NCBI RefSeq assembly: GCF_014652875.1
Contig: NZ_BMZQ01000001.1
Span: 1,054,001-1,118,000 of the forward strand
Reading direction: 5' to 3'
DNA: 64,000 bases
Source of the DNA: Tianweitania populi
GTDB lineage: Bacteria > Pseudomonadota > Alphaproteobacteria > Rhizobiales > Rhizobiaceae
Shown: positions 1 through 64,000 of the stretch, in pieces
How the letters are laid out: each line of letters begins with the position of its first letter
Position numbering within the stretch: the stretch's first letter is position 1
The notes under the pieces: model-generated
Told to the model about the DNA's origin: nothing
Databases searched by the model: none
Seen by the model: the letters and a program-made list of their open reading frames with translations, nothing else
Made by a program: the position numbers and the translations under genes

Positions 1-78
1 GTCATCTCGAACAACCAAGGCATGATCCGGTTCCGCTTCCAACTCGGAAGCAACCACAAGGCATCCTGGGAATTGTGA
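1..78 (+). CDS. C-terminal tail of an unidentified protein, cut by the window edge
   Basis: Frame 1 is open from the first base to a TGA at 76-78 and encodes 25 residues ending in KASWEL. The tail is too short to assign to a family. It ends just before the catalase-family gene in the same direction (39 bp before that gene's preferred ATG), so the two could be co-transcribed. Coding status is inferred from the open frame and the tight spacing only. Confidence 0.4.
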   Translation, partial: VISNNQGMIRFRFQLGSNHKASWEL

Positions 79-116
79 CGGTGCTCAGCGTAACACAATC
101 ATTTCGGGAGCCCGCT

Positions 117-1217
117 ATGTCGAGCCAGTCACCCCTTTCCCCGCAGCGCTACTCACCAGCCGTCGATAAGCCCACGCCCGAAGAAGCTGAAGTCGGCCGC
201 AAGATCGACGAGACGATGGGCAAGGTCCGGGAAAAGACGTTTGAAGATTCCGGTCGCGCGATCCGCAGCGTTCACGCGAAAAGCCATGGCATTCTCCAGG
301 CTGAGTTGGAGATCGACGGCAATCTGCCGGACGTACTTGCACAGGGCATCTTTGCGCATCCCGGTCGCCACGACGTTCTGATGCGATTCTCCACCATTCC
401 CGGCGACATCCTTCCAGATAGTGTGTCGACGCCGCGCGGCGTGGCCATCAAGATTTTCGGCGTTGAAGGCGAGCGGCTGCCTGATGCGGAAGAAAGCGGC
501 AATCAAGACTTCATCATGGTCAACGGTCCAACCTTCCAGGCACCAGACGGCAAAGCCTTTCTCGGCAGCCTGAAGCCTATCGCAGCAACCACCGATCGCG
601 TGGAAGGCTTGAAGAAGGTCGTATCGGCGGCCGCACGCGGCATCGAGACAGTCGTGGAAGCTGTTGGCGGTGAGAGCGCGATGCTGAAGAGCATGGGCGG
701 GCAGCTCGAGACCCACATTCTTGGCGACAGCTTCTTCAGCCAGCTTCCTGTCCGGTTCGGCGATTATATTGCCAAAATTTCCATTGCCCCACTTTCCGAC
801 AACCTGCGCGCGCTCACCGACCAGTCGCTCAACGTCAACGGCGTGCCGGATGGCATCCGAGAGGCGGTTTTAGAGTTCTTCGCGAGCCAGACCGCTGTGT
901 GGGAAATCCGCGCACAGCTCTGCACCAACCTTGAAGACATGCCGATCGAACCTGCCAACAAGGAATGGAGCGAGGAAGAAAGCCCTTATGTTCGCCTTGG
1001 GATCATCACGGCGAAGCCACAGCGAGCATGGAGTGAAGAGCGCTCGCGGGTCGTGGATGACGGTATGGGCTTCAATCCCTGGAACGGTGTCGAGGCTCAC
1101 AAGCCGCTCGGCTCGCTGATGCGTATGCGCAAAGATGCCTACAGGCACTCTCAGCAATTTCGCAGCGCGCGAAACGGAACGCCGGTGCAGGAGCCAAAAG
1201 CGCTCAACCTGCCCTGA
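117..1217 (+). CDS. catalase-family haem protein
   Basis: A 366-residue protein of the compact catalase-like family (SrpA-type), much shorter than classical catalases of about 480-750 residues. The active-site region is visible: VHAKSHG with His53 as the probable distal histidine, RFST at about 90-93, and QDFIMVNGP around 130-138, which corresponds to the conserved Asn region. Members bind haem and are thought to remove peroxide; activity here is inferred. I chose ATG 117 because GGGAG lies 6-7 bases upstream; a GTG at 75 in the same frame would add 14 residues. No signal peptide is seen, so it is probably cytoplasmic. A strong hairpin terminator follows. Confidence 0.85.
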   Translation: MSSQSPLSPQRYSPAVDKPTPEEAEVGRKIDETMGKVREKTFEDSGRAIRSVHAKSHGILQAELEIDGNLPDVLAQGIFAHPGRHDVLMRFSTIPGDILPDSVSTPRGVAIKIFGVEGERLPDAEESGNQDFIMVNGPTFQAPDGKAFLGSLKPIAATTDRVEGLKKVVSAAARGIETVVEAVGGESAMLKSMGGQLETHILGDSFFSQLPVRFGDYIAKISIAPLSDNLRALTDQSLNVNGVPDGIREAVLEFFASQTAVWEIRAQLCTNLEDMPIEPANKEWSEEESPYVRLGIITAKPQRAWSEERSRVVDDGMGFNPWNGVEAHKPLGSLMRMRKDAYRHSQQFRSARNGTPVQEPKALNLP

Positions 1218-1238
1218 AGTGAGGCGATTGCATCAAAC

Positions 1239-1269
1239 AAAAAGGCCGGCACTCATTGCCGGCCTTTTT
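1239..1269. terminator. bidirectional intrinsic terminator between the catalase-family gene and ssb
   Basis: A 12-bp perfect stem (AAAAAGGCCGGC with GCCGGCCTTTTT, 7-base loop) with A/T tails on both sides. It sits between two convergent genes ending at 1217 and 1280 and can serve both. Confidence 0.9.
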
Positions 1270-1279
1270 GTTTGTCTGA

Positions 1280-1810
1280 TCAGAAAGGAATTTCGTCGTC
1301 GAGATCGCGCGAAAAATTACCGCCGCCGCTGCGACCGCCGCGATCATCCGATGGGCTCGACTGACCGAAGTCGGAACCGCCACGACGTCCGCCGCCGCTA
1401 CCGCCGCCGCTATAGCTCGAGCCGCCGCCATACTCGCCAACATCGCCGCCACCGCCACCGCGGGCATCCAGCATCTGCAATTCACCGCGGAACTTCTGCA
1501 GCACGACTTCGGTGCTGTAACGATCCTGGCCGTCCTTGTCCTGCCACTTGCGCGTCTGCAGCGAACCTTCCAGGTACACTTTCATGCCCTTCTTCAGGTA
1601 CTGCTCGGCAACCTTGGCGAGGTTATCGTTGAAGATCACAACGCTGTGCCACTCGGTCTTCTCCTTGCGCTCGCCAGAGTTCTTGTCGCGCCAGGTCTCG
1701 GAGGTCGCAATGCGCAGATTGACGACGGCATCGCCTGAGTTGAGACGACGAATTTCCGGATCAGCTCCGAGGTTTCCCACCAGAATGACTTTGTTGACGC
1801 TACCCGCCAT
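1280..1810 (-). CDS. ssb: single-stranded DNA-binding protein
   Basis: A 176-residue SSB. The N-terminal OB fold (about 1-112) starts [19 protein letters not shown] and contains [10 protein letters not shown] and the [14 protein letters not shown] strand. A glycine-rich linker (about 117-165) follows, and the acidic tail ends DDEIPF, the docking peptide for repair and replication proteins. The gene is divergent from uvrA, the usual alphaproteobacterial arrangement, and a GTTC-N7-GTTC LexA box lies about 105-119 bases upstream of the start. The length is normal and nothing is missing. Confidence 0.98.
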
Positions 1811-1914
1811 GATGCTACTCCGTGCTCATCCGAAATCGCTGGCGACCCTATAGGAGCCTTCGCGTTATGTCGCCCGCCGCGTCACGCTTTTCCACGGTCC
1901 GCCGCCAGAACGAT

Positions 1915-1929
1915 GTTCTCTTTTTGTTC
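1915..1929. promoter_or_regulatory. LexA (SOS) box upstream of ssb
   Basis: GTTCTCTTTTTGTTC fits GTTC-N7-GTTC, the LexA operator of Rhizobiales. It lies 105-119 bases upstream of the ssb start (minus strand) and is the nearer of two boxes to ssb in the ssb-uvrA intergenic region. Binding is inferred from the exact consensus match and the identity of the neighbouring genes. Confidence 0.8.
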
Positions 1930-1987
1930 TATATGCCAGTGCTTTTTTCGCAAGCGGAAAATGCGTGTCATACCTCTAAAATGATGA

Positions 1988-2024
1988 AGGCTCCGCGCTT
2001 CCATCTAGGAAGAACACGGAGCCT
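1988..2024. other. long imperfect hairpin in the ssb-uvrA intergenic region
   Basis: AGGCTCCG pairs with CGGAGCCT, and after a small internal loop CTTCC pairs with GGAAG around ATCTA. No U-run follows, so it is not a standard terminator. More dyads follow (GTCGGGA/TCCCGAC at 2046-2065 and GCGGTTAACCGC at 2083-2094). The 709-bp region 1811-2519 has no convincing protein-coding gene; it holds the two LexA boxes and these hairpins. Confidence 0.5.
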
Positions 2025-2369
2025 GATATGAGGTCTAAGCCTCCGGTCGGGACGGAGCTCCCGACGCTGTTTCGGATGCTATGCGGTTAACCGCGATCCG
2101 ACTGCCGTCTCTGATTGTCGGTTTGCCGTACGCTATGGCGTTTTAAGTCTCGCGTCGGCGGGACCCTGTATAAAGCAGAGCCCCTCAGTTCCAGTCCGGT
2201 GGAGTCATGCCTGTCTCCTCGCCTGTTGCCATGTCGATCCGGCTTTGTGCCTGACGCTTCTCTAGCCGCCGCTGTGGCATTGCCGATCGACTGATTGGAG
2301 GATGCGCCGTTCCTGCATAGGCGTCAACTACGCCGGCAAAATGTGATCGGCTGAAACACAGAAAGCAAA

Positions 2370-2384
2370 GTTCCTTGTTTGTTC
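2370..2384. promoter_or_regulatory. LexA (SOS) box upstream of uvrA
   Basis: GTTCCTTGTTTGTTC fits GTTC-N7-GTTC exactly. It lies about 135-150 bases upstream of the uvrA ATG at 2520. The Rhizobiales LexA consensus and the SOS control of uvrA are established; the assignment here rests on sequence match and position. Confidence 0.85.
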
Positions 2385-2519
2385 TTTTTGCTTGCACGGC
2401 AGACGGAAGAGGTTAATGCTGTGCGGAGACGTGGACAGATCGGGACCACGAACCTACATGCGGGATGCGTGTGCGAGCCTCGTCGCGCAACCTCCGTCAC
2501 ATCTTATTTGCGAGGCGGC

Positions 2520-5444
2520 ATGGCCGACCACAAGCACATTTCCATTCGCGGCGCGCGCGAGCACAACCTCAAGAACATCGACCTCGATCTGCCGCGTGAC
2601 AGCCTCATCGTGATGACCGGTCTGTCGGGTTCCGGCAAGTCATCGCTGGCATTTGACACGATCTATGCGGAAGGGCAGCGCCGCTATGTCGAGAGCCTGT
2701 CGGCTTATGCGCGCCAGTTCCTAGAGATGATGCAGAAGCCGGATGTCGACCAGATAGATGGTTTGTCGCCCGCCATTTCGATCGAGCAGAAGACCACCAG
2801 CCGCAATCCGCGCTCCACGGTCGGCACGGTAACGGAAATCTACGACTATATGCGCCTGCTTTATGCGCGCGTTGGCATTCCCTACTCACCCGCCACCGGC
2901 CTTCCGATCGAAAGCCAGACGGTCAGCCAGATGGTCGATCGCGTCATGGCGCTCGAAGAAGGCTCGCGCCTCTTCATCATGGCGCCAATGGTTCGCGGAA
3001 GAAAGGGCGAGTACAAGAAGGAGCTTGCCGAGCTTCAGAAGAAAGGCTTCCAGCGCGTCAAAATCGACGGCGAGTTCTACGAAATTGCGGAAGCTCCTGC
3101 GCTCGACAAGAAGTACAAGCACGACATTGACGTCGTGGTGGATCGCGTCATGGTGCGCGGCGACATCGCGGCACGTCTGGCCGACAGCCTTGAGACCTGT
3201 TTAAGGCTCGCGGAAGGTTTGGCAGTCGCCGAATTTGCAGACAAGCCGCTGGACGGTAAGCGGACCGGTGCTGACGCCGTCAACAAGTCCAAGAACGAAA
3301 CGCATGAACGCATCTTGTTCTCGGAGAAGTTCGCCTGCCCGGTTTCCGGCTTCACGATTCCCGAGATCGAGCCCCGCTTGTTCTCGTTCAACAACCCGTT
3401 CGGCGCTTGCCCGACCTGCGACGGTCTCGGCAGCCAAAGCGCGATCGATCCAGCCTTGGTGGTTCCCGAGGATCATGTCAGCCTGAAGGAAGGCGCGATT
3501 GCTCCTTGGGCCAAATCGAGTTCACCTTACTACGGCCAGACACTGGAGGGTCTTGGAAAGGAATACGGATTCAAGCTCGTCGATCGCTGGCGCGACCTTT
3601 CCGATGAGGCCAAACAGGCTGTTCTGCACGGCACGGGCGATCGTCAGGTTGCCTTCAGCTATGATGACGGCCTGCGCGCATACAAGACCACAAAGACCTT
3701 TGAAGGGGTGATCCCCAACCTTCAGCGCCGCTGGAAGGAAACGGAATCAGCCTGGATGCGCGAGGAGATCGAGCGCTTCATGTCGGCAACGCCTTGCCCG
3801 GCTTGCAAAGGCTATCGGCTGAAGCCGGAAGCCTTGGCCGTAAAGATCGCCGGCAAGCATATCGGCGAAGCAACGGCGCTTTCCATTCGCAACGCAGTCG
3901 GCTGGTTCGAGGACCTGCCGCAGTCTCTCAGCACCAAGCATAATGAGATCGCCTATCGCATTTTCAAGGAAATTCGCGAGCGGCTTCGCTTCCTCAACGA
4001 TGTCGGGCTGGAATATCTCACCCTGGCACGCAATTCCGGCACGCTGTCTGGTGGCGAAAGCCAGCGCATTCGCCTGGCCTCGCAGATCGGCTCCGGTCTG
4101 ACCGGCGTGCTCTACGTTCTGGACGAACCTTCAATCGGCCTGCATCAGCGCGACAATGCGCGCTTACTTGATACGTTGCGTCACCTGCGCGATCTCGGCA
4201 ACACGGTAATCGTGGTGGAGCATGATGAGGACGCGATCCTCACAGCCGACTATGTCGTCGATATTGGGCCGGCGGCCGGCGTTCACGGCGGCCAGATCAT
4301 CGCACAGGGCACGCCTTCCGACATCATGGCGAGCGACGAGTCGCTGACCGGCAAATATTTGTCCGGCGCGCTGGAAGTCGCCCTGCCGGTGGAGCGGCGC
4401 AAAGCCAAGAAGGGCAAGTCGATCAAGGTCATCGGCGCGCGCGGCAACAACCTGCGCAATGTTACCGGTGAAATTCCGCTCGGCACCTTCACGGCTGTTA
4501 CGGGTGTTTCGGGCGGTGGTAAGTCGACCTTCCTGATCGAGACGCTGTTCAAGGCTGCGTCCCGCCGCGTCATGGGCTCGCGCGAGCTTCCGGCGGAGCA
4601 TGATCGCATCGAGGGCCTGGAGTTTATCGACAAGGTCATCGACATCGATCAATCGCCGATCGGCCGTACCCCGCGTTCCAACCCTGCGACCTACACCGGC
4701 GCCTTCACGCCGATCCGCGATTGGTTCGCGGGTCTGCCGGAAGCGAAGGCGCGCGGCTACCAGCCCGGCCGTTTCTCGTTCAACATCAAGGGTGGCCGCT
4801 GCGAGGCCTGCCAGGGCGACGGCGTCATCAAGATCGAGATGCACTTCCTGCCGGACGTGTATGTCACCTGCGATGTTTGCCACGGCAAGCGCTACAATCG
4901 CGAAACGCTCGACGTGACGTTCAAGGGCAAGTCGATCGCGGATGTGCTGGACATGACCGTCGAAGAAGGCGTCGACTTCTTCGCTGCGGTGCCGGTAGTG
5001 CGCGACAAGCTGGAAACGCTGAAGCAGGTTGGCCTCGGCTATATAAAGGTCGGCCAGCAGGCGACGACACTCTCCGGCGGCGAGGCTCAGCGCATCAAGC
5101 TCGCCAAGGAATTGTCGCGTAAAGCCACCGGCAAGACGCTTTACATCCTGGACGAGCCAACGACCGGTCTGCACTTCCACGACGTCGCCAAACTGCTCGA
5201 ACTCTTGCAGGAGCTGGTGGATCAGGGCAACACGGTCGTCGTCATCGAGCACAATCTGGAGGTCATCAAGACCGCAGACTGGCTGCTGGATCTTGGTCCT
5301 GAAGGCGGTGACGGTGGCGGTGAGCTGGTTGCCAGCGGCACGCCCGAAGAGGTGGTGAAGGTGGAGCGCAGCTATACCGGCCGCTTCCTCAAGGAGCTTC
5401 TGGAACGCCGGCCCGGCGCACGCCAGGCTGAAGCTGCAGAATGA
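2520..5444 (+). CDS. uvrA: UvrABC excinuclease subunit A
   Basis: A 974-residue damage-recognition ATPase of nucleotide excision repair; it loads UvrB at DNA lesions. It has two ABC ATPase halves. The first Walker A is GLSGSGKSS (34-42) with signature [11 protein letters not shown] and Walker [10 protein letters not shown]. The second Walker A is GVSGGGKST, with [11 protein letters not shown] and [12 protein letters not shown]. Zinc-binding cysteine pairs are seen in CPTCDGLG and in CEACQGDG...CDVC. ATG 2520 was chosen because GAGG lies about 7 bases upstream and the N-terminus [20 protein letters not shown] matches the family; an in-frame upstream extension from 2379 looks untranslated. It has its own LexA box. 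Confidence 0.98.
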
Positions 5445-5463
5445 TCTCAGGAGGAAGGCGAGG

Positions 5464-6270
5464 ATGAGCAAGAGCGGAACAATCCGTGCCGGTATCGGCG
5501 GCTGGACCTTCGAACCATGGGAAGGCACGTTCTATCCCGACGACCTGCCAAAGAAGCGGCAGCTGGAATTCGCCTCGTCACAGCTCCGGACCATCGAGAT
5601 CAACGGCACCTATTATCGCGGCCAAACGCCAGCGACCTTCGCGAAATGGGCGGCGGATGTGCCGGATGGCTTCGTCTTTTCGGTAAAAGGCAACCGCTTC
5701 GTCACCAACAAGAAGGTTCTCGGTGAGGCCGGAGAATCGATGAAGAAGTTCTTCGACACCGGCGTTCATGAACTCGGTAATAAGCTCGGGCCGATCATCT
5801 GGCAGTTCGCACCCACCAAGAAGTTCGAGCCCCACGACTTTGAGGCATTTCTAAAGCTGCTGCCGTCCGACAGCGGCGGGTTGAAGCTGCGCCATGTGCT
5901 TGAAGTCCGCAATGCCAGCTTCATCGACCCCGCCTTCGTTGCATTGGCGGAGAAGTACAAGGCTGCGATCTGCCACGCCGACCATCATGATTATCCTGAG
6001 ATCGCGGATGTCACGGCTGACTTCGTCTATTCCCGCCTGCAGAAGGGCGAGGACGAAATCCCGACTGCCTATCCGGAGCAGACTATCGGGGCTTGGGCCG
6101 AAAGAGCCAAGGCTTGGGCTGAGGGCGAACAGCCGGCGGGCTTGAATCTGGCCGCGCCGGATCGCGAGCCGAAGAAGATGGCGCGCGACGTCTTCGTCTA
6201 CTTCATTCACGAAGGGAAGATCCGCGCGCCTCAAGCCGCAATGGCGCTTCAGCAGAAGCTTAGCGATTGA
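5464..6270 (+). CDS. DUF72 domain protein (YecE-like)
   Basis: A 268-residue member of the DUF72/YecE family, a TIM-barrel-like fold of unknown biochemical function. Family features are the start IRAGIGGWTFEPWEGTFYP, ELRTIEINGTYYR-type text near 41-51, FSVKGNRFVTNKK near 75-87 and VYSRLQ near the middle. It begins 20 bases after the uvrA stop with a strong AGGAGG site, so it is probably in the same transcript and may respond to SOS. It converges with the next gene, overlapping its stop by about 11 bases. No catalytic role can be claimed from sequence. Confidence 0.9.
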   Translation: MSKSGTIRAGIGGWTFEPWEGTFYPDDLPKKRQLEFASSQLRTIEINGTYYRGQTPATFAKWAADVPDGFVFSVKGNRFVTNKKVLGEAGESMKKFFDTGVHELGNKLGPIIWQFAPTKKFEPHDFEAFLKLLPSDSGGLKLRHVLEVRNASFIDPAFVALAEKYKAAICHADHHDYPEIADVTADFVYSRLQKGEDEIPTAYPEQTIGAWAERAKAWAEGEQPAGLNLAAPDREPKKMARDVFVYFIHEGKIRAPQAAMALQQKLSD

Positions 6271-7744
6271 TCAATTTCGCCAACACCTTGCGGGCCGCTT
6301 GCGGCAGATCCTCAGCTGTCATGCCGAAGCCCTCCCGCCTGCCTGCTTCGGCGTGAACCCAGACGGCTGCGCATGCGGCTTCAAAGGGTGGCATGCCTTG
6401 TGCCAGCAGTGCAGCGACAAGGCCGGCAAGCACATCTCCTGAGCCAGCGGTTGCAAGCCACACTGTGCCATTGGTGTTGATCACCGCACGGCCATCAGGT
6501 GCGGCAATAACGGTGTCGGCGCCTTTGTAGATCACGACCGCCATCGCGCGTTTGGCGGCCGTCCGCGCTCGCTCCACCTTCGACAGAGTCTCGCCCTCCG
6601 CAAGATCCGGAAACAAACGTGCGAATTCGCCTTCGTGCGGAGTAAGAACCAAAGTCGGCTTCTCGCCCGTACGAGCCTTCAGGAACGTCTCCCGTTCTTT
6701 CGCCAGTAAGGTGATGGCATCGGCATCAAGCACAAGCGGCGTTTCAACCTGCTGGAGCAGCGCACTGATGACCGCCATCTGCTTCTCGCCAGTGCCAAAT
6801 CCCGGCCCACAAACCAAGCTCTGCACCTTACGCTGCTCAACAAAGGTGAGAACATCGTCAGGTGTATCGAAGCGATGCAGCATGGTTGCAGTGAGATGCG
6901 TGGCAAGAGCAGCCAGCGCATCGGGCGGCGACAAGACGGTGACGGCGCCAGCCCCTGCCCGCGCCGCCGCTTCCGCCGAAAGCCGCGCGGCCCCAGTCGC
7001 CGACATTTTGCCGGACAAAACAGCCACGTGACCACGCTGATACTTATGAGCAAGTGCAGACGGACGCGGCAAGGCATGCAGCCATAGCTCAGGCGCGTTC
7101 CCCCACAGCCGAGAGCCAATGTCCGACAGAACACCTGCTGGAATGCCGATATCGGCCACCACAAGCTCGCCACACAAGCTTCGCCCAGGGTAAAGCAGAT
7201 GGCCAGGCTTCGGGCGAAAGAACGTTACGGTACAATCCGCCTGCAGCGCGTATCCAAGAACTGCTCCGCTAAGCCCCGATAGACCGGACGGCAGATCAAC
7301 CGCCAAGACCTGACTACCGGCGGCCCTCACCCTCTCCAATGCCCGCCGATCGTTGCCTTCGAGTTCACGCGCCAAACCGGCACCGTAGAGCGCATCAATG
7401 ACCAGCATGTCAGGCTGCGGCGAAAATTCTTCCAGCTCACCAACAGCGCCTACCCACTGGCCCGCAGCCTTCGCTGCGTCGCTATCAGCACGCGGCTCAC
7501 CGCTTCGCCAGACCTCGACCGGCAAGCCGCTAACAGCAAGCAAGCAGGCCGCAGCAACATAGCCGTCTCCACCATTGTTGCCGGGCCCGCACAGAACCGC
7601 GATCCGAGCCGCCCCGGGAAACCTCTTCAGAGCCTCGGAAGTGACAGCCTCACCGGCCGCCTGCATCAGCTGCCAGGTCGCGACGCCGGCTCGGTCCGCA
7701 TTGCGATCTGCTTGCGCCATCTCGGCTGGCGTCAAAATTTCCAT
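6260..7744 (-). CDS. nnr: bifunctional ADP-dependent NAD(P)H-hydrate dehydratase / NAD(P)H-hydrate epimerase
   Basis: A 494-residue metabolite-repair enzyme that restores damaged NADHX/NADPHX. The N-terminal YjeF_N epimerase domain (about 1-215) carries CGPGNNGGDGYVAA. The C-terminal ribokinase-like dehydratase domain (about 225-490) carries HKYQRGHVAVLSG, a VCGPGFG motif and the nucleotide-binding stretch ATAGSGDVLAGLVAALLAQG. ATG 7744 has AGGAGG upstream; a longer reading from 7900 would start inside the regulatory DNA and is unlikely. It is divergent from glnB-glnA, a common arrangement in Rhizobiales. Confidence 0.95.
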   Translation of the reverse strand: MEILTPAEMAQADRNADRAGVATWQLMQAAGEAVTSEALKRFPGAARIAVLCGPGNNGGDGYVAAACLLAVSGLPVEVWRSGEPRADSDAAKAAGQWVGAVGELEEFSPQPDMLVIDALYGAGLARELEGNDRRALERVRAAGSQVLAVDLPSGLSGLSGAVLGYALQADCTVTFFRPKPGHLLYPGRSLCGELVVADIGIPAGVLSDIGSRLWGNAPELWLHALPRPSALAHKYQRGHVAVLSGKMSATGAARLSAEAAARAGAGAVTVLSPPDALAALATHLTATMLHRFDTPDDVLTFVEQRKVQSLVCGPGFGTGEKQMAVISALLQQVETPLVLDADAITLLAKERETFLKARTGEKPTLVLTPHEGEFARLFPDLAEGETLSKVERARTAAKRAMAVVIYKGADTVIAAPDGRAVINTNGTVWLATAGSGDVLAGLVAALLAQGMPPFEAACAAVWVHAEAGRREGFGMTAEDLPQAARKVLAKLINR

Positions 7745-7820
7745 CGAACCTCCTGCGGCAAAGCGGCTAACACCCATTCCGCATTTCCAGGATGCTGCTT
7801 TGACGAGCATCCCGCTCAAT

Positions 7821-7860
7821 TTTGCAGCACGACAAACGTATTTGCAGCACCACAAACGTA
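7821..7860. repeat. tandem 20-bp repeat in the nnr-glnB intergenic region
   Basis: Two abutting 20-bp copies, TTTGCAGCACGACAAACGTA and TTTGCAGCACCACAAACGTA, differ at one base. They lie about 120-155 bp upstream of the sigma-54 promoter of glnB, a position where enhancer-type activator sites are found. They do not match the NtrC palindrome well, so the binding factor is unknown. Confidence 0.8.
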
Positions 7861-7861
7861 G

Positions 7862-8386
<525 letters not shown>

Positions 8387-8427
8387 ACGACGGCTGCAAC
8401 CATCCCATCGGAGACAGGAAAGACAAC

Positions 8428-9837
8428 ATGACGACAGCCAATGACATCATGAAGCAGATCAAGGACAACGAGGTAAAGTTCGTTGACCTGCGCTTCACTG
8501 ATCCGAAGGGCAAGATGCACCACGTCACGATGGATGTGGTGGAAGTTGACGAAGACATGTTTGCCGACGGCGTCATGTTCGATGGCTCCTCCATCGGCGG
8601 CTGGAAGGCCATCAACGAGTCCGACATGGTGCTGATGCCGGACATGGACACGGTCCACATGGACCCGTTCTTCGCTCAGTCGACCATGGTCGTGATGTGC
8701 GACATCCTCGATCCGGTCTCGGGCGAGTCCTACAATCGCGATCCGCGTGGTACGGCCAAGAAGGCCGAAGCCTACATGAAGGCTGAAGGCGTGGGCGACA
8801 CGATCTTCGTTGGTCCGGAAGCCGAGTTCTTCATCTTCGACGACGTGAAGTACAAGGCAGATCCCTACAACACCGGCTTCAAGCTGGACTCGACCGAGCT
8901 GCCGTCGAATGACGACACCGATTACGAGACTGGCAATATGGGTCACCGCCCCCGCGTGAAGGGTGGCTATTTCCCGGTTCCGCCGATCGACTCCGCGCAG
9001 GATATGCGCTCCGAAATGCTGACCGTTCTCACCGAAATGGGTGTTCGCACGGAAAAGCATCACCACGAAGTGGCCGCCGCCCAGCACGAACTCGGCTTGA
9101 AGTTCGACACGCTGGTTCGCAATGCCGATAAGATGCAGATCTACAAATATGTCGTGCATCAGGTCGCCAACGCCTATGGAAAGACCGCGACCTTCATGCC
9201 GAAGCCTGTATTCGGCGACAATGGCTCGGGCATGCACGTTCACATGTCGATCTGGCGCGACGGCAAGCCGACCTTTGCGGGCAACGAATATGCTGGCCTG
9301 TCGGAGAACTGCCTGTTCTTCATTGGCGGCGTGATCAAGCATGCCAAGGCGATCAATGCCTTCACTAACCCGCTGACGAATTCCTACAAGCGTCTGGTGC
9401 CTGGCTATGAAGCGCCGGTTCTGCTGGCTTACTCGGCGCGAAACCGTTCGGCATCGTGCCGCATTCCGTTCGGCTCGTCGCCTAAGTCCAAGCGCGTGGA
9501 AGTCCGCTTCCCTGACCCAGGCGCGAACCCGTACCTCGCCTTTGCTGCGCTGCTGATGGCTGGTCTTGACGGCATCAAGAACAAGATCCATCCGGGCCAG
9601 CCGATGGACAAGGATCTTTACGACCTTCCGCCGAAAGAGCTGAAGAAGATCCCAACCGTAGCCAGTTCCCTGCGCGAAGCATTGCAGAACCTCGACCGCG
9701 ACCGCGGCTTCCTGAAGGCTGGCGGCGTGTTCGATGACGACCAGATCGACGCTTTCATCGAGTTGAAGATGGCCGAGGTCATGCGCTTCGAGATGACGCC
9801 GCACCCTGTTGAGTTCGACATGTACTACTCGGTCTGA
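8428..9837 (+). CDS. glnA: glutamine synthetase, type I
   Basis: A 469-residue dodecameric GSI that makes glutamine from glutamate, ammonia and ATP. Visible features are [12 protein letters not shown] (beta-grasp domain), the glutamate/metal region [15 protein letters not shown], the ATP/glutamate-binding [10 protein letters not shown] and the adenylylation site Tyr398 in [11 protein letters not shown]. It is the second gene of glnB-glnA, driven by the sigma-54 promoter, and is expected to be controlled by GlnE adenylylation (family knowledge; Tyr398 is present). A strong terminator follows. The length is normal. Confidence 0.99.
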
Positions 9838-9855
9838 TCCATCAGCCAGATTACG

Positions 9856-9885
9856 AAAAAACCCGCCTGCGAAGGCGGGTTTTTT
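9856..9885. terminator. terminator after glnA, usable in both directions
   Basis: AAAAAACCCGCC pairs with GGCGGGTTTTTT around a 6-base loop. It lies between glnA (stop at 9837) and the convergent DUF899 gene (stop at 9893). Confidence 0.93.
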
Positions 9886-9892
9886 GTTGTCG

Positions 9893-10591
9893 TCAGTAGC
9901 TCAAGCTCGGATACCATTCGCTGCGGCGGCCATCAGGCGTCAGATCAAGGATCGACCACAGTGGTGCGATATCTGGCGCATCACGCGGGTCTTGACCAGG
10001 GTCAGCCATCTCGGCCGTCATCTCGCTTTTCCAAAAAAGTCGCACCTCCTCGCCGTCCCGCTTGAAAACGAGCAGTGCCGGATTCTCGCTCCCGTCTTCA
10101 TTGATCAGGCCGAGATCGTTGGCGTAGTCATCGCCAATCGTCTGTACGAAGTCCAGGTCGCGCCAGCCGCGCTCATGGGCAAAGGCTTGCTGCCGCTCGA
10201 CCGAACTGCGCCCGAGGATCCTCAGTGCAACATTCTGTCTGATATCGGCAGCGTTGCCGTTCACACCACCCAACCAGTTCGTGCACATTGGGCAAGGCCG
10301 CTTGCGTTGAGGCCCGTACATCCAGAAGTAAGTGACGAGCGCGTCCTTGTCGCCGAAGAGATCAAGGAGACGCAACTGACGATTGTCGGCATCGAGGAAG
10401 CGGTAGTCCTTCATGATGATCGGCCCCGGCGGCAACGATCGCCGCTGCTCGGCCACACGCGTCATGTGCCTGCGCAGTTCAATCTCGTCCGCGAGCAAGG
10501 CCATCCTGGCCTTCGCGTATGCCGCACTTTCTTCCGTGAAGACAGGTCGCCGCGTCGTGGCAAGTTGGTTGGCGTCTGACAGTTCAGTCAC
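9893..10591 (-). CDS. DUF899 family thioredoxin-fold protein
   Basis: A 232-residue protein of the DUF899 family, a predicted thioredoxin-like dithiol oxidoreductase with no settled substrate. A Cys-Pro-Met-Cys pair at 100-103 follows the strand ALVTYFWMYGPQ, and LPPGPIIMKDYRF precedes it. Family proteins usually keep only part of the thioredoxin active site, and CPMC is a plausible redox pair. I chose a GTG start at 10591 because GGGAGGA lies about 9 bases upstream; an ATG at 10654 would add 21 residues without a good site. No signal peptide is seen. The neighbouring glutamine synthetase genes give no clear functional link. Confidence 0.85.
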   Translation of the reverse strand: MTELSDANQLATTRRPVFTEESAAYAKARMALLADEIELRRHMTRVAEQRRSLPPGPIIMKDYRFLDADNRQLRLLDLFGDKDALVTYFWMYGPQRKRPCPMCTNWLGGVNGNAADIRQNVALRILGRSSVERQQAFAHERGWRDLDFVQTIGDDYANDLGLINEDGSENPALLVFKRDGEEVRLFWKSEMTAEMADPGQDPRDAPDIAPLWSILDLTPDGRRSEWYPSLSY

Positions 10592-10687
10592 AGCTATGTC
10601 CTCCCAAACAGATACAAGGACGAAACTATCAAGCGCTAACCGACACGCCGTCAATCATTGTCGATGCGGGCACTGGGAAAGAAAGAA

Positions 10688-10711
10688 GGCCCGGCAGTTT
10701 CCCGCCGAGCC
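10688..10711 (-). terminator. terminator of glnII
   Basis: On the minus strand GGCTCGGC pairs with GCCGGGCC (one G-U pair), followed by TTCTTTCTTT. It begins 34 bases after the glnII stop. Confidence 0.8.
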
Positions 10712-10744
10712 TCTTTGCTGTTCCCCTTCGGATTATCAGCAGTC

Positions 10745-11785
10745 TTAAGCAGCAGCCTTCTTGATGCCCTCGACCGGGACATCGGCAATCGTCTTCAGCA
10801 CCTGGGATGCGATCTGGTAGGGGTCGCCCTGCGAGTTCGGACGACGGTCCTCGAGATAGCCTTTGTAGCCATTGTTCACGAAGGAATGCGGCACGCGGAT
10901 CGAGGCGCCGCGATCGGCAACACCGTAGGAGAACTTGTTCCACGGCGCAGTCTCGTGCTTGCCGGTCAGGCGCTTGTCGTTGTCCGGACCATAGACGGCG
11001 ATGTGATCATCGAGGTTCTTGTCGAACGCAGCCATGAGCGCCTCGAAGTACTCCTTGCCGCCCACTTCGCGCATGTAAGTGGTCGAGAAGTTGCAATGCA
11101 TGCCCGAGCCGTTCCAGTCGGTGTCACCCAATGGCTTGCAGTGGAACTCTATGTCGATGCCGTACTGTTCCGTCAGGCGCAGAAGCAGGTAGCGTGCAAT
11201 CCAGATCTGGTCGGCAGCCTTCTTGGAGCCCTTGCCAAAGATCTGGAACTCCCATTGACCCTTGGCCACTTCGGCATTGATGCCCTCGTGATTGATGCCG
11301 GCCGCAAGGCAGAGGTCGAGATGTTCTTCGACGATCTCGCGAGCGACGTTGCCCACATTCTTGAAACCGACGCCAGTGTAATACGGGCCCTGCGGAGCTG
11401 GGTAACCAGACTCCGGGAAACCGAGCGGACGACCGTCCTTGTAGAAGAAGTATTCCTGCTCGAAGCCGAACCACGCGCCGTCATCGTCCAGGATGGTTGC
11501 GCGCTTGTTGGAGACGTGCGGAGTGACACCGTCCGGCATCATGACTTCGCACATGACGAGCACGCCGTTCGTGCGAGCCGGATCCTCGTAAAGGGCGACG
11601 GGCTTCAGCACGCAGTCCGACGAATGGCCTTCAGCCTGCATCGTGGACGAACCGTCGAAGCCCCACAGCGGAAGCTCTTCAAGCGTTGGGAAGGAGGCGA
11701 ACTCCTTGATCTGCGTCTTGCCGCGCAGGTTCGGGACCGGAGTGTAACCGTCCAACCAAATATATTCGAGCTTGTACTTTGTCAT
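10745..11785 (-). CDS. glnII: glutamine synthetase, type II (eukaryotic type)
   Basis: A 346-residue GSII, the second glutamine synthetase typical of rhizobia and their relatives. It is much shorter than GSI and is not adenylylated. Motifs include LPLWGFDGSSTMQAEG at about 38-53, WFGFEQEYFFYKDG, GINAEVAKGQWEFQI, HCNFSTTYMR and the ATP-site segment RGASIRVPH. It is driven by a perfect sigma-54 promoter at 11863-11879 and is divergent from a gstI-like gene. It lies only 0.9 kb from glnA, so both enzymes and PII cluster here. Confidence 0.98.
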   Translation of the reverse strand: MTKYKLEYIWLDGYTPVPNLRGKTQIKEFASFPTLEELPLWGFDGSSTMQAEGHSSDCVLKPVALYEDPARTNGVLVMCEVMMPDGVTPHVSNKRATILDDDGAWFGFEQEYFFYKDGRPLGFPESGYPAPQGPYYTGVGFKNVGNVAREIVEEHLDLCLAAGINHEGINAEVAKGQWEFQIFGKGSKKAADQIWIARYLLLRLTEQYGIDIEFHCKPLGDTDWNGSGMHCNFSTTYMREVGGKEYFEALMAAFDKNLDDHIAVYGPDNDKRLTGKHETAPWNKFSYGVADRGASIRVPHSFVNNGYKGYLEDRRPNSQGDPYQIASQVLKTIADVPVEGIKKAAA

Positions 11786-11862
11786 TCTGGCCTCTCGTAA
11801 CCACGACCTGAAGCGCCCACGTCGGTGCGGCCGTGAAGGGACCGACGGCTTCAGTTCAAGCT

Positions 11863-11879
11863 TTGCAAACGGCGTGCCA
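11863..11879 (-). promoter_or_regulatory. sigma-54 (RpoN) promoter of glnII
   Basis: On the minus strand TGGCACGCCGTTTGCAA matches TGGCACG-N4-TTGCA perfectly, with GG and GC 10 bases apart. Transcription should start near 11854, leaving a leader of about 70 bases before the ATG at 11785. Control of glnII by NtrC and RpoN is known in rhizobia. I did not find a convincing NtrC palindrome in 11880-12040. Confidence 0.92.
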
Positions 11880-12039
11880 GTTAGGCGCGGACACCTCTCC
11901 CGGGAGCAAGTCGGCTATAGTTTTCCTGCACAAACAAGGCCGCGCATGGGCGGAACCTGCGTCCGGCAACGCCGTTGAGAAGTTGTCCGGTGAGTTTGCC
12001 GGCTTGTTCTGCACGAGACCGCTCAAAAAAGAGGCTTCG

Positions 12040-12067
12040 TTGCACAATTCATTTGCAGCCCCTATAT
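12040..12067 (+). promoter_or_regulatory. candidate sigma-70 promoter of the gstI-like gene
   Basis: TTGCAC (12040-12045), a 16-base spacer and CTATAT (12062-12067) fit the alphaproteobacterial housekeeping pattern. It lies about 49 bases upstream of the ATG and is divergent from the glnII sigma-54 promoter. The 330-bp gap 11786-12115 is the shared control region. Confidence 0.5.
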
Positions 12068-12115
12068 TTCATCTACATCGTTTTCGAACGCCACATCGAT
12101 TTGGAAGGAAGTGCA

Positions 12116-12304
12116 ATGCCGGCTTCCCATACTGCTTCCGCAACAATCTACGAGTTTCCTGTTGGGGGCCGCGCCGGGCGCGCTAAAGGCCTTCGCAGCT
12201 GGGAGAAGGCGTCACAGCCGCCAGCAGTCGCTCCGGTGATCATGCCGGAAAGCGGCTGGTACCACGATGTGGCAACGCAGGAAGACGTTCCGCAGAAGAA
12301 CTAG
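12116..12304 (+). CDS. gstI: GstI-like small protein (DUF2735), probable translational inhibitor of GSII
   Basis: A 62-residue basic-to-neutral protein starting MPASHTASATIYEFPVGGRA, with GGAAGGA upstream of the ATG. Its size, its sequence style (DUF2735) and its position divergent from glnII match gstI of Rhizobium leguminosarum, whose 63-residue product represses GSII synthesis at the translational level. It has a housekeeping-type promoter facing away from the sigma-54 promoter of glnII, as expected for a gene made when nitrogen is plentiful. Identity is inferred from position and family, not from a full alignment; if not GstI, it remains a conserved small DUF2735 protein. Confidence 0.75.
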   Translation: MPASHTASATIYEFPVGGRAGRAKGLRSWEKASQPPAVAPVIMPESGWYHDVATQEDVPQKN

Positions 12305-12339
12305 GCCTAAGCGCCGAGAAAGCGCTTCATGGCGCGCGG

Positions 12340-13134
12340 CTAGTTCGATCCCCGCGTTTGCAGCAGCGAGTGCGCCGCTTCCATGTCGCGGCGGCGGAAC
12401 GCGCGGCGTGCCTGGGCTTCCTCATCCTCGCCCCACTGGTCGATGTTCCAGTCTTCATCGACATGGGCCGCCTTCCACGCTTCCTCGAAGCTGAGTTCAC
12501 CGGCCTCCAATGCCAATGCGATCAAAGCCGAGCCGGCGATCGACGTCATGACATGGAGCGATGCCAAGCGAAATGGATCGGCATCACGCTTGAGATGAAA
12601 CCCAACCGCCGCCACCGATTCCTTCGGTTGCTCGACATGCATCACGCCTTCTGACAGGAAGAAGCGAGCGCCAAGCGTTGCGCGCGCCCAATCCAGTACC
12701 GGATCCCAAGTCTCGGATTGAAGTGACACCAGCTTTTCCGGCGTATCTGCGCGGTAAAACACCAGGTCGGACGACGCAAAGCGCATGATGTCTTCGATCA
12801 CCGCCTGCGGATCATTCGCCACGCCATCCACCGCGGTGTTGACGAGACGATAAGCCGGCATGGTCGCGAGATTGACCACGTCCTGCTGAGCCCGAAACTC
12901 TTCCGCAACAAGTGCTGCAGCAGCCTCTGTCGGCAAGGTGATGATGCGCTGACCAGGCGTGCGGATAGCTTTGCCGTCCAGCTCGATGACCCACCCATCA
13001 TCCGACTGCGCAACACCAACGTCCTTATAGAACCGCTTCGGCATCACCGGTTTGGTGAGCCTTTGCGCCCGCTTCACCGGATCCTCATCGTTGTGGACCG
13101 GTCCGCCTTCAAGATCGTTCAGGATGTCGCGCAT
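12340..13134 (-). CDS. ATP12-family F1-ATPase assembly chaperone
   Basis: A 264-residue relative of mitochondrial Atp12, which binds free F1 alpha subunit during ATP synthase assembly. Family text includes RFYKDVGVAQSDDGWVIELDGKAIRTP near the N-terminus, MRFASSDLVFYRAD in the middle and ELSFEEAWKAAHVDEDWNIDQWGEDEEA near the end. ATG 13134 has GAGGCGAG upstream; a GTG at 13140 is an alternative. It is cytoplasmic with no signal sequence. It ends 35 bases from the gstI-like stop, tail to tail. The function in bacteria is inferred from the eukaryotic homologue. Confidence 0.9.
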   Translation of the reverse strand: MRDILNDLEGGPVHNDEDPVKRAQRLTKPVMPKRFYKDVGVAQSDDGWVIELDGKAIRTPGQRIITLPTEAAAALVAEEFRAQQDVVNLATMPAYRLVNTAVDGVANDPQAVIEDIMRFASSDLVFYRADTPEKLVSLQSETWDPVLDWARATLGARFFLSEGVMHVEQPKESVAAVGFHLKRDADPFRLASLHVMTSIAGSALIALALEAGELSFEEAWKAAHVDEDWNIDQWGEDEEAQARRAFRRRDMEAAHSLLQTRGSN

Positions 13135-13212
13135 GGTCACTCGCCTCTACAGAAAGCCGAACAGATAGGAATGAGGGTCCTGGTTCGCTACTGCGATTGT
13201 GTCGACCGACTT

Positions 13213-14526
13213 TTATTCGGCGCGCTCGATGCGGATGACCTGCGCCTTGTCTGTGAGGTGACCGTCCTTGGTGATGCCTTCCACTGCACGGCGCACAGCG
13301 GCTTCCGTGGTCTCATGCGTAACCAGAACCACTGTCTTCACATCAGCGTCCAGCCCACTGTCGGCCTGCTGGACGATCGACTCCAACGAAATATCGGCAT
13401 CGGCCATGCGCTTGGCGATCGCTGCGAAAACACCGGTGCGATCATGCACGGTCAAGCGGATGAAATAGCCGCCCGCATGCGACCGCATCTTGGCTTTCTT
13501 GTAGGGCTTCAACTCCTTGGCCGGCCGACCGAACACCGGTCCATGCTGGAAGCCAGGCTGGCTCTTGGCGATATCCGCGATGTCGCCGATCACAGCTGAA
13601 GCCGTGGCGTTGCCGCCAGCGCCTGGACCTACCAGAAGCAGGTCGCCAAGAATGTCGCTCTGGATCGCCACCGCATTCGTCACACCATGCACCTGCGCGA
13701 TCACCGACTGGGTCGGCACCATGGTCGGATGCACGCGCTGTTCGATGCCGCTGTCGGTACGCACGGCAACGCCAAGCAGCTTGATGCGATAGCCAAGGCT
13801 CGCCGCAGCGCGGATATCGGCCTGGCTTATATTGCTGATACCTTCGAGATAGATGTCGTCGGCCGCGATCTTCGAGCCAAAAGCTAGGCTGGTCAGGATC
13901 GACAGCTTGTGCGCGGTATCGTTACCCTCAATGTCGAAGGTCGGATCGGCTTCGGCATAGCCGAGACGCTGCGCATCGGCGAGGCAGTCCTCGAAGGACA
14001 GGCCCTCGGCTTCCATCCGGGTCAGAATATAGTTGCAGGTGCCGTTGAGAATGCCGAACACACGCGACACGCTGTTGCCGGCGAGCGCTTCGCGCATCGT
14101 CTTGATGACAGGAATACCGCCGGCGACCGCTGCTTCGTAGTTGAGCAACACGCCCTTCTTCTCGGCCGTTTCCGCAAGGTTCACACCGTGCTTGGCGAGC
14201 AACGCCTTGTTGGCCGTCACAACATGGCGGCCCGCATCGAGTGCGGCCTTGATGGCGTCGCGTGCCGGGCCCTCGTCGCCGCCCATCAATTCCACGAAGA
14301 CGTCAATCTCAGCGCTTTTAGCGAGCGCGACCGGATCGTTGAACCACTGGGCGCCGGACAGATCCACACCGCGATCGGCGTCCCTGTTACGCGCTGAAAC
14401 AGCGGTCACGCTGATCGGACGACCGCATTGGCGCTGCAGTTCGGCAGCCTTTTCCGCCAGCACCCGCACCACCGAGGCACCAACCGTACCGAGGCCAGCG
14501 ATGCCGACGCGCAATGCTTCCGTCAT
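13213..14526 (-). CDS. hom: homoserine dehydrogenase
   Basis: A 437-residue NAD(P)-dependent enzyme that reduces aspartate semialdehyde to homoserine for threonine and methionine synthesis. It has the N-terminal nucleotide-binding motif GIAGLGTVGASVV, the catalytic-domain signatures GILNGTCNYILTRME and GYAEADPTFDIEG, and a C-terminal ACT domain (about 355-437, starting YFIRLTVHDRTGVFAAIA) that normally mediates threonine feedback. ATG 14526 is preferred. It lies 30 bases downstream of alaC in the same direction. The glpX gene that often follows hom in rhizobia is absent here. Confidence 0.97.
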   Translation of the reverse strand: MTEALRVGIAGLGTVGASVVRVLAEKAAELQRQCGRPISVTAVSARNRDADRGVDLSGAQWFNDPVALAKSAEIDVFVELMGGDEGPARDAIKAALDAGRHVVTANKALLAKHGVNLAETAEKKGVLLNYEAAVAGGIPVIKTMREALAGNSVSRVFGILNGTCNYILTRMEAEGLSFEDCLADAQRLGYAEADPTFDIEGNDTAHKLSILTSLAFGSKIAADDIYLEGISNISQADIRAAASLGYRIKLLGVAVRTDSGIEQRVHPTMVPTQSVIAQVHGVTNAVAIQSDILGDLLLVGPGAGGNATASAVIGDIADIAKSQPGFQHGPVFGRPAKELKPYKKAKMRSHAGGYFIRLTVHDRTGVFAAIAKRMADADISLESIVQQADSGLDADVKTVVLVTHETTEAAVRRAVEGITKDGHLTDKAQVIRIERAE

Positions 14527-14556
14527 AATCAAAACGTCCTGGAAATAGAGTTGGGC

Positions 14557-15777
14557 TTAGCGGCGGGCGCTGAGCGGTATCACATTGTCAAAACGGCCTT
14601 CGGCGCTCGCCTGCAGGAAGCGCTTGATGTTGCGCGCAGCCTGGCGGATTCGATGCTCGTTCTCCACCAAGGCAAGGCGCACATAATCATCGCCATGTTC
14701 TCCGAAGCCGATGCCGGGCGCGACCGCCACATCGGCATGCTCGATGAGGAGCTTGGAGAATTCCAGGGAGCCCATGGCGCGATACTGCTCGGGGATCGGC
14801 GCCCAAGCAAACATCGTGGCAGCCGGCGGCGGAACGTTGAAGCCGGCGCGGCCGAACGATTCCACCATGACATCGCGGCGCTTGCGGTAGATGGAGCGCA
14901 CTTCCTCGATGTCCGAGCCGTCGCCGTTCAGCGCAGCACTGGCGGCCACCTGGATCGGCGTGAATGCACCGTAATCGAGATAAGACTTCACCCGCGTCAA
15001 AGCCGAAATCAGACGCTCGTTGCCGACGGCAAAACCCATGCGCCAGCCAGGCATGGAGAAGGTCTTCGACATCGAAGTGAACTCGACAGCGACATCGATC
15101 GCGCCCGGCACCTGCAGGATCGACGGTGGAGGCGCGCCATCGAAGAAGATTTCGGCATAGGCCAGATCGGACAGTAGGATCAGGTCGTTCTTCTTCGCGA
15201 AATCAACGACATCCTTGTAGAAGTCGAGCGTCGCGACATGCGCGGTCGGGTTCGACGGATAGTTGAGGATCAGTGCGATCGGCTTGGGGATCGAATGCTT
15301 CACCGCGCGTTCCAGCGCCGGAATGAAGCTCGCATCTGGCTCTGCCTGGATCGAACGGATCACGCCGCCCGACATGATGAAGCCGAAAGCGTGGATCGGA
15401 TAGGTCGGGTTCGGGCAGATCACGACATCGCCTGGAGCGGTGATCGCCTGCGCCATGTTGGCGAAGCCTTCCTTGGAGCCGAGCGTCGCGACGATCTGCG
15501 TATCCGGGTTCAGCTTTACGCCGAAACGCCGCGCATAATAATTGGCCTGGGCACGACGCAGGCCCGGAATGCCGCGCGACGAGGAATAGCGATGCGTACG
15601 CGGATCGCGCACAGTATCGACCAGCTTGTCGACAATGGCTTGTGGCGTCGGTAGATCAGGATTGCCCATGCCGAGATCGATAATGTCGATGCCCTTGGCG
15701 CGCGCGTCAGCCTTCAGTCGATTGACCTGTTCGAAAACATAAGGCGGCAGCCGCCGAACCTTGTGGAACTCTTCCAT
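14557..15777 (-). CDS. alaC: PLP-dependent aminotransferase, AlaC-type
   Basis: A 406-residue class I/II aminotransferase. The PLP lysine is in SMSKTFSMPGWRMGFAVG, with GSKEGFANM in the cofactor-binding loop, NYPSNPTA and DLAYAEIFFDG. Close relatives next to hom in Rhizobiales are annotated as alanine transaminase AlaC or LL-diaminopimelate aminotransferase-like; the sequence alone does not decide the substrate. It probably forms a two-gene unit with hom, which favours a role in amino-acid synthesis. The length is full and all expected motifs are present. Confidence 0.92.
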   Translation of the reverse strand: MEEFHKVRRLPPYVFEQVNRLKADARAKGIDIIDLGMGNPDLPTPQAIVDKLVDTVRDPRTHRYSSSRGIPGLRRAQANYYARRFGVKLNPDTQIVATLGSKEGFANMAQAITAPGDVVICPNPTYPIHAFGFIMSGGVIRSIQAEPDASFIPALERAVKHSIPKPIALILNYPSNPTAHVATLDFYKDVVDFAKKNDLILLSDLAYAEIFFDGAPPPSILQVPGAIDVAVEFTSMSKTFSMPGWRMGFAVGNERLISALTRVKSYLDYGAFTPIQVAASAALNGDGSDIEEVRSIYRKRRDVMVESFGRAGFNVPPPAATMFAWAPIPEQYRAMGSLEFSKLLIEHADVAVAPGIGFGEHGDDYVRLALVENEHRIRQAARNIKRFLQASAEGRFDNVIPLSARR

Positions 15778-15865
15778 GGCAAATCTCGCGCGCGATCAGA
15801 AAGCGATGCTTGCGGCTCTATACCGATTTCACCGCAGGGTCGAGGTAAGAAGGCGGCAAAGTGAG

Positions 15866-16375
15866 CTATTGCGCCGATTCAGCCGAAATGGCCTGCAGTG
15901 TGTTGTCGCCATGGCTCGCTCCGATCCGACGAAGCTCATCGGGCGTCGGTACGCTGCGCGCGGCAGCGGCATTCGTGCGGCTCACGCGCCCTTGCGTGGA
16001 GCGAAGATCGGCGAGGAGGGCCGCACTTTCTTCCGGCGTAAGCTGTGTATTCGCGGCTGCGCGGCGCTGGTTCAGGTTGGGAAAAGCGCCGGTATTCTGC
16101 ACGCCAGTCGATTGAGAAGCCGATTGGGCGTTGATCGACGCACGGCGCGCTTGGGCGTCACGCGCGCCCCTTTCCTGCGCGACATCCTGCGTATTCGACG
16201 GTGCCAAAGTGGTGGAGCCGGGCTGCGGCAAGGCAGCAGGCTGGGCAACCGGCGCCATCGCATTGGTCATGTCACGGGTCGTGCAACCCGCAACAGCGAG
16301 CGTCGCCATCGCAGCAACGGCCATGGAAACGGCTGACGTGGAACAAACGGATGCGAAAGAACGGCCGAAGGTCAT
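15866..16375 (-). CDS. small lipoprotein of unknown function
   Basis: A 169-residue protein with a type II signal sequence: a hydrophobic stretch ending LAVAG-Cys31-TT, so lipidation at Cys31 is expected. The mature part is rich in Ala, Gln, Ser and Thr without a recognised domain; the segment LTPEESAALLADLRSTQ near 115-131 looks helical. ATG 16375 has GGGGAG upstream; upstream in-frame codons would precede the signal peptide. It is divergent from phaC and upstream of alaC-hom. Function is unknown. Confidence 0.8.
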   Translation of the reverse strand: MTFGRSFASVCSTSAVSMAVAAMATLAVAGCTTRDMTNAMAPVAQPAALPQPGSTTLAPSNTQDVAQERGARDAQARRASINAQSASQSTGVQNTGAFPNLNQRRAAANTQLTPEESAALLADLRSTQGRVSRTNAAAARSVPTPDELRRIGASHGDNTLQAISAESAQ

Positions 16376-16477
16376 GAAATCTCCCCATCCACCCTCAACA
16401 GGGGCAAGGTCTGGTTGGACCGCTATGGTCGTCCCATGATAATGTGTCAAGAACACGCTCGGGAGGAGCACGGTGTC

Positions 16478-18334
16478 ATGACGGAAAGGCCGGAACGAAC
16501 CGAAGAAAGCAGCACCGGCGGTGCAGCCGGATCCAAGACTTTCGACAAGGCATCAGTCGAGCCGTTCCTCATCAAGAACCCGGAAAGTTTCGCGCTCAAT
16601 CTCGCGCGCATGGTGGAAGAAGCCGGCAAGGCCGCCGCTGCCTGGGCCGGTCCGCGCGAACGCGGCGAACTCCCCGCAGCATCAGCCGAACCGCTGTCGG
16701 ACATGGTTCGGACCTTCTCCAAGGTGACGGAATACTGGCTGGCGGAGCCGTCGCGCGCCTTTGAAGCGCAAACCAAGCTGTTTGCGGGCTTCATGGGCGT
16801 TTGGGCCAATTCGCTGCAGAAGCTGAACGATGCCGCCACGCCCGACATTATCCCGCTCGATCAAGGCGACAAGCGCTTTAAGGACCCCGATTGGAGTCGC
16901 CACGCCTTTTTTGACTTCCTCAAGCAGGCCTATCTGATCCTCTCGCAATGGGCAGCCGACCTCGTGGATCAAGCGGCTGATCTCGATCCGGCCACGCGGC
17001 AGAAGGCGAACTTCTACGTCAAGCAAGTCGCCAGCGCGATTTCGCCGTCTAACTTCGTGCTGACCAATCCCGAACTGTTCCGTGAGACGGTAGCGTCCAA
17101 CGGCGAGAACCTGGTGCGCGGTATGCGCATGCTGGCCGAAGACATTGCGGCCGGCGGCGGCGAGTTGAAGCTGCGGCAATCCGATGCCAAGCAGTTCCGT
17201 GTCGGCGAGAACATAGCCACCACCGAAGGCAGCGTAATCGCGCGCAACGATCTGGCCGAGATCATCCAATATGCGCCGTTGACCGACACGGTGCTGAAGC
17301 GGCCATTGCTGATTGTTCCGCCCTGGATCAACAAGTACTACATCCTCGACCTCAACCCGCAAAAGTCGTTCATCCGCTGGGCGATTAGCCAGGGCCATAC
17401 GGTGTTCGTGATTTCCTGGATCAACCCGGACGAGCGCCACGCCAAGCTCGGCTGGGAGCATTATATCCGCGACGGCATCCAGTTTGGCCTCGACCAGGTG
17501 GAAAAGGCAACCGGCGAACGCGAGGTCAACGCGATCGGCTATTGTGTCGGCGGCACGCTGCTGGCTGCGGCACTCGCTCAGCAGGCGCAGAATGGCGACG
17601 AACGCATTCGCGCGGCGACCTTCTTCACCACGCAGGTTGATTTCACTCATGCCGGCGACCTGAAGGTCTTCGTCGATCCCGAACAGATCAAGGCCGTTGA
17701 AGAGGCCATGAGCGCGCGTGGCTTTCTGGATGGCTCGAAGATGGCGACGGCCTTCAACATGCTGCGCGCCGGCGATCTGATCTGGCCCTACGTCGTCAAC
17801 AACTACCTGCGCGGCAAGGATCCTCTGCCCTTCGACCTGCTTTATTGGAATTCGGATTCAACGCGCATGACCGCGGCGAACCATTCGTTCTATCTGCGCA
17901 ACTGCTACCTCGATAATCGACTCTCCCGCGGCGAGATGAAGCTGGATGGCCGAACCCTGTCGCTGCACGACATCACAATCCCCGTCTACAACCTGGCCGC
18001 GCGCGAAGATCACATCGCGCCGGCGCGCTCGGTATTCGAAGGGTCGCAGTTCTTCGGCGGGCCGGTGGATTACGTCATGGCGGGTTCAGGCCATATTGCC
18101 GGCGTTATCAATCCGCCGGCCGCCAACAAGTACCAGTTCTGGACGGGCGAAAAGCCGATCGGCGCGTTCGACGATTGGGTCACGAATGCGACGCAGAATA
18201 CGGGCTCCTGGTGGCCGCATTGGCATGCGTGGATCGAGCAACAAAATAATGAGCGCGTCGAGGCCCGTAAGCCCGGCACAAGCACACCAGTCTTAACTGC
18301 TGCACCCGGCACTTACGTTCATGGAAAGGGTTGA
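16478..18334 (+). CDS. phaC: class I poly(3-hydroxyalkanoate) polymerase
   Basis: A 618-residue PHA synthase that polymerises (R)-3-hydroxyacyl-CoA at the surface of storage granules. The alpha/beta-hydrolase core shows the lipase-like box GYCVGGT with the catalytic Cys, the Asp in NLAAREDHIAP, and the His in GSGHIAGVINPP. The N-terminal domain has LNPQKSFIRWAISQGHTVFVISW, typical of class I enzymes. ATG 16478 follows GGAGGAG. No phaA, phaB, phaR or phasin genes are in the window. It stands alone between two lipoprotein genes. Confidence 0.97.
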   Translation: MTERPERTEESSTGGAAGSKTFDKASVEPFLIKNPESFALNLARMVEEAGKAAAAWAGPRERGELPAASAEPLSDMVRTFSKVTEYWLAEPSRAFEAQTKLFAGFMGVWANSLQKLNDAATPDIIPLDQGDKRFKDPDWSRHAFFDFLKQAYLILSQWAADLVDQAADLDPATRQKANFYVKQVASAISPSNFVLTNPELFRETVASNGENLVRGMRMLAEDIAAGGGELKLRQSDAKQFRVGENIATTEGSVIARNDLAEIIQYAPLTDTVLKRPLLIVPPWINKYYILDLNPQKSFIRWAISQGHTVFVISWINPDERHAKLGWEHYIRDGIQFGLDQVEKATGEREVNAIGYCVGGTLLAAALAQQAQNGDERIRAATFFTTQVDFTHAGDLKVFVDPEQIKAVEEAMSARGFLDGSKMATAFNMLRAGDLIWPYVVNNYLRGKDPLPFDLLYWNSDSTRMTAANHSFYLRNCYLDNRLSRGEMKLDGRTLSLHDITIPVYNLAAREDHIAPARSVFEGSQFFGGPVDYVMAGSGHIAGVINPPAANKYQFWTGEKPIGAFDDWVTNATQNTGSWWPHWHAWIEQQNNERVEARKPGTSTPVLTAAPGTYVHGKG

Positions 18335-18502
18335 TCCATCTTCAGCAACATTGCTCTTGCTGAACCATGATCTTGCCTTATTTCGTGAATAGCCGGATGC
18401 TCGGATTTGTTTCCATGGGTTGGTTCTTCTGGAGAGGGGAATCGGCTGATAGTTTCAGGGGCATGCCGATGCCGAGCCGGAATCGACCGAAAGGAATCCG
18501 CT

Positions 18503-19810
18503 TTGACAGCTAAGACGCCACGCGCGGCTGTTCTGCCAATTCGTTGTGTTTCGGCACTTCTTTTTTCCGTCTTAATAGCGTCCTGTAGCGCCACTTCAAG
18601 TGATCCGACGCTTGGTCTCGCAGCTAACCAGTCTGTCGATCAGCCGATGGCTCGGACCAATTCGCTGGCGGGCGAACAGGATGCTTACATCCAGTCGACC
18701 GCTCCTGCTCCCGCACCGAAGCCCGCTTCCAGCCCAGTTGCCGCGCAGAGCCAAGATGAAGCGCTGCCCTCGACTGTCGCGTTCGCAGGTGAGGAAACGT
18801 CTTTGTCGCGCTCGGCCATCGCCGGCTTTGCGCAGACGAATGATGGTGTGCCGAGCCTGGCTTCCGCAACCCTGACGGTGCCGGCCGCAAAGCCGAAGCC
18901 CGTGGTTCAAGAACAAACGAAGGCGGTAGAAGTTCCCGCTGAACAAGCGCCAGCGGCAGAGCCTGCTGCGCAAGCGGTTGCGGTAGCGGCTCCAGTGGTC
19001 AGCACGGCACCTTCCAGCCCGTCGATCGAAAATCGCGTTGGTATCGCGCACGGCACCAGCCCTGCTGTCGCTGCACGTCCGGTCGTCATGGCCTCAGCGC
19101 AGCCGTCCGACGAGAAGCGCGGCTTCCTGTCCGGCTTTTTCAGCGCCACCCAGTCCGGCAACGCGCCTGCGCCCATTCGCGAAGCGGCCCGTGCGCCGAT
19201 GATTGCGCAGAAAGAACTCACATCCCGCACTGCCCAGGCGAAAACGGAGCCGAAGGTACAGCTCGCATCCATCTCGCCTAGCGAATCAACCGGTGCCGTG
19301 CGCAACGACAGCGGCAGTAGCCTGCCGGGCGTTCGTACCAGCGCCTTGTTCGAGATTACCCGCAAATCGGGCATCAACGACGACAGCGACGTGGACGTGC
19401 ATGAAGGCGACGAATCACCCGTACGTGTCGCGTCCGCTGCCGGTATGGCCCGCCTCGCGCCTAATGGCCTGCTGAAGCAGACGGCCGACGTGGACACGGC
19501 CTGCTTGAAGCCCTCGCTGGTACGCGTGCTGAAGAGCGTGGAGCAGCACTACGGCAAGAAGGCCGTGATCACCTCAGGCTACCGCGATCCCTCTCGCAAC
19601 CAGCGTGCCCGCGGCGCCCGCAACTCCCTGCACATGTATTGCGCAGCAGCTGACGTGAAGATCGAAGGCGTCAGCAAGTTCGAGCTCGCATCCTATGTCC
19701 GCTCGATGCCGGGACGCGGTGGAGTGGGCACCTATTGTCACACGGATGCGGTCCATATCGATGTTGGACCGGAGCGTGATTGGAACTGGCGCTGCAGCCG
19801 TAGAAAATAA
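18503..19810 (+). CDS. lipoprotein with a C-terminal M15-type peptidase domain
   Basis: A protein of about 435 residues. Residues 1-28 form a lipoprotein signal ending SVLIAS-Cys if translation begins at TTG 18503, which has AAGGA about 8 bases upstream; an in-frame ATG at 18407 would place 32 unlikely residues before the signal. A long Ala/Pro/Ser-rich linker (about 30-320) leads to a C-terminal M15A/DUF882-like domain with ITSGYRDPSRN, zinc ligands in SLHMYCAAADVKI (His and Asp) and HIDVG (His). Such domains cut D-Ala-containing peptidoglycan peptides. The linker probably spans the periplasm from the membrane anchor. Enzyme activity is inferred. Confidence 0.8.
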   Translation: MTAKTPRAAVLPIRCVSALLFSVLIASCSATSSDPTLGLAANQSVDQPMARTNSLAGEQDAYIQSTAPAPAPKPASSPVAAQSQDEALPSTVAFAGEETSLSRSAIAGFAQTNDGVPSLASATLTVPAAKPKPVVQEQTKAVEVPAEQAPAAEPAAQAVAVAAPVVSTAPSSPSIENRVGIAHGTSPAVAARPVVMASAQPSDEKRGFLSGFFSATQSGNAPAPIREAARAPMIAQKELTSRTAQAKTEPKVQLASISPSESTGAVRNDSGSSLPGVRTSALFEITRKSGINDDSDVDVHEGDESPVRVASAAGMARLAPNGLLKQTADVDTACLKPSLVRVLKSVEQHYGKKAVITSGYRDPSRNQRARGARNSLHMYCAAADVKIEGVSKFELASYVRSMPGRGGVGTYCHTDAVHIDVGPERDWNWRCSRRK

Positions 19811-19887
19811 TCGGGAAAACTTCTTCAAAGCGGCATTGAGTGGGTTGCCGGTTTCGAAAACGCCGACTATACACCCCCTCGTTCCCC

Positions 19888-19963
19888 GCGCCCATCGTCT
19901 AGCGGTCTAGGACGCCGCCCTTTCACGGCGGAAACACGGGTTCGATTCCCGTTGGGCGTGCCA
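19888..19963 (+). tRNA. tRNA-Glu (UUC anticodon)
   Basis: A 76-base cloverleaf with a 7-bp acceptor stem GCGCCCA/TGGGCGT (G1-U72 wobble), anticodon loop CTTTCAC giving UUC between CCGCC and GGCGG, T-arm ACGGG-TTCGATT-CCCGT and encoded CCA. The following region lacks a visible duplication of its 3' end, so there is no sign of an integrated element. Confidence 0.95.
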
Positions 19964-20019
19964 CATCTTCTCTCATCCTAAACGGGATGCAGAGCTACCC
20001 TGAGGGGCTCCGGCCTGGA

Positions 20020-20196
20020 TTAGGCTCTGGTAAGAAGTGGTGCTGCAGAGCTCATTAGTTTCCCACCTTCGAAGACAGCAGCTACCTCACCCCTTTGGTT
20101 CTCGAGGATTGTTGTGCCGCTAGGCGTCGCGTCAGCTAAGCGATCGGTTTCTATCTGGATGCGGGTGCCGAGCGGCGGACCCCGCACTTTCAGCAA
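20020..20196 (-). CDS. possible 58-residue protein
   Basis: On the minus strand an open frame runs from a TTG at 20196 to TAA at 20020. The translation looks protein-like (for example GTRIQIETDRLADATPSG and GEVAAVFEGGKLM), but the start has no clear ribosome-binding site, an in-frame stop lies 3 codons upstream, and codons ending in A or T are more common than in neighbouring genes. It may be a small real gene or the remnant of a longer one. The rest of the 540-bp gap 19964-20503 shows nothing I can support. Confidence 0.3.
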   Translation of the reverse strand: MLKVRGPPLGTRIQIETDRLADATPSGTTILENQRGEVAAVFEGGKLMSSAAPLLTRA

Positions 20197-20503
20197 GAAG
20201 AATCATCTCTGATCCACCGGTTGGACCGTTGCTCACCGACAAGCCGGTTAGAATCATTGACCACCTTGCCACGCGTTGCGCGTGAACCCGACTAGGTCAG
20301 CTAGTCAGAAGCGAGATCGCGCTCAACAACGCCCTGTCAACGCGGTGATCGTCTTGGCGCTTTATAGCCCCCTCGCACAGAGCTGCGCTCGCATATCAAA
20401 CAGTGACCGCCCTGCCCACTGACTGGTCCAAAGGACGCATTTACACCCATGGCGCCGCCACTTAGGTCAAGGATAATCGCAGAGGCTCTCATCGGTACAC
20501 TTG

Positions 20504-20926
20504 ATGAACGACGCTACCCTACCTCACGACATTTCCGAAGCGCTGGTCGAGACGTTGGTTCACACCTTCTATGGTCGTGTTCGCGCCGACGAAGTGCTGG
20601 GTCCGATCTTCGAAGCACGGCTGGCGGGACGTTGGGATGAGCATCTCGGGAAGCTGGTGGATTTCTGGTCCTCTATCGCACTTAGAACCGGCCGCTATGC
20701 CGGTCGGCCGCATGCCGCTCATCACAATCTCGATTTGGAAGCAGCGCATTTTCAGCGCTGGCTCGCACTGTTCGAAGCGACGGTGCGGGATCTATGTGCC
20801 GGGCCGGCTGCCGCTCTGTTTATCGACCGTGCACATCGCATTGCCGACAGCCTGCAAATTGGCCTCAACATAGGCCCCAAGGCTTTGCATTTCCCTGTAC
20901 GAGCGGGTCCGTCAGTATCGGCCTAG
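20504..20926 (+). CDS. group III truncated haemoglobin
   Basis: A 140-residue 2-on-2 globin of group III. Features are the N-terminal helix ALVETLVHTFYGRVRADEVLGPIF, KLVDFWSSIALRTGRYAGRPHAAH, and a proximal-histidine region in AAHFQRWLALFEATV. Related proteins bind oxygen and nitric oxide and are induced at low oxygen or under nitrosative stress; function here is inferred. A TTG directly upstream would add one residue. It is followed after 23 bases by a DUF1971 gene, a pairing seen in other proteobacteria. No clear FNR or NsrR box was found upstream. Confidence 0.9.
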   Translation: MNDATLPHDISEALVETLVHTFYGRVRADEVLGPIFEARLAGRWDEHLGKLVDFWSSIALRTGRYAGRPHAAHHNLDLEAAHFQRWLALFEATVRDLCAGPAAALFIDRAHRIADSLQIGLNIGPKALHFPVRAGPSVSA

Positions 20927-20949
20927 GGCGCAGACCGCGAGCATGGATT

Positions 20950-21243
20950 GTGAGCGCATTACCACCGGACCTGGTCGCGTATAGTCGCTCTCCTGAGTTC
21001 GATCAGGATACGATTCCACCTGCCCTCCAGCGCAACCACAGCACTAAGGCAGGCACTTGGGCGCTGATCCACGTCCTCGAAGGAAAGCTGCTCTACCGAG
21101 TGATGGAGCTGGCAAGCGAGACGATTCTGGAACCTGGCACGCCGGGCGTGGTGAAACCAGCGGAGCTACATGAAGTGCATCCGCTCGGAGATGTTCGGAT
21201 GTTCGTCGAGTTCTACCGGGAAAATTCGACCGACAGGACCTGA
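20950..21243 (+). CDS. DUF1971 domain protein
   Basis: A 97-residue cupin-like protein of the DUF1971 family, named from proteins linked to tellurite resistance. Family text runs from ALPPDLVAYSRSPEFDQDTIP through NHSTKAGTWALIHVLEGKLLYRV to ILEPGTPGVVKPAELHEVHPLG and FVEFYRE at the end. The start is uncertain: GTG 20950 fits the family length but has no good ribosome-binding site, so translation may be coupled to the haemoglobin gene 23 bases upstream. With that gene it likely forms a small stress operon. A 6-bp hairpin (CCGCAT/ATGCGG) follows the stop without a U-run. Confidence 0.8.
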   Translation: MSALPPDLVAYSRSPEFDQDTIPPALQRNHSTKAGTWALIHVLEGKLLYRVMELASETILEPGTPGVVKPAELHEVHPLGDVRMFVEFYRENSTDRT

Positions 21244-21310
21244 AGCGCGAACCGCATCTCTAATGCGGCTCGCAGATTGATGAGACCTGTCGAGGCCTTT
21301 ATCGAATGGC

Positions 21311-21553
21311 CTAGGCGGCGGCCGAAGCGGAGGCAGCTGACTTTGCGCGGGTTTTCGGCTTGCGCTTGGTATCGGCGGCAGCGATTTTTGCCTCTGCAGC
21401 TTCCTTGGCCATGCGGGCCTCGCGTAGCTTCTGGGTCTTTGTTTCCCGCGCGTTGACTTCCGCCGACATGATTTGCTGCGCGGCCCGAGTTGTTGCCTCG
21501 GCCTTATCGGCCTTCGATGCATTGCTTCTCGGAACGGCTATGGATTCGGACAT
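21311..21553 (-). CDS. small Lys/Ala-rich protein of unknown function
   Basis: An 80-residue, highly charged protein with a long predicted helix (about 15-60, rich in A, K, E, R) and a basic Ala/Lys tail (KRKPKTRAKSAASASAAA). ATG 21553 has GGGAGAG upstream. No signal peptide or known domain is seen; composition suggests a nucleic-acid-associated or intrinsically disordered protein, which is only a guess. It lies downstream of the cold shock gene in the same direction but beyond that gene's terminator. Confidence 0.65.
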   Translation of the reverse strand: MSESIAVPRSNASKADKAEATTRAAQQIMSAEVNARETKTQKLREARMAKEAAEAKIAAADTKRKPKTRAKSAASASAAA

Positions 21554-21688
21554 GGAACTCTCCCTTTGTCTCTTGGATAAGAAATTAGGGCGGACCGCCA
21601 ATTAATCCACTGCGATCGAGCAGGAGAAAGCGAGCAAGAACTCCGCTGTATCCAAGTCTACAAGCAGGCCGGCCACAAAAACAAAAAA

Positions 21689-21706
21689 GGCCGGGCGAAC
21701 CCGACC
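21689..21706 (-). terminator. terminator of the cold shock gene
   Basis: On the minus strand GGTCGGG-TTCG-CCCGGCC is followed by TTTTTTGTTTTTG. It is a stable UUCG tetraloop hairpin 66 bases after the stop codon. Confidence 0.92.
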
Positions 21707-21771
21707 TTCTCACAATCACCTCGACGAAACCTGCCAGTACATCCGTGGTCAGGTCTCGGAAGCGATTTTCT

Positions 21772-21981
21772 TTATGCTGCGGACAGGTTGTCAGCAGCGA
21801 CCTTACCGGTGCGGCGGTCGTTCACGGCTTCGAAGTTGACCTTCTGGCCCTCAACGAGCGTGCGCATGCCAGCGCGCTCAACAGCCGAGATGTGAACGAA
21901 CACATCGTTGCCGCCGTCTTCCGGAGCGATGAAACCAAAACCCTTGGTGGTGTTGAAGAACTTTACGGTTCCGATAGTCAT
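21772..21981 (-). CDS. cspA: cold shock protein (CspA family)
   Basis: A 69-residue RNA chaperone consisting of one cold-shock domain. Both RNA-binding motifs are present: KGFGFI (RNP1-like) and DVFVHIS (RNP2-like), after the start [17 protein letters not shown] 21981 has GGGAGAAAA upstream; longer in-frame starts would add a non-family extension. A 66-base 3' UTR leads to a strong terminator, and part of this UTR plus the terminator is repeated about 520 bp upstream (22205-22285). A long A/T-poor upstream region could hold a temperature-responsive leader, but no structure was computed. Confidence 0.95.
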
Positions 21982-22211
21982 GACGGTTTTCTCCCGTTCG
22001 CGTTCGTCCCGGACACTTGTCCCGAACGTAGTCATCACCGATGTCGAAGGGAAATTCGTCAGGAGCGCCGAAGCGCCAACAAAGTTCGTCAAGCAAGATC
22101 GATTTGAGCTTTATAGCCGGACATTGCAGCGGGAACAAGGCGCGTCTCGAAAAACATTTTCAAGAATATGCCGAAAGGTTCGACGTGCTGTTCAAGGAAC
22201 TAAAAAGCAAA

Positions 22212-22233
22212 AAGGTCGGCATGTGCCGACCTT
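22212..22233 (-). terminator. orphan terminator resembling the cspA terminator
   Basis: AAGGTCGGCA-TG-TGCCGACCTT is a near-perfect palindrome; on the minus strand it is followed by TTTGCTTTTT. No gene ends just before it on the minus strand, and the sequence between here and 22445 has no supported protein gene. About 80 bp around it resemble the cspA 3' UTR and terminator. The stretch 21982-22445 otherwise holds only the cspA upstream region and the leader of the dehydrogenase gene. Confidence 0.75.
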
Positions 22234-22445
22234 CTCTTTGTGCCTCTACACTGGTGCCGGTACATCCGCGGTCACCGGTGGAAGTCACAATCGGAATATA
22301 GGTCACCTTTCACGACAATCCAGTGACAATGTTCATTAATTAAATGCCCAAGCCAGAAGTGGGCGGCTGTCGAGATCTGGAGGAACAACTCGTCGCGTTA
22401 AGGAATTAGGAGGGTTCTACCCCCGCAGCAAAGGATTCAGACGCG

Positions 22446-23618
22446 ATGAAGGCTCTCACCTGGCACGGCAAACATGACATTCGGTGCGAAAGCGTGCCGG
22501 ATCCCAAGATCGAGCAGCCCCGTGACGCAATCATCAAGGTGACGTCTTGCGCCATCTGCGGCTCGGATCTGCACATCTACAACGGCGTTATTCCCGAGAT
22601 GCACAGCTGCGATATCATCGGCCACGAAGCCATGGGCGAGGTTGTGGAGCTCGGCTCGGAGGCCGGTGGTAATCTGAAGGTTGGTGATCGTGTCGTCATC
22701 CCCTTCACCATCTCGTGCGGCGAATGCTTCTTCTGCAAGCGCGGTTTCTATTCTGGCTGTGAACGCTCGAACCCCGACAGCAAGAAGGCGACAGAAGTTT
22801 GGGGCAACTCGCCCGCAGGCCTGTTCGGCTACTCGCATCTGCTCGGCGGCTATTCCGGCGGCCAGGCTGAATATATTCGCGTCCCTTACGCTGATGTCGG
22901 CCCGATCAAGGTGCCGGACGGCATGACGGACGAGCAAGCGCTGTTCCTGTCGGACATTTTTCCGACCGGCTACATGGCCGCCGACTTCTGCAACATTCAG
23001 CCCGGCGATACGATCGCGATCTGGGGCTGCGGCCCGGTCGGTCAGATGGCGATCCGCAGCGCCTTCCTGCTCGGCGCCGAACGCGTTATCGCGATCGACA
23101 CGGTTGAGGAACGGTTGGAGATGGCCCGCAAAGGCGGCGCCGAAACGCTCGATTTCCGCAAGGAGGACATCTACGAGCGCATTATGGACCTAACCAAAGG
23201 TCGCGGCGCGGATGCCTGTATCGACGCCGTTGGTACCGAGCCCTTGATGAGTTCCGGCCTTGATGCGGTGATCGACCGCGTCAAGGTCGCAACCTTCATG
23301 GGCACCGATCGCCCGCATGTGCTGCGGCAGGCAATCCACTGCACCCGCAACTTCGGCACGGTGTCGATCGTCGGCGTCTACGGCGGCTTCCTCGACAAAA
23401 TCCCGTTCGGTTCGGCGATCAATCGCGGCCTGACCTTCCGCATGGCTCAGACCCCAGTGCAGTCCTACCTGCCCCTGCTCATGAGCCGGATCGAAAAGGG
23501 CGAGATCGACCCCTCCTTCGTCATCACGCACACGGCCAGCCTCGAAGAAGGCCCGGCTTTGTATGACACCTTCAACAACAAGAAGGACGGCTGCATCAAA
23601 GTCGTTCTCAAGCCGTAA
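22446..23618 (+). CDS. zinc-dependent alcohol/formaldehyde dehydrogenase-like protein
   Basis: A 390-residue medium-chain dehydrogenase close to the glutathione-independent formaldehyde dehydrogenase group. Catalytic zinc ligands are Cys38 (CAICGSD) and His60-Glu61 (GHEAMGE); structural zinc ligands are Cys91, Cys94, Cys97 and Cys105. The NAD fold has [11 protein letters not shown]. The substrate cannot be told from sequence. An AAGGA precedes the ATG, and a GGAAC-N19-TT motif at 22382-22407 resembles an EcfG/RpoE2 promoter, though its -10 part is weak. It is followed after 11 bases by an SDR gene, forming an operon. Confidence 0.92.
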
Positions 23619-23629
23619 GGAAACGAACA

Positions 23630-24418
23630 ATGGCAGGCACGAACAAACTGGCCGTCATTACCGGCGCCTCGGCGGGCATCGGCTTCGAACTGGCCAAGAT
23701 CTGCGCCGAAGAAGGCTACGACCTCATCATCGCAGCCGATCAGGCCAAGATCGAAGATGCGGCGGATCAATTCCGTCGTTCCGGCAACGACGTGAAGACC
23801 TTGCAGGCCGATCTCGCGACCCTTGACGGCGTGGACCGGCTCTATGATCTTGTGAAGGCGGATGGCCGCCCGGTGGATGTGCTTATGGCAAATGCCGGCC
23901 ATGGCCTTGGCCACGGCTTTCTCGATCAGGACTTCAACGAGATCCAGCATGTGGTCGACACCAACGTGACGGGCACGATCTATCTCGTCCACAAAATCGG
24001 CAGGGACATGCGCTCGCGCAACGAGGGCAAGATCCTGTTCACCGGCTCGATCGCCGGCTTCATGCCCGGCTCGTTTCAAGCCGTTTACAATGCCACCAAG
24101 GCGTTCGTGGACAGCTTCGCGTTTGCCTTGCGCAACGAGCTGGAAGACACGGAAGTCACCGTCACCTGCCTGATGCCTGGCGCGACGGACACGGAGTTCT
24201 TCGAGCGTGCCGACATGATGGACACGTCGGTTGGGCAGGCCAAGAAGGATGATCCCGCCATGGTTGCCCGCGTCGGCTATGATGCCATGATGCGAGGCGA
24301 CGGCGACATCGTCAGCGGCTGGAAGAACAAGCTGCAAAGCGCCATCGCGAATGTCACGCCTGCCGGTATACTGGCCAGCCAACATCGCAAAATGGCCGAG
24401 CCCGGCAGCGGCAACTGA
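23630..24418 (+). CDS. short-chain dehydrogenase/reductase
   Basis: A 262-residue classical SDR. The cofactor motif TGASAGIG is at 11-18, NAG at 88-90, and the catalytic residues are Asn112, Ser140, Tyr153 and Lys157 (YNATK). It probably uses NADP or NAD to reduce or oxidise a small carbonyl or alcohol; the substrate is unknown. It begins 11 bases after the zinc dehydrogenase gene with AAGGAAACGA-type spacing, so the two oxidoreductases are co-expressed and may act in one detoxification route. A GC-rich hairpin follows. Confidence 0.92.
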   Translation: MAGTNKLAVITGASAGIGFELAKICAEEGYDLIIAADQAKIEDAADQFRRSGNDVKTLQADLATLDGVDRLYDLVKADGRPVDVLMANAGHGLGHGFLDQDFNEIQHVVDTNVTGTIYLVHKIGRDMRSRNEGKILFTGSIAGFMPGSFQAVYNATKAFVDSFAFALRNELEDTEVTVTCLMPGATDTEFFERADMMDTSVGQAKKDDPAMVARVGYDAMMRGDGDIVSGWKNKLQSAIANVTPAGILASQHRKMAEPGSGN

Positions 24419-24436
24419 CCGGCACTGGCAGGAATG

Positions 24437-24470
24437 CGCCGCGCGTCAGGAACATTGTTTCCGCGCGGCG
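24437..24470 (+). terminator. GC-rich hairpin after the SDR gene, probable terminator
   Basis: CGCCGCGCG pairs with CGCGCGGCG around a 16-base loop and is followed by TGTTTGTTT. It starts 19 bases after the SDR stop. The loop and 3' arm overlap an EcfG-like promoter for the next gene. Confidence 0.65.
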
Positions 24471-24474
24471 TGTT
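24449..24474 (+). promoter_or_regulatory. EcfG/RpoE2-type general stress promoter of the DUF2934 gene
   Basis: GGAAC (24449-24453), 17 bases, then TGTT (24471-24474) fits GGAAC-N18-19-TT, the general stress sigma factor pattern of alphaproteobacteria. The transcription start would be near 24480, about 43 bases before the ATG. Confidence 0.6.
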
Positions 24475-24522
24475 TGTTTCAGTCTCGGCTTTAGTCGGGA
24501 GTTTGGGAACAGGGAGCAGATC

Positions 24523-24852
24523 ATGGATAGAGAAGACAAGATCAAGGCACGCGCGCACGCGATCTGGGAAGAAGAGGGTCGTCCGGACCAGCGCTCTTCG
24601 GATCACTGGGAGCGTGCCGAACGCGAACTCGACTCGGAGGCCGCCCAACAAGGCGGCAACGAGGAAACCGGCGCAGCCCTCGCTAGCACAGCGCAGGCGG
24701 ACGCTCTTGTTCCCAACGAGGAAGGCGGCGCGACGGCCAGCAACGAAGCGCTTCTTCAGGAAGGCAATGAGGGCAGCGCGCAATTGCATGAGGATGTAAC
24801 CGGCTCCCCGCAGCCAACACCCCTCGGCAAGCAGGAAGCCAGCCGCCACTGA
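24523..24852 (+). CDS. DUF2934 domain protein
   Basis: A 109-residue soluble protein. The N-terminal DUF2934 segment IKARAHAIWEEEGRPDQRSSDHWERAERELD (written here in parts: IKARAHAIWEEEGRP and SSDHWERAERE) covers about 6-37. The rest is acidic, Ala/Gly/Gln-rich and probably disordered. GGGAG precedes the ATG and an EcfG-like promoter lies 49-74 bases upstream, so stress induction is likely. DUF2934 proteins are common in stress regions of Rhizobiales, with no known biochemical role. Confidence 0.85.
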   Translation: MDREDKIKARAHAIWEEEGRPDQRSSDHWERAERELDSEAAQQGGNEETGAALASTAQADALVPNEEGGATASNEALLQEGNEGSAQLHEDVTGSPQPTPLGKQEASRH

Positions 24853-24891
24853 AAGCTGATCGGCATCCAAGCCGATCAAGCAGGAGCGTAG

Positions 24892-24928
24892 AAAAGGCCC
24901 CTTCATTGTGACGGTGAAGAGGCCTTTT
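24892..24928. terminator. bidirectional terminator between the DUF2934 gene and the next convergent gene
   Basis: AAAAGGCCcCTTCA pairs with TGAAGaGGCCTTTT around a 9-base loop, with A/T runs on both sides. A second small hairpin, GATCGGC/GCCGATC, lies at 24858-24876. Confidence 0.88.
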
Positions 24929-24937
24929 TCTTAGCTG

Positions 24938-25201
24938 TTAGAGAGTGCGGCTGCGCTGAACACTCTTGTCGATGAAGTCTTCTTCCGGCGGCTCGGCACC
25001 TGGCGGGTTCACACCCTCGGAAGTCCGGGTCTTCTCGATCGTTTCCTCGGAACCCTCAGTCAAGCCATAAGGCTCCTTCGGCCGGTCACCGGCGTCCCCA
25101 GTGTCCGGGAACTTGGCGCTCTCTTCATTGTCGCTGCTTGGCTTCAGCTTTTCAGCCCGGCTTTCACGCAGATTATGGTTGTTGCGATCGTCATTGGTCA
25201 T
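24938..25201 (-). CDS. small acidic hydrophilic protein of unknown function
   Basis: An 87-residue protein starting MTNDDRNNHNLRESRAEKLK, rich in Asp, Glu, Ser, Pro and Asn and probably disordered. GGAGG precedes ATG 25201. A GGAAC-N17-TGTT promoter is centred just upstream, the same pattern as for the DUF2934 gene across the terminator, so both are likely general stress genes. No domain was recognised. Confidence 0.7.
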   Translation of the reverse strand: MTNDDRNNHNLRESRAEKLKPSSDNEESAKFPDTGDAGDRPKEPYGLTEGSEETIEKTRTSEGVNPPGAEPPEEDFIDKSVQRSRTL

Positions 25202-25222
25202 GATGGCTACCTCCGCTAACGC

Positions 25223-25248
25223 AACAGCCATCGCCAACAGGAAGTTCC
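25223..25248 (-). promoter_or_regulatory. EcfG/RpoE2-type promoter of the small acidic protein gene
   Basis: On the minus strand GGAAC (25248-25244), 17 bases, TGTT (25226-25223). The predicted start near 25216 leaves a very short leader that still contains the GGAGG site. Confidence 0.55.
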
Positions 25249-25279
25249 CGACCGCGAAGCAGCCGTGCCCACAAACAAA

Positions 25280-25306
25280 AACGGCGGGCACTGGATGCCC
25301 GCCGTT
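25280..25306 (-). terminator. terminator after the small secreted protein gene
   Basis: AACGGCGGGCA pairs perfectly with TGCCCGCCGTT around a 5-base loop; on the minus strand it is followed by TTTGTTTGT. Confidence 0.9.
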
Positions 25307-25351
25307 AAATCAAATGATCGCTCTACGCGATCGTCGTTGCTCGAAAGCAGA

Positions 25352-25657
25352 TTACTTCGAAACGCGATCGAACAGGCCGAGACCGCTTTCGTTGCGAGTG
25401 TCGGACGGAACGCCGGTCGGGTTGTCGGTTGCCGAGCGGATCGTGCGCGGCTCGTTCGTGGTCGAAGCAGTGGTCAGTCGGTCATACGAAACATGAACGG
25501 CAGGCGCAGCAGAGTTGGTGGTGTCGCGGTTGAAAACACCGCCCTGGTCGAACGGCGCAGCGCCATTCTGGCGCGTCGTGTTGGCAACCTGCGCGGAAGC
25601 CGCACCAGCGGAAATTGCGAGAGCGGCGGCAGCAATAGCTAAAATCTTGGTATTCAT
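25352..25657 (-). CDS. small secreted protein of unknown function
   Basis: A 101-residue protein with a clear Sec signal peptide: MNTKILAIAAAALAISAGAASA, cleavage expected after ASA at about residue 22. The mature 79 residues are rich in Asn, Thr, Ser and Asp and have no recognised domain; the segment NEPRTIRSATDNPTG lies in the middle. It is expected in the periplasm. It is flanked by stress-type genes and followed by its own terminator. Confidence 0.75.
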   Translation of the reverse strand: MNTKILAIAAAALAISAGAASAQVANTTRQNGAAPFDQGGVFNRDTTNSAAPAVHVSYDRLTTASTTNEPRTIRSATDNPTGVPSDTRNESGLGLFDRVSK

Positions 25658-25839
25658 AACAAATATCCTTAGGCTTTGTTCTTATTGGGCCATCAATTGG
25701 CCACGGGGTTGAAATGGTCCTTTCAGCCTGTATCCACCAGAACCGATCTCCTTGACGGTTCGGCACCCCACTGTGAACAATGAAGCCGGCTCACGGCCTT
25801 GAACGCGGCCGCGGCCATTCCCATGATCGAACGCAACCT

Positions 25840-26976
25840 TTATTCCGCGGCCAAGCGGGTATCTTGGTGTTCCTCCGGGCCGTGATCTGCAACAATCACG
25901 GATGTTTGCCGCTGGCGCGTAGGTAACCGGATATCGTTGCGATGACGCGGCAGCGCTTCGGGTGCTTCTTCCTGGATAAAGGCGATCAGCTTCTCGCGAA
26001 CCTCACATCGCAGATCGAAGGCGGTTGGCGCGTTGCGGGCACTGACCAGCACGCGAACCTGCATCGTGTTCTCCGTCGTTTCCACGACGGCCAGGTTGAT
26101 CACTCGCTTGTCCCAATGCGGCGACGCATGTGCGATCTCGGTGAGCTTTTCGCGTATGCGACCGAGCGGCGCCTGGTAATCGAGATAGAGCATCACCACC
26201 CCAATCAGCGAGGCGTTTTCACGTGTCCAGTTCTGAAATGGCTGCTCGATGAAATAGCGCAGCGGTACGATGAGCCGCCGCCAATCCCAGATCTTTACCA
26301 CCACATAGGTCGCGGTGATTTCCTCGATCGTGCCCCATTCACCTTCAACGATCACGGCATCATCGATGCGGATGGGCTGCGTGATGGCAAGCTGCAGGCC
26401 GGCGAAGAGGTTGGACAGAACCGGCTGCGCCGCCAGGCCGACGATCACACCGGCTGCGCCACCTGCCGCCAGCAGGCTAACGCCATATTGGCGCACCGAT
26501 TCGAACGTCATCAGCGCCACCGCTGCGGTCACGACGATCAGCACGAAGACAAGCGCGCGCCGCAGAATGTTGGCCTGGGTCAGATGTTTGCGAGCCAGAA
26601 GGTTGTCTTCGACATCGATGCGATACCGGCGCAGGTGCAGCGAAACCGCCAGGTCCAGCGCCCTAATGGCGACCAGACCCACCAAGCAGATGAAGGACGC
26701 CGTCAGCAGCTTGCCGATAATCACCGTGACCTGCCAGTCGAACGGCGCGAAGGGCAACGCAATCGCCACGGCAAAGTTGATCAGCGCCCAGCGGATCGGG
26801 GCTTTTGTCTTCGACAGCAGCTTGTGCCCGAACACATGATCCTTCGGCAGCAAAGCGCGGATCGCGCGCACGACCAGGCCATGCAGCGAAACCGCGATGA
26901 TGGCGGCGAAAACAAGAAGGCTGATGCCGACCACCCAGCCCGGCAGCCAATTGAGCCTCGCGATGATGTCGTTCAT
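25840..26976 (-). CDS. MscS-family small-conductance mechanosensitive channel
   Basis: A 378-residue inner-membrane protein. The N-terminus has three to four membrane spans (about 10-35, 60-80, 90-110 and 135-155), followed by the pore-lining MscS helix in LLAAGGAAGVIVGLAAQPVLSNLFAGLQL. The beta domain contains PIRIDDAVIVEGEWGTIEEI and TYVVVKIWDWRRLIVPL, the cytoplasmic vestibule region. It relieves osmotic pressure in known members. ATG 26976 has GAGGAAG upstream; the extension to 27006 is not needed. Confidence 0.93.
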   Translation of the reverse strand: MNDIIARLNWLPGWVVGISLLVFAAIIAVSLHGLVVRAIRALLPKDHVFGHKLLSKTKAPIRWALINFAVAIALPFAPFDWQVTVIIGKLLTASFICLVGLVAIRALDLAVSLHLRRYRIDVEDNLLARKHLTQANILRRALVFVLIVVTAAVALMTFESVRQYGVSLLAAGGAAGVIVGLAAQPVLSNLFAGLQLAITQPIRIDDAVIVEGEWGTIEEITATYVVVKIWDWRRLIVPLRYFIEQPFQNWTRENASLIGVVMLYLDYQAPLGRIREKLTEIAHASPHWDKRVINLAVVETTENTMQVRVLVSARNAPTAFDLRCEVREKLIAFIQEEAPEALPRHRNDIRLPTRQRQTSVIVADHGPEEHQDTRLAAE

Positions 26977-27190
26977 GGCGACTTCCTCGTCCGGTTGAAA
27001 GCGCACATTGGTCGTGCGCCTGTATATTGCAATGCAGCATTCCTACGCATGCAATGCGGCAGTTTGACGAAAGTTTCCGTTCACCGTGCAAAAGGCTGAT
27101 CGAGTGCAGTCCACTCGCCGCCGCCACAAACGCGCCTAAATCCCGGCTCAACGCGTCGCGCATCCGAGGCCGCAATCAGGTCCAATCCCA

Positions 27191-29806
27191 ATGTCGACAG
27201 TTGAAGCCGCCGCCGAGCCACAGCCGGCACGAGGGAAGTTTGTCCTGGCCGTGGGGCGGCTGGCGGAACCGCGGATCCTGGGTCCTGCGGTGGGCGCTGG
27301 CCTTGTGGTCATCGCGGCCTTGGTCATCCACGCGATCAGCGGGCAGATCCACCTTAATGATATTAAGGCAGCCCTCGCCGCTGTCACCCTGCCCACCGTC
27401 GCACCGGCTTTGGCTCTGACGCTGGTCAGCTTCTTTGCGATGGGCATGTACGACGTAATGGCGGTGCACCGCGTAGCCCCTGAACGCGTCCCGACAAAGC
27501 TTGCAGTGTTTGCCGGTCTGGTCGGCTACGGCATTTCAAACGCGATCGGCTTCAACGTCATCGTAGGCGGTCCTGTCCGCTACCGCATTTATCAGGCAGC
27601 AGGTCTGGATGCCTCGGATGTCGGGCGCATCGTGGGCATCTCCTTTCTGACCTTTACCTCGGGCGTCGTGGCCGTTCTGGGCGCTGCGATGATGCTGGAC
27701 CGAACCGGCCTGCCCTTCCTGCATGTGTTCGGCCCGGGCACCGACCGGCTGCTGGGCGCGGCGATCCTCGTGCTGCTGGCAGGCGCCATTATCTGGCTAT
27801 CACGATCGCCGCGTGAACTGGCGCTGTTCGGCTGGCGGCTGCCGCTGCCTTCTGCCAAAGCAGCACTGGCGCAGATCGTAATCGGAGCCGTGGACATAGG
27901 CGCGGCCGCAGGCGCACTCTATGTCCTTCTGCCAGCTGACATTGCCCCAGGCTATGCTGTCTTCCTGCTGTTGTTCGTTGCCGCCATCCTGGCCGGCATC
28001 GTCAGCCATGCGCCGGGCGGCATCGGCGTTCTGGAAGCGACTGTCCTGCTTGGCCTCGGTGCCGGCACCCGGCCGGACGTGGTTGCAGCACTGATCATCT
28101 TCCGCCTAATCTACTATGTGCTGCCTCTGGCGCTGGCTGCAGCCGCGCTGCTGGTCTTCGAGATCTACCGCGCCCGTCACTCGGTGCTTGCGGCTTCAAA
28201 CAAGACCTACCGGGTGTCGCGTCGCATCGTGCCGCCGATCCTTGCGGTTATGGTGTTCCTGGGCGGGGTCGTGCTGCTGCTGTCGGGCAATCTGCCGGCG
28301 GAGGGCGATCGCACGGGCTTCCTGAGCGATGTCCTGCCGCTGCCCTTTGCCGAGGCCTCGCATCTTCTCGCCAGCCTTGTCGGCCTGCTCCTCATCATCC
28401 TCTCGCGCGGCTTGTACCGCCGCATCGCACGCGCCCGCAGCGTTGCGATCGGCCTTCTGCTCGCCGGCGCCGTGTTCTCGCTGTTGAAGGGCCTGGATTG
28501 GGAAGAAGCCGTCATCCTCACGGCCGTCGCCGGCCTCCTCTTCGTTTATCGCTCGGTGTTCTACCGCAAAGGCGACTGGCGCAGCTTTCGCCCTAATGTG
28601 ACCGTCCTGGCGCTGATGGCGATCGTGCTGGCCTTGCTGACGCTGATCGGCTTCCTGGCCTACCGCCATGTCGATTATGACTCCGAGCTGTGGTGGCAGT
28701 TTGCCTGGGATGGTGACGCCTCGCGCTTCCTGCGCGCAACGCTCGCGCTGATCATCGTCGGAGCAGCCATTGCGGTTGATGGTGTCGTCAATCGCCCGCG
28801 TCAGCCAAAACTCACCGAAACGGCGATCCCACCGGCTGTATGGCCGATCCTGAAGACGACGCGCGACACACAGCCCAGCATCGCGCTTCTTGGCGACAAG
28901 TCCTTCCTTGTTTCCGACGACCAGAAAGCCTTCCTGATGTATGCCGTGTCCGGCCGCAGCTGGATCACAATGGGCGATCCGGTGGGCGATCCAGGCTCAG
29001 GACGCCGCTTGGTCTGGCGCTTCGCCGAGGCTGCGGATCGTGCGGGCGGACGCGCGGTTTTCTACGGCGTGACGCCCGAATGGCTGACCACCTATCTCGA
29101 TCTCGGCCTCGCCATACTCAAGATCGGCGAAGTGGCGCGCGTCGAGCTTCCAACCTTTACCCTAGACGGTCAGGCACGCGCCGACTTCCGTTATGGTTAC
29201 AAGCGCGCAACGCGTGAAGGCCTGGAATTCTCCATCATCCCGCAGGCCGAAGTGCCAGCGCATATGGAAGAACTTCGGTCCGTCTCGGATGCCTGGCTGT
29301 CCACCAAGGTCGGCCACGAGAAAGGATTCTCGCTCGGCCGCTTCGAAGACACCTACATGGCCGAATTCGATTGCGCGGTGATCCGCAAGGAAGGGGCCAT
29401 CGTCGCCTTCGCCAATCTCTGGCGCAGCGGTGACAAGACCGAACTGTCCGTCGACCTCATGCGCTACCGCTACGGCGTGTCGAAGATCCTGATGGACGCG
29501 CTGTTCGCCCATCTGCTGCTTTATGGAAAAGCGGAAGGCTACCAGTGGTTCAACCTCGGCGCCGCCCCCCTTGCAGGCCTCGCCGACCACCCGCTTGCCT
29601 CGACCTGGAACCGGCTCGGCACCTTCATCTACCGGCGCGGCGACGAGTTCTACAACTTCGAGGGTCTGCGCGCCTTCAAGCAGAAGTTCGATCCGGTTTG
29701 GACGCCGCAATATCTCGCGTCGCCGAACGGGTTGCGCATGCCGCAGGTCCTGTTCGACGTCACCAGCCTCATTTCCGGAAATCCGATCAGGATCCTCAAA
29801 CGATGA
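27191..29806 (+). CDS. mprF: bifunctional lysyl-phosphatidylglycerol synthase/flippase
   Basis: An 871-residue membrane protein, called LpiA in rhizobia. The N-terminal half has about 13-14 membrane spans and the flippase signature ISNAIGFNVIVGGPVRYR near 115-132. The C-terminal cytosolic half (about 540-860) is the DUF2156 synthase domain with FLVSDDQKAFLMYAVSGRSW and WFNLGAAPLAGLADHPL. It transfers lysine from Lys-tRNA to phosphatidylglycerol, lowering negative surface charge and raising tolerance to cationic peptides and acid. Its stop overlaps the start of acvB (ATGA), so the two are translationally coupled. Confidence 0.96.
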   Translation: MSTVEAAAEPQPARGKFVLAVGRLAEPRILGPAVGAGLVVIAALVIHAISGQIHLNDIKAALAAVTLPTVAPALALTLVSFFAMGMYDVMAVHRVAPERVPTKLAVFAGLVGYGISNAIGFNVIVGGPVRYRIYQAAGLDASDVGRIVGISFLTFTSGVVAVLGAAMMLDRTGLPFLHVFGPGTDRLLGAAILVLLAGAIIWLSRSPRELALFGWRLPLPSAKAALAQIVIGAVDIGAAAGALYVLLPADIAPGYAVFLLLFVAAILAGIVSHAPGGIGVLEATVLLGLGAGTRPDVVAALIIFRLIYYVLPLALAAAALLVFEIYRARHSVLAASNKTYRVSRRIVPPILAVMVFLGGVVLLLSGNLPAEGDRTGFLSDVLPLPFAEASHLLASLVGLLLIILSRGLYRRIARARSVAIGLLLAGAVFSLLKGLDWEEAVILTAVAGLLFVYRSVFYRKGDWRSFRPNVTVLALMAIVLALLTLIGFLAYRHVDYDSELWWQFAWDGDASRFLRATLALIIVGAAIAVDGVVNRPRQPKLTETAIPPAVWPILKTTRDTQPSIALLGDKSFLVSDDQKAFLMYAVSGRSWITMGDPVGDPGSGRRLVWRFAEAADRAGGRAVFYGVTPEWLTTYLDLGLAILKIGEVARVELPTFTLDGQARADFRYGYKRATREGLEFSIIPQAEVPAHMEELRSVSDAWLSTKVGHEKGFSLGRFEDTYMAEFDCAVIRKEGAIVAFANLWRSGDKTELSVDLMRYRYGVSKILMDALFAHLLLYGKAEGYQWFNLGAAPLAGLADHPLASTWNRLGTFIYRRGDEFYNFEGLRAFKQKFDPVWTPQYLASPNGLRMPQVLFDVTSLISGNPIRILKR

Positions 29807-31137
29807 AAACCGCCGCCACGCTTGTCCTTGCGCTTCTCTGCGGTTGCACCGGTTCAGCCTGGGCACAAACCACGCCCCTGCCCGCGCCCGTGGCCAAGCT
29901 GACGGCAAGCCGGCTGGAAGAGGTTCCGGTTTACCGCCCGGCCGGCCGGGTGAAGGCAATCGTCGTCTACATCTCCGACAAGGCCGGCTGGAGCGCTGGA
30001 GATGACCTAGCCGTGCAAGCGCTCCTCGGCAACGACGATGCCGTGCTGGCCGTCGACTTCGCAAAATACGCCGTGAAGCTCGACGCTGACGACGGCGAGT
30101 GCCTCTATGTCGTGGGCGAGATCACCGACCTTGCACAAGCGGCCCAACGCCAGCTTGGCCTGCAAACCTATCGCCAGCCCGTTATCGTCGGCTCCGGCGA
30201 GGGCGCGACATTCGCCTATGCCACGATCGCCGACTCACCGGTTAATACGCTTGGCGGCGCCGTCGGATCCGGCTTCGCCAACCGCCTAAGCCTGCGCCTG
30301 CCCTTCTGCCCCGGCGCTTCCTCGAAGCCCCTCACAAATGGCGGCTTCTCGTACCGCTTCGATAGCGAACTGCCGAACGACGCGCATCTCTTCGTAGCCG
30401 AGGCCGATCTCGATCAGGTGGAAGCGGATGCCGAGGCGCAGGACACGATCACGGTCACCGCGCTGGATGACGATCCGGCCGAGCAGATCGTCCAAGCGGT
30501 GAGCGAAATCAGCGGCGCGACCCACCCCTTCGGCGATCTACCGGCCATCGATCTGCCTTCCGAAGATGCCCCGAAGGCGCTTGCTATCCTCGTTTCCGGC
30601 GATGGCGGCTGGCGCGATCTGGATAAGACGATCGGCGATTATCTCTCCACGCAGAGCATCCATGTCGTCGGCCTGGATTCGCTGCATTATTTCTGGGCCA
30701 AGAAAAACCCGGCCGAACTGTCGCGCGATCTCGCCAACATCATCAACGAGGCCGATCCGACCAGGGAACTGCCGATCATGCTGATCGGCTATTCCTTCGG
30801 CGCCGACACGATCCCCTTCGCCTTTCCGCTCCTGCCCAAGGAAATGCAGGATCGCACCAAGGTGCTGGCCCTGATGGCGCCCGGCCAGCATACCTCGTTC
30901 CAGGTCACGGTTTCGGGCTGGCTAGGTATCGACGACAGCGGCTATGACATCGTGCCGGCCATCGCCGCACTTCCTGCCGACCGGGTCATCTGCGTCTACG
31001 GCAAGGAAGAAGATGACGCCGCCTGCCCTGATCCCGCGCTGAAAACCGTGACGGTTGTGGCAACCGAAGGCGGACACCACTTCGATGGTGAATATGAGGC
31101 CATCGCACAGCGTTTCCTTGCCCGTCTTAAGCCTTGA
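29803..31137 (+). CDS. acvB: AcvB/VirJ-family periplasmic protein, probable lysyl-PG hydrolase
   Basis: A 444-residue protein with an N-terminal export signal (about 1-22, LLCGCTGSAWA). It has two VirJ-like alpha/beta-hydrolase domains; the second shows LAILVSGDGGWRDLDKTIGDYL and the nucleophile elbow GYSFGADTIP. In rhizobia and Agrobacterium AcvB is encoded with LpiA and removes lysine from lysyl-PG. The ATGA overlap with mprF matches that lpiA-acvB operon. The signal type could be Sec or lipoprotein, since Cys residues flank the cleavage region. Confidence 0.93.
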   Translation: MKTAATLVLALLCGCTGSAWAQTTPLPAPVAKLTASRLEEVPVYRPAGRVKAIVVYISDKAGWSAGDDLAVQALLGNDDAVLAVDFAKYAVKLDADDGECLYVVGEITDLAQAAQRQLGLQTYRQPVIVGSGEGATFAYATIADSPVNTLGGAVGSGFANRLSLRLPFCPGASSKPLTNGGFSYRFDSELPNDAHLFVAEADLDQVEADAEAQDTITVTALDDDPAEQIVQAVSEISGATHPFGDLPAIDLPSEDAPKALAILVSGDGGWRDLDKTIGDYLSTQSIHVVGLDSLHYFWAKKNPAELSRDLANIINEADPTRELPIMLIGYSFGADTIPFAFPLLPKEMQDRTKVLALMAPGQHTSFQVTVSGWLGIDDSGYDIVPAIAALPADRVICVYGKEEDDAACPDPALKTVTVVATEGGHHFDGEYEAIAQRFLARLKP

Positions 31138-31218
31138 AGCGGGTTGCCGCATTGGCCATTCTGACTAGATGATCGGAGGCAATGCGGCGCTGCCGCTCGA
31201 TCATCAGGCGGGGACCTC

Positions 31219-31983
31219 ATGACAGAAACTTTGCCGCGGGACAGCCTTCATCCCGCAAAAACCGCGTTCTTCTTCGACTGCGACGGCACGCTTGCGGCCA
31301 TCGTCGACCAGCCGGACGCCGCGCGCGTCGAAACCGAGATCGTCGAGTTTGTACGCATTCTCCATGAAGCCACCGACGGCGCCTTGGCAGTTGTATCCGG
31401 CCGCTCCATCGCGCAACTCGACGTGATGCTGGCACCGCTCGTTTTGCCGGCAGCCGGCGTACACGGAGTGGAACGCCGCGACGGCGCAGGCACGATCTAC
31501 CGGCCAGAGTTCGATGCCGCAGCCGTGTTGCAGATCGCAGCGCGGCTGGACGAGTTTGCAACCCAGCACGAAGGCCTAGTAAGCGAAGTCAAATCTGCTT
31601 CGGTGGCGATCCACTACCGCATGTGCCCCGAACTGGAAGGCGAAGCGCTGAGCTTGATGACCGACATCGCCAGCCAGTACCCGGAATTTCGCCTGCTGCG
31701 CGGCAAGATGGTTGCCGAACTCAGTGCCAGCCACCGCAACAAGGGCGACGCGCTTGAAGATTTCATGCGCGAAGCGCCCTTTGCGGGACGTCTCCCGATT
31801 TTTGTTGGTGACGACGTAACCGACGAGGACGGCTTTGTCGCCGTGCGCAAGCTGAACGGCATCGGCATCAAGATCGGAGCCGGAACCACCTCGGCAACGC
31901 ACCGCGTCGGCACGCTTCACGATTTCCATGATTGGCTGCGGCAGCTGTCTCAGACATGGACGGCAGCCGCACCGGCCCTATAG
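31219..31983 (+). CDS. otsB: trehalose-6-phosphate phosphatase
   Basis: A 254-residue HAD-family phosphatase that makes trehalose from trehalose-6-phosphate. The nucleophile motif is FFFDCDGTLA with Asp20 and Asp22, motif II is VVSGRS, and the late acidic motif is VGDDVTDEDGF. Trehalose is an osmo- and desiccation protectant. The gene precedes otsA by 92 bases, and its start has only a modest ribosome-binding site. It lies 81 bases after acvB in the same direction. Confidence 0.96.
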   Translation: MTETLPRDSLHPAKTAFFFDCDGTLAAIVDQPDAARVETEIVEFVRILHEATDGALAVVSGRSIAQLDVMLAPLVLPAAGVHGVERRDGAGTIYRPEFDAAAVLQIAARLDEFATQHEGLVSEVKSASVAIHYRMCPELEGEALSLMTDIASQYPEFRLLRGKMVAELSASHRNKGDALEDFMREAPFAGRLPIFVGDDVTDEDGFVAVRKLNGIGIKIGAGTTSATHRVGTLHDFHDWLRQLSQTWTAAAPAL

Positions 31984-32075
31984 TTTCAGCAGCGAGTGGA
32001 ACACGGCACTGCTGCCGTGAGTTCGCCGCGCAAAGGGACATCGGAAAATATGCAAGTCATCAAGGGAAAGCGGGC

Positions 32076-33542
32076 GTGAGCCGGCTCGTTGTTGTTTCGA
32101 ACCGCGTCGGCAACCTCAGCAACCCCGCGCAGACCGGCGGCCTGGCAGTCGCCATATCGGAAGCCATCAAGGGCCGCGGCGGCATCTGGTTCGGATGGGA
32201 TGGTGTCACTGACGACAGTGGTGACGGAACAACCACGGTCGACACGGTGGGTAGCGTTCAGACCATCCTCAACCCGATGCAGGCGGTCGATTACGAAGCC
32301 TTTTACCTCGGCTTCGCCAACAGCGTGATCTGGCCGCTGTTCCATTACCGCGCCGATCTCGTGCGCTTCCAGCAGGATTACTACGAAGGGTATCTGCGGG
32401 TGAACGAGCAGTTCGCCAACGCCCTCATGCCGCATCTGAAGTCCGACGATCTCGTCTGGATCCACGACTACCATTTCATGTCGTTCGGCACCTATCTGCG
32501 CAATCTCGGCTGCGATTCGCGAATTGGCTTCTTCCTCCACATTCCCTTTCCGGGGCCGGACCTGCTTGCAGCTTTGCCCAACCATGCGGGCTTCATCGAA
32601 GACCTGCTGCAATATGATGTGGTCGGTTTCCAGACCTCGGCCGACGTCGCCAACTTCAAGCGCTGCGTCGAGGAGTTCACCAGCGCCGAGGTCGACGAAA
32701 CCGGCCTGATCCGCTTCCACGATCGCACCTGTGTGGCAGAGCGTTTTCCGATCGGCATCGATGTCGACTCCTTCCAGGAAATGGCCGCGTCAAAGGCCGA
32801 AGCCGCATTTATCGACGCGTTCAAGCACAACCTTGTTGCCGACAAACAGATGATCGGAGTGGATCGGCTGGATTACTCGAAGGGCATTCCCGCGCGCTTC
32901 CAGGCCTTTGCGCAAATGCTGACCCGCTATCCAGAGATGAGCAAGAAGGTGTCTTTCCTGCAGATCGCGCCGCCATCGCGCGGCGATATCGGGGCCTATG
33001 CCGAGATTCGCGAAGAGCTCGAACGCCTTTCGGGTATGATCAACGGCGCCCACGCAGACTTCGACTGGACGCCGATCCGCTATATCCACCGCTCCGTGTC
33101 GCGAGACCGCCTGGCTGCAATGCTGCGCGCGAGCGAGGTCGGCCTGGTCACGCCCATGCGCGACGGCATGAACCTCGTTGCCAAGGAATATGTCGCCGCG
33201 CAGGACCCTGAAGATCCCGGTGTGCTCGTTCTGTCGCGCTTTGCCGGCGCGGCGGAAGAAATGCCGGAAGCGCTGCTGGTTAATCCATTCGACATCGACG
33301 AAATGGCCGAGATGTATTTTCAGGCGCTCAACATGCCGCTTGAAGAGCGCAAGGAGCGGCACAGGGCTTTGTTCGAGCGCATTCGCCGCTATGACGTGAA
33401 GGCGTGGCAGGAAAGCTTCCTGGAAGCGCTCACCTCACCGCGCGAATGGGCCGAAAAGCACGCTGTGCGGACAGCCGACAACGACTCCGTTGATCCCAAT
33501 GCGGGCGGTCCTCAGGCCCCGTCGGGGCGGGTACCAACGTAA
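32076..33542 (+). CDS. otsA: trehalose-6-phosphate synthase
   Basis: A 488-residue GT20 glycosyltransferase that joins UDP- or ADP-glucose to glucose-6-phosphate. Features are VVSNRVG near the start, [27 protein letters not shown] and the C-terminal [12 protein letters not shown] and [14 protein letters not shown] 32076 follows AAGGGA and gives the family N-terminus; the upstream in-frame ATG at 31932 lies inside otsB. The order otsB-otsA forms one operon. Its last 31 bases overlap the convergent ybaN-like gene. Confidence 0.96.
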
Positions 33543-33958
33543 AGCGCCGAACAAAGCATAACCACCGCCACAGCCAGGGCGGTGGGCCATCGCGGCGAGG
33601 CCGACACGTAGAAGATGACATAGCCGGCCGCCATTCCTGTAAAGGCCAGATACTTGGCCTGCCGAGGGATCGCGCCGGAACTGCGCCACGCCTTCAAGGA
33701 TGGACCGAATTGCTTGTGGTTCAGCAGCCAGGCTTCAAAGCGTGGCGAAGAGCGTCCAAAGCACCAAGCGGCCATGATCAGGAAGATCGTGGTCGGCAGC
33801 AACGGCAGGAAGGCGGCGACGATGCCAACTCCGGTAAGGATAATGCCCGCGGTGAGATAAAGGCCGCGCGCCCACTTATTCCCAACGGGCATAATCGCTT
33901 CCGCACCGCCATGTGATGCAGGCGGCTCATTTGGAGGCAAGTCGACAGGATGATGCAT
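33512..33958 (-). CDS. YbaN family membrane protein (DUF454)
   Basis: A 148-residue inner-membrane protein. Family text includes GIILTGVGIVAAFLPLLPTTIFLIMAAWCF (seen as GVGIVAAFLPLLPTTIF) and a Phe-rich segment SSPRFEAWLLNHKQFGP. About four membrane spans are expected. The ATG at 33958 overlaps the haem oxygenase stop in TGATG, so the two are coupled. The 3' end overlaps otsA by 31 bases on the other strand. The function is unknown; YbaN-type proteins are often near haem or iron genes. Confidence 0.88.
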   Translation of the reverse strand: MHHPVDLPPNEPPASHGGAEAIMPVGNKWARGLYLTAGIILTGVGIVAAFLPLLPTTIFLIMAAWCFGRSSPRFEAWLLNHKQFGPSLKAWRSSGAIPRQAKYLAFTGMAAGYVIFYVSASPRWPTALAVAVVMLCSALYVGTRPDGA

Positions 33959-34545
33959 CACGCCGCAAACGCATCTTCGGCAAGCGTCTGCACGCGCTTG
34001 AAAGCCGCAACCGCCCCATCAATGACGCGCGCTTCCTCCGCTCGGTCGAAATCGGCACCATCAAGGGCGGCCTGAAACGTTTTCCAAGGCTTCCCTCGCC
34101 CTTCCGGTGAAGCTGCAAGATGGCGGGCCCCAAAATCCTCGCCTAGCCCAAGCTTTGCCGCCTCCTTGATCAGAAATGCAGCCCCGAGGTTCGAACCTTC
34201 GGCGACATACAGCCAGCCAAAGCGCGTCGCCAGATCGTCGCTCAAGGCGACACCACGCTTCGTCGCCGAGGACACAAGCCCGAGATCGTCGAGATCCGAT
34301 TCAATCATGGACAGCCTGCAGCGCGATGCCAGATCCGGCACGAGTGCGGCCAGCCGAGGATCAAGATAGAGGGGCTGGATGTCGCGATGAAACTGATGCT
34401 GCATGCCGAGGAACAACGCGTAGTGATCGCGTGAGTGAAAGGGCCGGCTCGCCATGATGCGACCATCGAGCCCTTCATGCGCGGCCTGAGTTTCGGTCTT
34501 CAAGCGGCGCGACAGGGGCAAGGCCAGCGTGGACGTGTCAGTCAT
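33958..34545 (-). CDS. biliverdin-producing haem oxygenase
   Basis: A 195-residue haem oxygenase that opens haem to biliverdin, CO and iron. The proximal histidine is His23 in AAHEGLD, and the distal-helix signature is WLYVAEGSNLGAAFL. Its role could be iron release from haem or making biliverdin for a bacteriophytochrome; no phytochrome, TonB receptor or haem transporter is in the window, so the choice stays open. It forms a coupled pair with the ybaN-like gene downstream. Confidence 0.93.
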   Translation of the reverse strand: MTDTSTLALPLSRRLKTETQAAHEGLDGRIMASRPFHSRDHYALFLGMQHQFHRDIQPLYLDPRLAALVPDLASRCRLSMIESDLDDLGLVSSATKRGVALSDDLATRFGWLYVAEGSNLGAAFLIKEAAKLGLGEDFGARHLAASPEGRGKPWKTFQAALDGADFDRAEEARVIDGAVAAFKRVQTLAEDAFAA

Positions 34546-34671
34546 TCAGTCGGGTATCCGGTGTCATCCAGCCGATATGGCAAATGCACGCCATCCTTCA
34601 AGTCGCTTCAGGCTTGAAGACAAGCGATGCGAGTGGCACATGATGTCTTTGACAGATTTGAAGAAGTTACC

Positions 34672-35499
34672 ATGGTCACCTATCTCGACGCAGCCGCCGC
34701 ACCATTGCGCAATACGGGTCAGATCCGGCTTTATGATGAAGCGGCCTTTGAAGGCATGCGCAAAGCATCGCAGCTGACAGCACGCTGCCTCGATGCGCTG
34801 GTCGACATGGTCAAGCCCGGTCTTCCAACCAACGAGATCGATCGTTTCGTGTTCGAGTTCGGCATGGATCACGGCGGCCTGCCGGCGACGCTGAACTATC
34901 GCGGCTTCAAGAAGTCGACTTGCACGTCGATCAACCATGTCGTGTGCCATGGCTTTCCCGACGACAAGCCGCTGCGTGAAGGCGATATCGTCAACATCGA
35001 CGTCACCTTCATCGTCGATGGCTGGCACGGCGACTCCAGCCGCATGTACCCCGTCGGGCAGATCAAGCGCGCTGCCGAGCGCCTTCTGGAAGTCACTCAT
35101 GAATCGCTGATGCGTGGCATCGCAGCGGTAAAGCCAGGCGCCCGCACCGGCGCGATCGGTCACGCCATCCAGTCCTATGCCGAAGCCGAGCGCTGTTCCG
35201 TGGTGCGCGATTTCTGCGGCCATGGCGTCGGCCAGATCTTCCACGACTCGCCGAACATCCTGCATTACGGCAGCCCCAACGAGGGCGTCGAACTGCGCAA
35301 GGGCATGATCTTCACGATCGAGCCTATGATCAATCTCGGCCGCCCCCATGTGAAAGTTCTGTCCGACGGCTGGACCGCAGTCACGCGCGACCGCTCCCTG
35401 TCCGCGCAATACGAACACAGCGTCGGCGTCACCGACAATGGCTGCGAAATCTTCACGACCTCGCCGGCCGGTTTGTTCGCTCCGGGTATCTCGGTCTAA
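34672..35499 (+). CDS. map: methionine aminopeptidase, type I
   Basis: A 275-residue metalloprotease that removes the initiator methionine from new proteins. The metal ligands are present: two Asp in NIDVTFIVDGWHGDSSRM, His in GHGVGQIFHDSP, and Glu in TIEPMINLG and in YEHSVGVTD. The start at ATG 34672 (MVTYLDAAAAPLRNTG) matches rhizobial Map length; an ATG at 34627 would add 15 residues. It precedes radC by 3 bases, so both are likely one operon, a common pairing in Rhizobiales. Confidence 0.96.
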   Translation: MVTYLDAAAAPLRNTGQIRLYDEAAFEGMRKASQLTARCLDALVDMVKPGLPTNEIDRFVFEFGMDHGGLPATLNYRGFKKSTCTSINHVVCHGFPDDKPLREGDIVNIDVTFIVDGWHGDSSRMYPVGQIKRAAERLLEVTHESLMRGIAAVKPGARTGAIGHAIQSYAEAERCSVVRDFCGHGVGQIFHDSPNILHYGSPNEGVELRKGMIFTIEPMINLGRPHVKVLSDGWTAVTRDRSLSAQYEHSVGVTDNGCEIFTTSPAGLFAPGISV

Positions 35500-35502
35500 G
35501 GC

Positions 35503-36420
35503 ATGGCTGGGGCGGATGAAGATTTCGACGAAGCGAGCTTCTTCCAGAGCCTGAACACCGGTTCTCCGTTCCCAGTCCAGCCTGCAAAGGTGGCGAAGGC
35601 ACGCTCAAAGGGAACGAAGACGCAGAAGGCAGGGACGCTTTTCGACAAAGTGCCTGCCGCGCCGCCGCAGAACGTGTCGACCGCGATCACGCCAGCAGAG
35701 GCTGAAACAGGTGACACGCTTCCTGAGGACGACGCACCCACTCCCGAAGTGCCGCTCTATCACGGCCACCGCGACAGAGTCCGCAAGCGGTTCGACAAGA
35801 TAGGCGGCGAAGCATTCGAGGATTATGAACTGCTCGAGATCGCGTTGTTCGGCGTGATCTCGCAAGGTGACACCAAAGATACAGCCAAATTGCTGTTGAA
35901 GCGCTTTGGCACTTTCGCCGAAGTCGTTGGCGCACCCACGCATCTCTTACAAGAAGTCGAGGGCGTTGGTCCGGCTACAGCCATCCATCTGAAGGTTCTG
36001 GCGGCTGTTGCGCAGCGCATAACAAAGGGCGCTGTCATCCAGCGTGACGCTCTCACATCCTGGCACCTGATTCTAGACTACCTTCGCGCCTCGATGGCGT
36101 TCGACGCCATCGAGAAGTTCCGAGTGCTCTATCTCAACAAGAAGAACCTGCTGATCGCCGATGAGGTGCAGCAGGAAGGCATCGTCGATCACACGCCCGC
36201 CTATCCCAGCAAGGTGGTCAACCGTGCCTACAATCTGGGCGCCACCGCCATTGTGCTCGTCGACAACCACCCCTCCGGCGATCCCGAGCCGTCAAAGGCC
36301 GACATCGAGCTGACAAAGGCAATCATCGCTGCCGCCAAGGGCCACAACATCGTCGTCCACGACCACATCATCATCGGCCGCAACGGCCATGCTAGCCTGC
36401 GCGGTCAGGGCTACATCTGA
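35503..36420 (+). CDS. radC: RadC family JAB-domain protein with an altered metal-binding motif
   Basis: A 305-residue RadC protein. The first 85 residues are Ala/Pro-rich and probably disordered; a helix-hairpin-helix-like region (about 100-170, LLQEVEGVGPATAIHLK) and a C-terminal JAB/MPN domain follow. The canonical HNHPSG is DNHPSG here: Asp254 takes the place of the first His, while His256, Ser264 and Asp267 are kept (codon GAC in place of CAC). RadC is not the repair protein once supposed, and its role is unclear. It lies 3 bases after map. The protein is otherwise intact. Confidence 0.93.
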   Translation: MAGADEDFDEASFFQSLNTGSPFPVQPAKVAKARSKGTKTQKAGTLFDKVPAAPPQNVSTAITPAEAETGDTLPEDDAPTPEVPLYHGHRDRVRKRFDKIGGEAFEDYELLEIALFGVISQGDTKDTAKLLLKRFGTFAEVVGAPTHLLQEVEGVGPATAIHLKVLAAVAQRITKGAVIQRDALTSWHLILDYLRASMAFDAIEKFRVLYLNKKNLLIADEVQQEGIVDHTPAYPSKVVNRAYNLGATAIVLVDNHPSGDPEPSKADIELTKAIIAAAKGHNIVVHDHIIIGRNGHASLRGQGYI

Positions 36421-36467
36421 GGCCACTACATAGCCAGTAAGATGCTCAACGAAGGTGGTGCTGCTCG

Positions 36468-36815
36468 ATGATGCCGCGATCTATCCTGACCGGCCTCTTG
36501 CTCGGGCTTGCCATAGCCGCCCTGGCAAGCTGGACGCCCTACCTGCTCCGCACCACGGCAACCCTGTCGTGCCAAGATGCGCCCATCGCCGGAGAGACGC
36601 CCTACTGCGTCTATTACGACGAACGCCCGGCGCTGTTCTCCGCCACCTACCGCCTAACGATCGGCCGCGAGGCGGATCGCGGGGTTGTTTATACGATGCC
36701 GTTCTCGCAAGCCCACATCCAGATTAACTGGAGCGCAGAGACCGGCGACCTGACAATTGCGCTGCCTGGCTCCACGATCACCGTTTCACCCTCGCAATAC
36801 ATCGACCACCGCTAA
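36468..36815 (+). CDS. membrane-anchored protein of unknown function
   Basis: A 115-residue protein with an N-terminal hydrophobic helix (about 6-26, LTGLLLGLAIAALASWTPYLL) that may be an anchor or uncleaved signal, then a small exported domain with two Cys (SCQDAPIAG and YCVYYDE) that could form a disulfide. A second ATG three bases downstream is an alternative. It follows radC by 47 bases and ends before a strong terminator. I do not recognise the family. Confidence 0.65.
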   Translation: MMPRSILTGLLLGLAIAALASWTPYLLRTTATLSCQDAPIAGETPYCVYYDERPALFSATYRLTIGREADRGVVYTMPFSQAHIQINWSAETGDLTIALPGSTITVSPSQYIDHR

Positions 36816-36828
36816 CCCGCCGCCAACA

Positions 36829-36855
36829 AAAAGGCCGCCTCAAGGGCGGCCTTTT
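36829..36855. terminator. bidirectional terminator between the unknown gene and tig
   Basis: AAAAGGCCGCC pairs with GGCGGCCTTTT around a 5-base loop, between two convergent genes ending at 36815 and 36876. Confidence 0.92.
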
Positions 36856-36875
36856 CAATCAGGTCACGAAGCCGA

Positions 36876-38357
36876 TCAGGCTTCCGAAGCGGGCTCTTCC
36901 ACGTCCGTGGCGCCCTCTTCCTTGTCGGCCTTGGCAGCCTTCTTCTTCGGCGCAGCCTTCTTCTTGGCCGGCTTCTTTTCTTCCGCCGCGGCTTCCTTGG
37001 TCTCGCCGTCAGCGCCAGCCTCGTCTTCCGACATCAGCTCTTCCTTGGAAACGCTCTTGTCGGTGACGTCGATCTGGCCAAGCAGATGGTCAACAACCTT
37101 CTCCTCGTAAAGCGGCGCGCGGATGGAAGCGAGCGCGCTCGGGTTCTTGCGATAGAAGTCGAACACGTCCTGCTGCTGCGGGCCGGGATAACGGCGCACG
37201 AAGTCGAACAAAGCGCGCTGCATCTCCTCGTCGGAGATCGTCACGCCGGCCTTTTCGCCGATCTCGGCAAGCACGAGGCCAAGGCGCACGCGGCGCTCGG
37301 CCAGCTTGCGGTATTCGGCCTGAGCCTCTTCCTCGGTCGTGCCTTCGTCCTCAAAGGTCTGGCCGGCAGACTGCAGGTCGCGCTGCACCTGGTTCCAGAT
37401 GTTTTCGTATTCGGCTTCCACGAGCTTGGAAGGCGCTTCGAACTGGTAGGTGCCGTCGAGTGCGTCGAGCAGCTCGCGCTTCACCTTCTGGCGCGTCATC
37501 TGGCCGTACTGGCTTTCCAGCTGGCCCTTCACGACTTCGCGCAGGCGCTCGAGCGATTCGATGCCGAGGTTCTTGGCGACTTCGTCCGTCAGTTCGAGCT
37601 TGGCAGGTGCAGACACTTCCTTGACCGTGATGTCGAAGGTCGCGTCCTTGCCGGCCAGATGCGAGGCATTGTACTGCGCCGGGAATGTGACGTTGATCAC
37701 CTTCTCGTCGCCAGCCTTGGCGCCGATCAGCTGTTCCTCGAAGCCCGGGATGAACTGCTTGGAGCCGAGCACGAGCTGTGCATCGGAGTCCTGGCCGCCC
37801 TGGAAGGCTTCGCCATCGACCTTGCCGAGATAATCGATCGTAACGCGGTCGCCGTCTTCGGCTGCGCCGTCCTTGGTCTCGTAGGAGCGAGCAGATTCTG
37901 CAACGCGCTGCAGACCTTCCTCGATCTCCTCATCGGCCACGTCATACACCGGACGCGTGACCTTGATGCCGGAATAATCCTGCAGTTCGATCGCCGGAAT
38001 GATTTCATAGGCGAGCGAGAATTCAAAATCGGACTTACCGGCCAGGATCTTGTCGGCTTCTGCCTCGTCCTCGGTCATGTTGACCTCGGGCTGCATCGCG
38101 GCCTTCTCGCCGCGGTCGGCCAGGATCGAGCGCGTGGAATCGTTCAGGATCTCGTTGACGACTTCAGCCATGAAGGACTTGCCGTACATCTTGCGCATAT
38201 GCGCCATCGGCACCTTGCCGGGACGGAAGCCGTTGATGCGGGCCTTGCCCTGAGCTTCGGAAAGGCGGCCGTTCAGGCGCGTTTCCATGTCGCTGGCGGG
38301 CACAACCACCTTGATCTCGCGCTTCAGCCCCTCGTTGAGCGTCTCGGTAACCTGCAT
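36876..38357 (-). CDS. tig: trigger factor, ribosome-associated chaperone and prolyl isomerase
   Basis: A 493-residue trigger factor. The N-terminal ribosome-binding domain carries [20 protein letters not shown] (the GFRxGxxP signature) at about 41-60. The FKBP-type isomerase domain follows ([19 protein letters not shown] near 160), then the helical C-terminal domain. The extreme C-terminus (about 440-493) is a Lys/Ala/Glu-rich tail ([17 protein letters not shown]), common in alphaproteobacterial homologues and longer than in E. coli (432 residues). ATG 38357 has GAAGG upstream. Confidence 0.97.
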
Positions 38358-38441
38358 TCTTGAAACCTTCTTGTCGTTGCGTGCCACCGATGGCACGGCG
38401 AAATTCCGTCAGGGCGTTTCCGTGGATGGAGCCGGAACCGA

Positions 38442-38526
38442 TGGTGCGGGTGGAGGGACTTGAACCCCCATGCCTTGCGGCGCTTGGACCTAAACCAAGT
38501 GTGTCTGCCAATTCCACCACACCCGC
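38442..38526 (-). tRNA. tRNA-Leu (UAG anticodon)
   Basis: An 85-base class II tRNA on the minus strand: acceptor GCGGGTG, anticodon loop TTTAGGT giving UAG between CTTGG and CCAAG, a long variable arm, T-loop TTCAAGT and encoded CCA. It lies 85 bases upstream of tig in the same direction. Confidence 0.95.
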
Positions 38527-38648
38527 CTCGGAGCGGACAGCCCTCAAAGCGGGGTTCCTATATCATCGCGATTGCAGCGTTCAAAAGGAATTTTGCCTCT
38601 TCGTCCGGCCAATTTGCCGCTTTCTCCTGAAAAAGCGGGTGCGCCGGC

Positions 38649-39230
38649 TCAATAAAGCGGTTCGCTGTAGAGCGCAGTGTCGCCATCATAGAGCGCCTTG
38701 ATCTGCGCGTCGCCCGTTTCGCCAACCGCAACCCGCATCGTAAACTGGCGCTCTCCAAGCCCCTGCTCGATCTCCCGGCCGTCCCCTTCCGGCACATAAA
38801 AGCGCTCCAAACCGTACTGAACGTTGATGGAGTCCAGATCATCCTGCCAGCGATCGAGGCTCGTTCCCTTGAGGTCGATCTCATTCTCGCCCGGCGTTTG
38901 ATTGACCCGAGCACCCAGGCCGGCGGCAATGATCTGCGCCAGTGCATGGCCTTTGCCGCGCTTCAGCCTGACATAAACGGTGCCGACCACCTCGTTGTCA
39001 CGCGGGCGTGCGGTCTGGATATGATCGACCGGCACCCGCGAGATATCGTAGCTGAGCGCAACATAGTCGCCACGCAGAAGATCACGCGGATCGACAGGCG
39101 CGGTGCGCAGGGTAATCTCCTGCCCGTTCCGCAGCAGGGACGCACGGCTGTAGATGGCTGACGCGAGGAAGCCGATCTGAACCAGCGCGACAACGGATGC
39201 GGCGACCAAAAGCTTGCTGCGGCTGTTCAT
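38649..39230 (-). CDS. GDYxxLxY-motif protein
   Basis: A 193-residue protein with an N-terminal membrane helix (about 7-27) and the name-giving motif GDYVALSY at about 54-61, after TAPVDPRDLLR. Proteins of this family are exported or membrane-anchored and nearly always encoded with a DUF2157 membrane protein, as here: the two genes overlap by 4 bases (ATGA). The function is unknown, and the pair is probably a complex in the inner membrane. Confidence 0.88.
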   Translation of the reverse strand: MNSRSKLLVAASVVALVQIGFLASAIYSRASLLRNGQEITLRTAPVDPRDLLRGDYVALSYDISRVPVDHIQTARPRDNEVVGTVYVRLKRGKGHALAQIIAAGLGARVNQTPGENEIDLKGTSLDRWQDDLDSINVQYGLERFYVPEGDGREIEQGLGERQFTMRVAVGETGDAQIKALYDGDTALYSEPLY

Positions 39231-40366
39231 GGCTTGGCTCCTGTCACCACCGCGTCCTGATCGGCTGGCCGCTCGACGTCCCGGCTGAAGCGCTTTTCGA
39301 ACCGTCGAATCACGACGGCGATGATGGCCAGCACCAATCCGGAAGCCAGGAAGAAACTCGCGGTATCGAGCATCGTGCCGAGATACACCGCGTAGAGATA
39401 GATGAGCTCGGCCGTGAAGCCGGCATAAGCCAACCGGCGCAGCCGACGGCTTTCACGCCCTCCGGCAAGCAGCGCCGCGATGATGCCGGCGAAGACGAGG
39501 ACGGCCAAAAGGAAGGCCGTGCCGAGCTGTTCGATCCGCATCAACTGCAGCAGGGCCATGGATAAAAGGAAGCCGAACAGGCCGAGCACCGGCAGGACCG
39601 CGCCCAAACGTGCAACACGCTCTGCCAGCTGCAGGCGGAACACGGCGAAAGCAAACACTGCCGATGAGACAATCGCCATTACCAAAGGCGCACTGACCGA
39701 ATCTTGCTGATCGAGCGCAATCAAGGTGCCGTAGAGCAGCAACGAAAGCAGCACCAGCACCCGTCCGTAAGGACTGCCCGTCCAGAAGCTGAGCAGCCAC
39801 AACACCAAAGCCGCCGGCAGGAACCAGGCCGATGGCAGCGTGCTCGTCCACACACCGTTGCTGGTGCTGACCATCCAATAGGCGGCGAGCATCACGCTGC
39901 CGACGGTCAGGATGGGCGAGCGCAGCATGGCAGCCGCGAAGGCCGTACCAGCCGCCCAGATCGCGATCGCCTGAACCTCATCGCCGGACAGATGATACAT
40001 CTGGCCGATCAACGCGATCGACGCCCCGAACGAGGCCGCGGCGATCATATAAAGAGACTCGCCCCAAACAGGTGCGCCGCGCAGCTTGGTGACGGCCCCG
40101 CCTAGGTAACCAGCAGCGATCAGCAGGAACAACAGCGTGACCCGCACCAAGCGCGGAAACGCTTCCCAGTTCGCCGCAACGAAGAGAAGAATGGCTGCTG
40201 CCAGCAAAATGGCAGCCAGCGCCCCGATCACACCGCCAAAGCTGATGCCCTTGCTGCGGCGAGCCTCGATATCCCGAGTAAGACGAAGCGCGGTTTCGCC
40301 GTCAATCATTCCCTGGCTCTGCCAACGGGTGATCTCGGCTTTTACATTGCTTGCATAGGACGCCAT
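39227..40366 (-). CDS. DUF2157 multi-span membrane protein
   Basis: A 379-residue inner-membrane protein. The cytosolic N-terminus (about 1-42, EITRWQSQGMIDGETALRL) is the DUF2157 head, followed by roughly 11 hydrophobic helices. The length and layout fit the family. It is the first gene of a two-gene operon with the GDYxxLxY protein. The role is not known. Confidence 0.88.
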   Translation of the reverse strand: MASYASNVKAEITRWQSQGMIDGETALRLTRDIEARRSKGISFGGVIGALAAILLAAAILLFVAANWEAFPRLVRVTLLFLLIAAGYLGGAVTKLRGAPVWGESLYMIAAASFGASIALIGQMYHLSGDEVQAIAIWAAGTAFAAAMLRSPILTVGSVMLAAYWMVSTSNGVWTSTLPSAWFLPAALVLWLLSFWTGSPYGRVLVLLSLLLYGTLIALDQQDSVSAPLVMAIVSSAVFAFAVFRLQLAERVARLGAVLPVLGLFGFLLSMALLQLMRIEQLGTAFLLAVLVFAGIIAALLAGGRESRRLRRLAYAGFTAELIYLYAVYLGTMLDTASFFLASGLVLAIIAVVIRRFEKRFSRDVERPADQDAVVTGAKP

Positions 40367-40582
40367 CGCTGCCTGTTCTTAAGTGTTCAGGGCTTACTCA
40401 CGAGAGAAAGCCACCCGCGCAAACGCGGCATCTAAATCCATTAATGTTGCGTTGCACAAAGCGCATCGCTGCCATGCAACATCGTCTGTTTCAATCCCGA
40501 GGGCCTACGCATATCTTCCGCCTTGTCCGAAGCCAAGACGCCGACAGACAGCAAGAAAAAAAGACACCTAGGGTACGAAACA

Positions 40583-40723
40583 ATGAACATCATCCGTAAC
40601 TACCGCAACTGGCGCCGCTACCGTGACACGGTTTCCGAGCTGAGCCGCCTTTCCAACCGCGAACTCTCCGACCTCGGCATTGCCCGCGGCGACATCCCGT
40701 TCGTGGCACGCAAGACGGTCTAA
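40583..40723 (+). CDS. DUF1127 small protein preceding the CCUCCUCCC RNA array
   Basis: A 46-residue, arginine-rich protein, MNIIRNYRNWRRYRDTVSEL at the N-terminus then SNRELSDLGIARGDIP, the DUF1127 signature. AGGG lies about 11 bases before the ATG. In Rhodobacter sphaeroides a DUF1127 protein (CcaF1) encoded just upstream of the CcsR sRNAs binds RNA and affects their maturation; the same gene order is seen here, with the first sRNA hairpin 17 bases after the stop. Co-transcription is inferred. A dyad GTTGCA...TGCAAC (40451-40480) lies upstream. No clear RpoH or EcfG box was found. Confidence 0.9.
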   Translation: MNIIRNYRNWRRYRDTVSELSRLSNRELSDLGIARGDIPFVARKTV

Positions 40724-40740
40724 TTGGCCGCATGAGATTT

Positions 40741-40902
40741 CGCTGAGCCTACCTCCTCCCAGGCTTCAGCGAATACGACCGGAACCTACCTCCTCCCAGG
40801 AACCGGTCACCCAAACGACACCTGCCCAACCTCCTCCCTGGGCAGGTGTCGCATTTGGGACCAGGAATTCAGCCGCCTCGAGCGGCACGCGGTGAGAACC
40901 GC
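40741..40902 (+). ncRNA. anti-Shine-Dalgarno sRNA unit 1 (cuckoo/CcsR or alpha-r14-like)
   Basis: Three motif-bearing hairpins follow one another. Hairpin A (40741-40771) has stem CGCTGA..TCAGCG plus CCT/AGG. Hairpin B (40777-40808) has GACCGG..CCGGTC plus CCT/AGG. Hairpin C (40816-40851) has a perfect 13-bp stem CGACACCTGCCCA/TGGGCAGGTGTCG. Each loop is ACCTCCTCCC (motifs at 40751, 40788 and 40829). Two small hairpins without the motif follow (40872-40886 and 40889-40902). The motif is complementary to GGAGG and thus to ribosome-binding sites. No U-run follows hairpin C, so mature RNAs would arise by processing. Confidence 0.85.
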
Positions 40903-40913
40903 AAACGAAATTT

Positions 40914-41076
40914 CGCTGAGCCTACCTCCTCCCAGGTCTCAGCGGATACGACCGGAACCTACCTCCTCCCAGGAACCGGTCACCCAAACGACACCTGCCC
41001 AACCTCCTCCCTGGGCAGGTGTCGCATCTGGGACCATGAATTAAGCCGCTTCCAGCGGCATGCGGTGAGAACCGCA
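40914..41076 (+). ncRNA. anti-Shine-Dalgarno sRNA unit 2
   Basis: A near-identical copy of unit 1, offset by 173 bp: hairpin A 40914-40944, B 40950-40981, C 40989-41024, all with ACCTCCTCCC loops (motifs at 40924, 40961 and 41002). The spacer hairpins at 41045-41059 (GCCGC/GCGGC) and 41061-41076 (TGCGGT/ACCGCA) are kept. Differences are compensated: hairpin A reads AGGTCTCAGCG on its 3' side where unit 1 has AGGCTTCAGCG, and the small hairpin loop changes from ctcga to ttcca while the stem is unchanged. This pattern supports selection on structure. Confidence 0.85.
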
Positions 41077-41085
41077 ACGATATTT

Positions 41086-41203
41086 CGCTGAGCCTACCTC
41101 CTCCCAGGTCTCAGCGGATACGACCGGAACCTACCTCCTCCCAGGAACCGGTCACCCATACGACGCCCGCCGGATCTCCTCCCCCGGCGGGCGTTGTCGT
41201 ATG
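41086..41203 (+). ncRNA. anti-Shine-Dalgarno sRNA unit 3, with a divergent last hairpin
   Basis: Hairpins A (41086-41116) and B (41122-41153) repeat units 1-2 (motifs at 41096 and 41133). Hairpin C (41157-41203) has a different stem, CATACGAC plus GCCCGCCGG with CCGGCGGGC, a GTT bulge and GTCGTATG, and the loop ATCTCCTCCC (41174). The stem sequence has changed but pairing and loop are kept. Another ATCTCCTCCC lies at 41227-41236. No U-run is seen before trmFO at 41285. Confidence 0.8.
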
Positions 41204-41284
41204 CGGAGGATCCTCATCGCATCTTGATCTCCTCCCGGCCCGCATTCGATTGCGCGGCACACGGCAAGAGCGTATTTGGACCCC

Positions 41285-42712
41285 ATGACATCAAATCCCA
41301 TTCAAATCATCGGCGGCGGTCTCGCCGGCTCCGAAGCAGCCTGGCAGATCGCCTCCGCCGGCATTCCCGTTGTGCTGCACGAAATGCGGCCCGTCCGCGG
41401 TACCGAAGCGCACAAGACGGACGGCTTAGCCGAACTCGTTTGTTCGAATTCCTTCCGCTCCGACGACGCGCAAGCCAATGCCGTCGGTCTGCTGCATGCC
41501 GAGATGCGGCTCGCCGGCTCGCTGATCATGGCCTGCGCCGACGCCAACCAGGTTCCCGCTGGCGGTGCGCTGGCAGTCGATCGCGACGGCTTCTCGCAGG
41601 CAGTCACGGCCAAGCTCGAAGCCCATCCGCTGATCACGATCGAACGCGAGGAAGTCGCCGGCCTGCCGCCTGAAGCCTGGGATCAGGTCATCATTGCCAC
41701 CGGCCCGCTGACCGCACCAAGCCTAGCCGGCGCCATCCAGGCTCAAACCGGCGCAGCTGCGCTGGCCTTCTTCGACGCCATCGCGCCCATTGTCCATTTC
41801 GACACGATCGACATGAACAAGGCCTGGTTCCAATCGCGCTATGATAAGGTCGGACCGGGCGGCACGGGCAAGGATTACATCAATTGCCCAATGGACAAGG
41901 ATCAGTACTACGCCTTCGTCCAGGCTCTGATCGATGGCGGCAAAACCGAGTTCAAGGAATGGGAAGGCACACCCTATTTCGATGGCTGTCTGCCGATCGA
42001 GGTGATGGCGGAGCGCGGCGTCGAGACGCTGCGTCATGGGCCGATGAAACCAATGGGCCTCACCAATGCCCATGATCCCCAAACCAAGGCCTACGCCGTC
42101 GTTCAGCTTCGGCAGGACAATGCGCTTGGCACGCTCTACAACATGGTCGGCTTCCAGACGAAGCTGAAGCATGCCGAGCAGGTCCGCATTTTCCGCATGA
42201 TTCCGGGTTTGGAAAATGCAGACTTTGCGCGCCTTGGCGGTCTGCACCGCAATACCTACCTGAACTCGCCGACCTTGCTCGATCATTCCCTTCAGCTGGC
42301 GTCGCGCCCAGGCCTGCGTTTCGCCGGCCAGATCACCGGCTGCGAAGGCTATGTGGAGAGTTCAGCGATCGGACTGCTGGCCGGCCGCTTCGCAGCAGCC
42401 GAACGGAACGGCACCCCAGTTTCGGTGCCGCCTTACACGACGGCCTTTGGTGCGCTGCTCGGCCACATCACCGGCGGCCACATCGTGTCAGACGATGAGC
42501 CCGGCAAACGCTCGTTCCAGCCGATGAACGTCAATTTCGGCTTGTTCCCACCGGTAGAAGCGCCGAAGACGGCCAGCAAGCGTTTGCGTGGCAAGGACAA
42601 GATCGTCGCCAAGCGCCATGCGATCACGTCGCGTGCCATCGCAGATTGCCGGGAATGGCTGGGCCTTCCGGCACTACCGGTTGTGGAAGAGGTTGCCGAA
42701 GCGGCTGAGTAG
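41285..42712 (+). CDS. trmFO: folate- and FAD-dependent tRNA (uracil-54) methyltransferase
   Basis: A 475-residue flavoprotein that methylates U54 in tRNA (ribothymidine) using methylenetetrahydrofolate. The FAD-binding motif [16 protein letters not shown] is at about 8-23, followed by LHEMRP and [20 protein letters not shown], and the later [23 protein letters not shown] 41285 is preferred; a TTG three codons upstream is an alternative. It lies 48 bases after the last CCTCCC motif with no terminator between, so read-through from the array is possible. It converges with the next gene, 6 bases apart. Confidence 0.96.
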
Positions 42713-42718
42713 CAACAG

Positions 42719-43555
42719 CTACCAGCCGCGCGCCGCGCTGCGCATCAAGATCCACTGACGGCGAAGATCAGACAGCGGACGGGCTTCATCGAACGGCTTG
42801 TCCGCCTTGACCTTGCCGAGATGCGCCGGCGTCAAGGCAACCGGAAGCAGAGCCGGCCGCAAGGATGTCGGCAAGGCTGATGCTGCAGCAGCAAACTTGC
42901 CGTAGTGCTCCCGCGCCAGCGTTGCCATCATGTCGACGGCCGATGCCACACCGACCGGATTGTCGCCGGCAAGAAAGCTCTGCGGCGTCAAACCGGCAGC
43001 CTTGAGCAGATCGAGCGGAACGCTGCATTTGCCGCGGGCGCGGTGAAGCGGCATCAACCGGATCAGACCCGCAATCCCCACGGCACATCCGCCGTGACCC
43101 GCTGCTTCGGCCGCAAGGCGCGCTGCCGCCGGATCAAGCACCAGGCTTGCGAGCTGGATCGTTGCCGATGCCGTCTGCCCGCAATAGGCCTCCAGCTCCG
43201 TGCGGTCCTGGAAGGGATCGGCATAGAGGTCGCCGATGCGGGCATCGAGATAGGCTTCGAACGCAAAGGGCGGCAGCTTGAATTCGTTGATGGTGGTCAG
43301 CAGCGCATTGGCGAGCGGAACGCCCTCGCCGCTATAGTCGCCGCCGGTCAGAACATCGCGCCACCATTGCAGGCGGATCTCGCCGGGAAGTGCCTCACGC
43401 GCCCGCGCGGTGATCTCGGCTACTTCCGCATTGAAGGCGTAAAGCGCGAAAAGATGCGGCCGCTTTTCTTCCGGCGCGTAAAGAACGCTCAGATAACGGT
43501 CGCGGTCGGACTGCGCGACATGCTCGCGGCAGATGTCGGCGTCAGCGGAGTCCAT
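42719..43555 (-). CDS. squalene/phytoene synthase-like protein, NDUFAF6 type
   Basis: A 278-residue member of the trans-isoprenyl diphosphate synthase fold. The first acidic motif is present as DLYAD at about 110, but the second catalytic Asp-rich motif is replaced by PLHRARGKCSVP, so ordinary squalene or phytoene synthesis is unlikely. This matches the alphaproteobacterial relatives of NDUFAF6, a mitochondrial complex I assembly factor. It is coupled by TGATG overlap to the Mth938-like (NDUFAF3-type) gene and sits beside secDF. Assignment to complex I assembly is inference; a true prenyl synthase is the less likely alternative. Confidence 0.8.
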   Translation of the reverse strand: MDSADADICREHVAQSDRDRYLSVLYAPEEKRPHLFALYAFNAEVAEITARAREALPGEIRLQWWRDVLTGGDYSGEGVPLANALLTTINEFKLPPFAFEAYLDARIGDLYADPFQDRTELEAYCGQTASATIQLASLVLDPAAARLAAEAAGHGGCAVGIAGLIRLMPLHRARGKCSVPLDLLKAAGLTPQSFLAGDNPVGVASAVDMMATLAREHYGKFAAAASALPTSLRPALLPVALTPAHLGKVKADKPFDEARPLSDLRRQWILMRSAARGW

Positions 43556-43941
43556 CACTCCACGCTGAACAGAGCCGCAGCGACTGCACGATCTTCCGCA
43601 AGGAGCACGTTGTAGGTCCGAACTGCTGCACCCGTCGACATCGGGTCGGACGAGATGCCGAGTTCGCGGAACCGCGTCTTCAGGCTCTTGGGCAGCGGCT
43701 GCAACGACGATCCGGTTCCCACAAGCAGAACTTCAACGCTCTTCGCCTCATCCAGAAGACGCTCGAAGTCGCCCTCTGTCAGAGCCGCCCGATCGGCCGG
43801 CTCCCAACCGTATATGCCGGATGGCAGGCACAGGATTGAGCCGCGATGCGACATGTCCGCAAAGCGGAATCCGCCATCGCCATAGGCTTCAATCGGCGCC
43901 CGCCCAGGGAAATGCGACTGGCGTATTTCCAGCCCCCTTGC
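43555..43941 (-). CDS. Mth938-like domain protein, NDUFAF3 type
   Basis: A 128-residue protein of the Mth938/DUF498 family. Family text includes IRQSHFPGRAPIEAYGDGGFRFADM and GSILCLPSGIYGW, then LLVGTGSSLQPLP. The human homologue NDUFAF3 assists complex I assembly. I chose ATG 43941 because it gives the family N-terminus and avoids a 53-base overlap with secDF that a start at 44007 would need. It follows secDF by 13 bases and overlaps the next gene, so all three are one transcript. Confidence 0.88.
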   Translation of the reverse strand, partial: ARGLEIRQSHFPGRAPIEAYGDGGFRFADMSHRGSILCLPSGIYGWEPADRAALTEGDFERLLDEAKSVEVLLVGTGSSLQPLPKSLKTRFRELGISSDPMSTGAAVRTYNVLLAEDRAVAAALFSVE

Positions 43942-43954
43942 CATCAGCCTGGCC

Positions 43955-46516
43955 TCAAGACTTCGCGGCCGGAGCCCCGGCAGGAAGACCCCGCTTGGCG
44001 TCGGCATCCTTGTCGAGCATGGAGGGCCGCAGCTTGAAGAGGATCAGAAGCGGTCCCGCGATGAACAGCGACGAGTAGGTGCCGACAAAAACACCGATGA
44101 TGATAGCGAACACAAAGGACGAGATCACCTCACCGCCGAAGAAGTAGAGCGACGTCAAGGCAAGAAGCGTCGTCAGGCCGGTCAAGATCGTACGCGACAG
44201 CGTCTGGTTGAGCGCGAGGTCCAGCACTTGGTCGATCGGAATCTTCTTGTAGCGCCGCAGCATTTCGCGGATACGATCGTAGATCACCACCGTGTCGTTG
44301 ATCGAATAGCCGATCACCGTCAGGATCGCGGCAATGCTCGACAGGTTGAACTCCAGGCCGAAGAACACATACACGCCGACGATTACGATCACGTCGTGGA
44401 TCGTAGAAATCACTGCGCCGACGCCGAACTGCCATTCGAAACGGAACCAGATATAGATCAACAGCGCGAGCATCGACAAAACGATGCCCATCGTACCCGT
44501 CCAGGCAAGCTCGCCCGACACAGTCGGCCCGACCACCTCGACGCGGCGGAAGTCATAATCTTCGCTGAGTTCACCCTGCACCTTGGCGACAACCGACTGT
44601 TCGGCATTGTCGCCGGCCTGTTGCGTGCCGACGCGCACGATCATCGCGCCTTCATTGCCGAACTCCTGAACCTGGACTTCGCCCATGTTCAGCTCGCTCA
44701 AGCGAGCGCGAACGTCGGCCGCATCGGCCGTTTTGTCCTTGGCCTGAAGCTCGATCAGCGAGCCGCCGAGGAAGTCGATGCCGTAGTTGAACGGAGTGAC
44801 CGCGACCATGCCGATCACGACCAGCGAGATCAGGCCGGAAAGCGCAAAGCCGACATTGCGATAGCGCATGAAGGGGATCGAAGGATTAAGCGGCAGGTAA
44901 TGAACGAGACCCGCCGGATACTCCTTCGGCCGCGAGCGACGCACCCACAGCGCCACCAGCCAACGCGTCAGCGTAAACGCGGTGAACACGGTGGTGATGA
45001 TGCCGATGCCCAGCGTCACGGCGAAGCCACGCACAGGACCGGTGCCCATATAGAACAGGATCGCCGCCACGATGAAGGTCGTGACATTGGCGTCCACGAC
45101 GGTCGCAAGCGCCTGCTTGAAACCCTGGTCGAAGGATTGAACCAGCGATTTCCCTTGCGCGCGCTCCTCACGGACGCGCTCGAAGATGATGACGTTGGAG
45201 TCCACCGCCATGCCCATGGTGAGCACGATACCGGCAATACCGGGAAGCGTCAGCGTAGCGCCAAGCAGGGTCAGCAAGGCCACGATGAGCGCAACGTTCG
45301 CAGCCAGCGCGATGTTGGCGATCACGCCGAGCTTGCCGTAAACCAGCAGCATGCAGACCACCACCAGCACGGCGCCGACGGCTGAAGCCAGCTTGCCGGC
45401 ATTGATGGAGTCTTCACCGAGGCTCGGACCGACCGTGCGCTCTTCAACGATCGTCAAATCGGCAGGCAGAGCGCCGGCACGCAGCAGAACGGCCAGATCG
45501 CTGGCGCTCTGTGCATTGAAGTTGCCGGAAATCTGCCCCTGACCGCCAAGGATCGGCTCGCGGATTTGCGGCGCCGACACAACTTGGTTGTCGAGGATAA
45601 TGGCAAACAGCTTGCCGACATTCTGCTGCGTCGCCTGACCAAAGCGCTGTGCGCCCTGACTGTCGAAGCGAAACGACACGGTCCACTGGTTGCTGCGCTG
45701 GTCGAGCGAAGGCTGCGCGTCGGTCAGGTTTTCACCCGAGACGATGACGCGGTTTTCGATGAGATACGGTACGGGTGGATCATCGGTCGAATACATCACC
45801 GTCGATCCAGCCGGCGGGCGGCCATTGACGGCTTCCTGCACCGGCACGGTCTGATCCACCATCTGGAAGGTCAGCTTCGCGGTCTGGCCGAGAATATCCT
45901 TCAGACGCTGCGGATCCTGCAGACCCGGCACCTGAACCAGAATGCGGTCTGTGCCCTGGCGCTGGATGATCGGCTCGGTGGTGCCGAGCTCGTTGACGCG
46001 GCGGCCGATCACTTCAACAGACTGCTGAACAGCAGAGCTGGTGCGATAGGTGATGCCGGCATCCGTCAGCGTCAGCCGAAATAGCCCCTGCTCCGGCTCG
46101 TCGAGTGCCAATTCCGACACGCTGCCGGCGCTGAACAGGCTGGTGGAGATCGGCGCGGTTAGACCTTCAAGTGCGGTGCGCGCGGCATCGATCTGCTGCG
46201 AGTCGCGAACCCGCACCTGTACTGCGCGATTGGTGCCTGAAAGGCCGGAATAGCCGATCTTGGCATCGCGCAGCGTGTTGCGGATCGAATCGCGCGTCGC
46301 TTCAAGACGATCGTTGATCAGATCCTGCTGGCTGACCTGCAACAGGATGTGCGAGCCACCCTGCAGATCGAGGCCGAGCGTCATCGCGCGCTTCGGCAAC
46401 CAGCTCGGCAGCGAGTCGATGACCTGCTGAGACAACATGTTCGGGATCGAGACCAGAACGCCCAAGGCTACGACGAGCCAGATCGCGAAGGTCTTCCAGC
46501 GGGAAAAATAAAGCAT
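43955..46516 (-). CDS. secDF: protein translocase subunits SecD and SecF, fused
   Basis: An 853-residue SecDF fusion that uses the proton gradient to pull exported proteins through SecYEG. The SecD half has the D1 motif DLQGGSHILLQV near 50, the large periplasmic P1 domain, and membrane spans with GIVLTMGMAVDSNVIIFERVREE. The SecF half starts near 550 (FMRYRNVGFALSG) with NYGIDFLGGS and GYSINDTVVIYDRIRE. Twelve spans are expected in total. It lies 53 bases after yajC in the same direction and is followed by the Mth938-like gene. Confidence 0.97.
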   Translation of the reverse strand: MLYFSRWKTFAIWLVVALGVLVSIPNMLSQQVIDSLPSWLPKRAMTLGLDLQGGSHILLQVSQQDLINDRLEATRDSIRNTLRDAKIGYSGLSGTNRAVQVRVRDSQQIDAARTALEGLTAPISTSLFSAGSVSELALDEPEQGLFRLTLTDAGITYRTSSAVQQSVEVIGRRVNELGTTEPIIQRQGTDRILVQVPGLQDPQRLKDILGQTAKLTFQMVDQTVPVQEAVNGRPPAGSTVMYSTDDPPVPYLIENRVIVSGENLTDAQPSLDQRSNQWTVSFRFDSQGAQRFGQATQQNVGKLFAIILDNQVVSAPQIREPILGGQGQISGNFNAQSASDLAVLLRAGALPADLTIVEERTVGPSLGEDSINAGKLASAVGAVLVVVCMLLVYGKLGVIANIALAANVALIVALLTLLGATLTLPGIAGIVLTMGMAVDSNVIIFERVREERAQGKSLVQSFDQGFKQALATVVDANVTTFIVAAILFYMGTGPVRGFAVTLGIGIITTVFTAFTLTRWLVALWVRRSRPKEYPAGLVHYLPLNPSIPFMRYRNVGFALSGLISLVVIGMVAVTPFNYGIDFLGGSLIELQAKDKTADAADVRARLSELNMGEVQVQEFGNEGAMIVRVGTQQAGDNAEQSVVAKVQGELSEDYDFRRVEVVGPTVSGELAWTGTMGIVLSMLALLIYIWFRFEWQFGVGAVISTIHDVIVIVGVYVFFGLEFNLSSIAAILTVIGYSINDTVVIYDRIREMLRRYKKIPIDQVLDLALNQTLSRTILTGLTTLLALTSLYFFGGEVISSFVFAIIIGVFVGTYSSLFIAGPLLILFKLRPSMLDKDADAKRGLPAGAPAAKS

Positions 46517-46569
46517 GTTGCCTCTATCGGCGCAAAGTCGTTACGGCGGGCATGCCGCCGCGAATGCGG

Positions 46570-46911
46570 TTATTTCTTGGCGTTCTGGTTGGCGACTGGT
46601 TCGCCCTTCACGCGCACATCGGCGATCGTGGAGCGCAAGGCCGTCACCTTGAGGCCGTTGCCGAGATCGACTTCGAGTTCGTTGTCGTCGATCACCTTGA
46701 CGACCTTGCCGATCAGACCGCCGCCGGTAACAACCGTATCACCGCGCCGCACATTCGACAGCATGTCGCCACGCTTCTTCAGCTGGGCGCGCTGCGGACG
46801 GATGATCAGGAAGTACATGATGACGAAGATCAGGATGAACGGCAGAACGCTCATCAGGATTTCAGGTGTCCCGCCGGTTACGGATTGGGCATAGGCCGGT
46901 GTGACGAACAT
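46570..46911 (-). CDS. yajC: preprotein translocase subunit YajC
   Basis: A 113-residue single-span membrane protein of the Sec holotranslocon. The membrane helix ILMSVLPFILIFVIMYFLII (about 18-37) is followed by the signature RPQRAQLKKRGDMLSNVRRGD and a small beta domain with VVTGGGLIGKVVKVIDDNELEVDLGNG. It leads the operon yajC-secDF-Mth938-like-NDUFAF6-like. It is divergent from the DUF815 ATPase; the 182-bp gap should hold both promoters. Confidence 0.96.
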   Translation of the reverse strand: MFVTPAYAQSVTGGTPEILMSVLPFILIFVIMYFLIIRPQRAQLKKRGDMLSNVRRGDTVVTGGGLIGKVVKVIDDNELEVDLGNGLKVTALRSTIADVRVKGEPVANQNAKK

Positions 46912-47093
46912 GCTGCGAATCTCCAGACAAAGCGATAGGCGGCAGGCCCGAGGCCTCCCGAAAGTGCGCGGACTATAGTCGCCCGCCGCGTAGAAGCAAC
47001 CGCCTCACCCGCTCACTCCCGCGCTTTTCGCATGCCGTACCGCGTGGTACACCTCGTTGCTAACCCCTTTCCGCAAGAGAGTTACGAGTGATT

Positions 47094-47963
47094 ATGAACG
47101 GAGCAGACCTTCAAGCGCTGGGTTCCAAGCTGGATCGTCTCATCGCGGCGATCGAACGGCTGGGGCCCCAACCCGCCCTCGCCCCCGACTTCGCGCAGGC
47201 CGATTGCTATGTCTGGTCGGCCGAAAAAACCGCGCTGGACCCCGTTCCGAACGTTAATCGTGTACAGATCGGCTTGATCAAGGGCGTCGATCACGTGCGC
47301 GATATCCTGGTCGACAACACCGAACGCTTCGCTAGGGGTTTGCCTGCCAACAACGTGCTGCTTTGGGGTGCGCGCGGGATGGGCAAGTCATCGCTGGTGA
47401 AGGCCGCTCACGCCGCGATCAATCATGCGTCAGATCGCCCGCTGAAGCTGATCGAGATCCACCGCGAGGACATCGACACGCTGCCCAAGCTGCTCGGCAT
47501 GCTGAAAAGCTCGGACGACCGCTTCATCCTGTTTTGCGATGACCTCTCCTTCGATCATGACGACACCTCCTACAAGTCGCTGAAGGCCGCGCTTGAAGGC
47601 GGGGTTGAGGGCCGGCCGGAAAACGTCATCTTCTATGCGACCTCCAACCGCCGCCACCTCCTGCCGCGCGACATGATCGACAATGAGCGGTCCACCGCGA
47701 TTAATCCCGGCGAGGCGGTCGAGGAAAAGGTCTCGCTGTCCGACCGCTTCGGCCTCTGGCTCGGCTTCCATAAATGCAGCCAGGACGATTACCTAGCGAT
47801 GGTCAAAGGCTATGCCGAGCACTACCGCCTTAGCATCGACGCCGATCGCCTGATTGCCGAGGCGCTGGAATGGGCCACCACGCGCGGCAGTCGTTCCGGC
47901 CGCGTTGCATGGCAGTTCGTGCAGGATCTTGCCGGACGGCTGGGTCAGCCACTGAAAGGCTGA
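47094..47963 (+). CDS. DUF815 family AAA-type ATPase
   Basis: A 289-residue P-loop ATPase. Walker A is NVLLWGARGMGKSSLVKA (GARGMGKSS near 92-100), Walker B is FILFCDDLSFD, and a sensor-like VIFYATSNRRHLLPR follows. These are the hallmarks of DUF815. The function is unknown; homologues sit next to yajC-secDF in many Rhizobiales genomes. ATG 47094 is preferred; a GTG at 47088 is an alternative. It converges with the LytM-domain gene. Confidence 0.9.
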   Translation: MNGADLQALGSKLDRLIAAIERLGPQPALAPDFAQADCYVWSAEKTALDPVPNVNRVQIGLIKGVDHVRDILVDNTERFARGLPANNVLLWGARGMGKSSLVKAAHAAINHASDRPLKLIEIHREDIDTLPKLLGMLKSSDDRFILFCDDLSFDHDDTSYKSLKAALEGGVEGRPENVIFYATSNRRHLLPRDMIDNERSTAINPGEAVEEKVSLSDRFGLWLGFHKCSQDDYLAMVKGYAEHYRLSIDADRLIAEALEWATTRGSRSGRVAWQFVQDLAGRLGQPLKG

Positions 47964-47972
47964 AACGAAAAA

Positions 47973-47999
47973 GCCCGCCACGCGTGAAAGCGGGCGGGC
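47973..47999 (-). terminator. terminator of the NlpD-like gene
   Basis: On the minus strand GCCCGCC pairs with GGCGGGC and is followed by TTTTTCGTTT. In the plus direction only AATTCT follows, so it mainly serves the minus-strand gene. Confidence 0.75.
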
Positions 48000-48053
48000 A
48001 ATTCTGGGAGCCGGACTGGAGAAAACGGCCCCCGGTCGTGGATTGTAGCCTTG

Positions 48054-48084
48054 CTATTCCAGGAAGGTACTATTCCAGGAAGGT
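48054..48084. repeat. 16-bp tandem duplication at the 3' end of the NlpD-like gene
   Basis: CTATTCCAGGAAGGT occurs at 48054-48068 and 48070-48084, one base apart. The second copy carries the last codons and stop of the gene; the first lies just after the stop. It looks like a recent slippage or duplication that preserved the reading frame end. Confidence 0.9.
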
Positions 48085-49251
48085 CGAGGGATCGACCGGC
48101 GAAGAATTCTTGCGCACTTCGAAGTGGAGCTTCGGGCTCTCGGTAGAACCACTCATGCCAGACAGCGCCAGTTCCTGACCGCGCTTGACGGTCTGGCCGC
48201 GCTGAACCTTCAGCGAGCTGGCATGGCCGTACACCGTGACCAAACCATTCTCGTGGCGCACCAGAACGGTGTTGCCGAATTCCTTGAGGCCGTCGCCGGC
48301 ATAAATCACGACGCCATTCTCGGCAGCCTTCACCGGCGTGCCTTCCGGCACGGCGATGTCGATGCCGTCGCCAGCCTTGCCGCCACCCTTGCCGTAGTTG
48401 GAGATGACCTTGCCGCGTACCGGCCAGCGCATCTTGCCAATGCCAGTGCCGCCTGGTGCTTCCGCGTCCGAGTCTTCCACGATCGCGCGGGCCGTCTGCT
48501 TCGGCGGCGTATAGGATGCCTGTTGAGCCGGAGCCTCGGCAGGCTTTGCGGTTGCGACCTGCGGGGCAGCTGGCGCGACGGCAGGTGCTGCCGGAGCGGC
48601 GACCGGCGGAGCCAGCGGCTTCGGTGCTGCGGCGGCAACCTGGGCCTGCGCGGGCAGTGCCGGCTTCGATCCGGCGCCCGGCACGGTGAGGGTCTGGCCG
48701 ATGCGGATATTGCCGTCGCTCAACCCATTGGCGGCCTTGATGCTGTCGACGCTGGCGCCGGTCTTGCGGGAAACCGAAGACAGGGTATCGCCTGATTCAA
48801 CCGTATAGCTGCCGCCGCGAGCCTGTGCCCTGGTCGGCGTACTCGGAAGAGACGGAGCGGGCTTCGGAAGCGACGCGACCTGAACCGGCTGTGGCTGGCT
48901 TGAAACCGGCGGAAGCGCTGCACTGCGCGACCCCATCGGTGCGTCGCTGGCGGCCGGCGACAAGGGCGGCAGACTGGAGCGGCCGGACTGACCGCCGGAC
49001 ATGCTCACCGGCGCCATCGCGCTGCGCTGAACCGTTCCGCTCGGTGCGGCCGGGAGAGCCGACGGCGCCTGGCTGTAAGACCGGTTCGCCGGCGCGGCCG
49101 TAGCCGTCTGCGTTCCCGTGGAAGAGGTTGTGAACATGTCGCTCGTAAAGCGCGACACGCCGGAGGAGCAACCAGCGGCAACGCCCGCCAGAAGAAGTGC
49201 GGCGCCCCGAAGCATGAGGCGACCATTCCCGTTCAGGACTTTTAATTGCAT
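48070..49251 (-). CDS. nlpD: NlpD/DipM-like LysM and LytM (M23) domain lipoprotein
   Basis: A 393-residue envelope protein with a lipoprotein signal ending LLAGVAAG-Cys-SSG, a Pro/Ala/Ser-rich linker, one LysM domain (SYTVESGDTLSSVSRKTGAS near 145-190) and a C-terminal LytM domain. The first zinc-site His of active M23 enzymes is Asp here (GDGIDIA), so it is probably an amidase activator like NlpD, not an enzyme. Gene order surE-pcm-nlpD matches the gamma-proteobacterial operon. The start is uncertain: ATG 49251, GTG 49266 or ATG 49215. Confidence 0.88.
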   Translation of the reverse strand: MQLKVLNGNGRLMLRGAALLLAGVAAGCSSGVSRFTSDMFTTSSTGTQTATAAPANRSYSQAPSALPAAPSGTVQRSAMAPVSMSGGQSGRSSLPPLSPAASDAPMGSRSAALPPVSSQPQPVQVASLPKPAPSLPSTPTRAQARGGSYTVESGDTLSSVSRKTGASVDSIKAANGLSDGNIRIGQTLTVPGAGSKPALPAQAQVAAAAPKPLAPPVAAPAAPAVAPAAPQVATAKPAEAPAQQASYTPPKQTARAIVEDSDAEAPGGTGIGKMRWPVRGKVISNYGKGGGKAGDGIDIAVPEGTPVKAAENGVVIYAGDGLKEFGNTVLVRHENGLVTVYGHASSLKVQRGQTVKRGQELALSGMSGSTESPKLHFEVRKNSSPVDPSTFLE

Positions 49252-49359
49252 GGTACCGACCCGCACCCACCCGTTACAAACTATGGAGTGTATTAAGCGC
49301 GATTAGCGTTACTGGCCGGTTAATTCAGGGATTATGTCAGCAAGTTTTAGCAGAAGATC

Positions 49360-50013
49360 TTAGAGCGCTTCCGCCATGCCGTGGGCAATCGGCTGCAACC
49401 GCACCAGACCCACTTCCTGTTCCTCGAAGCGGCTGCCGGTCTTGGTGAGCCGTACCAGCATCTGCGGCTCGTCCGGCGGCCCGATCGGCGCGATCATCAC
49501 GCCGCCGCTCGACAACTGATCCACGAAGCCGCGCGGCAGTTCGTCAAAGGAAGCCCAGGAAATAATCCGGTCGAACGGACCTTCGGCAGCAACGCCGTGC
49601 GCGCCGTCGGCCTGGCGAAGAAGCACATTGCCGATACCGAGCGCTTCCAGCCTGGCACGTGCCTGCTGCACCAGGGCCTTGTAGCGATCGAGAGAAAGAA
49701 TGCGGCCCGATAGACGTCCCATCACGGCCGCCGTGTAGCCGGTGCCCGTTCCGATCTCGAGCACGCGGACACTGCTCGTCAGATCGAGCGCCGAAATCAC
49801 CGTTGCCTGAATATCGACGCCTTCCAGCGCCTCGCCGCAAGGGATCGGCAGCATCCGGTCCGACCAAGCATGGTCCTGCCACTGGTTCGGCACGAAACCG
49901 CGGCGCGGCGTGGCTTCAAAGGCCGACAAGACGGTCTTGTCCGTCAGCCCCTTTCCGCGAAGCCGCAGCATGAATGCGGCAAAGCCTTCGCGATCCAGCG
50001 CGTCGGGTGTCAT
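49360..50013 (-). CDS. pcm: protein-L-isoaspartate O-methyltransferase
   Basis: A 217-residue SAM-dependent enzyme that repairs isoaspartyl damage in old proteins. The SAM-binding motif I is [17 protein letters not shown] at about 80-96, with the upstream substrate segment [15 protein letters not shown]. It overlaps surE by 4 bases, and the coupling surE-pcm is widespread. Confidence 0.95.
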
Positions 50014-50768
50014 TGAAGCGCAGCTCGCACGAGGTCCTGAACCTCGTAGGCCGTAAGATCGAGCTTCAGCGGCGTGACGGAAATGTGGTCGGCGCGCAGG
50101 GCATGCAGGTCCGTCCCTTCCGGGATCTCGGTCTCGCCGCGTCCAAAGCGCAGCCAGTAATAAGGCAACCCGCGACCGTCGTTTCGAGCATCAACCGTGA
50201 TGCCGTAAACGAGCTTGCCCTGCCGTGTTACGACATGACCCTGCACCGCATCAGGCTGGCAGTTCGGGAAGTTGACGTTGAGCAGAACGCCCTGCGGCAG
50301 GTCGATATCGATCAGGCGCTTCAAAAGCGCCGGCGCATGGGCTTCAACCGTGTTCCACGGCACGACGCGCCCATCATTGGCGAACGTATAGCCCTGGCTG
50401 AGCGCAATGGAGCGGATGCCGAGCAGCGTGCCTTCCATCGCACCCGCCACGGTGCCGGAATAGGTCACGTCATCGGCGACATTCGAGCCGGAATTGACGC
50501 CGGACAGGATGAGGTCCGGCGGCTCGGGCATGAGGTTACGCACGCCCATGATGACGCAATCCGTTGGCGTACCGCGCACCGCATAATGCCGGTCGTCGAT
50601 GCGGCGCATGCGCAGCGGTTCGGAAATCGACAGCGAATGCGAGAAGCCGGACTGGTCCGTTTCCGGCGCGACGACCCAGATGTCGTCGCTCAGCGTGCGA
50701 GCGATCCGCTCGAGCGAGGCAAGGCCCTCGGCATGAATGCCGTCGTCATTGGTCAGAAGAATGCGCAT
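50010..50768 (-). CDS. surE: 5'/3'-nucleotidase SurE
   Basis: A 252-residue metal-dependent phosphatase acting on nucleoside monophosphates. The N-terminal metal site is [16 protein letters not shown] (Asp8-Asp9), with Ser in [16 protein letters not shown] and Asn in [19 protein letters not shown]. It lies 48 bases after serS and is coupled to pcm by a 4-base overlap, in the minus-strand unit serS-surE-pcm-nlpD. Confidence 0.96.
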
Positions 50769-50816
50769 GCTAAGCCTATCCCCGAAGCCTGTCCCGCTGG
50801 CGGCTTGACTGGCAAC

Positions 50817-52124
50817 TCAACGGCCGCCGATCCGCTCCTTGCCTCCCATGTAGGCGCGAAGCACCTGCGGAACAGTGACACTGCCATCCTCATTCTGGTA
50901 ATTCTCGAGGACGCCAATCAGAGCGCGGCCCACAGCCGTGCCCGAACCGTTCAGCGTATGAACGAAGCGCGTGCCCTTCTCGTCCTTGACGCGATAACGC
51001 GCATCCATGCGGCGCGCCTGGAAATCACCGCAAACCGAGCAGGACGAAATCTCGCGATAGGTGTTTTGGCCGGGCAGCCAGACCTCGATGTCATAGGTCT
51101 TGCGCGCACCGAAGCCCATATCGCCGGTGCAAAGCACCACCGTGCGGAACGGCAGTTCAAGCTTCTTCAGCACGGTTTCCGCGCAGTCGGTCATGCGATC
51201 ATGCTCGGCAAGCGAGCTGTCGGCATCGGTGATCGACACCATCTCGACCTTGTTGAACTGATGCTGGCGCAGCATGCCCCGGGTGTCGCGTCCGGCCGAA
51301 CCGGCTTCCGAGCGGAAGCATGGCGTCAGCGCCGTAAAGCGCAAGGGCAGCTGTTCCTGGTTCAGGATCTGCTCCCGCACCAGGTTGGTCAGCGGAACCT
51401 CGGCCGTCGGGATCAAGCCGAGCCGTGTTTCACCGTGCGGCGTGAAGAAAAGGTCTTCCTCGAATTTCGGCAGCTGGTTGGTTCCAAACAGCGCATTGTC
51501 GCGCACCATCAGCGGCACTTGCACTTCCGTGTAGCCGTGCTCGGTTGTGTGCAGATCGAGCATGAACTGGCCGATCGACCGCTCCAGCCTTGCCAGATCG
51601 CCCTTCAGCACCGTGAAGCGCGAGCCGGAAATCTTGGCAGCCGCCTCGAAGTCCATCAGCCCCATCGCCTCGCCGAGCTCGTAATGCTCGCGCGGCTTGT
51701 TCGGCATGTTGGCCTTGCGCGCTTCGATCAGCTCGTTGCCGAAACGGCGCACTTCCACATTGTCATGCTCGTCCTTGCCTTTCGGCACCTCCGGGAGCGG
51801 CAGGTTCGGGATGTTGGCAAGCGCGTCATTCAGCTCGTTGTCGAGCCGGCGCTCTTCCGCCTCGCCGCCCTGGATGAAGGCCTTGATGTCAGCAACTTCA
51901 GCCTTCAGCGCCTCGGCCTTGGCGGAATCGCCCGATCGCATCGCATTGCCGATTTCCTTGGACGCGGCATTGCGGCGCTCCTGCGCTTCCTGCAGCCGGC
52001 CGAGATGGGCACGGCGCGCTTCATCCAGCGCGATCAAAGCCTCGGCCTGGGGCGCGGCCGAGCGCGATGCCAGAGCAGCATCGAGAACGGCCGGGTTTTC
52101 GCGAATCCACTTGATGTCGAGCAT
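50817..52124 (-). CDS. serS: seryl-tRNA synthetase
   Basis: A 435-residue class II synthetase. The N-terminal coiled-coil arm (about 25-105) binds the long variable arm of tRNA-Ser. Motif 2 is [22 protein letters not shown] and motif 3 is [19 protein letters not shown]. The start [19 protein letters not shown] matches the family. It is the first gene after the tatABC terminator, with serS-surE spaced by 48 bases. Confidence 0.98.
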
Positions 52125-52195
52125 GTCAGAACGTCCGGTACTATTTCAGCCGGGCGTAAACCGCGCGCCGCCCCCATGCAAGACCGAGATAGCAA

Positions 52196-52219
52196 AAGGG
52201 GCGCCTTTCGACGCCCCTT
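52196..52219 (-). terminator. terminator of the tatABC operon
   Basis: AAGGGGCG pairs with CGCCCCTT around an 8-base loop; on the minus strand it is followed by TTGCTATC after the stem-end TT. It begins 30 bases after the tatC stop. Confidence 0.75.
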
Positions 52220-52248
52220 CAATCAGCAAACACTCATCAACGAAGCCG

Positions 52249-53109
52249 TTAAGCCGGCTTCACATCATCCGGATCGACAACCGCCGGAACGACTTCCACA
52301 GCTGCCGCTTCGTCGCGGACGTGCTGCTCCTTGGCACGATTGCGTTCGATCAATCGCGCCATCCAGATCGAGGCTTCGTAAAGAAGGATCGTCGGCAGCG
52401 CCAAGCCGATCTGGCTGACAGGATCCGGCGGCGTGAGAACTGCGGCCGCGATAAAGGCCAGCACGATCGCCCACTTGCGCTTGCCCGCAAGCGACTCCGC
52501 CGTCAGCAGACCAACGCGCGCCAGCAGCGTCGTGACCACCGGGAGCTGGAACACAAGGCCGAAGGAAAAGATCAGCGTCATGATGAGGCTGAGATATTCC
52601 GACACTTTCGGCAGCAGCGAAATCTGGATGTCCTGCCCCGGTCCAACCTGCTGCATGGCAAGGAAGAACCACATCACCATAGGCGTGAAGAAGAAGTACA
52701 CCAGCGCCGCACCCATCAGGAACAGGATGGGCGATGCGATCAGGAACGGCAGGAAGGCAGCGCGCTCGTTCTTGTAGAGGCCCGGCGCCACGAACTTGTA
52801 GATCTGCGCGGCCACCATCGGAAATGACAGAACCAAGCCGCCGAACATTGCGAGCTTGATCTGCGTGAAGAAAAATTCCTGCGGCGCCGTATAGATCAGC
52901 TCGACTCGGCCATCATTCAGGCCGGCCCAGATCGTCGCCCATTTGAACGGGATGACCAGCAGATCGAACAGCTTTTGCGCGAAGAAGAAGCAGATCAGAA
53001 AGGCGACAAAGAAGCCGCCGATGGCCCAGATCAGGCGCGAACGCAGCTCGATCAGATGATCGAGCAACGGCGCCGAGGACTGTTCGATTTCGTCGTTCGA
53101 CGTCGTCAC
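52249..53109 (-). CDS. tatC: Sec-independent (Tat) translocase subunit TatC
   Basis: A 286-residue six-span membrane protein that recognises twin-arginine signals. Conserved parts are PLLDHLIELRSRLIWAIGGF at the N-terminus, FEFF-type text PQEFFFTQIKLAMFGGLVLSFP, and the later spans with FGLVFQLPVVTTLLARVGL. The C-terminal tail (about 255-286) is rich in Ala, Val, Asp and Glu. It overlaps tatB by 4 bases. Confidence 0.97.
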   Translation of the reverse strand: MTTSNDEIEQSSAPLLDHLIELRSRLIWAIGGFFVAFLICFFFAQKLFDLLVIPFKWATIWAGLNDGRVELIYTAPQEFFFTQIKLAMFGGLVLSFPMVAAQIYKFVAPGLYKNERAAFLPFLIASPILFLMGAALVYFFFTPMVMWFFLAMQQVGPGQDIQISLLPKVSEYLSLIMTLIFSFGLVFQLPVVTTLLARVGLLTAESLAGKRKWAIVLAFIAAAVLTPPDPVSQIGLALPTILLYEASIWMARLIERNRAKEQHVRDEAAAVEVVPAVVDPDDVKPA

Positions 53110-53849
53110 GTGTCTGTTCCGGTTTCTTTGGGCTTGCGAACGCGAACAGGCTTTTCAACGGCCGCTCCGTTCATGCCGGTGGAAGCAGCAGCGGTTTTCT
53201 TGGCAGGCGCTTTCACCTTCGGAGCGTCCGAGCCTGCAACAGCCGGTGCCTTGGTCGCACGCGGCGCGCGCACCTTCTTCACCGGGTCTGCAGCAGCAAC
53301 GGGCGTTGCGGCCGGCGCAGCAGTCGCTGTGCTTGGCCTAGCCAATGGCGCTGGTGCTGCCGAAGCCACCGGCGCAACCGGTGCCACAACTTCGACCGGC
53401 TGAGCCGATGCAGGTACCGCCAAGCCCGATGCTTCCTTCGGTGCCTCGCCGGTCAAAGCGGCCGGCACAGCCGTCGCACCGGTCTTCAGCGGTTCGGCAG
53501 CCGAGGCTTCGGTCGGAGCGGGCGTCGATGGTGCCGGCGTCGAAGGCCGCATGATCGAATCCATGCCCGCGCGAACGTCGGCGGCAGCCTTCTCCATCGG
53601 ATTGAACGCCTTCCGGATTTCGTTCTTCGGATTGAGCGAGCGCAGGTCGTTGACCGACTTGCGGACATCATCCAACTCGGCTTCCTTCAAAGCCTCATCG
53701 AACTGCTTGCGAAAGTCGCCCGCCATCGACGTCATTTTCGAAGTGAACTTGCCGAAGGTGCGCAGCATCTTCGGCAAGTCCTTCGGGCCCACGACCACGA
53801 TCATGACGATCGCAATCACGAGCATCTCGGTCCAACCGATCTCGAACAT
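53106..53849 (-). CDS. tatB: Tat translocase subunit TatB
   Basis: A 247-residue TatB: a short N-terminal membrane helix in MFEIGWTEMLVIAIVMIVVVGPKDLP, an amphipathic helix (about 25-75, RTFGKFTSKMTSMAGDFRKQF), then a long Ala/Pro/Lys-rich tail (about 95-247), longer than in E. coli (171 residues) and probably disordered. It lies between tatA and tatC, 38 bases after tatA. Confidence 0.95.
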   Translation of the reverse strand: MFEIGWTEMLVIAIVMIVVVGPKDLPKMLRTFGKFTSKMTSMAGDFRKQFDEALKEAELDDVRKSVNDLRSLNPKNEIRKAFNPMEKAAADVRAGMDSIMRPSTPAPSTPAPTEASAAEPLKTGATAVPAALTGEAPKEASGLAVPASAQPVEVVAPVAPVASAAPAPLARPSTATAAPAATPVAAADPVKKVRAPRATKAPAVAGSDAPKVKAPAKKTAAASTGMNGAAVEKPVRVRKPKETGTDT

Positions 53850-53887
53850 CAGAACTGTTCCCGCTTAAGAACTCGGCGCGGAACGCG

Positions 53888-54124
53888 TCAGGATTTGGTG
53901 ACGTTGCGGTCCGGGGTCACCACAGTCTCGCCGGGGCGGTGCTCGACGGTGCGCGGATCGACCGGGCGAACTTCATCCGGCGTATCGTCGTCGGTCATGC
54001 CCTTCTTGAAGCTCTTGATGCCCTTGGCCATGTCGCCCATCAGCTCGGGGATCTTGCCGCGGCCGAACAGCAGCAGGACAACAACAAGCACGATCAGCCA
54101 GTGCCAGATCGAAAAGGAACCCAT
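53888..54124 (-). CDS. tatA: Tat translocase subunit TatA
   Basis: A 78-residue pore-forming subunit. [20 protein letters not shown] gives the short membrane helix, followed by the hinge [23 protein letters not shown]. The polar tail is acidic then Arg/Pro-rich. ATG 54124 is preferred over a GTG two codons upstream. It heads tatA-tatB-tatC. The 279 bases upstream to scpB contain nothing I can identify beyond a probable promoter. Confidence 0.96.
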
Positions 54125-54403
54125 GATCACTCTCTTTCGAATTCTTAACCCGGGAAACAGCTAGGCCTTACGTCAGGCCTTTGCAAATCCCTTCATCGTC
54201 AACAGCACATCAGACATTTCAGGCGAGAGGAAGTCATCGCGCCGGGTAAAGACAATGCGCCGCATCCCATGCGGGTGGTTTACCGTACTGCTCGAACCGA
54301 AGCACGGCTTCAGCGCGAAACTATACAGCTTCGAAGCCTTGTTACCATGCGCACGGTCGGTTCTCCAACGGTTTCGATGAAGCCAAGCCGCGGAGCCGCC
54401 TCA

Positions 54404-55096
54404 TCAATCCTCCGTGACGCGGGGCGTAAGGAGGCCGAGTTCTTCGAGATCGATGTCGGTCAATTCGTCTTCATCGGGGCCAAGCAGATCGCCATCGACC
54501 GGCGGCACCGGCACGGCGAAGTTGCTGGGCATGCGGGGCGACAGGAGCCCTGCCCCTTTCAGCTCCTCCATGCCCGGCAGATCGCGCAGTTCGGCCAGGC
54601 CGAAATGATCGAGAAAGCCTTGAGTCGTGCCATAGGTCACCGGCCGTCCCGGCGTGCGACGGCGCCCGCGCATGCGCACCCAGCCGCTTTCAAGGAGAAG
54701 ATCGAGCGTCCCCTTCGACGTTTCCACGCCGCGCACATCCTCGATCTCGGCACGGGTCACCGGCTGATGATAGGCTATGGTAGAAAGCACTTCGAGCGCC
54801 GCCCGCGACAGCTTCTTCTGCTGCGGCGCATCGCGGCGAAGAAGAAAACCGAGATCCGGCGCGGTGCGCAGCGCCCAGGCATCGTCCACACGCACGACAT
54901 TGACGCCGCGATTGGCGTAAGCCGCAACCAGCCGCTCCATCACGGCGTCGAGCGCAACATCGTCCGGCAGCCGCTCCGCGAGCATCTTGCCCGTAACAGG
55001 CTCGGCACTGGCGAACAGGATCGCCTCGGCAATACGAATCGCTTGACCGATACGCTGTTCGGCAAACAAGTCGTTGTCGATATTCGCCTGGTTCAA
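54404..55096 (-). CDS. scpB: SMC-ScpAB complex subunit ScpB
   Basis: A 230-residue winged-helix protein of the condensin-like SMC complex. Conserved text: IRIAEAILFASAEPVTGKML, the LSRAALEVLSTIAYHQPVTRAEIEDVRGV core (near 110-138) and GRPVTYGTTQGFLDHFGL. It overlaps scpA by 4 bases, so the two are coupled. It helps chromosome condensation and segregation. Confidence 0.96.
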   Translation of the reverse strand: MNQANIDNDLFAEQRIGQAIRIAEAILFASAEPVTGKMLAERLPDDVALDAVMERLVAAYANRGVNVVRVDDAWALRTAPDLGFLLRRDAPQQKKLSRAALEVLSTIAYHQPVTRAEIEDVRGVETSKGTLDLLLESGWVRMRGRRRTPGRPVTYGTTQGFLDHFGLAELRDLPGMEELKGAGLLSPRMPSNFAVPVPPVDGDLLGPDEDELTDIDLEELGLLTPRVTED

Positions 55097-55935
55097 TTCA
55101 CGTCTCCGACAAGCCGCGGCCGCGGCTGACCCGGCCGCATATAGATCGGCTCGAAGGCACCGTCCTGGCGCACTTCCAGCTTGCCCTCGCGGATCAGCTC
55201 GAGACTGGCGGCAAAGGAACTAGCCAGAAGGCTGCGACGCTGGGCTGGTTCGGTCAGATACTGTGCGAGGAAGCGGTCCAGCGCGCTCCATTGTCCCGAA
55301 CGGCCAACCATCCGCACCAGCAGATCGCGCGCATCTTGCAGCGACCACACACCCCGCGCCGCGATCTGCACATTGCTCACCGCCTGCCGCTGGCGCTGCA
55401 CCGCATAGGCGGCGAGGAGATCATACAGGCTGGCCTCGAAGGTGACGCTGCGATCCATCTCCAAAGCTTCGGGCGCACCGCGCGCAAACACGTCACGCCC
55501 AAGCCGATCGCGGTTGACGAGCCGGGCTGCAGCTTCGCGCATGGCCTCAAGTCGCTTCAAGCGAAACTGCAGCACGGCGGCGAGTTCCTCGCCGCTTTCG
55601 CCTTCCTCGTCGCGCTGCTTGGGGATCAACAGCTTGGATTTCAGGAAAGCCAGCCACGCCGCCATCACGAGATAGTCGGCCGCAAGCTCCAGCCGCATGG
55701 CGCGTACCTGATCGATGAAGCCGATATATTGCTCGGCCAGCGCCACCACGGAGATCTGCGAAAGATCGACCTTCTGGTTGCGGGCAAGATGAAGCAGAAG
55801 GTCGAGCGGGCCCTCGAAGCCGGCGACATCCACCACCAGCTCCGGCTCGCTCAAGCCCTGTGTCTTGGCGTCGGCCCAGAGTTCCTCGGCAGGAACCGGC
55901 TGCGCCGTCTCTCCCTCATTCCGTGTGCTGTTCAA
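55093..55935 (-). CDS. scpA: SMC-ScpAB complex subunit ScpA
   Basis: A 280-residue kleisin subunit. The N-terminal SMC-neck-binding region is VDVAGFEGPLDLLLHLARNQKVDLSQISV, followed by YIGFIDQVRAMRLELAADYLVMAAWLAFLKSKLLIP; the C-terminal winged helix has LLASSFAASLELIREGKLEVRQDGAFEPIYM. It lies 40 bases after nagZ and is coupled to scpB. Confidence 0.96.
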   Translation of the reverse strand: MNSTRNEGETAQPVPAEELWADAKTQGLSEPELVVDVAGFEGPLDLLLHLARNQKVDLSQISVVALAEQYIGFIDQVRAMRLELAADYLVMAAWLAFLKSKLLIPKQRDEEGESGEELAAVLQFRLKRLEAMREAAARLVNRDRLGRDVFARGAPEALEMDRSVTFEASLYDLLAAYAVQRQRQAVSNVQIAARGVWSLQDARDLLVRMVGRSGQWSALDRFLAQYLTEPAQRRSLLASSFAASLELIREGKLEVRQDGAFEPIYMRPGQPRPRLVGDVN

Positions 55936-55975
55936 GCATCGACCTCGCGCGACCCCTCACGCAAGGTCGGCGGTC

Positions 55976-56995
55976 TTATGCCACCAACTGCATCAGCTCG
56001 GCAAACTCGGCGCGCACGTCGTCCTCAACGGAATTGTCGCGCATACCCAGCGGCAACAGAGCGCGTTCGGCTCGCGCCAATGCCCCGTCCGTCAGGCGCG
56101 GCGTTTCGGCAACCACGGCTTCCATTTCGCCCATCACGCCATTGCAATGCAGAACGATGTCACAGCCGGCGGCCAGGATCGCCCGGCTGCGGCTGGCGAA
56201 ATCGCCCGACAGCGCCTTCATCGAAACGTCATCGCTCATCAGCAGGCCGTCAAAGCCGATCTCCTTGCGGATGATCTCGTCGACCACGATCGGCGATGTG
56301 GTCGCCGGCAGATCCGGATCGATGGCGGAATAGATGACATGCGCGGTCATCGCCATGCCGACATCCGACAACGCCTTGAACGGCGCGAAGTCGCGGGCAC
56401 GCAGTTCCTCCAGCGAAGCATCCACGGTCGGCAGCGCCAGATGCGTATCGGCCGTCGCACGCCCGTGGCCAGGCACATGCTTCATCACCGGCAGAACGCC
56501 ACCGGCCAGCAACCCATTCACCGCCGCGCGCCCGAGAGTCCCGACAACCTCAGGCTCGGTGCCATAGGCGCGGTTGCCGATCACGTCATGCGCGCCGGCA
56601 ACCGGCACGTCGAGCACCGGCAGGCAGTCGGCGTTGATGCCAAGCTTGAGCAGATCGAAGGCATGCAGCCGCGAGAGCAGCCAGGTCGCGCGCAAGCCGG
56701 ACTTCTGGTCGCTTGCATAAAGCGCCCCAAGCGCTGCGGCCGGCGGATAGTTTGGGGCGAGCGGCGGGCGCAACCGCTGAACACGTCCGCCTTCCTGATC
56801 GAGGAACACGGGCGCATCGGGCCGATCGGTGCATTTGCGCATGCAGGCAACCAGCGCCCGCACCTGATCGGCGTCCACGATATTGCGTGCGAACAGGATG
56901 AAGCCCCAGGGTCTATGCTCGCGGAAGAAGGTTTCTTCTTCTGGCGTCAGCACGGGACCGGCCGCACCAAGGATCACCGCCTTGCATTCGTTCAT
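55976..56995 (-). CDS. nagZ: beta-N-acetylhexosaminidase (cell-wall recycling)
   Basis: A 339-residue GH3 enzyme that removes N-acetylglucosamine from anhydro-muropeptides in the cytoplasm. The signature KHVPGHGRATADTHLALP is present (KHxPGHGxxxxDTH), with His as acid/base, and the nucleophile Asp lies in LLMSDDVSMKAL. Another active-site segment is VFLDQEGGRVQRL. It lies between the SPOR protein and scpA in the same direction. Confidence 0.95.
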   Translation of the reverse strand: MNECKAVILGAAGPVLTPEEETFFREHRPWGFILFARNIVDADQVRALVACMRKCTDRPDAPVFLDQEGGRVQRLRPPLAPNYPPAAALGALYASDQKSGLRATWLLSRLHAFDLLKLGINADCLPVLDVPVAGAHDVIGNRAYGTEPEVVGTLGRAAVNGLLAGGVLPVMKHVPGHGRATADTHLALPTVDASLEELRARDFAPFKALSDVGMAMTAHVIYSAIDPDLPATTSPIVVDEIIRKEIGFDGLLMSDDVSMKALSGDFASRSRAILAAGCDIVLHCNGVMGEMEAVVAETPRLTDGALARAERALLPLGMRDNSVEDDVRAEFAELMQLVA

Positions 56996-57035
56996 GGCTC
57001 AAGCTCTCACAGGCTTAGAAGTGGTGCGTATACGA

Positions 57036-57069
57036 CAAAGCCCGCCACGCATAAACGCGACGGGCTTTG
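57036..57069 (-). terminator. hairpin after the SPOR protein gene, weak terminator
   Basis: CAAAGCCCG pairs with CGGGCTTTG around a longer arm containing CGCG/CGCG-like pairing. On the minus strand only TCGT follows, so termination may be incomplete and nagZ could be partly co-transcribed. Confidence 0.5.
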
Positions 57070-57085
57070 CGGGAAAGAGTTCCGC

Positions 57086-60000
57086 TTACTGCGAAACGAA
57101 GCAGCTGCCGCCCGCGCTCTTGTAGCTGGCGCATATCGTGTTGGCTTCGGCACGGGAAGAGGCCGCGACGCGAACGCGGTAATAAGTGCCCTTGCCGGCA
57201 ATATCGGCCCGCACGATGTTGACGTTCTTGCCGCTCAGCACGCTGGCATAGCGGCGGGAAAGATTGTCATAGCTGGCTTGTGCGGCAGCCTCGCTCGGCT
57301 GCGAGGCAATCTGCACGGCCCAACCGGATGGCGCGGCTGCGGCTTCAACGGCAGCAGGTGCTGCAGAAGACTGCGCCGTCGGCTGCACGGCAGCAACCTG
57401 AGGTGCTGCCTGCGGTGCAGGCTGCGCCGGTGTTTCGTCGATCACGCTTTCGATCGGGTCCGCTTCGGGCAGGCTGGGTGCGGCAGCCGGCGCCACGGCG
57501 GCCGGCTCAGCCGTTACGGCTGCGGCGGCCGAAGCAAGCTGTGGTGCGGGTGCAGCGGCTTCTTCCTCACGCGGCGCAAGCGAGCCATCGGGGCGAACCA
57601 CCATGGTGCGGACGCGGCGGGGCGCAACGGCCACCATCTCTTCCGGGACCTGCTGATTGCCCGTCGTATCCGGCGTCAAACGATCTTCGGCCTTGCCTGC
57701 AGTGCCGACGGCTTCTTCATCGACATCGCCGACATCGGCACCCTCGGGATCTGTGCCTTCGGGATCAAGCGCGGACAGGCTTGCCATCGAGTCTTCGTCG
57801 GCCTCCTGCGCGGCCAGATCCACCGGCGCGGCGTCTTCGGAGATCAGGCGTTCCTGCGTCGGCGCGCCGAGCGGCTGGCCGGAACCGACGCGATCATAAA
57901 CGACGTTGTCCTGGTTCGGCACGGTTGTACCACCCGGATTTTCCGGACGCACCTTCATCGGATCGGCATCGGCACGCACAAGCGTCGGCTCGCCTCCGCT
58001 GCCCACCGATCCGCCCGGCATCGCCAGAATGGCGACGCCGCCGATCAGAACGATCGCTGCAACAGCGCCGGCCATCAGCATGCCGCGACGGCCAAGAATG
58101 CCCTGACGCGGCTGGGATCGGGCTGACTGTTCGTAATAGTTGTCGTCGTCTTCCGGCTCATACATGCCCGCGCGCGACAGGTCGGACTCATAGCGCCCGG
58201 CCGATGCACCGGCCGCCGCCCCCGCGGCCGCCGCACCCATGGAGAAGTCGAGATGCTCGTCCCAGTTCTGCGTGCTGGCTTGGCGCTGCGCTTCCTGCTC
58301 TTCGCGCCTTGCCTGACCGGCCGGCTCTGCGTTCAGCGAATGGAAGGAGGACTCGAACTGCGAATCGAAATCATCGAAGCCGTTGGCGCGCGGCGCGGGC
58401 TCGCGGCCGTAATCGACTTCCGGCAGATCGAGCTCGTCGGAATGCGCCAGGCGCTGATCCACGAAGTCGACCGTTTCGATATCCGGCACATCCGCGCGCA
58501 TGCTCGGCGCATTGACCATCGGCCGCGCCTGCGAGGCATAGCCGTAGCTGGCCGACGCATGCTGGCGATAGCCGGTGTTATGATCATCGTCCCGGCCATA
58601 TGGATCGGCGGCCAGTTCATCGGCGAGAGCGGCGTCGAAAGCCCGTTCATCAAAAGGCTGCATGGCTTCGGGTTCCATATCGAGTTGGGCGGACTCTTCC
58701 ACGGGATCAGGGACCGTGGTCGAGACAGTGTTGGTGTGGGCTTGGGTCGAGGGCGCACGGTCGGTGCCGGTGCGTGTCTCAGTGTACGGGGAAGAAGCGG
58801 CAGCGGCTGAAACAGCGGCAGCAGCAGACAGTGCAGCCACGGAGGCAGCAGCAGGTGCCGGCGGCTGCGCGGTTTCGGCTTCCATCGCGGCCTCGATGTC
58901 GCGCGCAACCGCGTCGTCATCCAGAAGCTCGGCCATTTCGAAGTCGCCGAGATCGGGCTCAGCCGTGGTGTCCTCACTTGGCACTTCCGGCTCAGCGTTG
59001 AGCGCGGCGTAAGACACGGGAGCGGCGTTGGCGGCGGCGGCAGGCGCCGTATCAACCTCGGAAAAGTCGAGATGCCACAAGGCATCATCATTTTCCGCAT
59101 TTGCCCCCTGAGCAGCCGGGGCGTCGATGCCTTGCGCCTCATCCTGCGCATCGGCGTCGGCGAAATCGATGCCTTCGAGCCAGCTGTCATCTTCAGGCGC
59201 AGAAGCGGACTGCGCGTCCTGCTGGCTGTCCATCTCGCCGCCCAGCAGATCAAACAATTCGCGCTCAAACGCCTCGTCATGCGCTGGCGTGGCTTGCTGC
59301 TCTTGCTCGGCTTCGGCCTCGACAAGCGCCCACTGCTCGGACTGCGGCGCGGCATACTGAGCATCGCTTGGCGCGGTGTCATGATCGTTTTGCGCCAGAA
59401 CCTGCGGCTCATCGAGCGCCACGGAGCCTTCGTCAAGCCAGCCTTCTTCAGCCGTGAAAACATCGCGCTCAGGCGATGCGTCCGCCTGCGCGTCATCCCA
59501 GCCATTCAAGTCGAAGTCACCAAGCGGATCCGACTCCGATTGCGCCTCGACAACACCAGCCGTGTGCTCAACAATCAACGCAGGCTGCGTTTCAGCAGCC
59601 GACGGCTCGTCCTCGAACGAAGCAACGTCATCCGAACCGGGCGCATCGGCCTCGCGGGCGAGTTCCTCGGCGAGTTGAAGATCGAGCGAATCAAATGCCT
59701 CAGCCGGCTCATCAGCGACCGGCTCGACCGCCTGAACATCATCAACGGCTTCAAGCTGCGGCTCGGCGACAGACACCGCCTCAGGCTCGCTCTCTACGGC
59801 TTCGCTTTCGATCGACTCAGCCTGGCTGTGATCTGCCGCCTGCTGGTCGCGATCATCCTGCCAGGCCTGAAGAGCGGCATAGGCCGCTTCGATCTCGTCA
59901 TCCTCTTCGGCTGGCGCCTGCGAAGATGCCGACACCTCAACAGCCTCAACAGGCTGAGGCTCGGATCCTTGATGAAGCATGTCGCTGGTGGAGATCGTCT

Positions 60001-60460
60001 CGTCTTCGTCGAAGCTCAGCTCGAAATCCGCAAAGGGGTCGACATCCGGCTCGACCGCGCTCTGTTCCGGCTCCGCAACAAAGGCGTCCGCAGCCTGGCG
60101 GAAGTCAACGGTCTCATCATCGGTCTGATACGCCTGGATCGCCGCTGCCGAGGCATGGTCCTGCAGATCGTCGGCCGGCTCTACGGCAGGTGCTGCGGCT
60201 TCCGACTGCGCAAACACCGGCTCCTGGCGCGGCGCTTCAACAGCGCGCTGCGACATCGATGCCGGCTCATTATCCTGGTCGCCGTGGAACTCGCCCAGCA
60301 ATTCGCGTTCGAGATCCAGGCCGAAGTCCGGCTCAACCGGCTGCTGCGGCTGATGCACCTTCACCCGCGGATCGAACCCCATGATACGGGTCAGTTCCGC
60401 AAACGGGTCGTCCTCCGCAATCGGCGCGGCGGAAGCACGGTTGGATGAAGTGTCTGCCAT
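57086..60460 (-). CDS. very large acidic SPOR-domain protein
   Basis: A 1124-residue protein. The start has EDDPFAELTRIMGFDP, a segment conserved in Rhizobiales homologues. Residues to about 785 are highly acidic (many Asp, Glu, Ala, Gln) and probably disordered in the cytoplasm. A membrane helix lies near 795-815 (GMLMAGAVAAIVLIGGVAIL), then a periplasmic Ala/Pro/Val-rich linker and a SPOR domain at about 1045-1124 (GWAVQIASQPSEAAAQASY to the end). SPOR domains bind denuded glycan strands at division sites. It lies between argS and nagZ, in a syntenic block that runs from dgt to scpB. Confidence 0.92.
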   Translation of the reverse strand: MADTSSNRASAAPIAEDDPFAELTRIMGFDPRVKVHQPQQPVEPDFGLDLERELLGEFHGDQDNEPASMSQRAVEAPRQEPVFAQSEAAAPAVEPADDLQDHASAAAIQAYQTDDETVDFRQAADAFVAEPEQSAVEPDVDPFADFELSFDEDETISTSDMLHQGSEPQPVEAVEVSASSQAPAEEDDEIEAAYAALQAWQDDRDQQAADHSQAESIESEAVESEPEAVSVAEPQLEAVDDVQAVEPVADEPAEAFDSLDLQLAEELAREADAPGSDDVASFEDEPSAAETQPALIVEHTAGVVEAQSESDPLGDFDLNGWDDAQADASPERDVFTAEEGWLDEGSVALDEPQVLAQNDHDTAPSDAQYAAPQSEQWALVEAEAEQEQQATPAHDEAFERELFDLLGGEMDSQQDAQSASAPEDDSWLEGIDFADADAQDEAQGIDAPAAQGANAENDDALWHLDFSEVDTAPAAAANAAPVSYAALNAEPEVPSEDTTAEPDLGDFEMAELLDDDAVARDIEAAMEAETAQPPAPAAASVAALSAAAAVSAAAASSPYTETRTGTDRAPSTQAHTNTVSTTVPDPVEESAQLDMEPEAMQPFDERAFDAALADELAADPYGRDDDHNTGYRQHASASYGYASQARPMVNAPSMRADVPDIETVDFVDQRLAHSDELDLPEVDYGREPAPRANGFDDFDSQFESSFHSLNAEPAGQARREEQEAQRQASTQNWDEHLDFSMGAAAAGAAAGASAGRYESDLSRAGMYEPEDDDNYYEQSARSQPRQGILGRRGMLMAGAVAAIVLIGGVAILAMPGGSVGSGGEPTLVRADADPMKVRPENPGGTTVPNQDNVVYDRVGSGQPLGAPTQERLISEDAAPVDLAAQEADEDSMASLSALDPEGTDPEGADVGDVDEEAVGTAGKAEDRLTPDTTGNQQVPEEMVAVAPRRVRTMVVRPDGSLAPREEEAAAPAPQLASAAAAVTAEPAAVAPAAAPSLPEADPIESVIDETPAQPAPQAAPQVAAVQPTAQSSAAPAAVEAAAAPSGWAVQIASQPSEAAAQASYDNLSRRYASVLSGKNVNIVRADIAGKGTYYRVRVAASSRAEANTICASYKSAGGSCFVSQ

Positions 60461-60556
60461 GATCTTTCCCGTACTTGAACTCGGTCGGACGCCGGCGACG
60501 TCGCACGACGGGCTGGGCCCGTACCAAGCTTTTGTGGGAAAAAGGTGGCAGCTAGA

Positions 60557-62314
60557 TCAGCGTAGCTCCTCCGGGGCATCCGCCCCGACGATCGCCAATC
60601 CCGATGTCAGAACATCCGACACCGCCTGCACCAGTCCCAGCCTGGCGATGGTCAGTGTAGGTTCGTTAACCCTTACAAATCGTAAATCCGGATTGTCTGT
60701 TCCGCGATTCCAGTGCGCGTGGAAGCTGCTGGCGAGATCATAAAGGTAGAAAGCCACCCGATGCGGCTCCAGTGCTACTGCAGCACTCTCGATCATGCGC
60801 GGATATTCAGCCAGCTTGCGGATCAGCTGGATCTCGCCGGCATCGGTCAGCAGCGCAGTGTCCTTGGCCAGCGTCGCGCGATCCGGCCGCTCCAGCCCCA
60901 TCTGCTCCTTGGCCTGACGAAACACCGAATAACAACGCGCAGAAGCATACTGCACGTAGAAAACCGGATTGTCCTTGGACTGCTCGGTCACCTTGGCAAA
61001 ATCGAAATCGAGCGGTTCACCATTCTTGCGATAAAGCATCATGAAGCGAATCGCATCGCGGCCGACTTCGTCCACCACATCGCGCAACGTGATGAATTCG
61101 CCGGACCGCTTCGACATCTTCACGGGCTCGCCAGCGCGCAGCAGGCGAACGAGCTGGCACAGCAGCACCGTCAGCTCCACCTTGCCATCGGTCACAGCGC
61201 GCGCCAGCGCTTCCAGCCGCTTCACATAGCCGCCGTGGTCCGCGCCCAGGATGTAAACCAACTGATCGAAGCCGCGGACGTACTTGTCCTTGAGATAAGC
61301 CACGTCGGCGGCGAAATAGGTGTAGGCGCCGTCCGACTTCACCAGCGGCCGGTCGATGTCGTCGCCCACTTCGGTCGAGCGAAACAGCGTCTGCTCGCGA
61401 TCTTCCCAGTCTTCCGGCTTCTGGCCCTTCGGCGGCGGCAGCTTGCCCTTATAGACATGTCCCTTGAGCGTCAGGTCGCTGATGGCCGAGCGGATCTGCT
61501 TGGCATTCTCGGCATGCAGCGTGCGCTCCGAAAAGAACACGTCGTGATGCACATTGAGCGCCGCCAAATCCTCACGGATCATGTCCATCATCGCGTCGAT
61601 GGTCTTGTCCGCAATCAACGCGATCGCTTCGTCTTCCGGCTTGTCGAGGAGTTCACGGCCATAGGTGTCGGCCAGCATCCGCCCCACCGGCACGAGGTAA
61701 TCGCCGGGATACAGACCCGGCGGGATCTCGCCGATCGTCTCGCCCAGCGCTTCGCGGTAGCGCAGGAAGGCCGACTGCGCGAGGACGCCGATCTGCGCGC
61801 CGGCATCGTTGATGTAATATTCCTTGGTCACCTCGCTGCCGGCAAAGGCCAGCAGGTTGGACAAGGCATCGCCCACTACCGCGCCGCGGCAATGGCCGAC
61901 ATGCATCGGGCCCGTCGGGTTGGCCGAAACATACTCGACATTGATCTTGCGGCCCGCGCCGATGGTGGACCGGCCGTAATCCGTGCCGGTCGCCAGCATG
62001 TCCGCCAGCCGCGCCTGCCAGAAGCCGTCGCCCAGCCGAATGTTCACGAACCCCGGACCGGCAACGGAGGCTTCCGATACGTCCGCGTCCTTGGCGAGTT
62101 GCGCCGCAAAGCGCTCGCCCAGCAAGCGCGGGTTCTCGCCGACGGCCTTGGACAGCACCATCGCCGCATTGGTCGCAAGATCGCCGTGGCTCACATCGCG
62201 CGGCAGCTCGACGGCCACGCGCGCGGTATCGACCGGCTCGCCGCTTTCCGTTCGGAGATCGAGAGCCTGCACGATCTTGATCACGCGCGCGCTGAATTCG
62301 GCGAAAATGTTCAT
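60557..62314 (-). CDS. argS: arginyl-tRNA synthetase
   Basis: A 585-residue class I synthetase. The HIGH motif is in [13 protein letters not shown] and KMSKR in [13 protein letters not shown]; the N-terminal Add-1 domain and the C-terminal anticodon domain with [18 protein letters not shown] are complete. ATG 62314 is preferred, with an ATG two codons upstream as alternative. It follows dgt by 63 bases in the same direction. Confidence 0.98.
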
Positions 62315-62376
62315 AATCAACTCGGGAACGAAAGGAGAAGACGCGAACGCTTGGCCCGCAATTTGTTGGCCGCGAC

Positions 62377-63591
62377 CTAGCTCAGAACGGGCGTGCGGTC
62401 AAACAACCGCCGGTGTTCCTTGACCGCATAAGTGTCGGTCATGCCGGCCAGGAAGTCCGCGACATGCCGCGCCTTCACGGCATCCGCCGCCCGATCAAGC
62501 CCTTCGCGCCAGCCTTCCGGCATCGCGCGGGGGTCGGCCATATAGGCGTCGAACAGGTCGAAAAGGATGCTGTCGGCACTGGCGCGCACCTCCATCACCG
62601 ATGGATGGCGATAAAGATTGGCATAAAGAAAGCGCTTCAATTCCCGCTCGCCCGCCGCCACTTCATCGGAGAAGCGGATCACGGTCTGCCCAGCCGAATG
62701 GATGTCTTCCACGCTTTGCGGCTGCAAGGCAGCAAGCTTGGTCTTGGCCGTGACGATCACGTCCTCGACCATCAGCGTGATCTGCCGCCGCATCAGCTCA
62801 TGGGCGATCCGCACCGGGTCGAGCTTGGGATATTTCATCCGCACCGCCCGCAGAATGCCGGCCGTCAGCGGCACGTCTTCCAGCATGTCGAGCGTCAACA
62901 GACCGGAGCGCAAACCGTCGTCGATATCATGCGTGTTATAGGCGATGTCGTCGGCAATCGCCGCCGCCTGCGCTTCCGGCCCGGCAAAGCGGTCGAGTTC
63001 GAGATCATGCAGCTCGGAATAGGTGCTGATCGCCTGCGGCACCGGCTTGGCCAGCGGCGAGCCATCGGCGTGAACCAGCGGGCCATTATGCTTCACCAGC
63101 CCTTCCAGCGTTTCCCAGCTGAGGTTGAGGCCGTCGAACTCGGCATAGCGCCGTTCCAACTTGGTCACGATCCGTAGCGATTGCGCATTGTGTTCGAAGC
63201 CGCCGAACGGCTGCATCTTCAGGTTCAGCGCATCTTCGCCCGTGTGGCCAAACGGCGTGTGGCCGAAGTCGTGCACCAGCGCGACCGCTTCCGCCAGATC
63301 CTCGTCCAGTTGCAAGGCCCGCGCCAAGGCCCGCGCGATCTGCGCCACCTCGATCGTATGCGTCAGCCGCGTGCGATAATGGTCGCCCTCATGCGCAACA
63401 AAGACCTGCGTCTTGTGCTTCAAACGCCGAAAGGCGGTGGAATGGATGATTCGGTCGCGGTCGCGCTGAAACGGCGTGCGCGTCAGGCTTTCCGGCTCAT
63501 CCACGAAGCGGCCCCGCGTTTTTGCGGGGTCCGTCGCGTACACGGCGCGCGGGCGGTAGCCGAAGCCGATATCGGACGCAGTCAGTGCCAC
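62377..63591 (-). CDS. dgt: deoxyguanosinetriphosphate triphosphohydrolase-like protein
   Basis: A 404-residue HD-domain enzyme that removes triphosphate from dNTPs. The HD ligands are in [18 protein letters not shown] (His) and [18 protein letters not shown] (His-Asp and His), with a later Asp in [16 protein letters not shown] chose GTG 63591, with GGGAAG about 6 bases upstream, because ATG codons farther upstream would overlap the divergent erpA coding region. Length and N-terminus ([19 protein letters not shown]) fit the type 2 family. Confidence 0.95.
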
Positions 63592-63688
63592 ACGCTTCCC
63601 TTTGCCGTTGCCGGCTCTTGCCCGGACCCGTTGACGAGACCTTCCGCGGCTCATACCTACTAGAAGAATGCCAGCGCAAGGTGACACC

Positions 63689-64000
63689 ATGGGCACGGAT
63701 GCCAAAACCCTGATGAAGGGCGTCGAACTGACCGAGGCAGCGGCGCGCCGGATCAACAAGATCATTGCCAAGGAAGCCGACAAGGAAGCGCTGCGCGTTT
63801 CCGTGGAAGGCGGCGGCTGTTCCGGCTTTTCCTACAAGTTCGACCTGGTCGGTGGCCGCAACACCGACGACACCGCCATCGAGAAAGACGGCGCCACCGT
63901 TCTGATCGACGAAATGTCGCTGATCTATATGGGCGGATCGGTAATCGACTTCGTTGACGACCTGATCGGCCAGTCCTTCCAGATCCGCAATCCCAACGCT
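63689..64000 (+). CDS. erpA: iron-sulfur cluster insertion protein ErpA, start only
   Basis: The frame is open from ATG 63689 to the window edge (104 codons). It begins [19 protein letters not shown] and contains [12 protein letters not shown], with the first conserved Cys of the A-type carrier family; the C-terminal Cys pair (usually Cys-Gly-Cys) lies beyond the window. AAGGTG is 6-11 bases upstream. It is divergent from dgt, as in other Rhizobiales, where xthA often follows. It delivers Fe-S clusters to target proteins. Confidence 0.92.

Follow-up and report, generated by a model that had tools for sequence, protein, structure and literature searches.

A DUF1127 gene and a tandem array of ar14 small RNAs upstream of trmFO in Tianweitania populi, preceded by an LsrB/VtlR-type box

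A DUF1127 gene and three ar14 units

In Tianweitania populi, a gene for a DUF1127 protein of 46 aa (40583-40723, forward strand; PF06568, E 2.7e-16) is directly followed by an array of small RNAs and then by trmFO, a conserved neighbour (41285-42712, forward strand; NF003739, 675 bits). All positions without a contig name refer to the window, which is the whole stretch of 64,000 nucleotides that was analysed. The first RNA unit starts on the same strand 10 bases past the stop of the DUF1127 gene. Three units, at 40734-40854, 40907-41027 and 41079-41199, all match the Rfam family ar14 (RF02344, curated cut-off 58.8 bits) over its full length (model 1-123 of 123), with 79.0, 79.8 and 88.0 bits, respectively. 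They belong to direct repeats of 171 nt that begin at 40734, 40907 and 41079. The ar14 match itself takes up 121 nt, and the spacers of 51-52 nt that separate units 1 and 2 (40855-40906, forward strand) and units 2 and 3 (41028-41078, forward strand) may be processing regions. Cuckoo-type RNAs directly 3' of a DUF1127 gene on the same strand are what has been named a CIN1 locus (PMC10253847), and the locus is genuine, conserved and of a known kind, a tiny protein gene with small regulatory RNAs. Elsewhere in the window there is a match to the Rfam sRNA ar35 (22205-22324, minus strand; 50.1 bits, cut-off 45).

The motif CCTCCTCCC occurs in 8 exact copies in the 64 kb window, every one of them inside the array (mean of 0.51 and maximum of 4 copies in 100 shuffles), and when TCTCCTCCC variants are counted, ten CTCCTCCC motifs lie within about 490 bp. 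Nine of the ten are loops closed by arms that are complementary over 11-14 nt, in some cases with a mismatch. Each unit has three hairpins, in every loop of which the aSD motif is unpaired, and the predicted fold of every unit beats 200 of 200 shuffles (z -6.75, -6.58 and -6.53 for units 1 to 3). The tenth (41229-41236, forward strand) was tried as an additional hairpin and rejected, as stem inspection gave only a weak stem outside any three-hairpin unit; it is poorly paired and possibly a remnant. A sequence-only reading of this DNA had already described the 46-residue DUF1127 gene and a threefold array with motif loops, and both are borne out by the Pfam match, the direct repeats and the ar14 matches. 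Its units of 172-173 bp agree with the repeat spacing of 173 and 172, with the spacer included, and its count of three stems per unit and ten motifs stands for the nine motifs in strong stems. The Rfam search that it had proposed for its assignment to the ar14 and cuckoo RNAs returned the three full-length matches above cut-off. What had to be given up is the view of the three-hairpin tandem unit as unusual, since ar14/NfeR1 has been described as three hairpins, each with CCUCCUCCC (PMC10746234, PMC7143759), and cuckoo RNAs have 2-4 hairpins (PMC4504443).

Conservation and copy number among relatives

The same reading had named a failure of covariance models, together with stems that are not conserved in related genomes, as a finding that would speak against it, and 65 three-motif units, taken from the trmFO loci with an array, the window and two relatives, bear on this point. 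In an alignment of 46 of the 65 units, 18 of 22 consensus pairs have changed on both sides (hairpin 1 is absent from this consensus). In 62 of the 65 units (L048 and both L107 units were dropped), the own arms of distinct stems pair in 85, 99 and 100% for hairpins 1, 2 and 3, and arms swapped between stems in 44, 45 and 62%, in a register picked to favour the own arms, by which this test is somewhat biased. The ar14 structure in these loci is under selection.

Of 297 genomes in the family, 291 have an ar14 match at E 0.001 or better, and 277 have one above the cut-off. The genome of T. populi itself has a fourth, solo ar14 (C2:158895-159017, minus strand; 60.1 bits) with two motif hairpins and a T-run, which adjoins a galE-like gene (likeness by eye). 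The two other genomes of the genus carry the locus, one with 2 units (G133) and one with at least 4 (G036), in which the contig ends inside the array (L125, 1700-1795) and another ar14 match starts at base 5 of contig 2. The number of units thus varies within the genus. In the window, units 1 and 2 share 96% identity, whereas unit 3 shares 83-84% with either of them, and in Mesorhizobium the first units of two loci (L036, L042) are 94.5% alike, versus 77-79% between first and second units within one locus. Units therefore appear to have been duplicated inside the genus of the window, and as units 1 and 2 are as close to the G036 units (93-96%) as to each other, this duplication may be older than the split from G036. 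A further DUF1127 match in the own genome (C2:82818-82916, minus strand; L142) contains one in-frame TAG.

Of 80 named trmFO loci, in which up to 2600 nt upstream of trmFO were inspected, 27 have a DUF1127 gene and then an array within 150 nt (operon type; 26 by pattern and L079 by eye, with L072 qualifying only via a two-motif cluster). Another 19 show the order array, DUF1127, trmFO (Rhizobium type), in 21 there is a DUF1127 gene but no array, and the remaining 13 lack both, among them L039, which offers only 133 nt upstream of trmFO and cannot be judged. These counts include DUF1127 genes with M in place of L, which the initial pattern missed. The operon type is found in Mesorhizobium, Aminobacter, Phyllobacterium, Brucella, Aurantimonas, Oricola, Roseibium and Pleomorphomonas, among others, and the other order in loci named Rhizobium, Shinella, Sinorhizobium, Ensifer and kin, where the sRNAs are at the same place, uncoupled from DUF1127. 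In Sinorhizobium glycinis (L057), for example, trmFO is preceded by a row of two ar14 units and then two DUF1127 genes. The first of these is 63% identical to that of the window. At a greater distance, both the window and L057 have a trigger factor-like gene (by eye) and a tRNA, which is on different strands in the two. Judging from the groups that show it, the operon order may be the older one. A tree of the DUF1127 proteins (48 columns only, 41 of 94 inner branches open) splits the trmFO-adjacent type of Rhizobium, together with the second DUF1127 of Mesorhizobium and Aminobacter, from the rest. Two Aurantimonas loci (L074, L095) have 11 and 8 motifs, spaced mostly in twos and not in threes, and in Methylobacterium and Microvirga (L084, L089, L096, L097, L101, L103-L105, L109) DUF1127 stands before trmFO with no array.

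The promoter, the transcript and an LsrB-like regulator

Upstream of the DUF1127 gene, at 40453-40475 on the forward strand, two published definitions of the LsrB/VtlR box overlap, which is expected by chance 0.01 times per window. One of them, TGCA-N6-GCAT (40453-40466), is the LsrB motif of the nfeR1 promoter, where it is located at -72 to -57 (PMC10746234), and the other one, GCAT-N3-TG-N3-T (40463-40475), has been given for LsrB/VtlR (PMC7486931, PMC8844928). Downstream of the box lie a poor -35 region, GTTTCA (40488-40493, forward strand), tentatively placed by alignment with relatives, and a putative -10, CATATCT (40510-40516, forward strand). In 25 of 30 operon-type loci, the TAT of this element keeps a constant spacing to the box (other offsets reach at most 7). 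Transcription would then start near 40523, and the box would be at about -70 to -57, in agreement with nfeR1.

Unsupervised motif discovery in the 230 nt upstream of the first DUF1127 gene, in 28 operon-type loci (including the window and its genus), returned CAcaA..tGCATtGCTGcCATGCA, which coincides with the published LsrB/VtlR motifs and, less exactly, with the VtlR motif CAATGCAGCCATGCA of Brucella (PMC12595884). A matrix built from 25 loci outside the genus has its top match in the 64 kb window at 40454, with 19.9 versus 5.3 for the next. On the 80 loci, it gave 32 matches of at least 14 in 1.76 million positions, 27 of them at most 300 nt before a DUF1127 gene (initial pattern), of which the 26 in operon-type loci are largely circular, as the matrix was trained on such loci. 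Of the remaining five, three are found before DUF1127 genes that the initial pattern did not cover (L057, L052, L079) and two before an ar14 array (L081, L083).

Taken by themselves, the published definitions overlap in 16 of the 27 named operon-type loci (19 of 30 with the window and its genus), with 11 of the 27 failing an exact match to both, and also at 11 of 19 first DUF1127 genes of the Rhizobium type. Both definitions were found at 1 of 13 second DUF1127 genes of the operon type, at 0 of 18 second DUF1127 genes of the Rhizobium type, at 0 of 21 loci without an array and in 0 of 48 upstream regions of trmFO, and 200 letter shuffles gave a mean of 0.0 overlaps in every locus class. Each single definition is present in 19 of the 27 operon-type loci, and in 2 and 3 of the 21 loci without an array; at the trmFO-adjacent DUF1127 genes of the Rhizobium type, neither is present in 18 of 18 cases. 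In Rhizobium-type loci (L051-L086), the trmFO-adjacent DUF1127 gene has a different conserved promoter element, GCATaGCAGatGCaTtTT.TTTGC (20 loci). In Oricola (L088), the box stands before both of two tandem DUF1127 genes. The solo ar14 of the own genome (L126) has no LsrB-type box by pattern or matrix. Besides, the combined box has three further matches in the own genome (L144-L146), with matrix scores of -3.0, 6.0 and 6.9 and 1 match in the reversed-pattern control; these were set aside as mostly chance. The promoter thus points to LsrB/VtlR as the likely switch of the DUF1127-ar14 operon. Such a promoter of this operon looks new, as a limited literature search found no published LsrB control of it, although this argues only weakly that there is none.

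In the own genome, trxB (TIGR01292, 391 bits) has a LysR gene directly after it, and the nearest solved relative of this LysR protein is 9hh1 ("LysR family", E 1.4e-140), presumably LsrB of Agrobacterium. Among the 25 of 56 NCBIfam matches that were listed for the protein, there is no model named LsrB and none over cut-off. The position is that described for vtlR, directly after trxB (PMC7486931). Downstream of trxB and the LysR gene there is an ar15 (AbcR) sRNA, preceded by GCAT-N3-TG-N3-T; the trained matrix scores this AbcR promoter site with only 2.8.

As regards the transcript, a T-run of at least 4 follows 0 of 16 internal versus 14 of 25 last units in operon-type arrays (three-motif units; one of the "last" units, in L125, is really internal), and 12 of 24 units of the Rhizobium type. 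A cruder measure, which mixed in units without three motifs and is superseded, gave 1 of 35 internal, 14 of 29 last and 11 of 28 Rhizobium-type units. The T content of the last unit exceeds the internal mean in 9 of 12 multi-unit loci. As T-runs are lacking after internal units and present after many last ones, and as the box stands only at the first gene of nine tandem DUF1127 pairs (Mesorhizobium, Aminobacter, Pseudaminobacter; the second genes score below -9), the array suggests one precursor that must be cut. This fits with the earlier claim of several sRNAs and a protein gene on one transcript, as does a scan of 40380-41400 that detected no promoter-like site, inside the array included, although its E. 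coli type consensus carries little weight here. In the window, a clear T-run is absent also after the third and last unit, and read-through into trmFO is possible.

Proposed regulation and comparison with known systems

The reading that is considered probable is that of a CIN1-type operon, activated by LsrB/VtlR, with one precursor cut into three ar14 sRNAs that block Shine-Dalgarno regions. The putative LsrB/VtlR protein encoded beside trxB would bind the box and activate the promoter, and a single precursor would comprise the DUF1127 reading frame and the three sRNAs. It must be cut, as units 1 and 2 have no promoters or terminators of their own, most likely by RNase E with the help of the DUF1127 protein, like in the case of Rhodobacter, where CcaF1 is reported to help RNase E in cutting the precursor (PMC10253847). 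The mature sRNAs of about 120 nt would present nine CCUCCUCCC loops, and these may pair with the Shine-Dalgarno regions of many mRNAs and lower their translation, as does NfeR1, which silences mRNAs, many of them for transport (PMC10746234, PMC7143759). Candidate targets would be mRNAs with GGGAGGAGG-like sites. The DUF1127 protein need not bind RNA here, as DUF1127 proteins of Agrobacterium can bind PhoR and act through it (PMC12501420), and the 2025 paper reporting this calls the RNA- versus protein-binding roles of these proteins an intriguing puzzle.

Alternatively, the operon might be driven by an RpoH-type heat-shock sigma factor, the LsrB-like box being secondary or that of another LysR protein. 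The ccaF1-ccsR operon of Rhodobacter has an RpoHI/RpoHII promoter (PMC10253847), and the aligned core of the operon-type loci, with CTT at the -35 place in 16 of 30 and a fixed TAT, is spaced like the sigma-70 and the RpoH1 consensus alike (CTTGAA-N16-CCTATAT in Sinorhizobium; PMC8844928). However, CTT is absent from the window, which has GTTTCA and not CTTGAA, and conservation of the box far exceeds that of the -35, so that RpoH as the main switch is rather unlikely. It is still less likely that every ar14 unit is a gene with its own promoter and terminator and the DUF1127 gene a mere neighbour, as would follow the example of NfeR1, a separate transcript of 123 nt (PMC10746234). The two units of S. 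glycinis both have T-runs, of 4 and 6, but none of at least 4 follows any of the 16 internal units of operon-type arrays, no promoter-like site was detected at 40380-41400 of the window with the E. coli type consensus, and the spacers of 51-52 nt leave little room.

Least probable appears a third alternative, in which the array does not chiefly supply trans-acting sRNAs but works in cis, as a leader or 3' tail, on DUF1127 or trmFO. The neighbourhood is conserved and no terminator-like site was detected before trmFO (the scan was limited to loops of at most 8 nt and is blind to stems with 10-nt loops). On the other hand, the array ends about 780-1800 nt before trmFO in several relatives, many last units are followed by T-runs, and ar14 RNAs are known as trans-acting sRNAs (PMC10746234). 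If the preferred reading, operon activation by LsrB/VtlR with a processed precursor, is right, the box predicts that one redox-responsive regulator switches the AbcR, NfeR1 and CIN1 sRNAs together, and the extent of Shine-Dalgarno blocking may depend on the copy number of the array.

Among the known systems, ccaF1-ccsR1-4 of Rhodobacter sphaeroides likewise consists of a short DUF1127 gene and tandem sRNAs of the cuckoo kind, and this published gene order agrees with the DUF1127 linkage that the sequence-only reading had named for Rhodobacter. It differs in having four CcsR copies after ccaF1, an RpoHI/RpoHII promoter and an end terminator, whereas the window has an LsrB-type box and three units, each with three hairpins, and CcaF1 has 71 residues versus 46 here (PMC10253847). 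In Brucella, VtlR activates three DUF1127 genes, which are likewise under a VtlR/LsrB-type box; the targets have been published as protein genes, and in the portion of that paper considered here an ar14 array is unmentioned (PMC12595884). Two loci named Brucella (L047, L048) have DUF1127, array and trmFO in this order. If the CIN1 operon beside trmFO is an ancestral LsrB/VtlR-activated unit, which the odds do not quite favour, DUF1127 genes among VtlR targets would in part be markers of an overlooked sRNA transcript, and effects ascribed to DUF1127 proteins would have to be separated from those of the sRNAs.

The AbcR (ar15) sRNA beside lsrB/vtlR has GCAT-N3-TG-N3-T upstream, as in the own genome, but is of a different RNA family, and the descriptions consulted mention no DUF1127 gene with it (PMC7486931, PMC8844928). 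The closest RNA relative is NfeR1 of Sinorhizobium meliloti, which belongs to the same Rfam family, has three aSD hairpins and TGCA-N6-GCAT at a like distance (PMC10746234, PMC7143759), and is activated by LsrB (PMC10746234). It is transcribed separately, from a sigma-70 promoter of its own (PMC10746234, PMC7143759), whereas the units of the window follow DUF1127 and have no individual promoters. To these systems, the present locus adds an LsrB-type promoter and an array designed like a precursor, and NfeR1 can be viewed as residing at the same place. As DUF1127 and the sRNAs are in an operon in some genera and apart in others, the role of the protein can be tested by comparison: as a maturation factor, it would be expected to affect the co-transcribed arrays but to be irrelevant to the free-standing NfeR1. 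It is conceivable, with the odds not quite in its favour, that the CIN1 operon beside trmFO is, outside Rhizobiaceae proper, an LsrB/VtlR-activated unit making a DUF1127 protein and ar14 sRNAs together, that this is the ancestral state, and that NfeR1 of Sinorhizobium is the same sRNA, escaped from it and having gained its own promoter and terminator.
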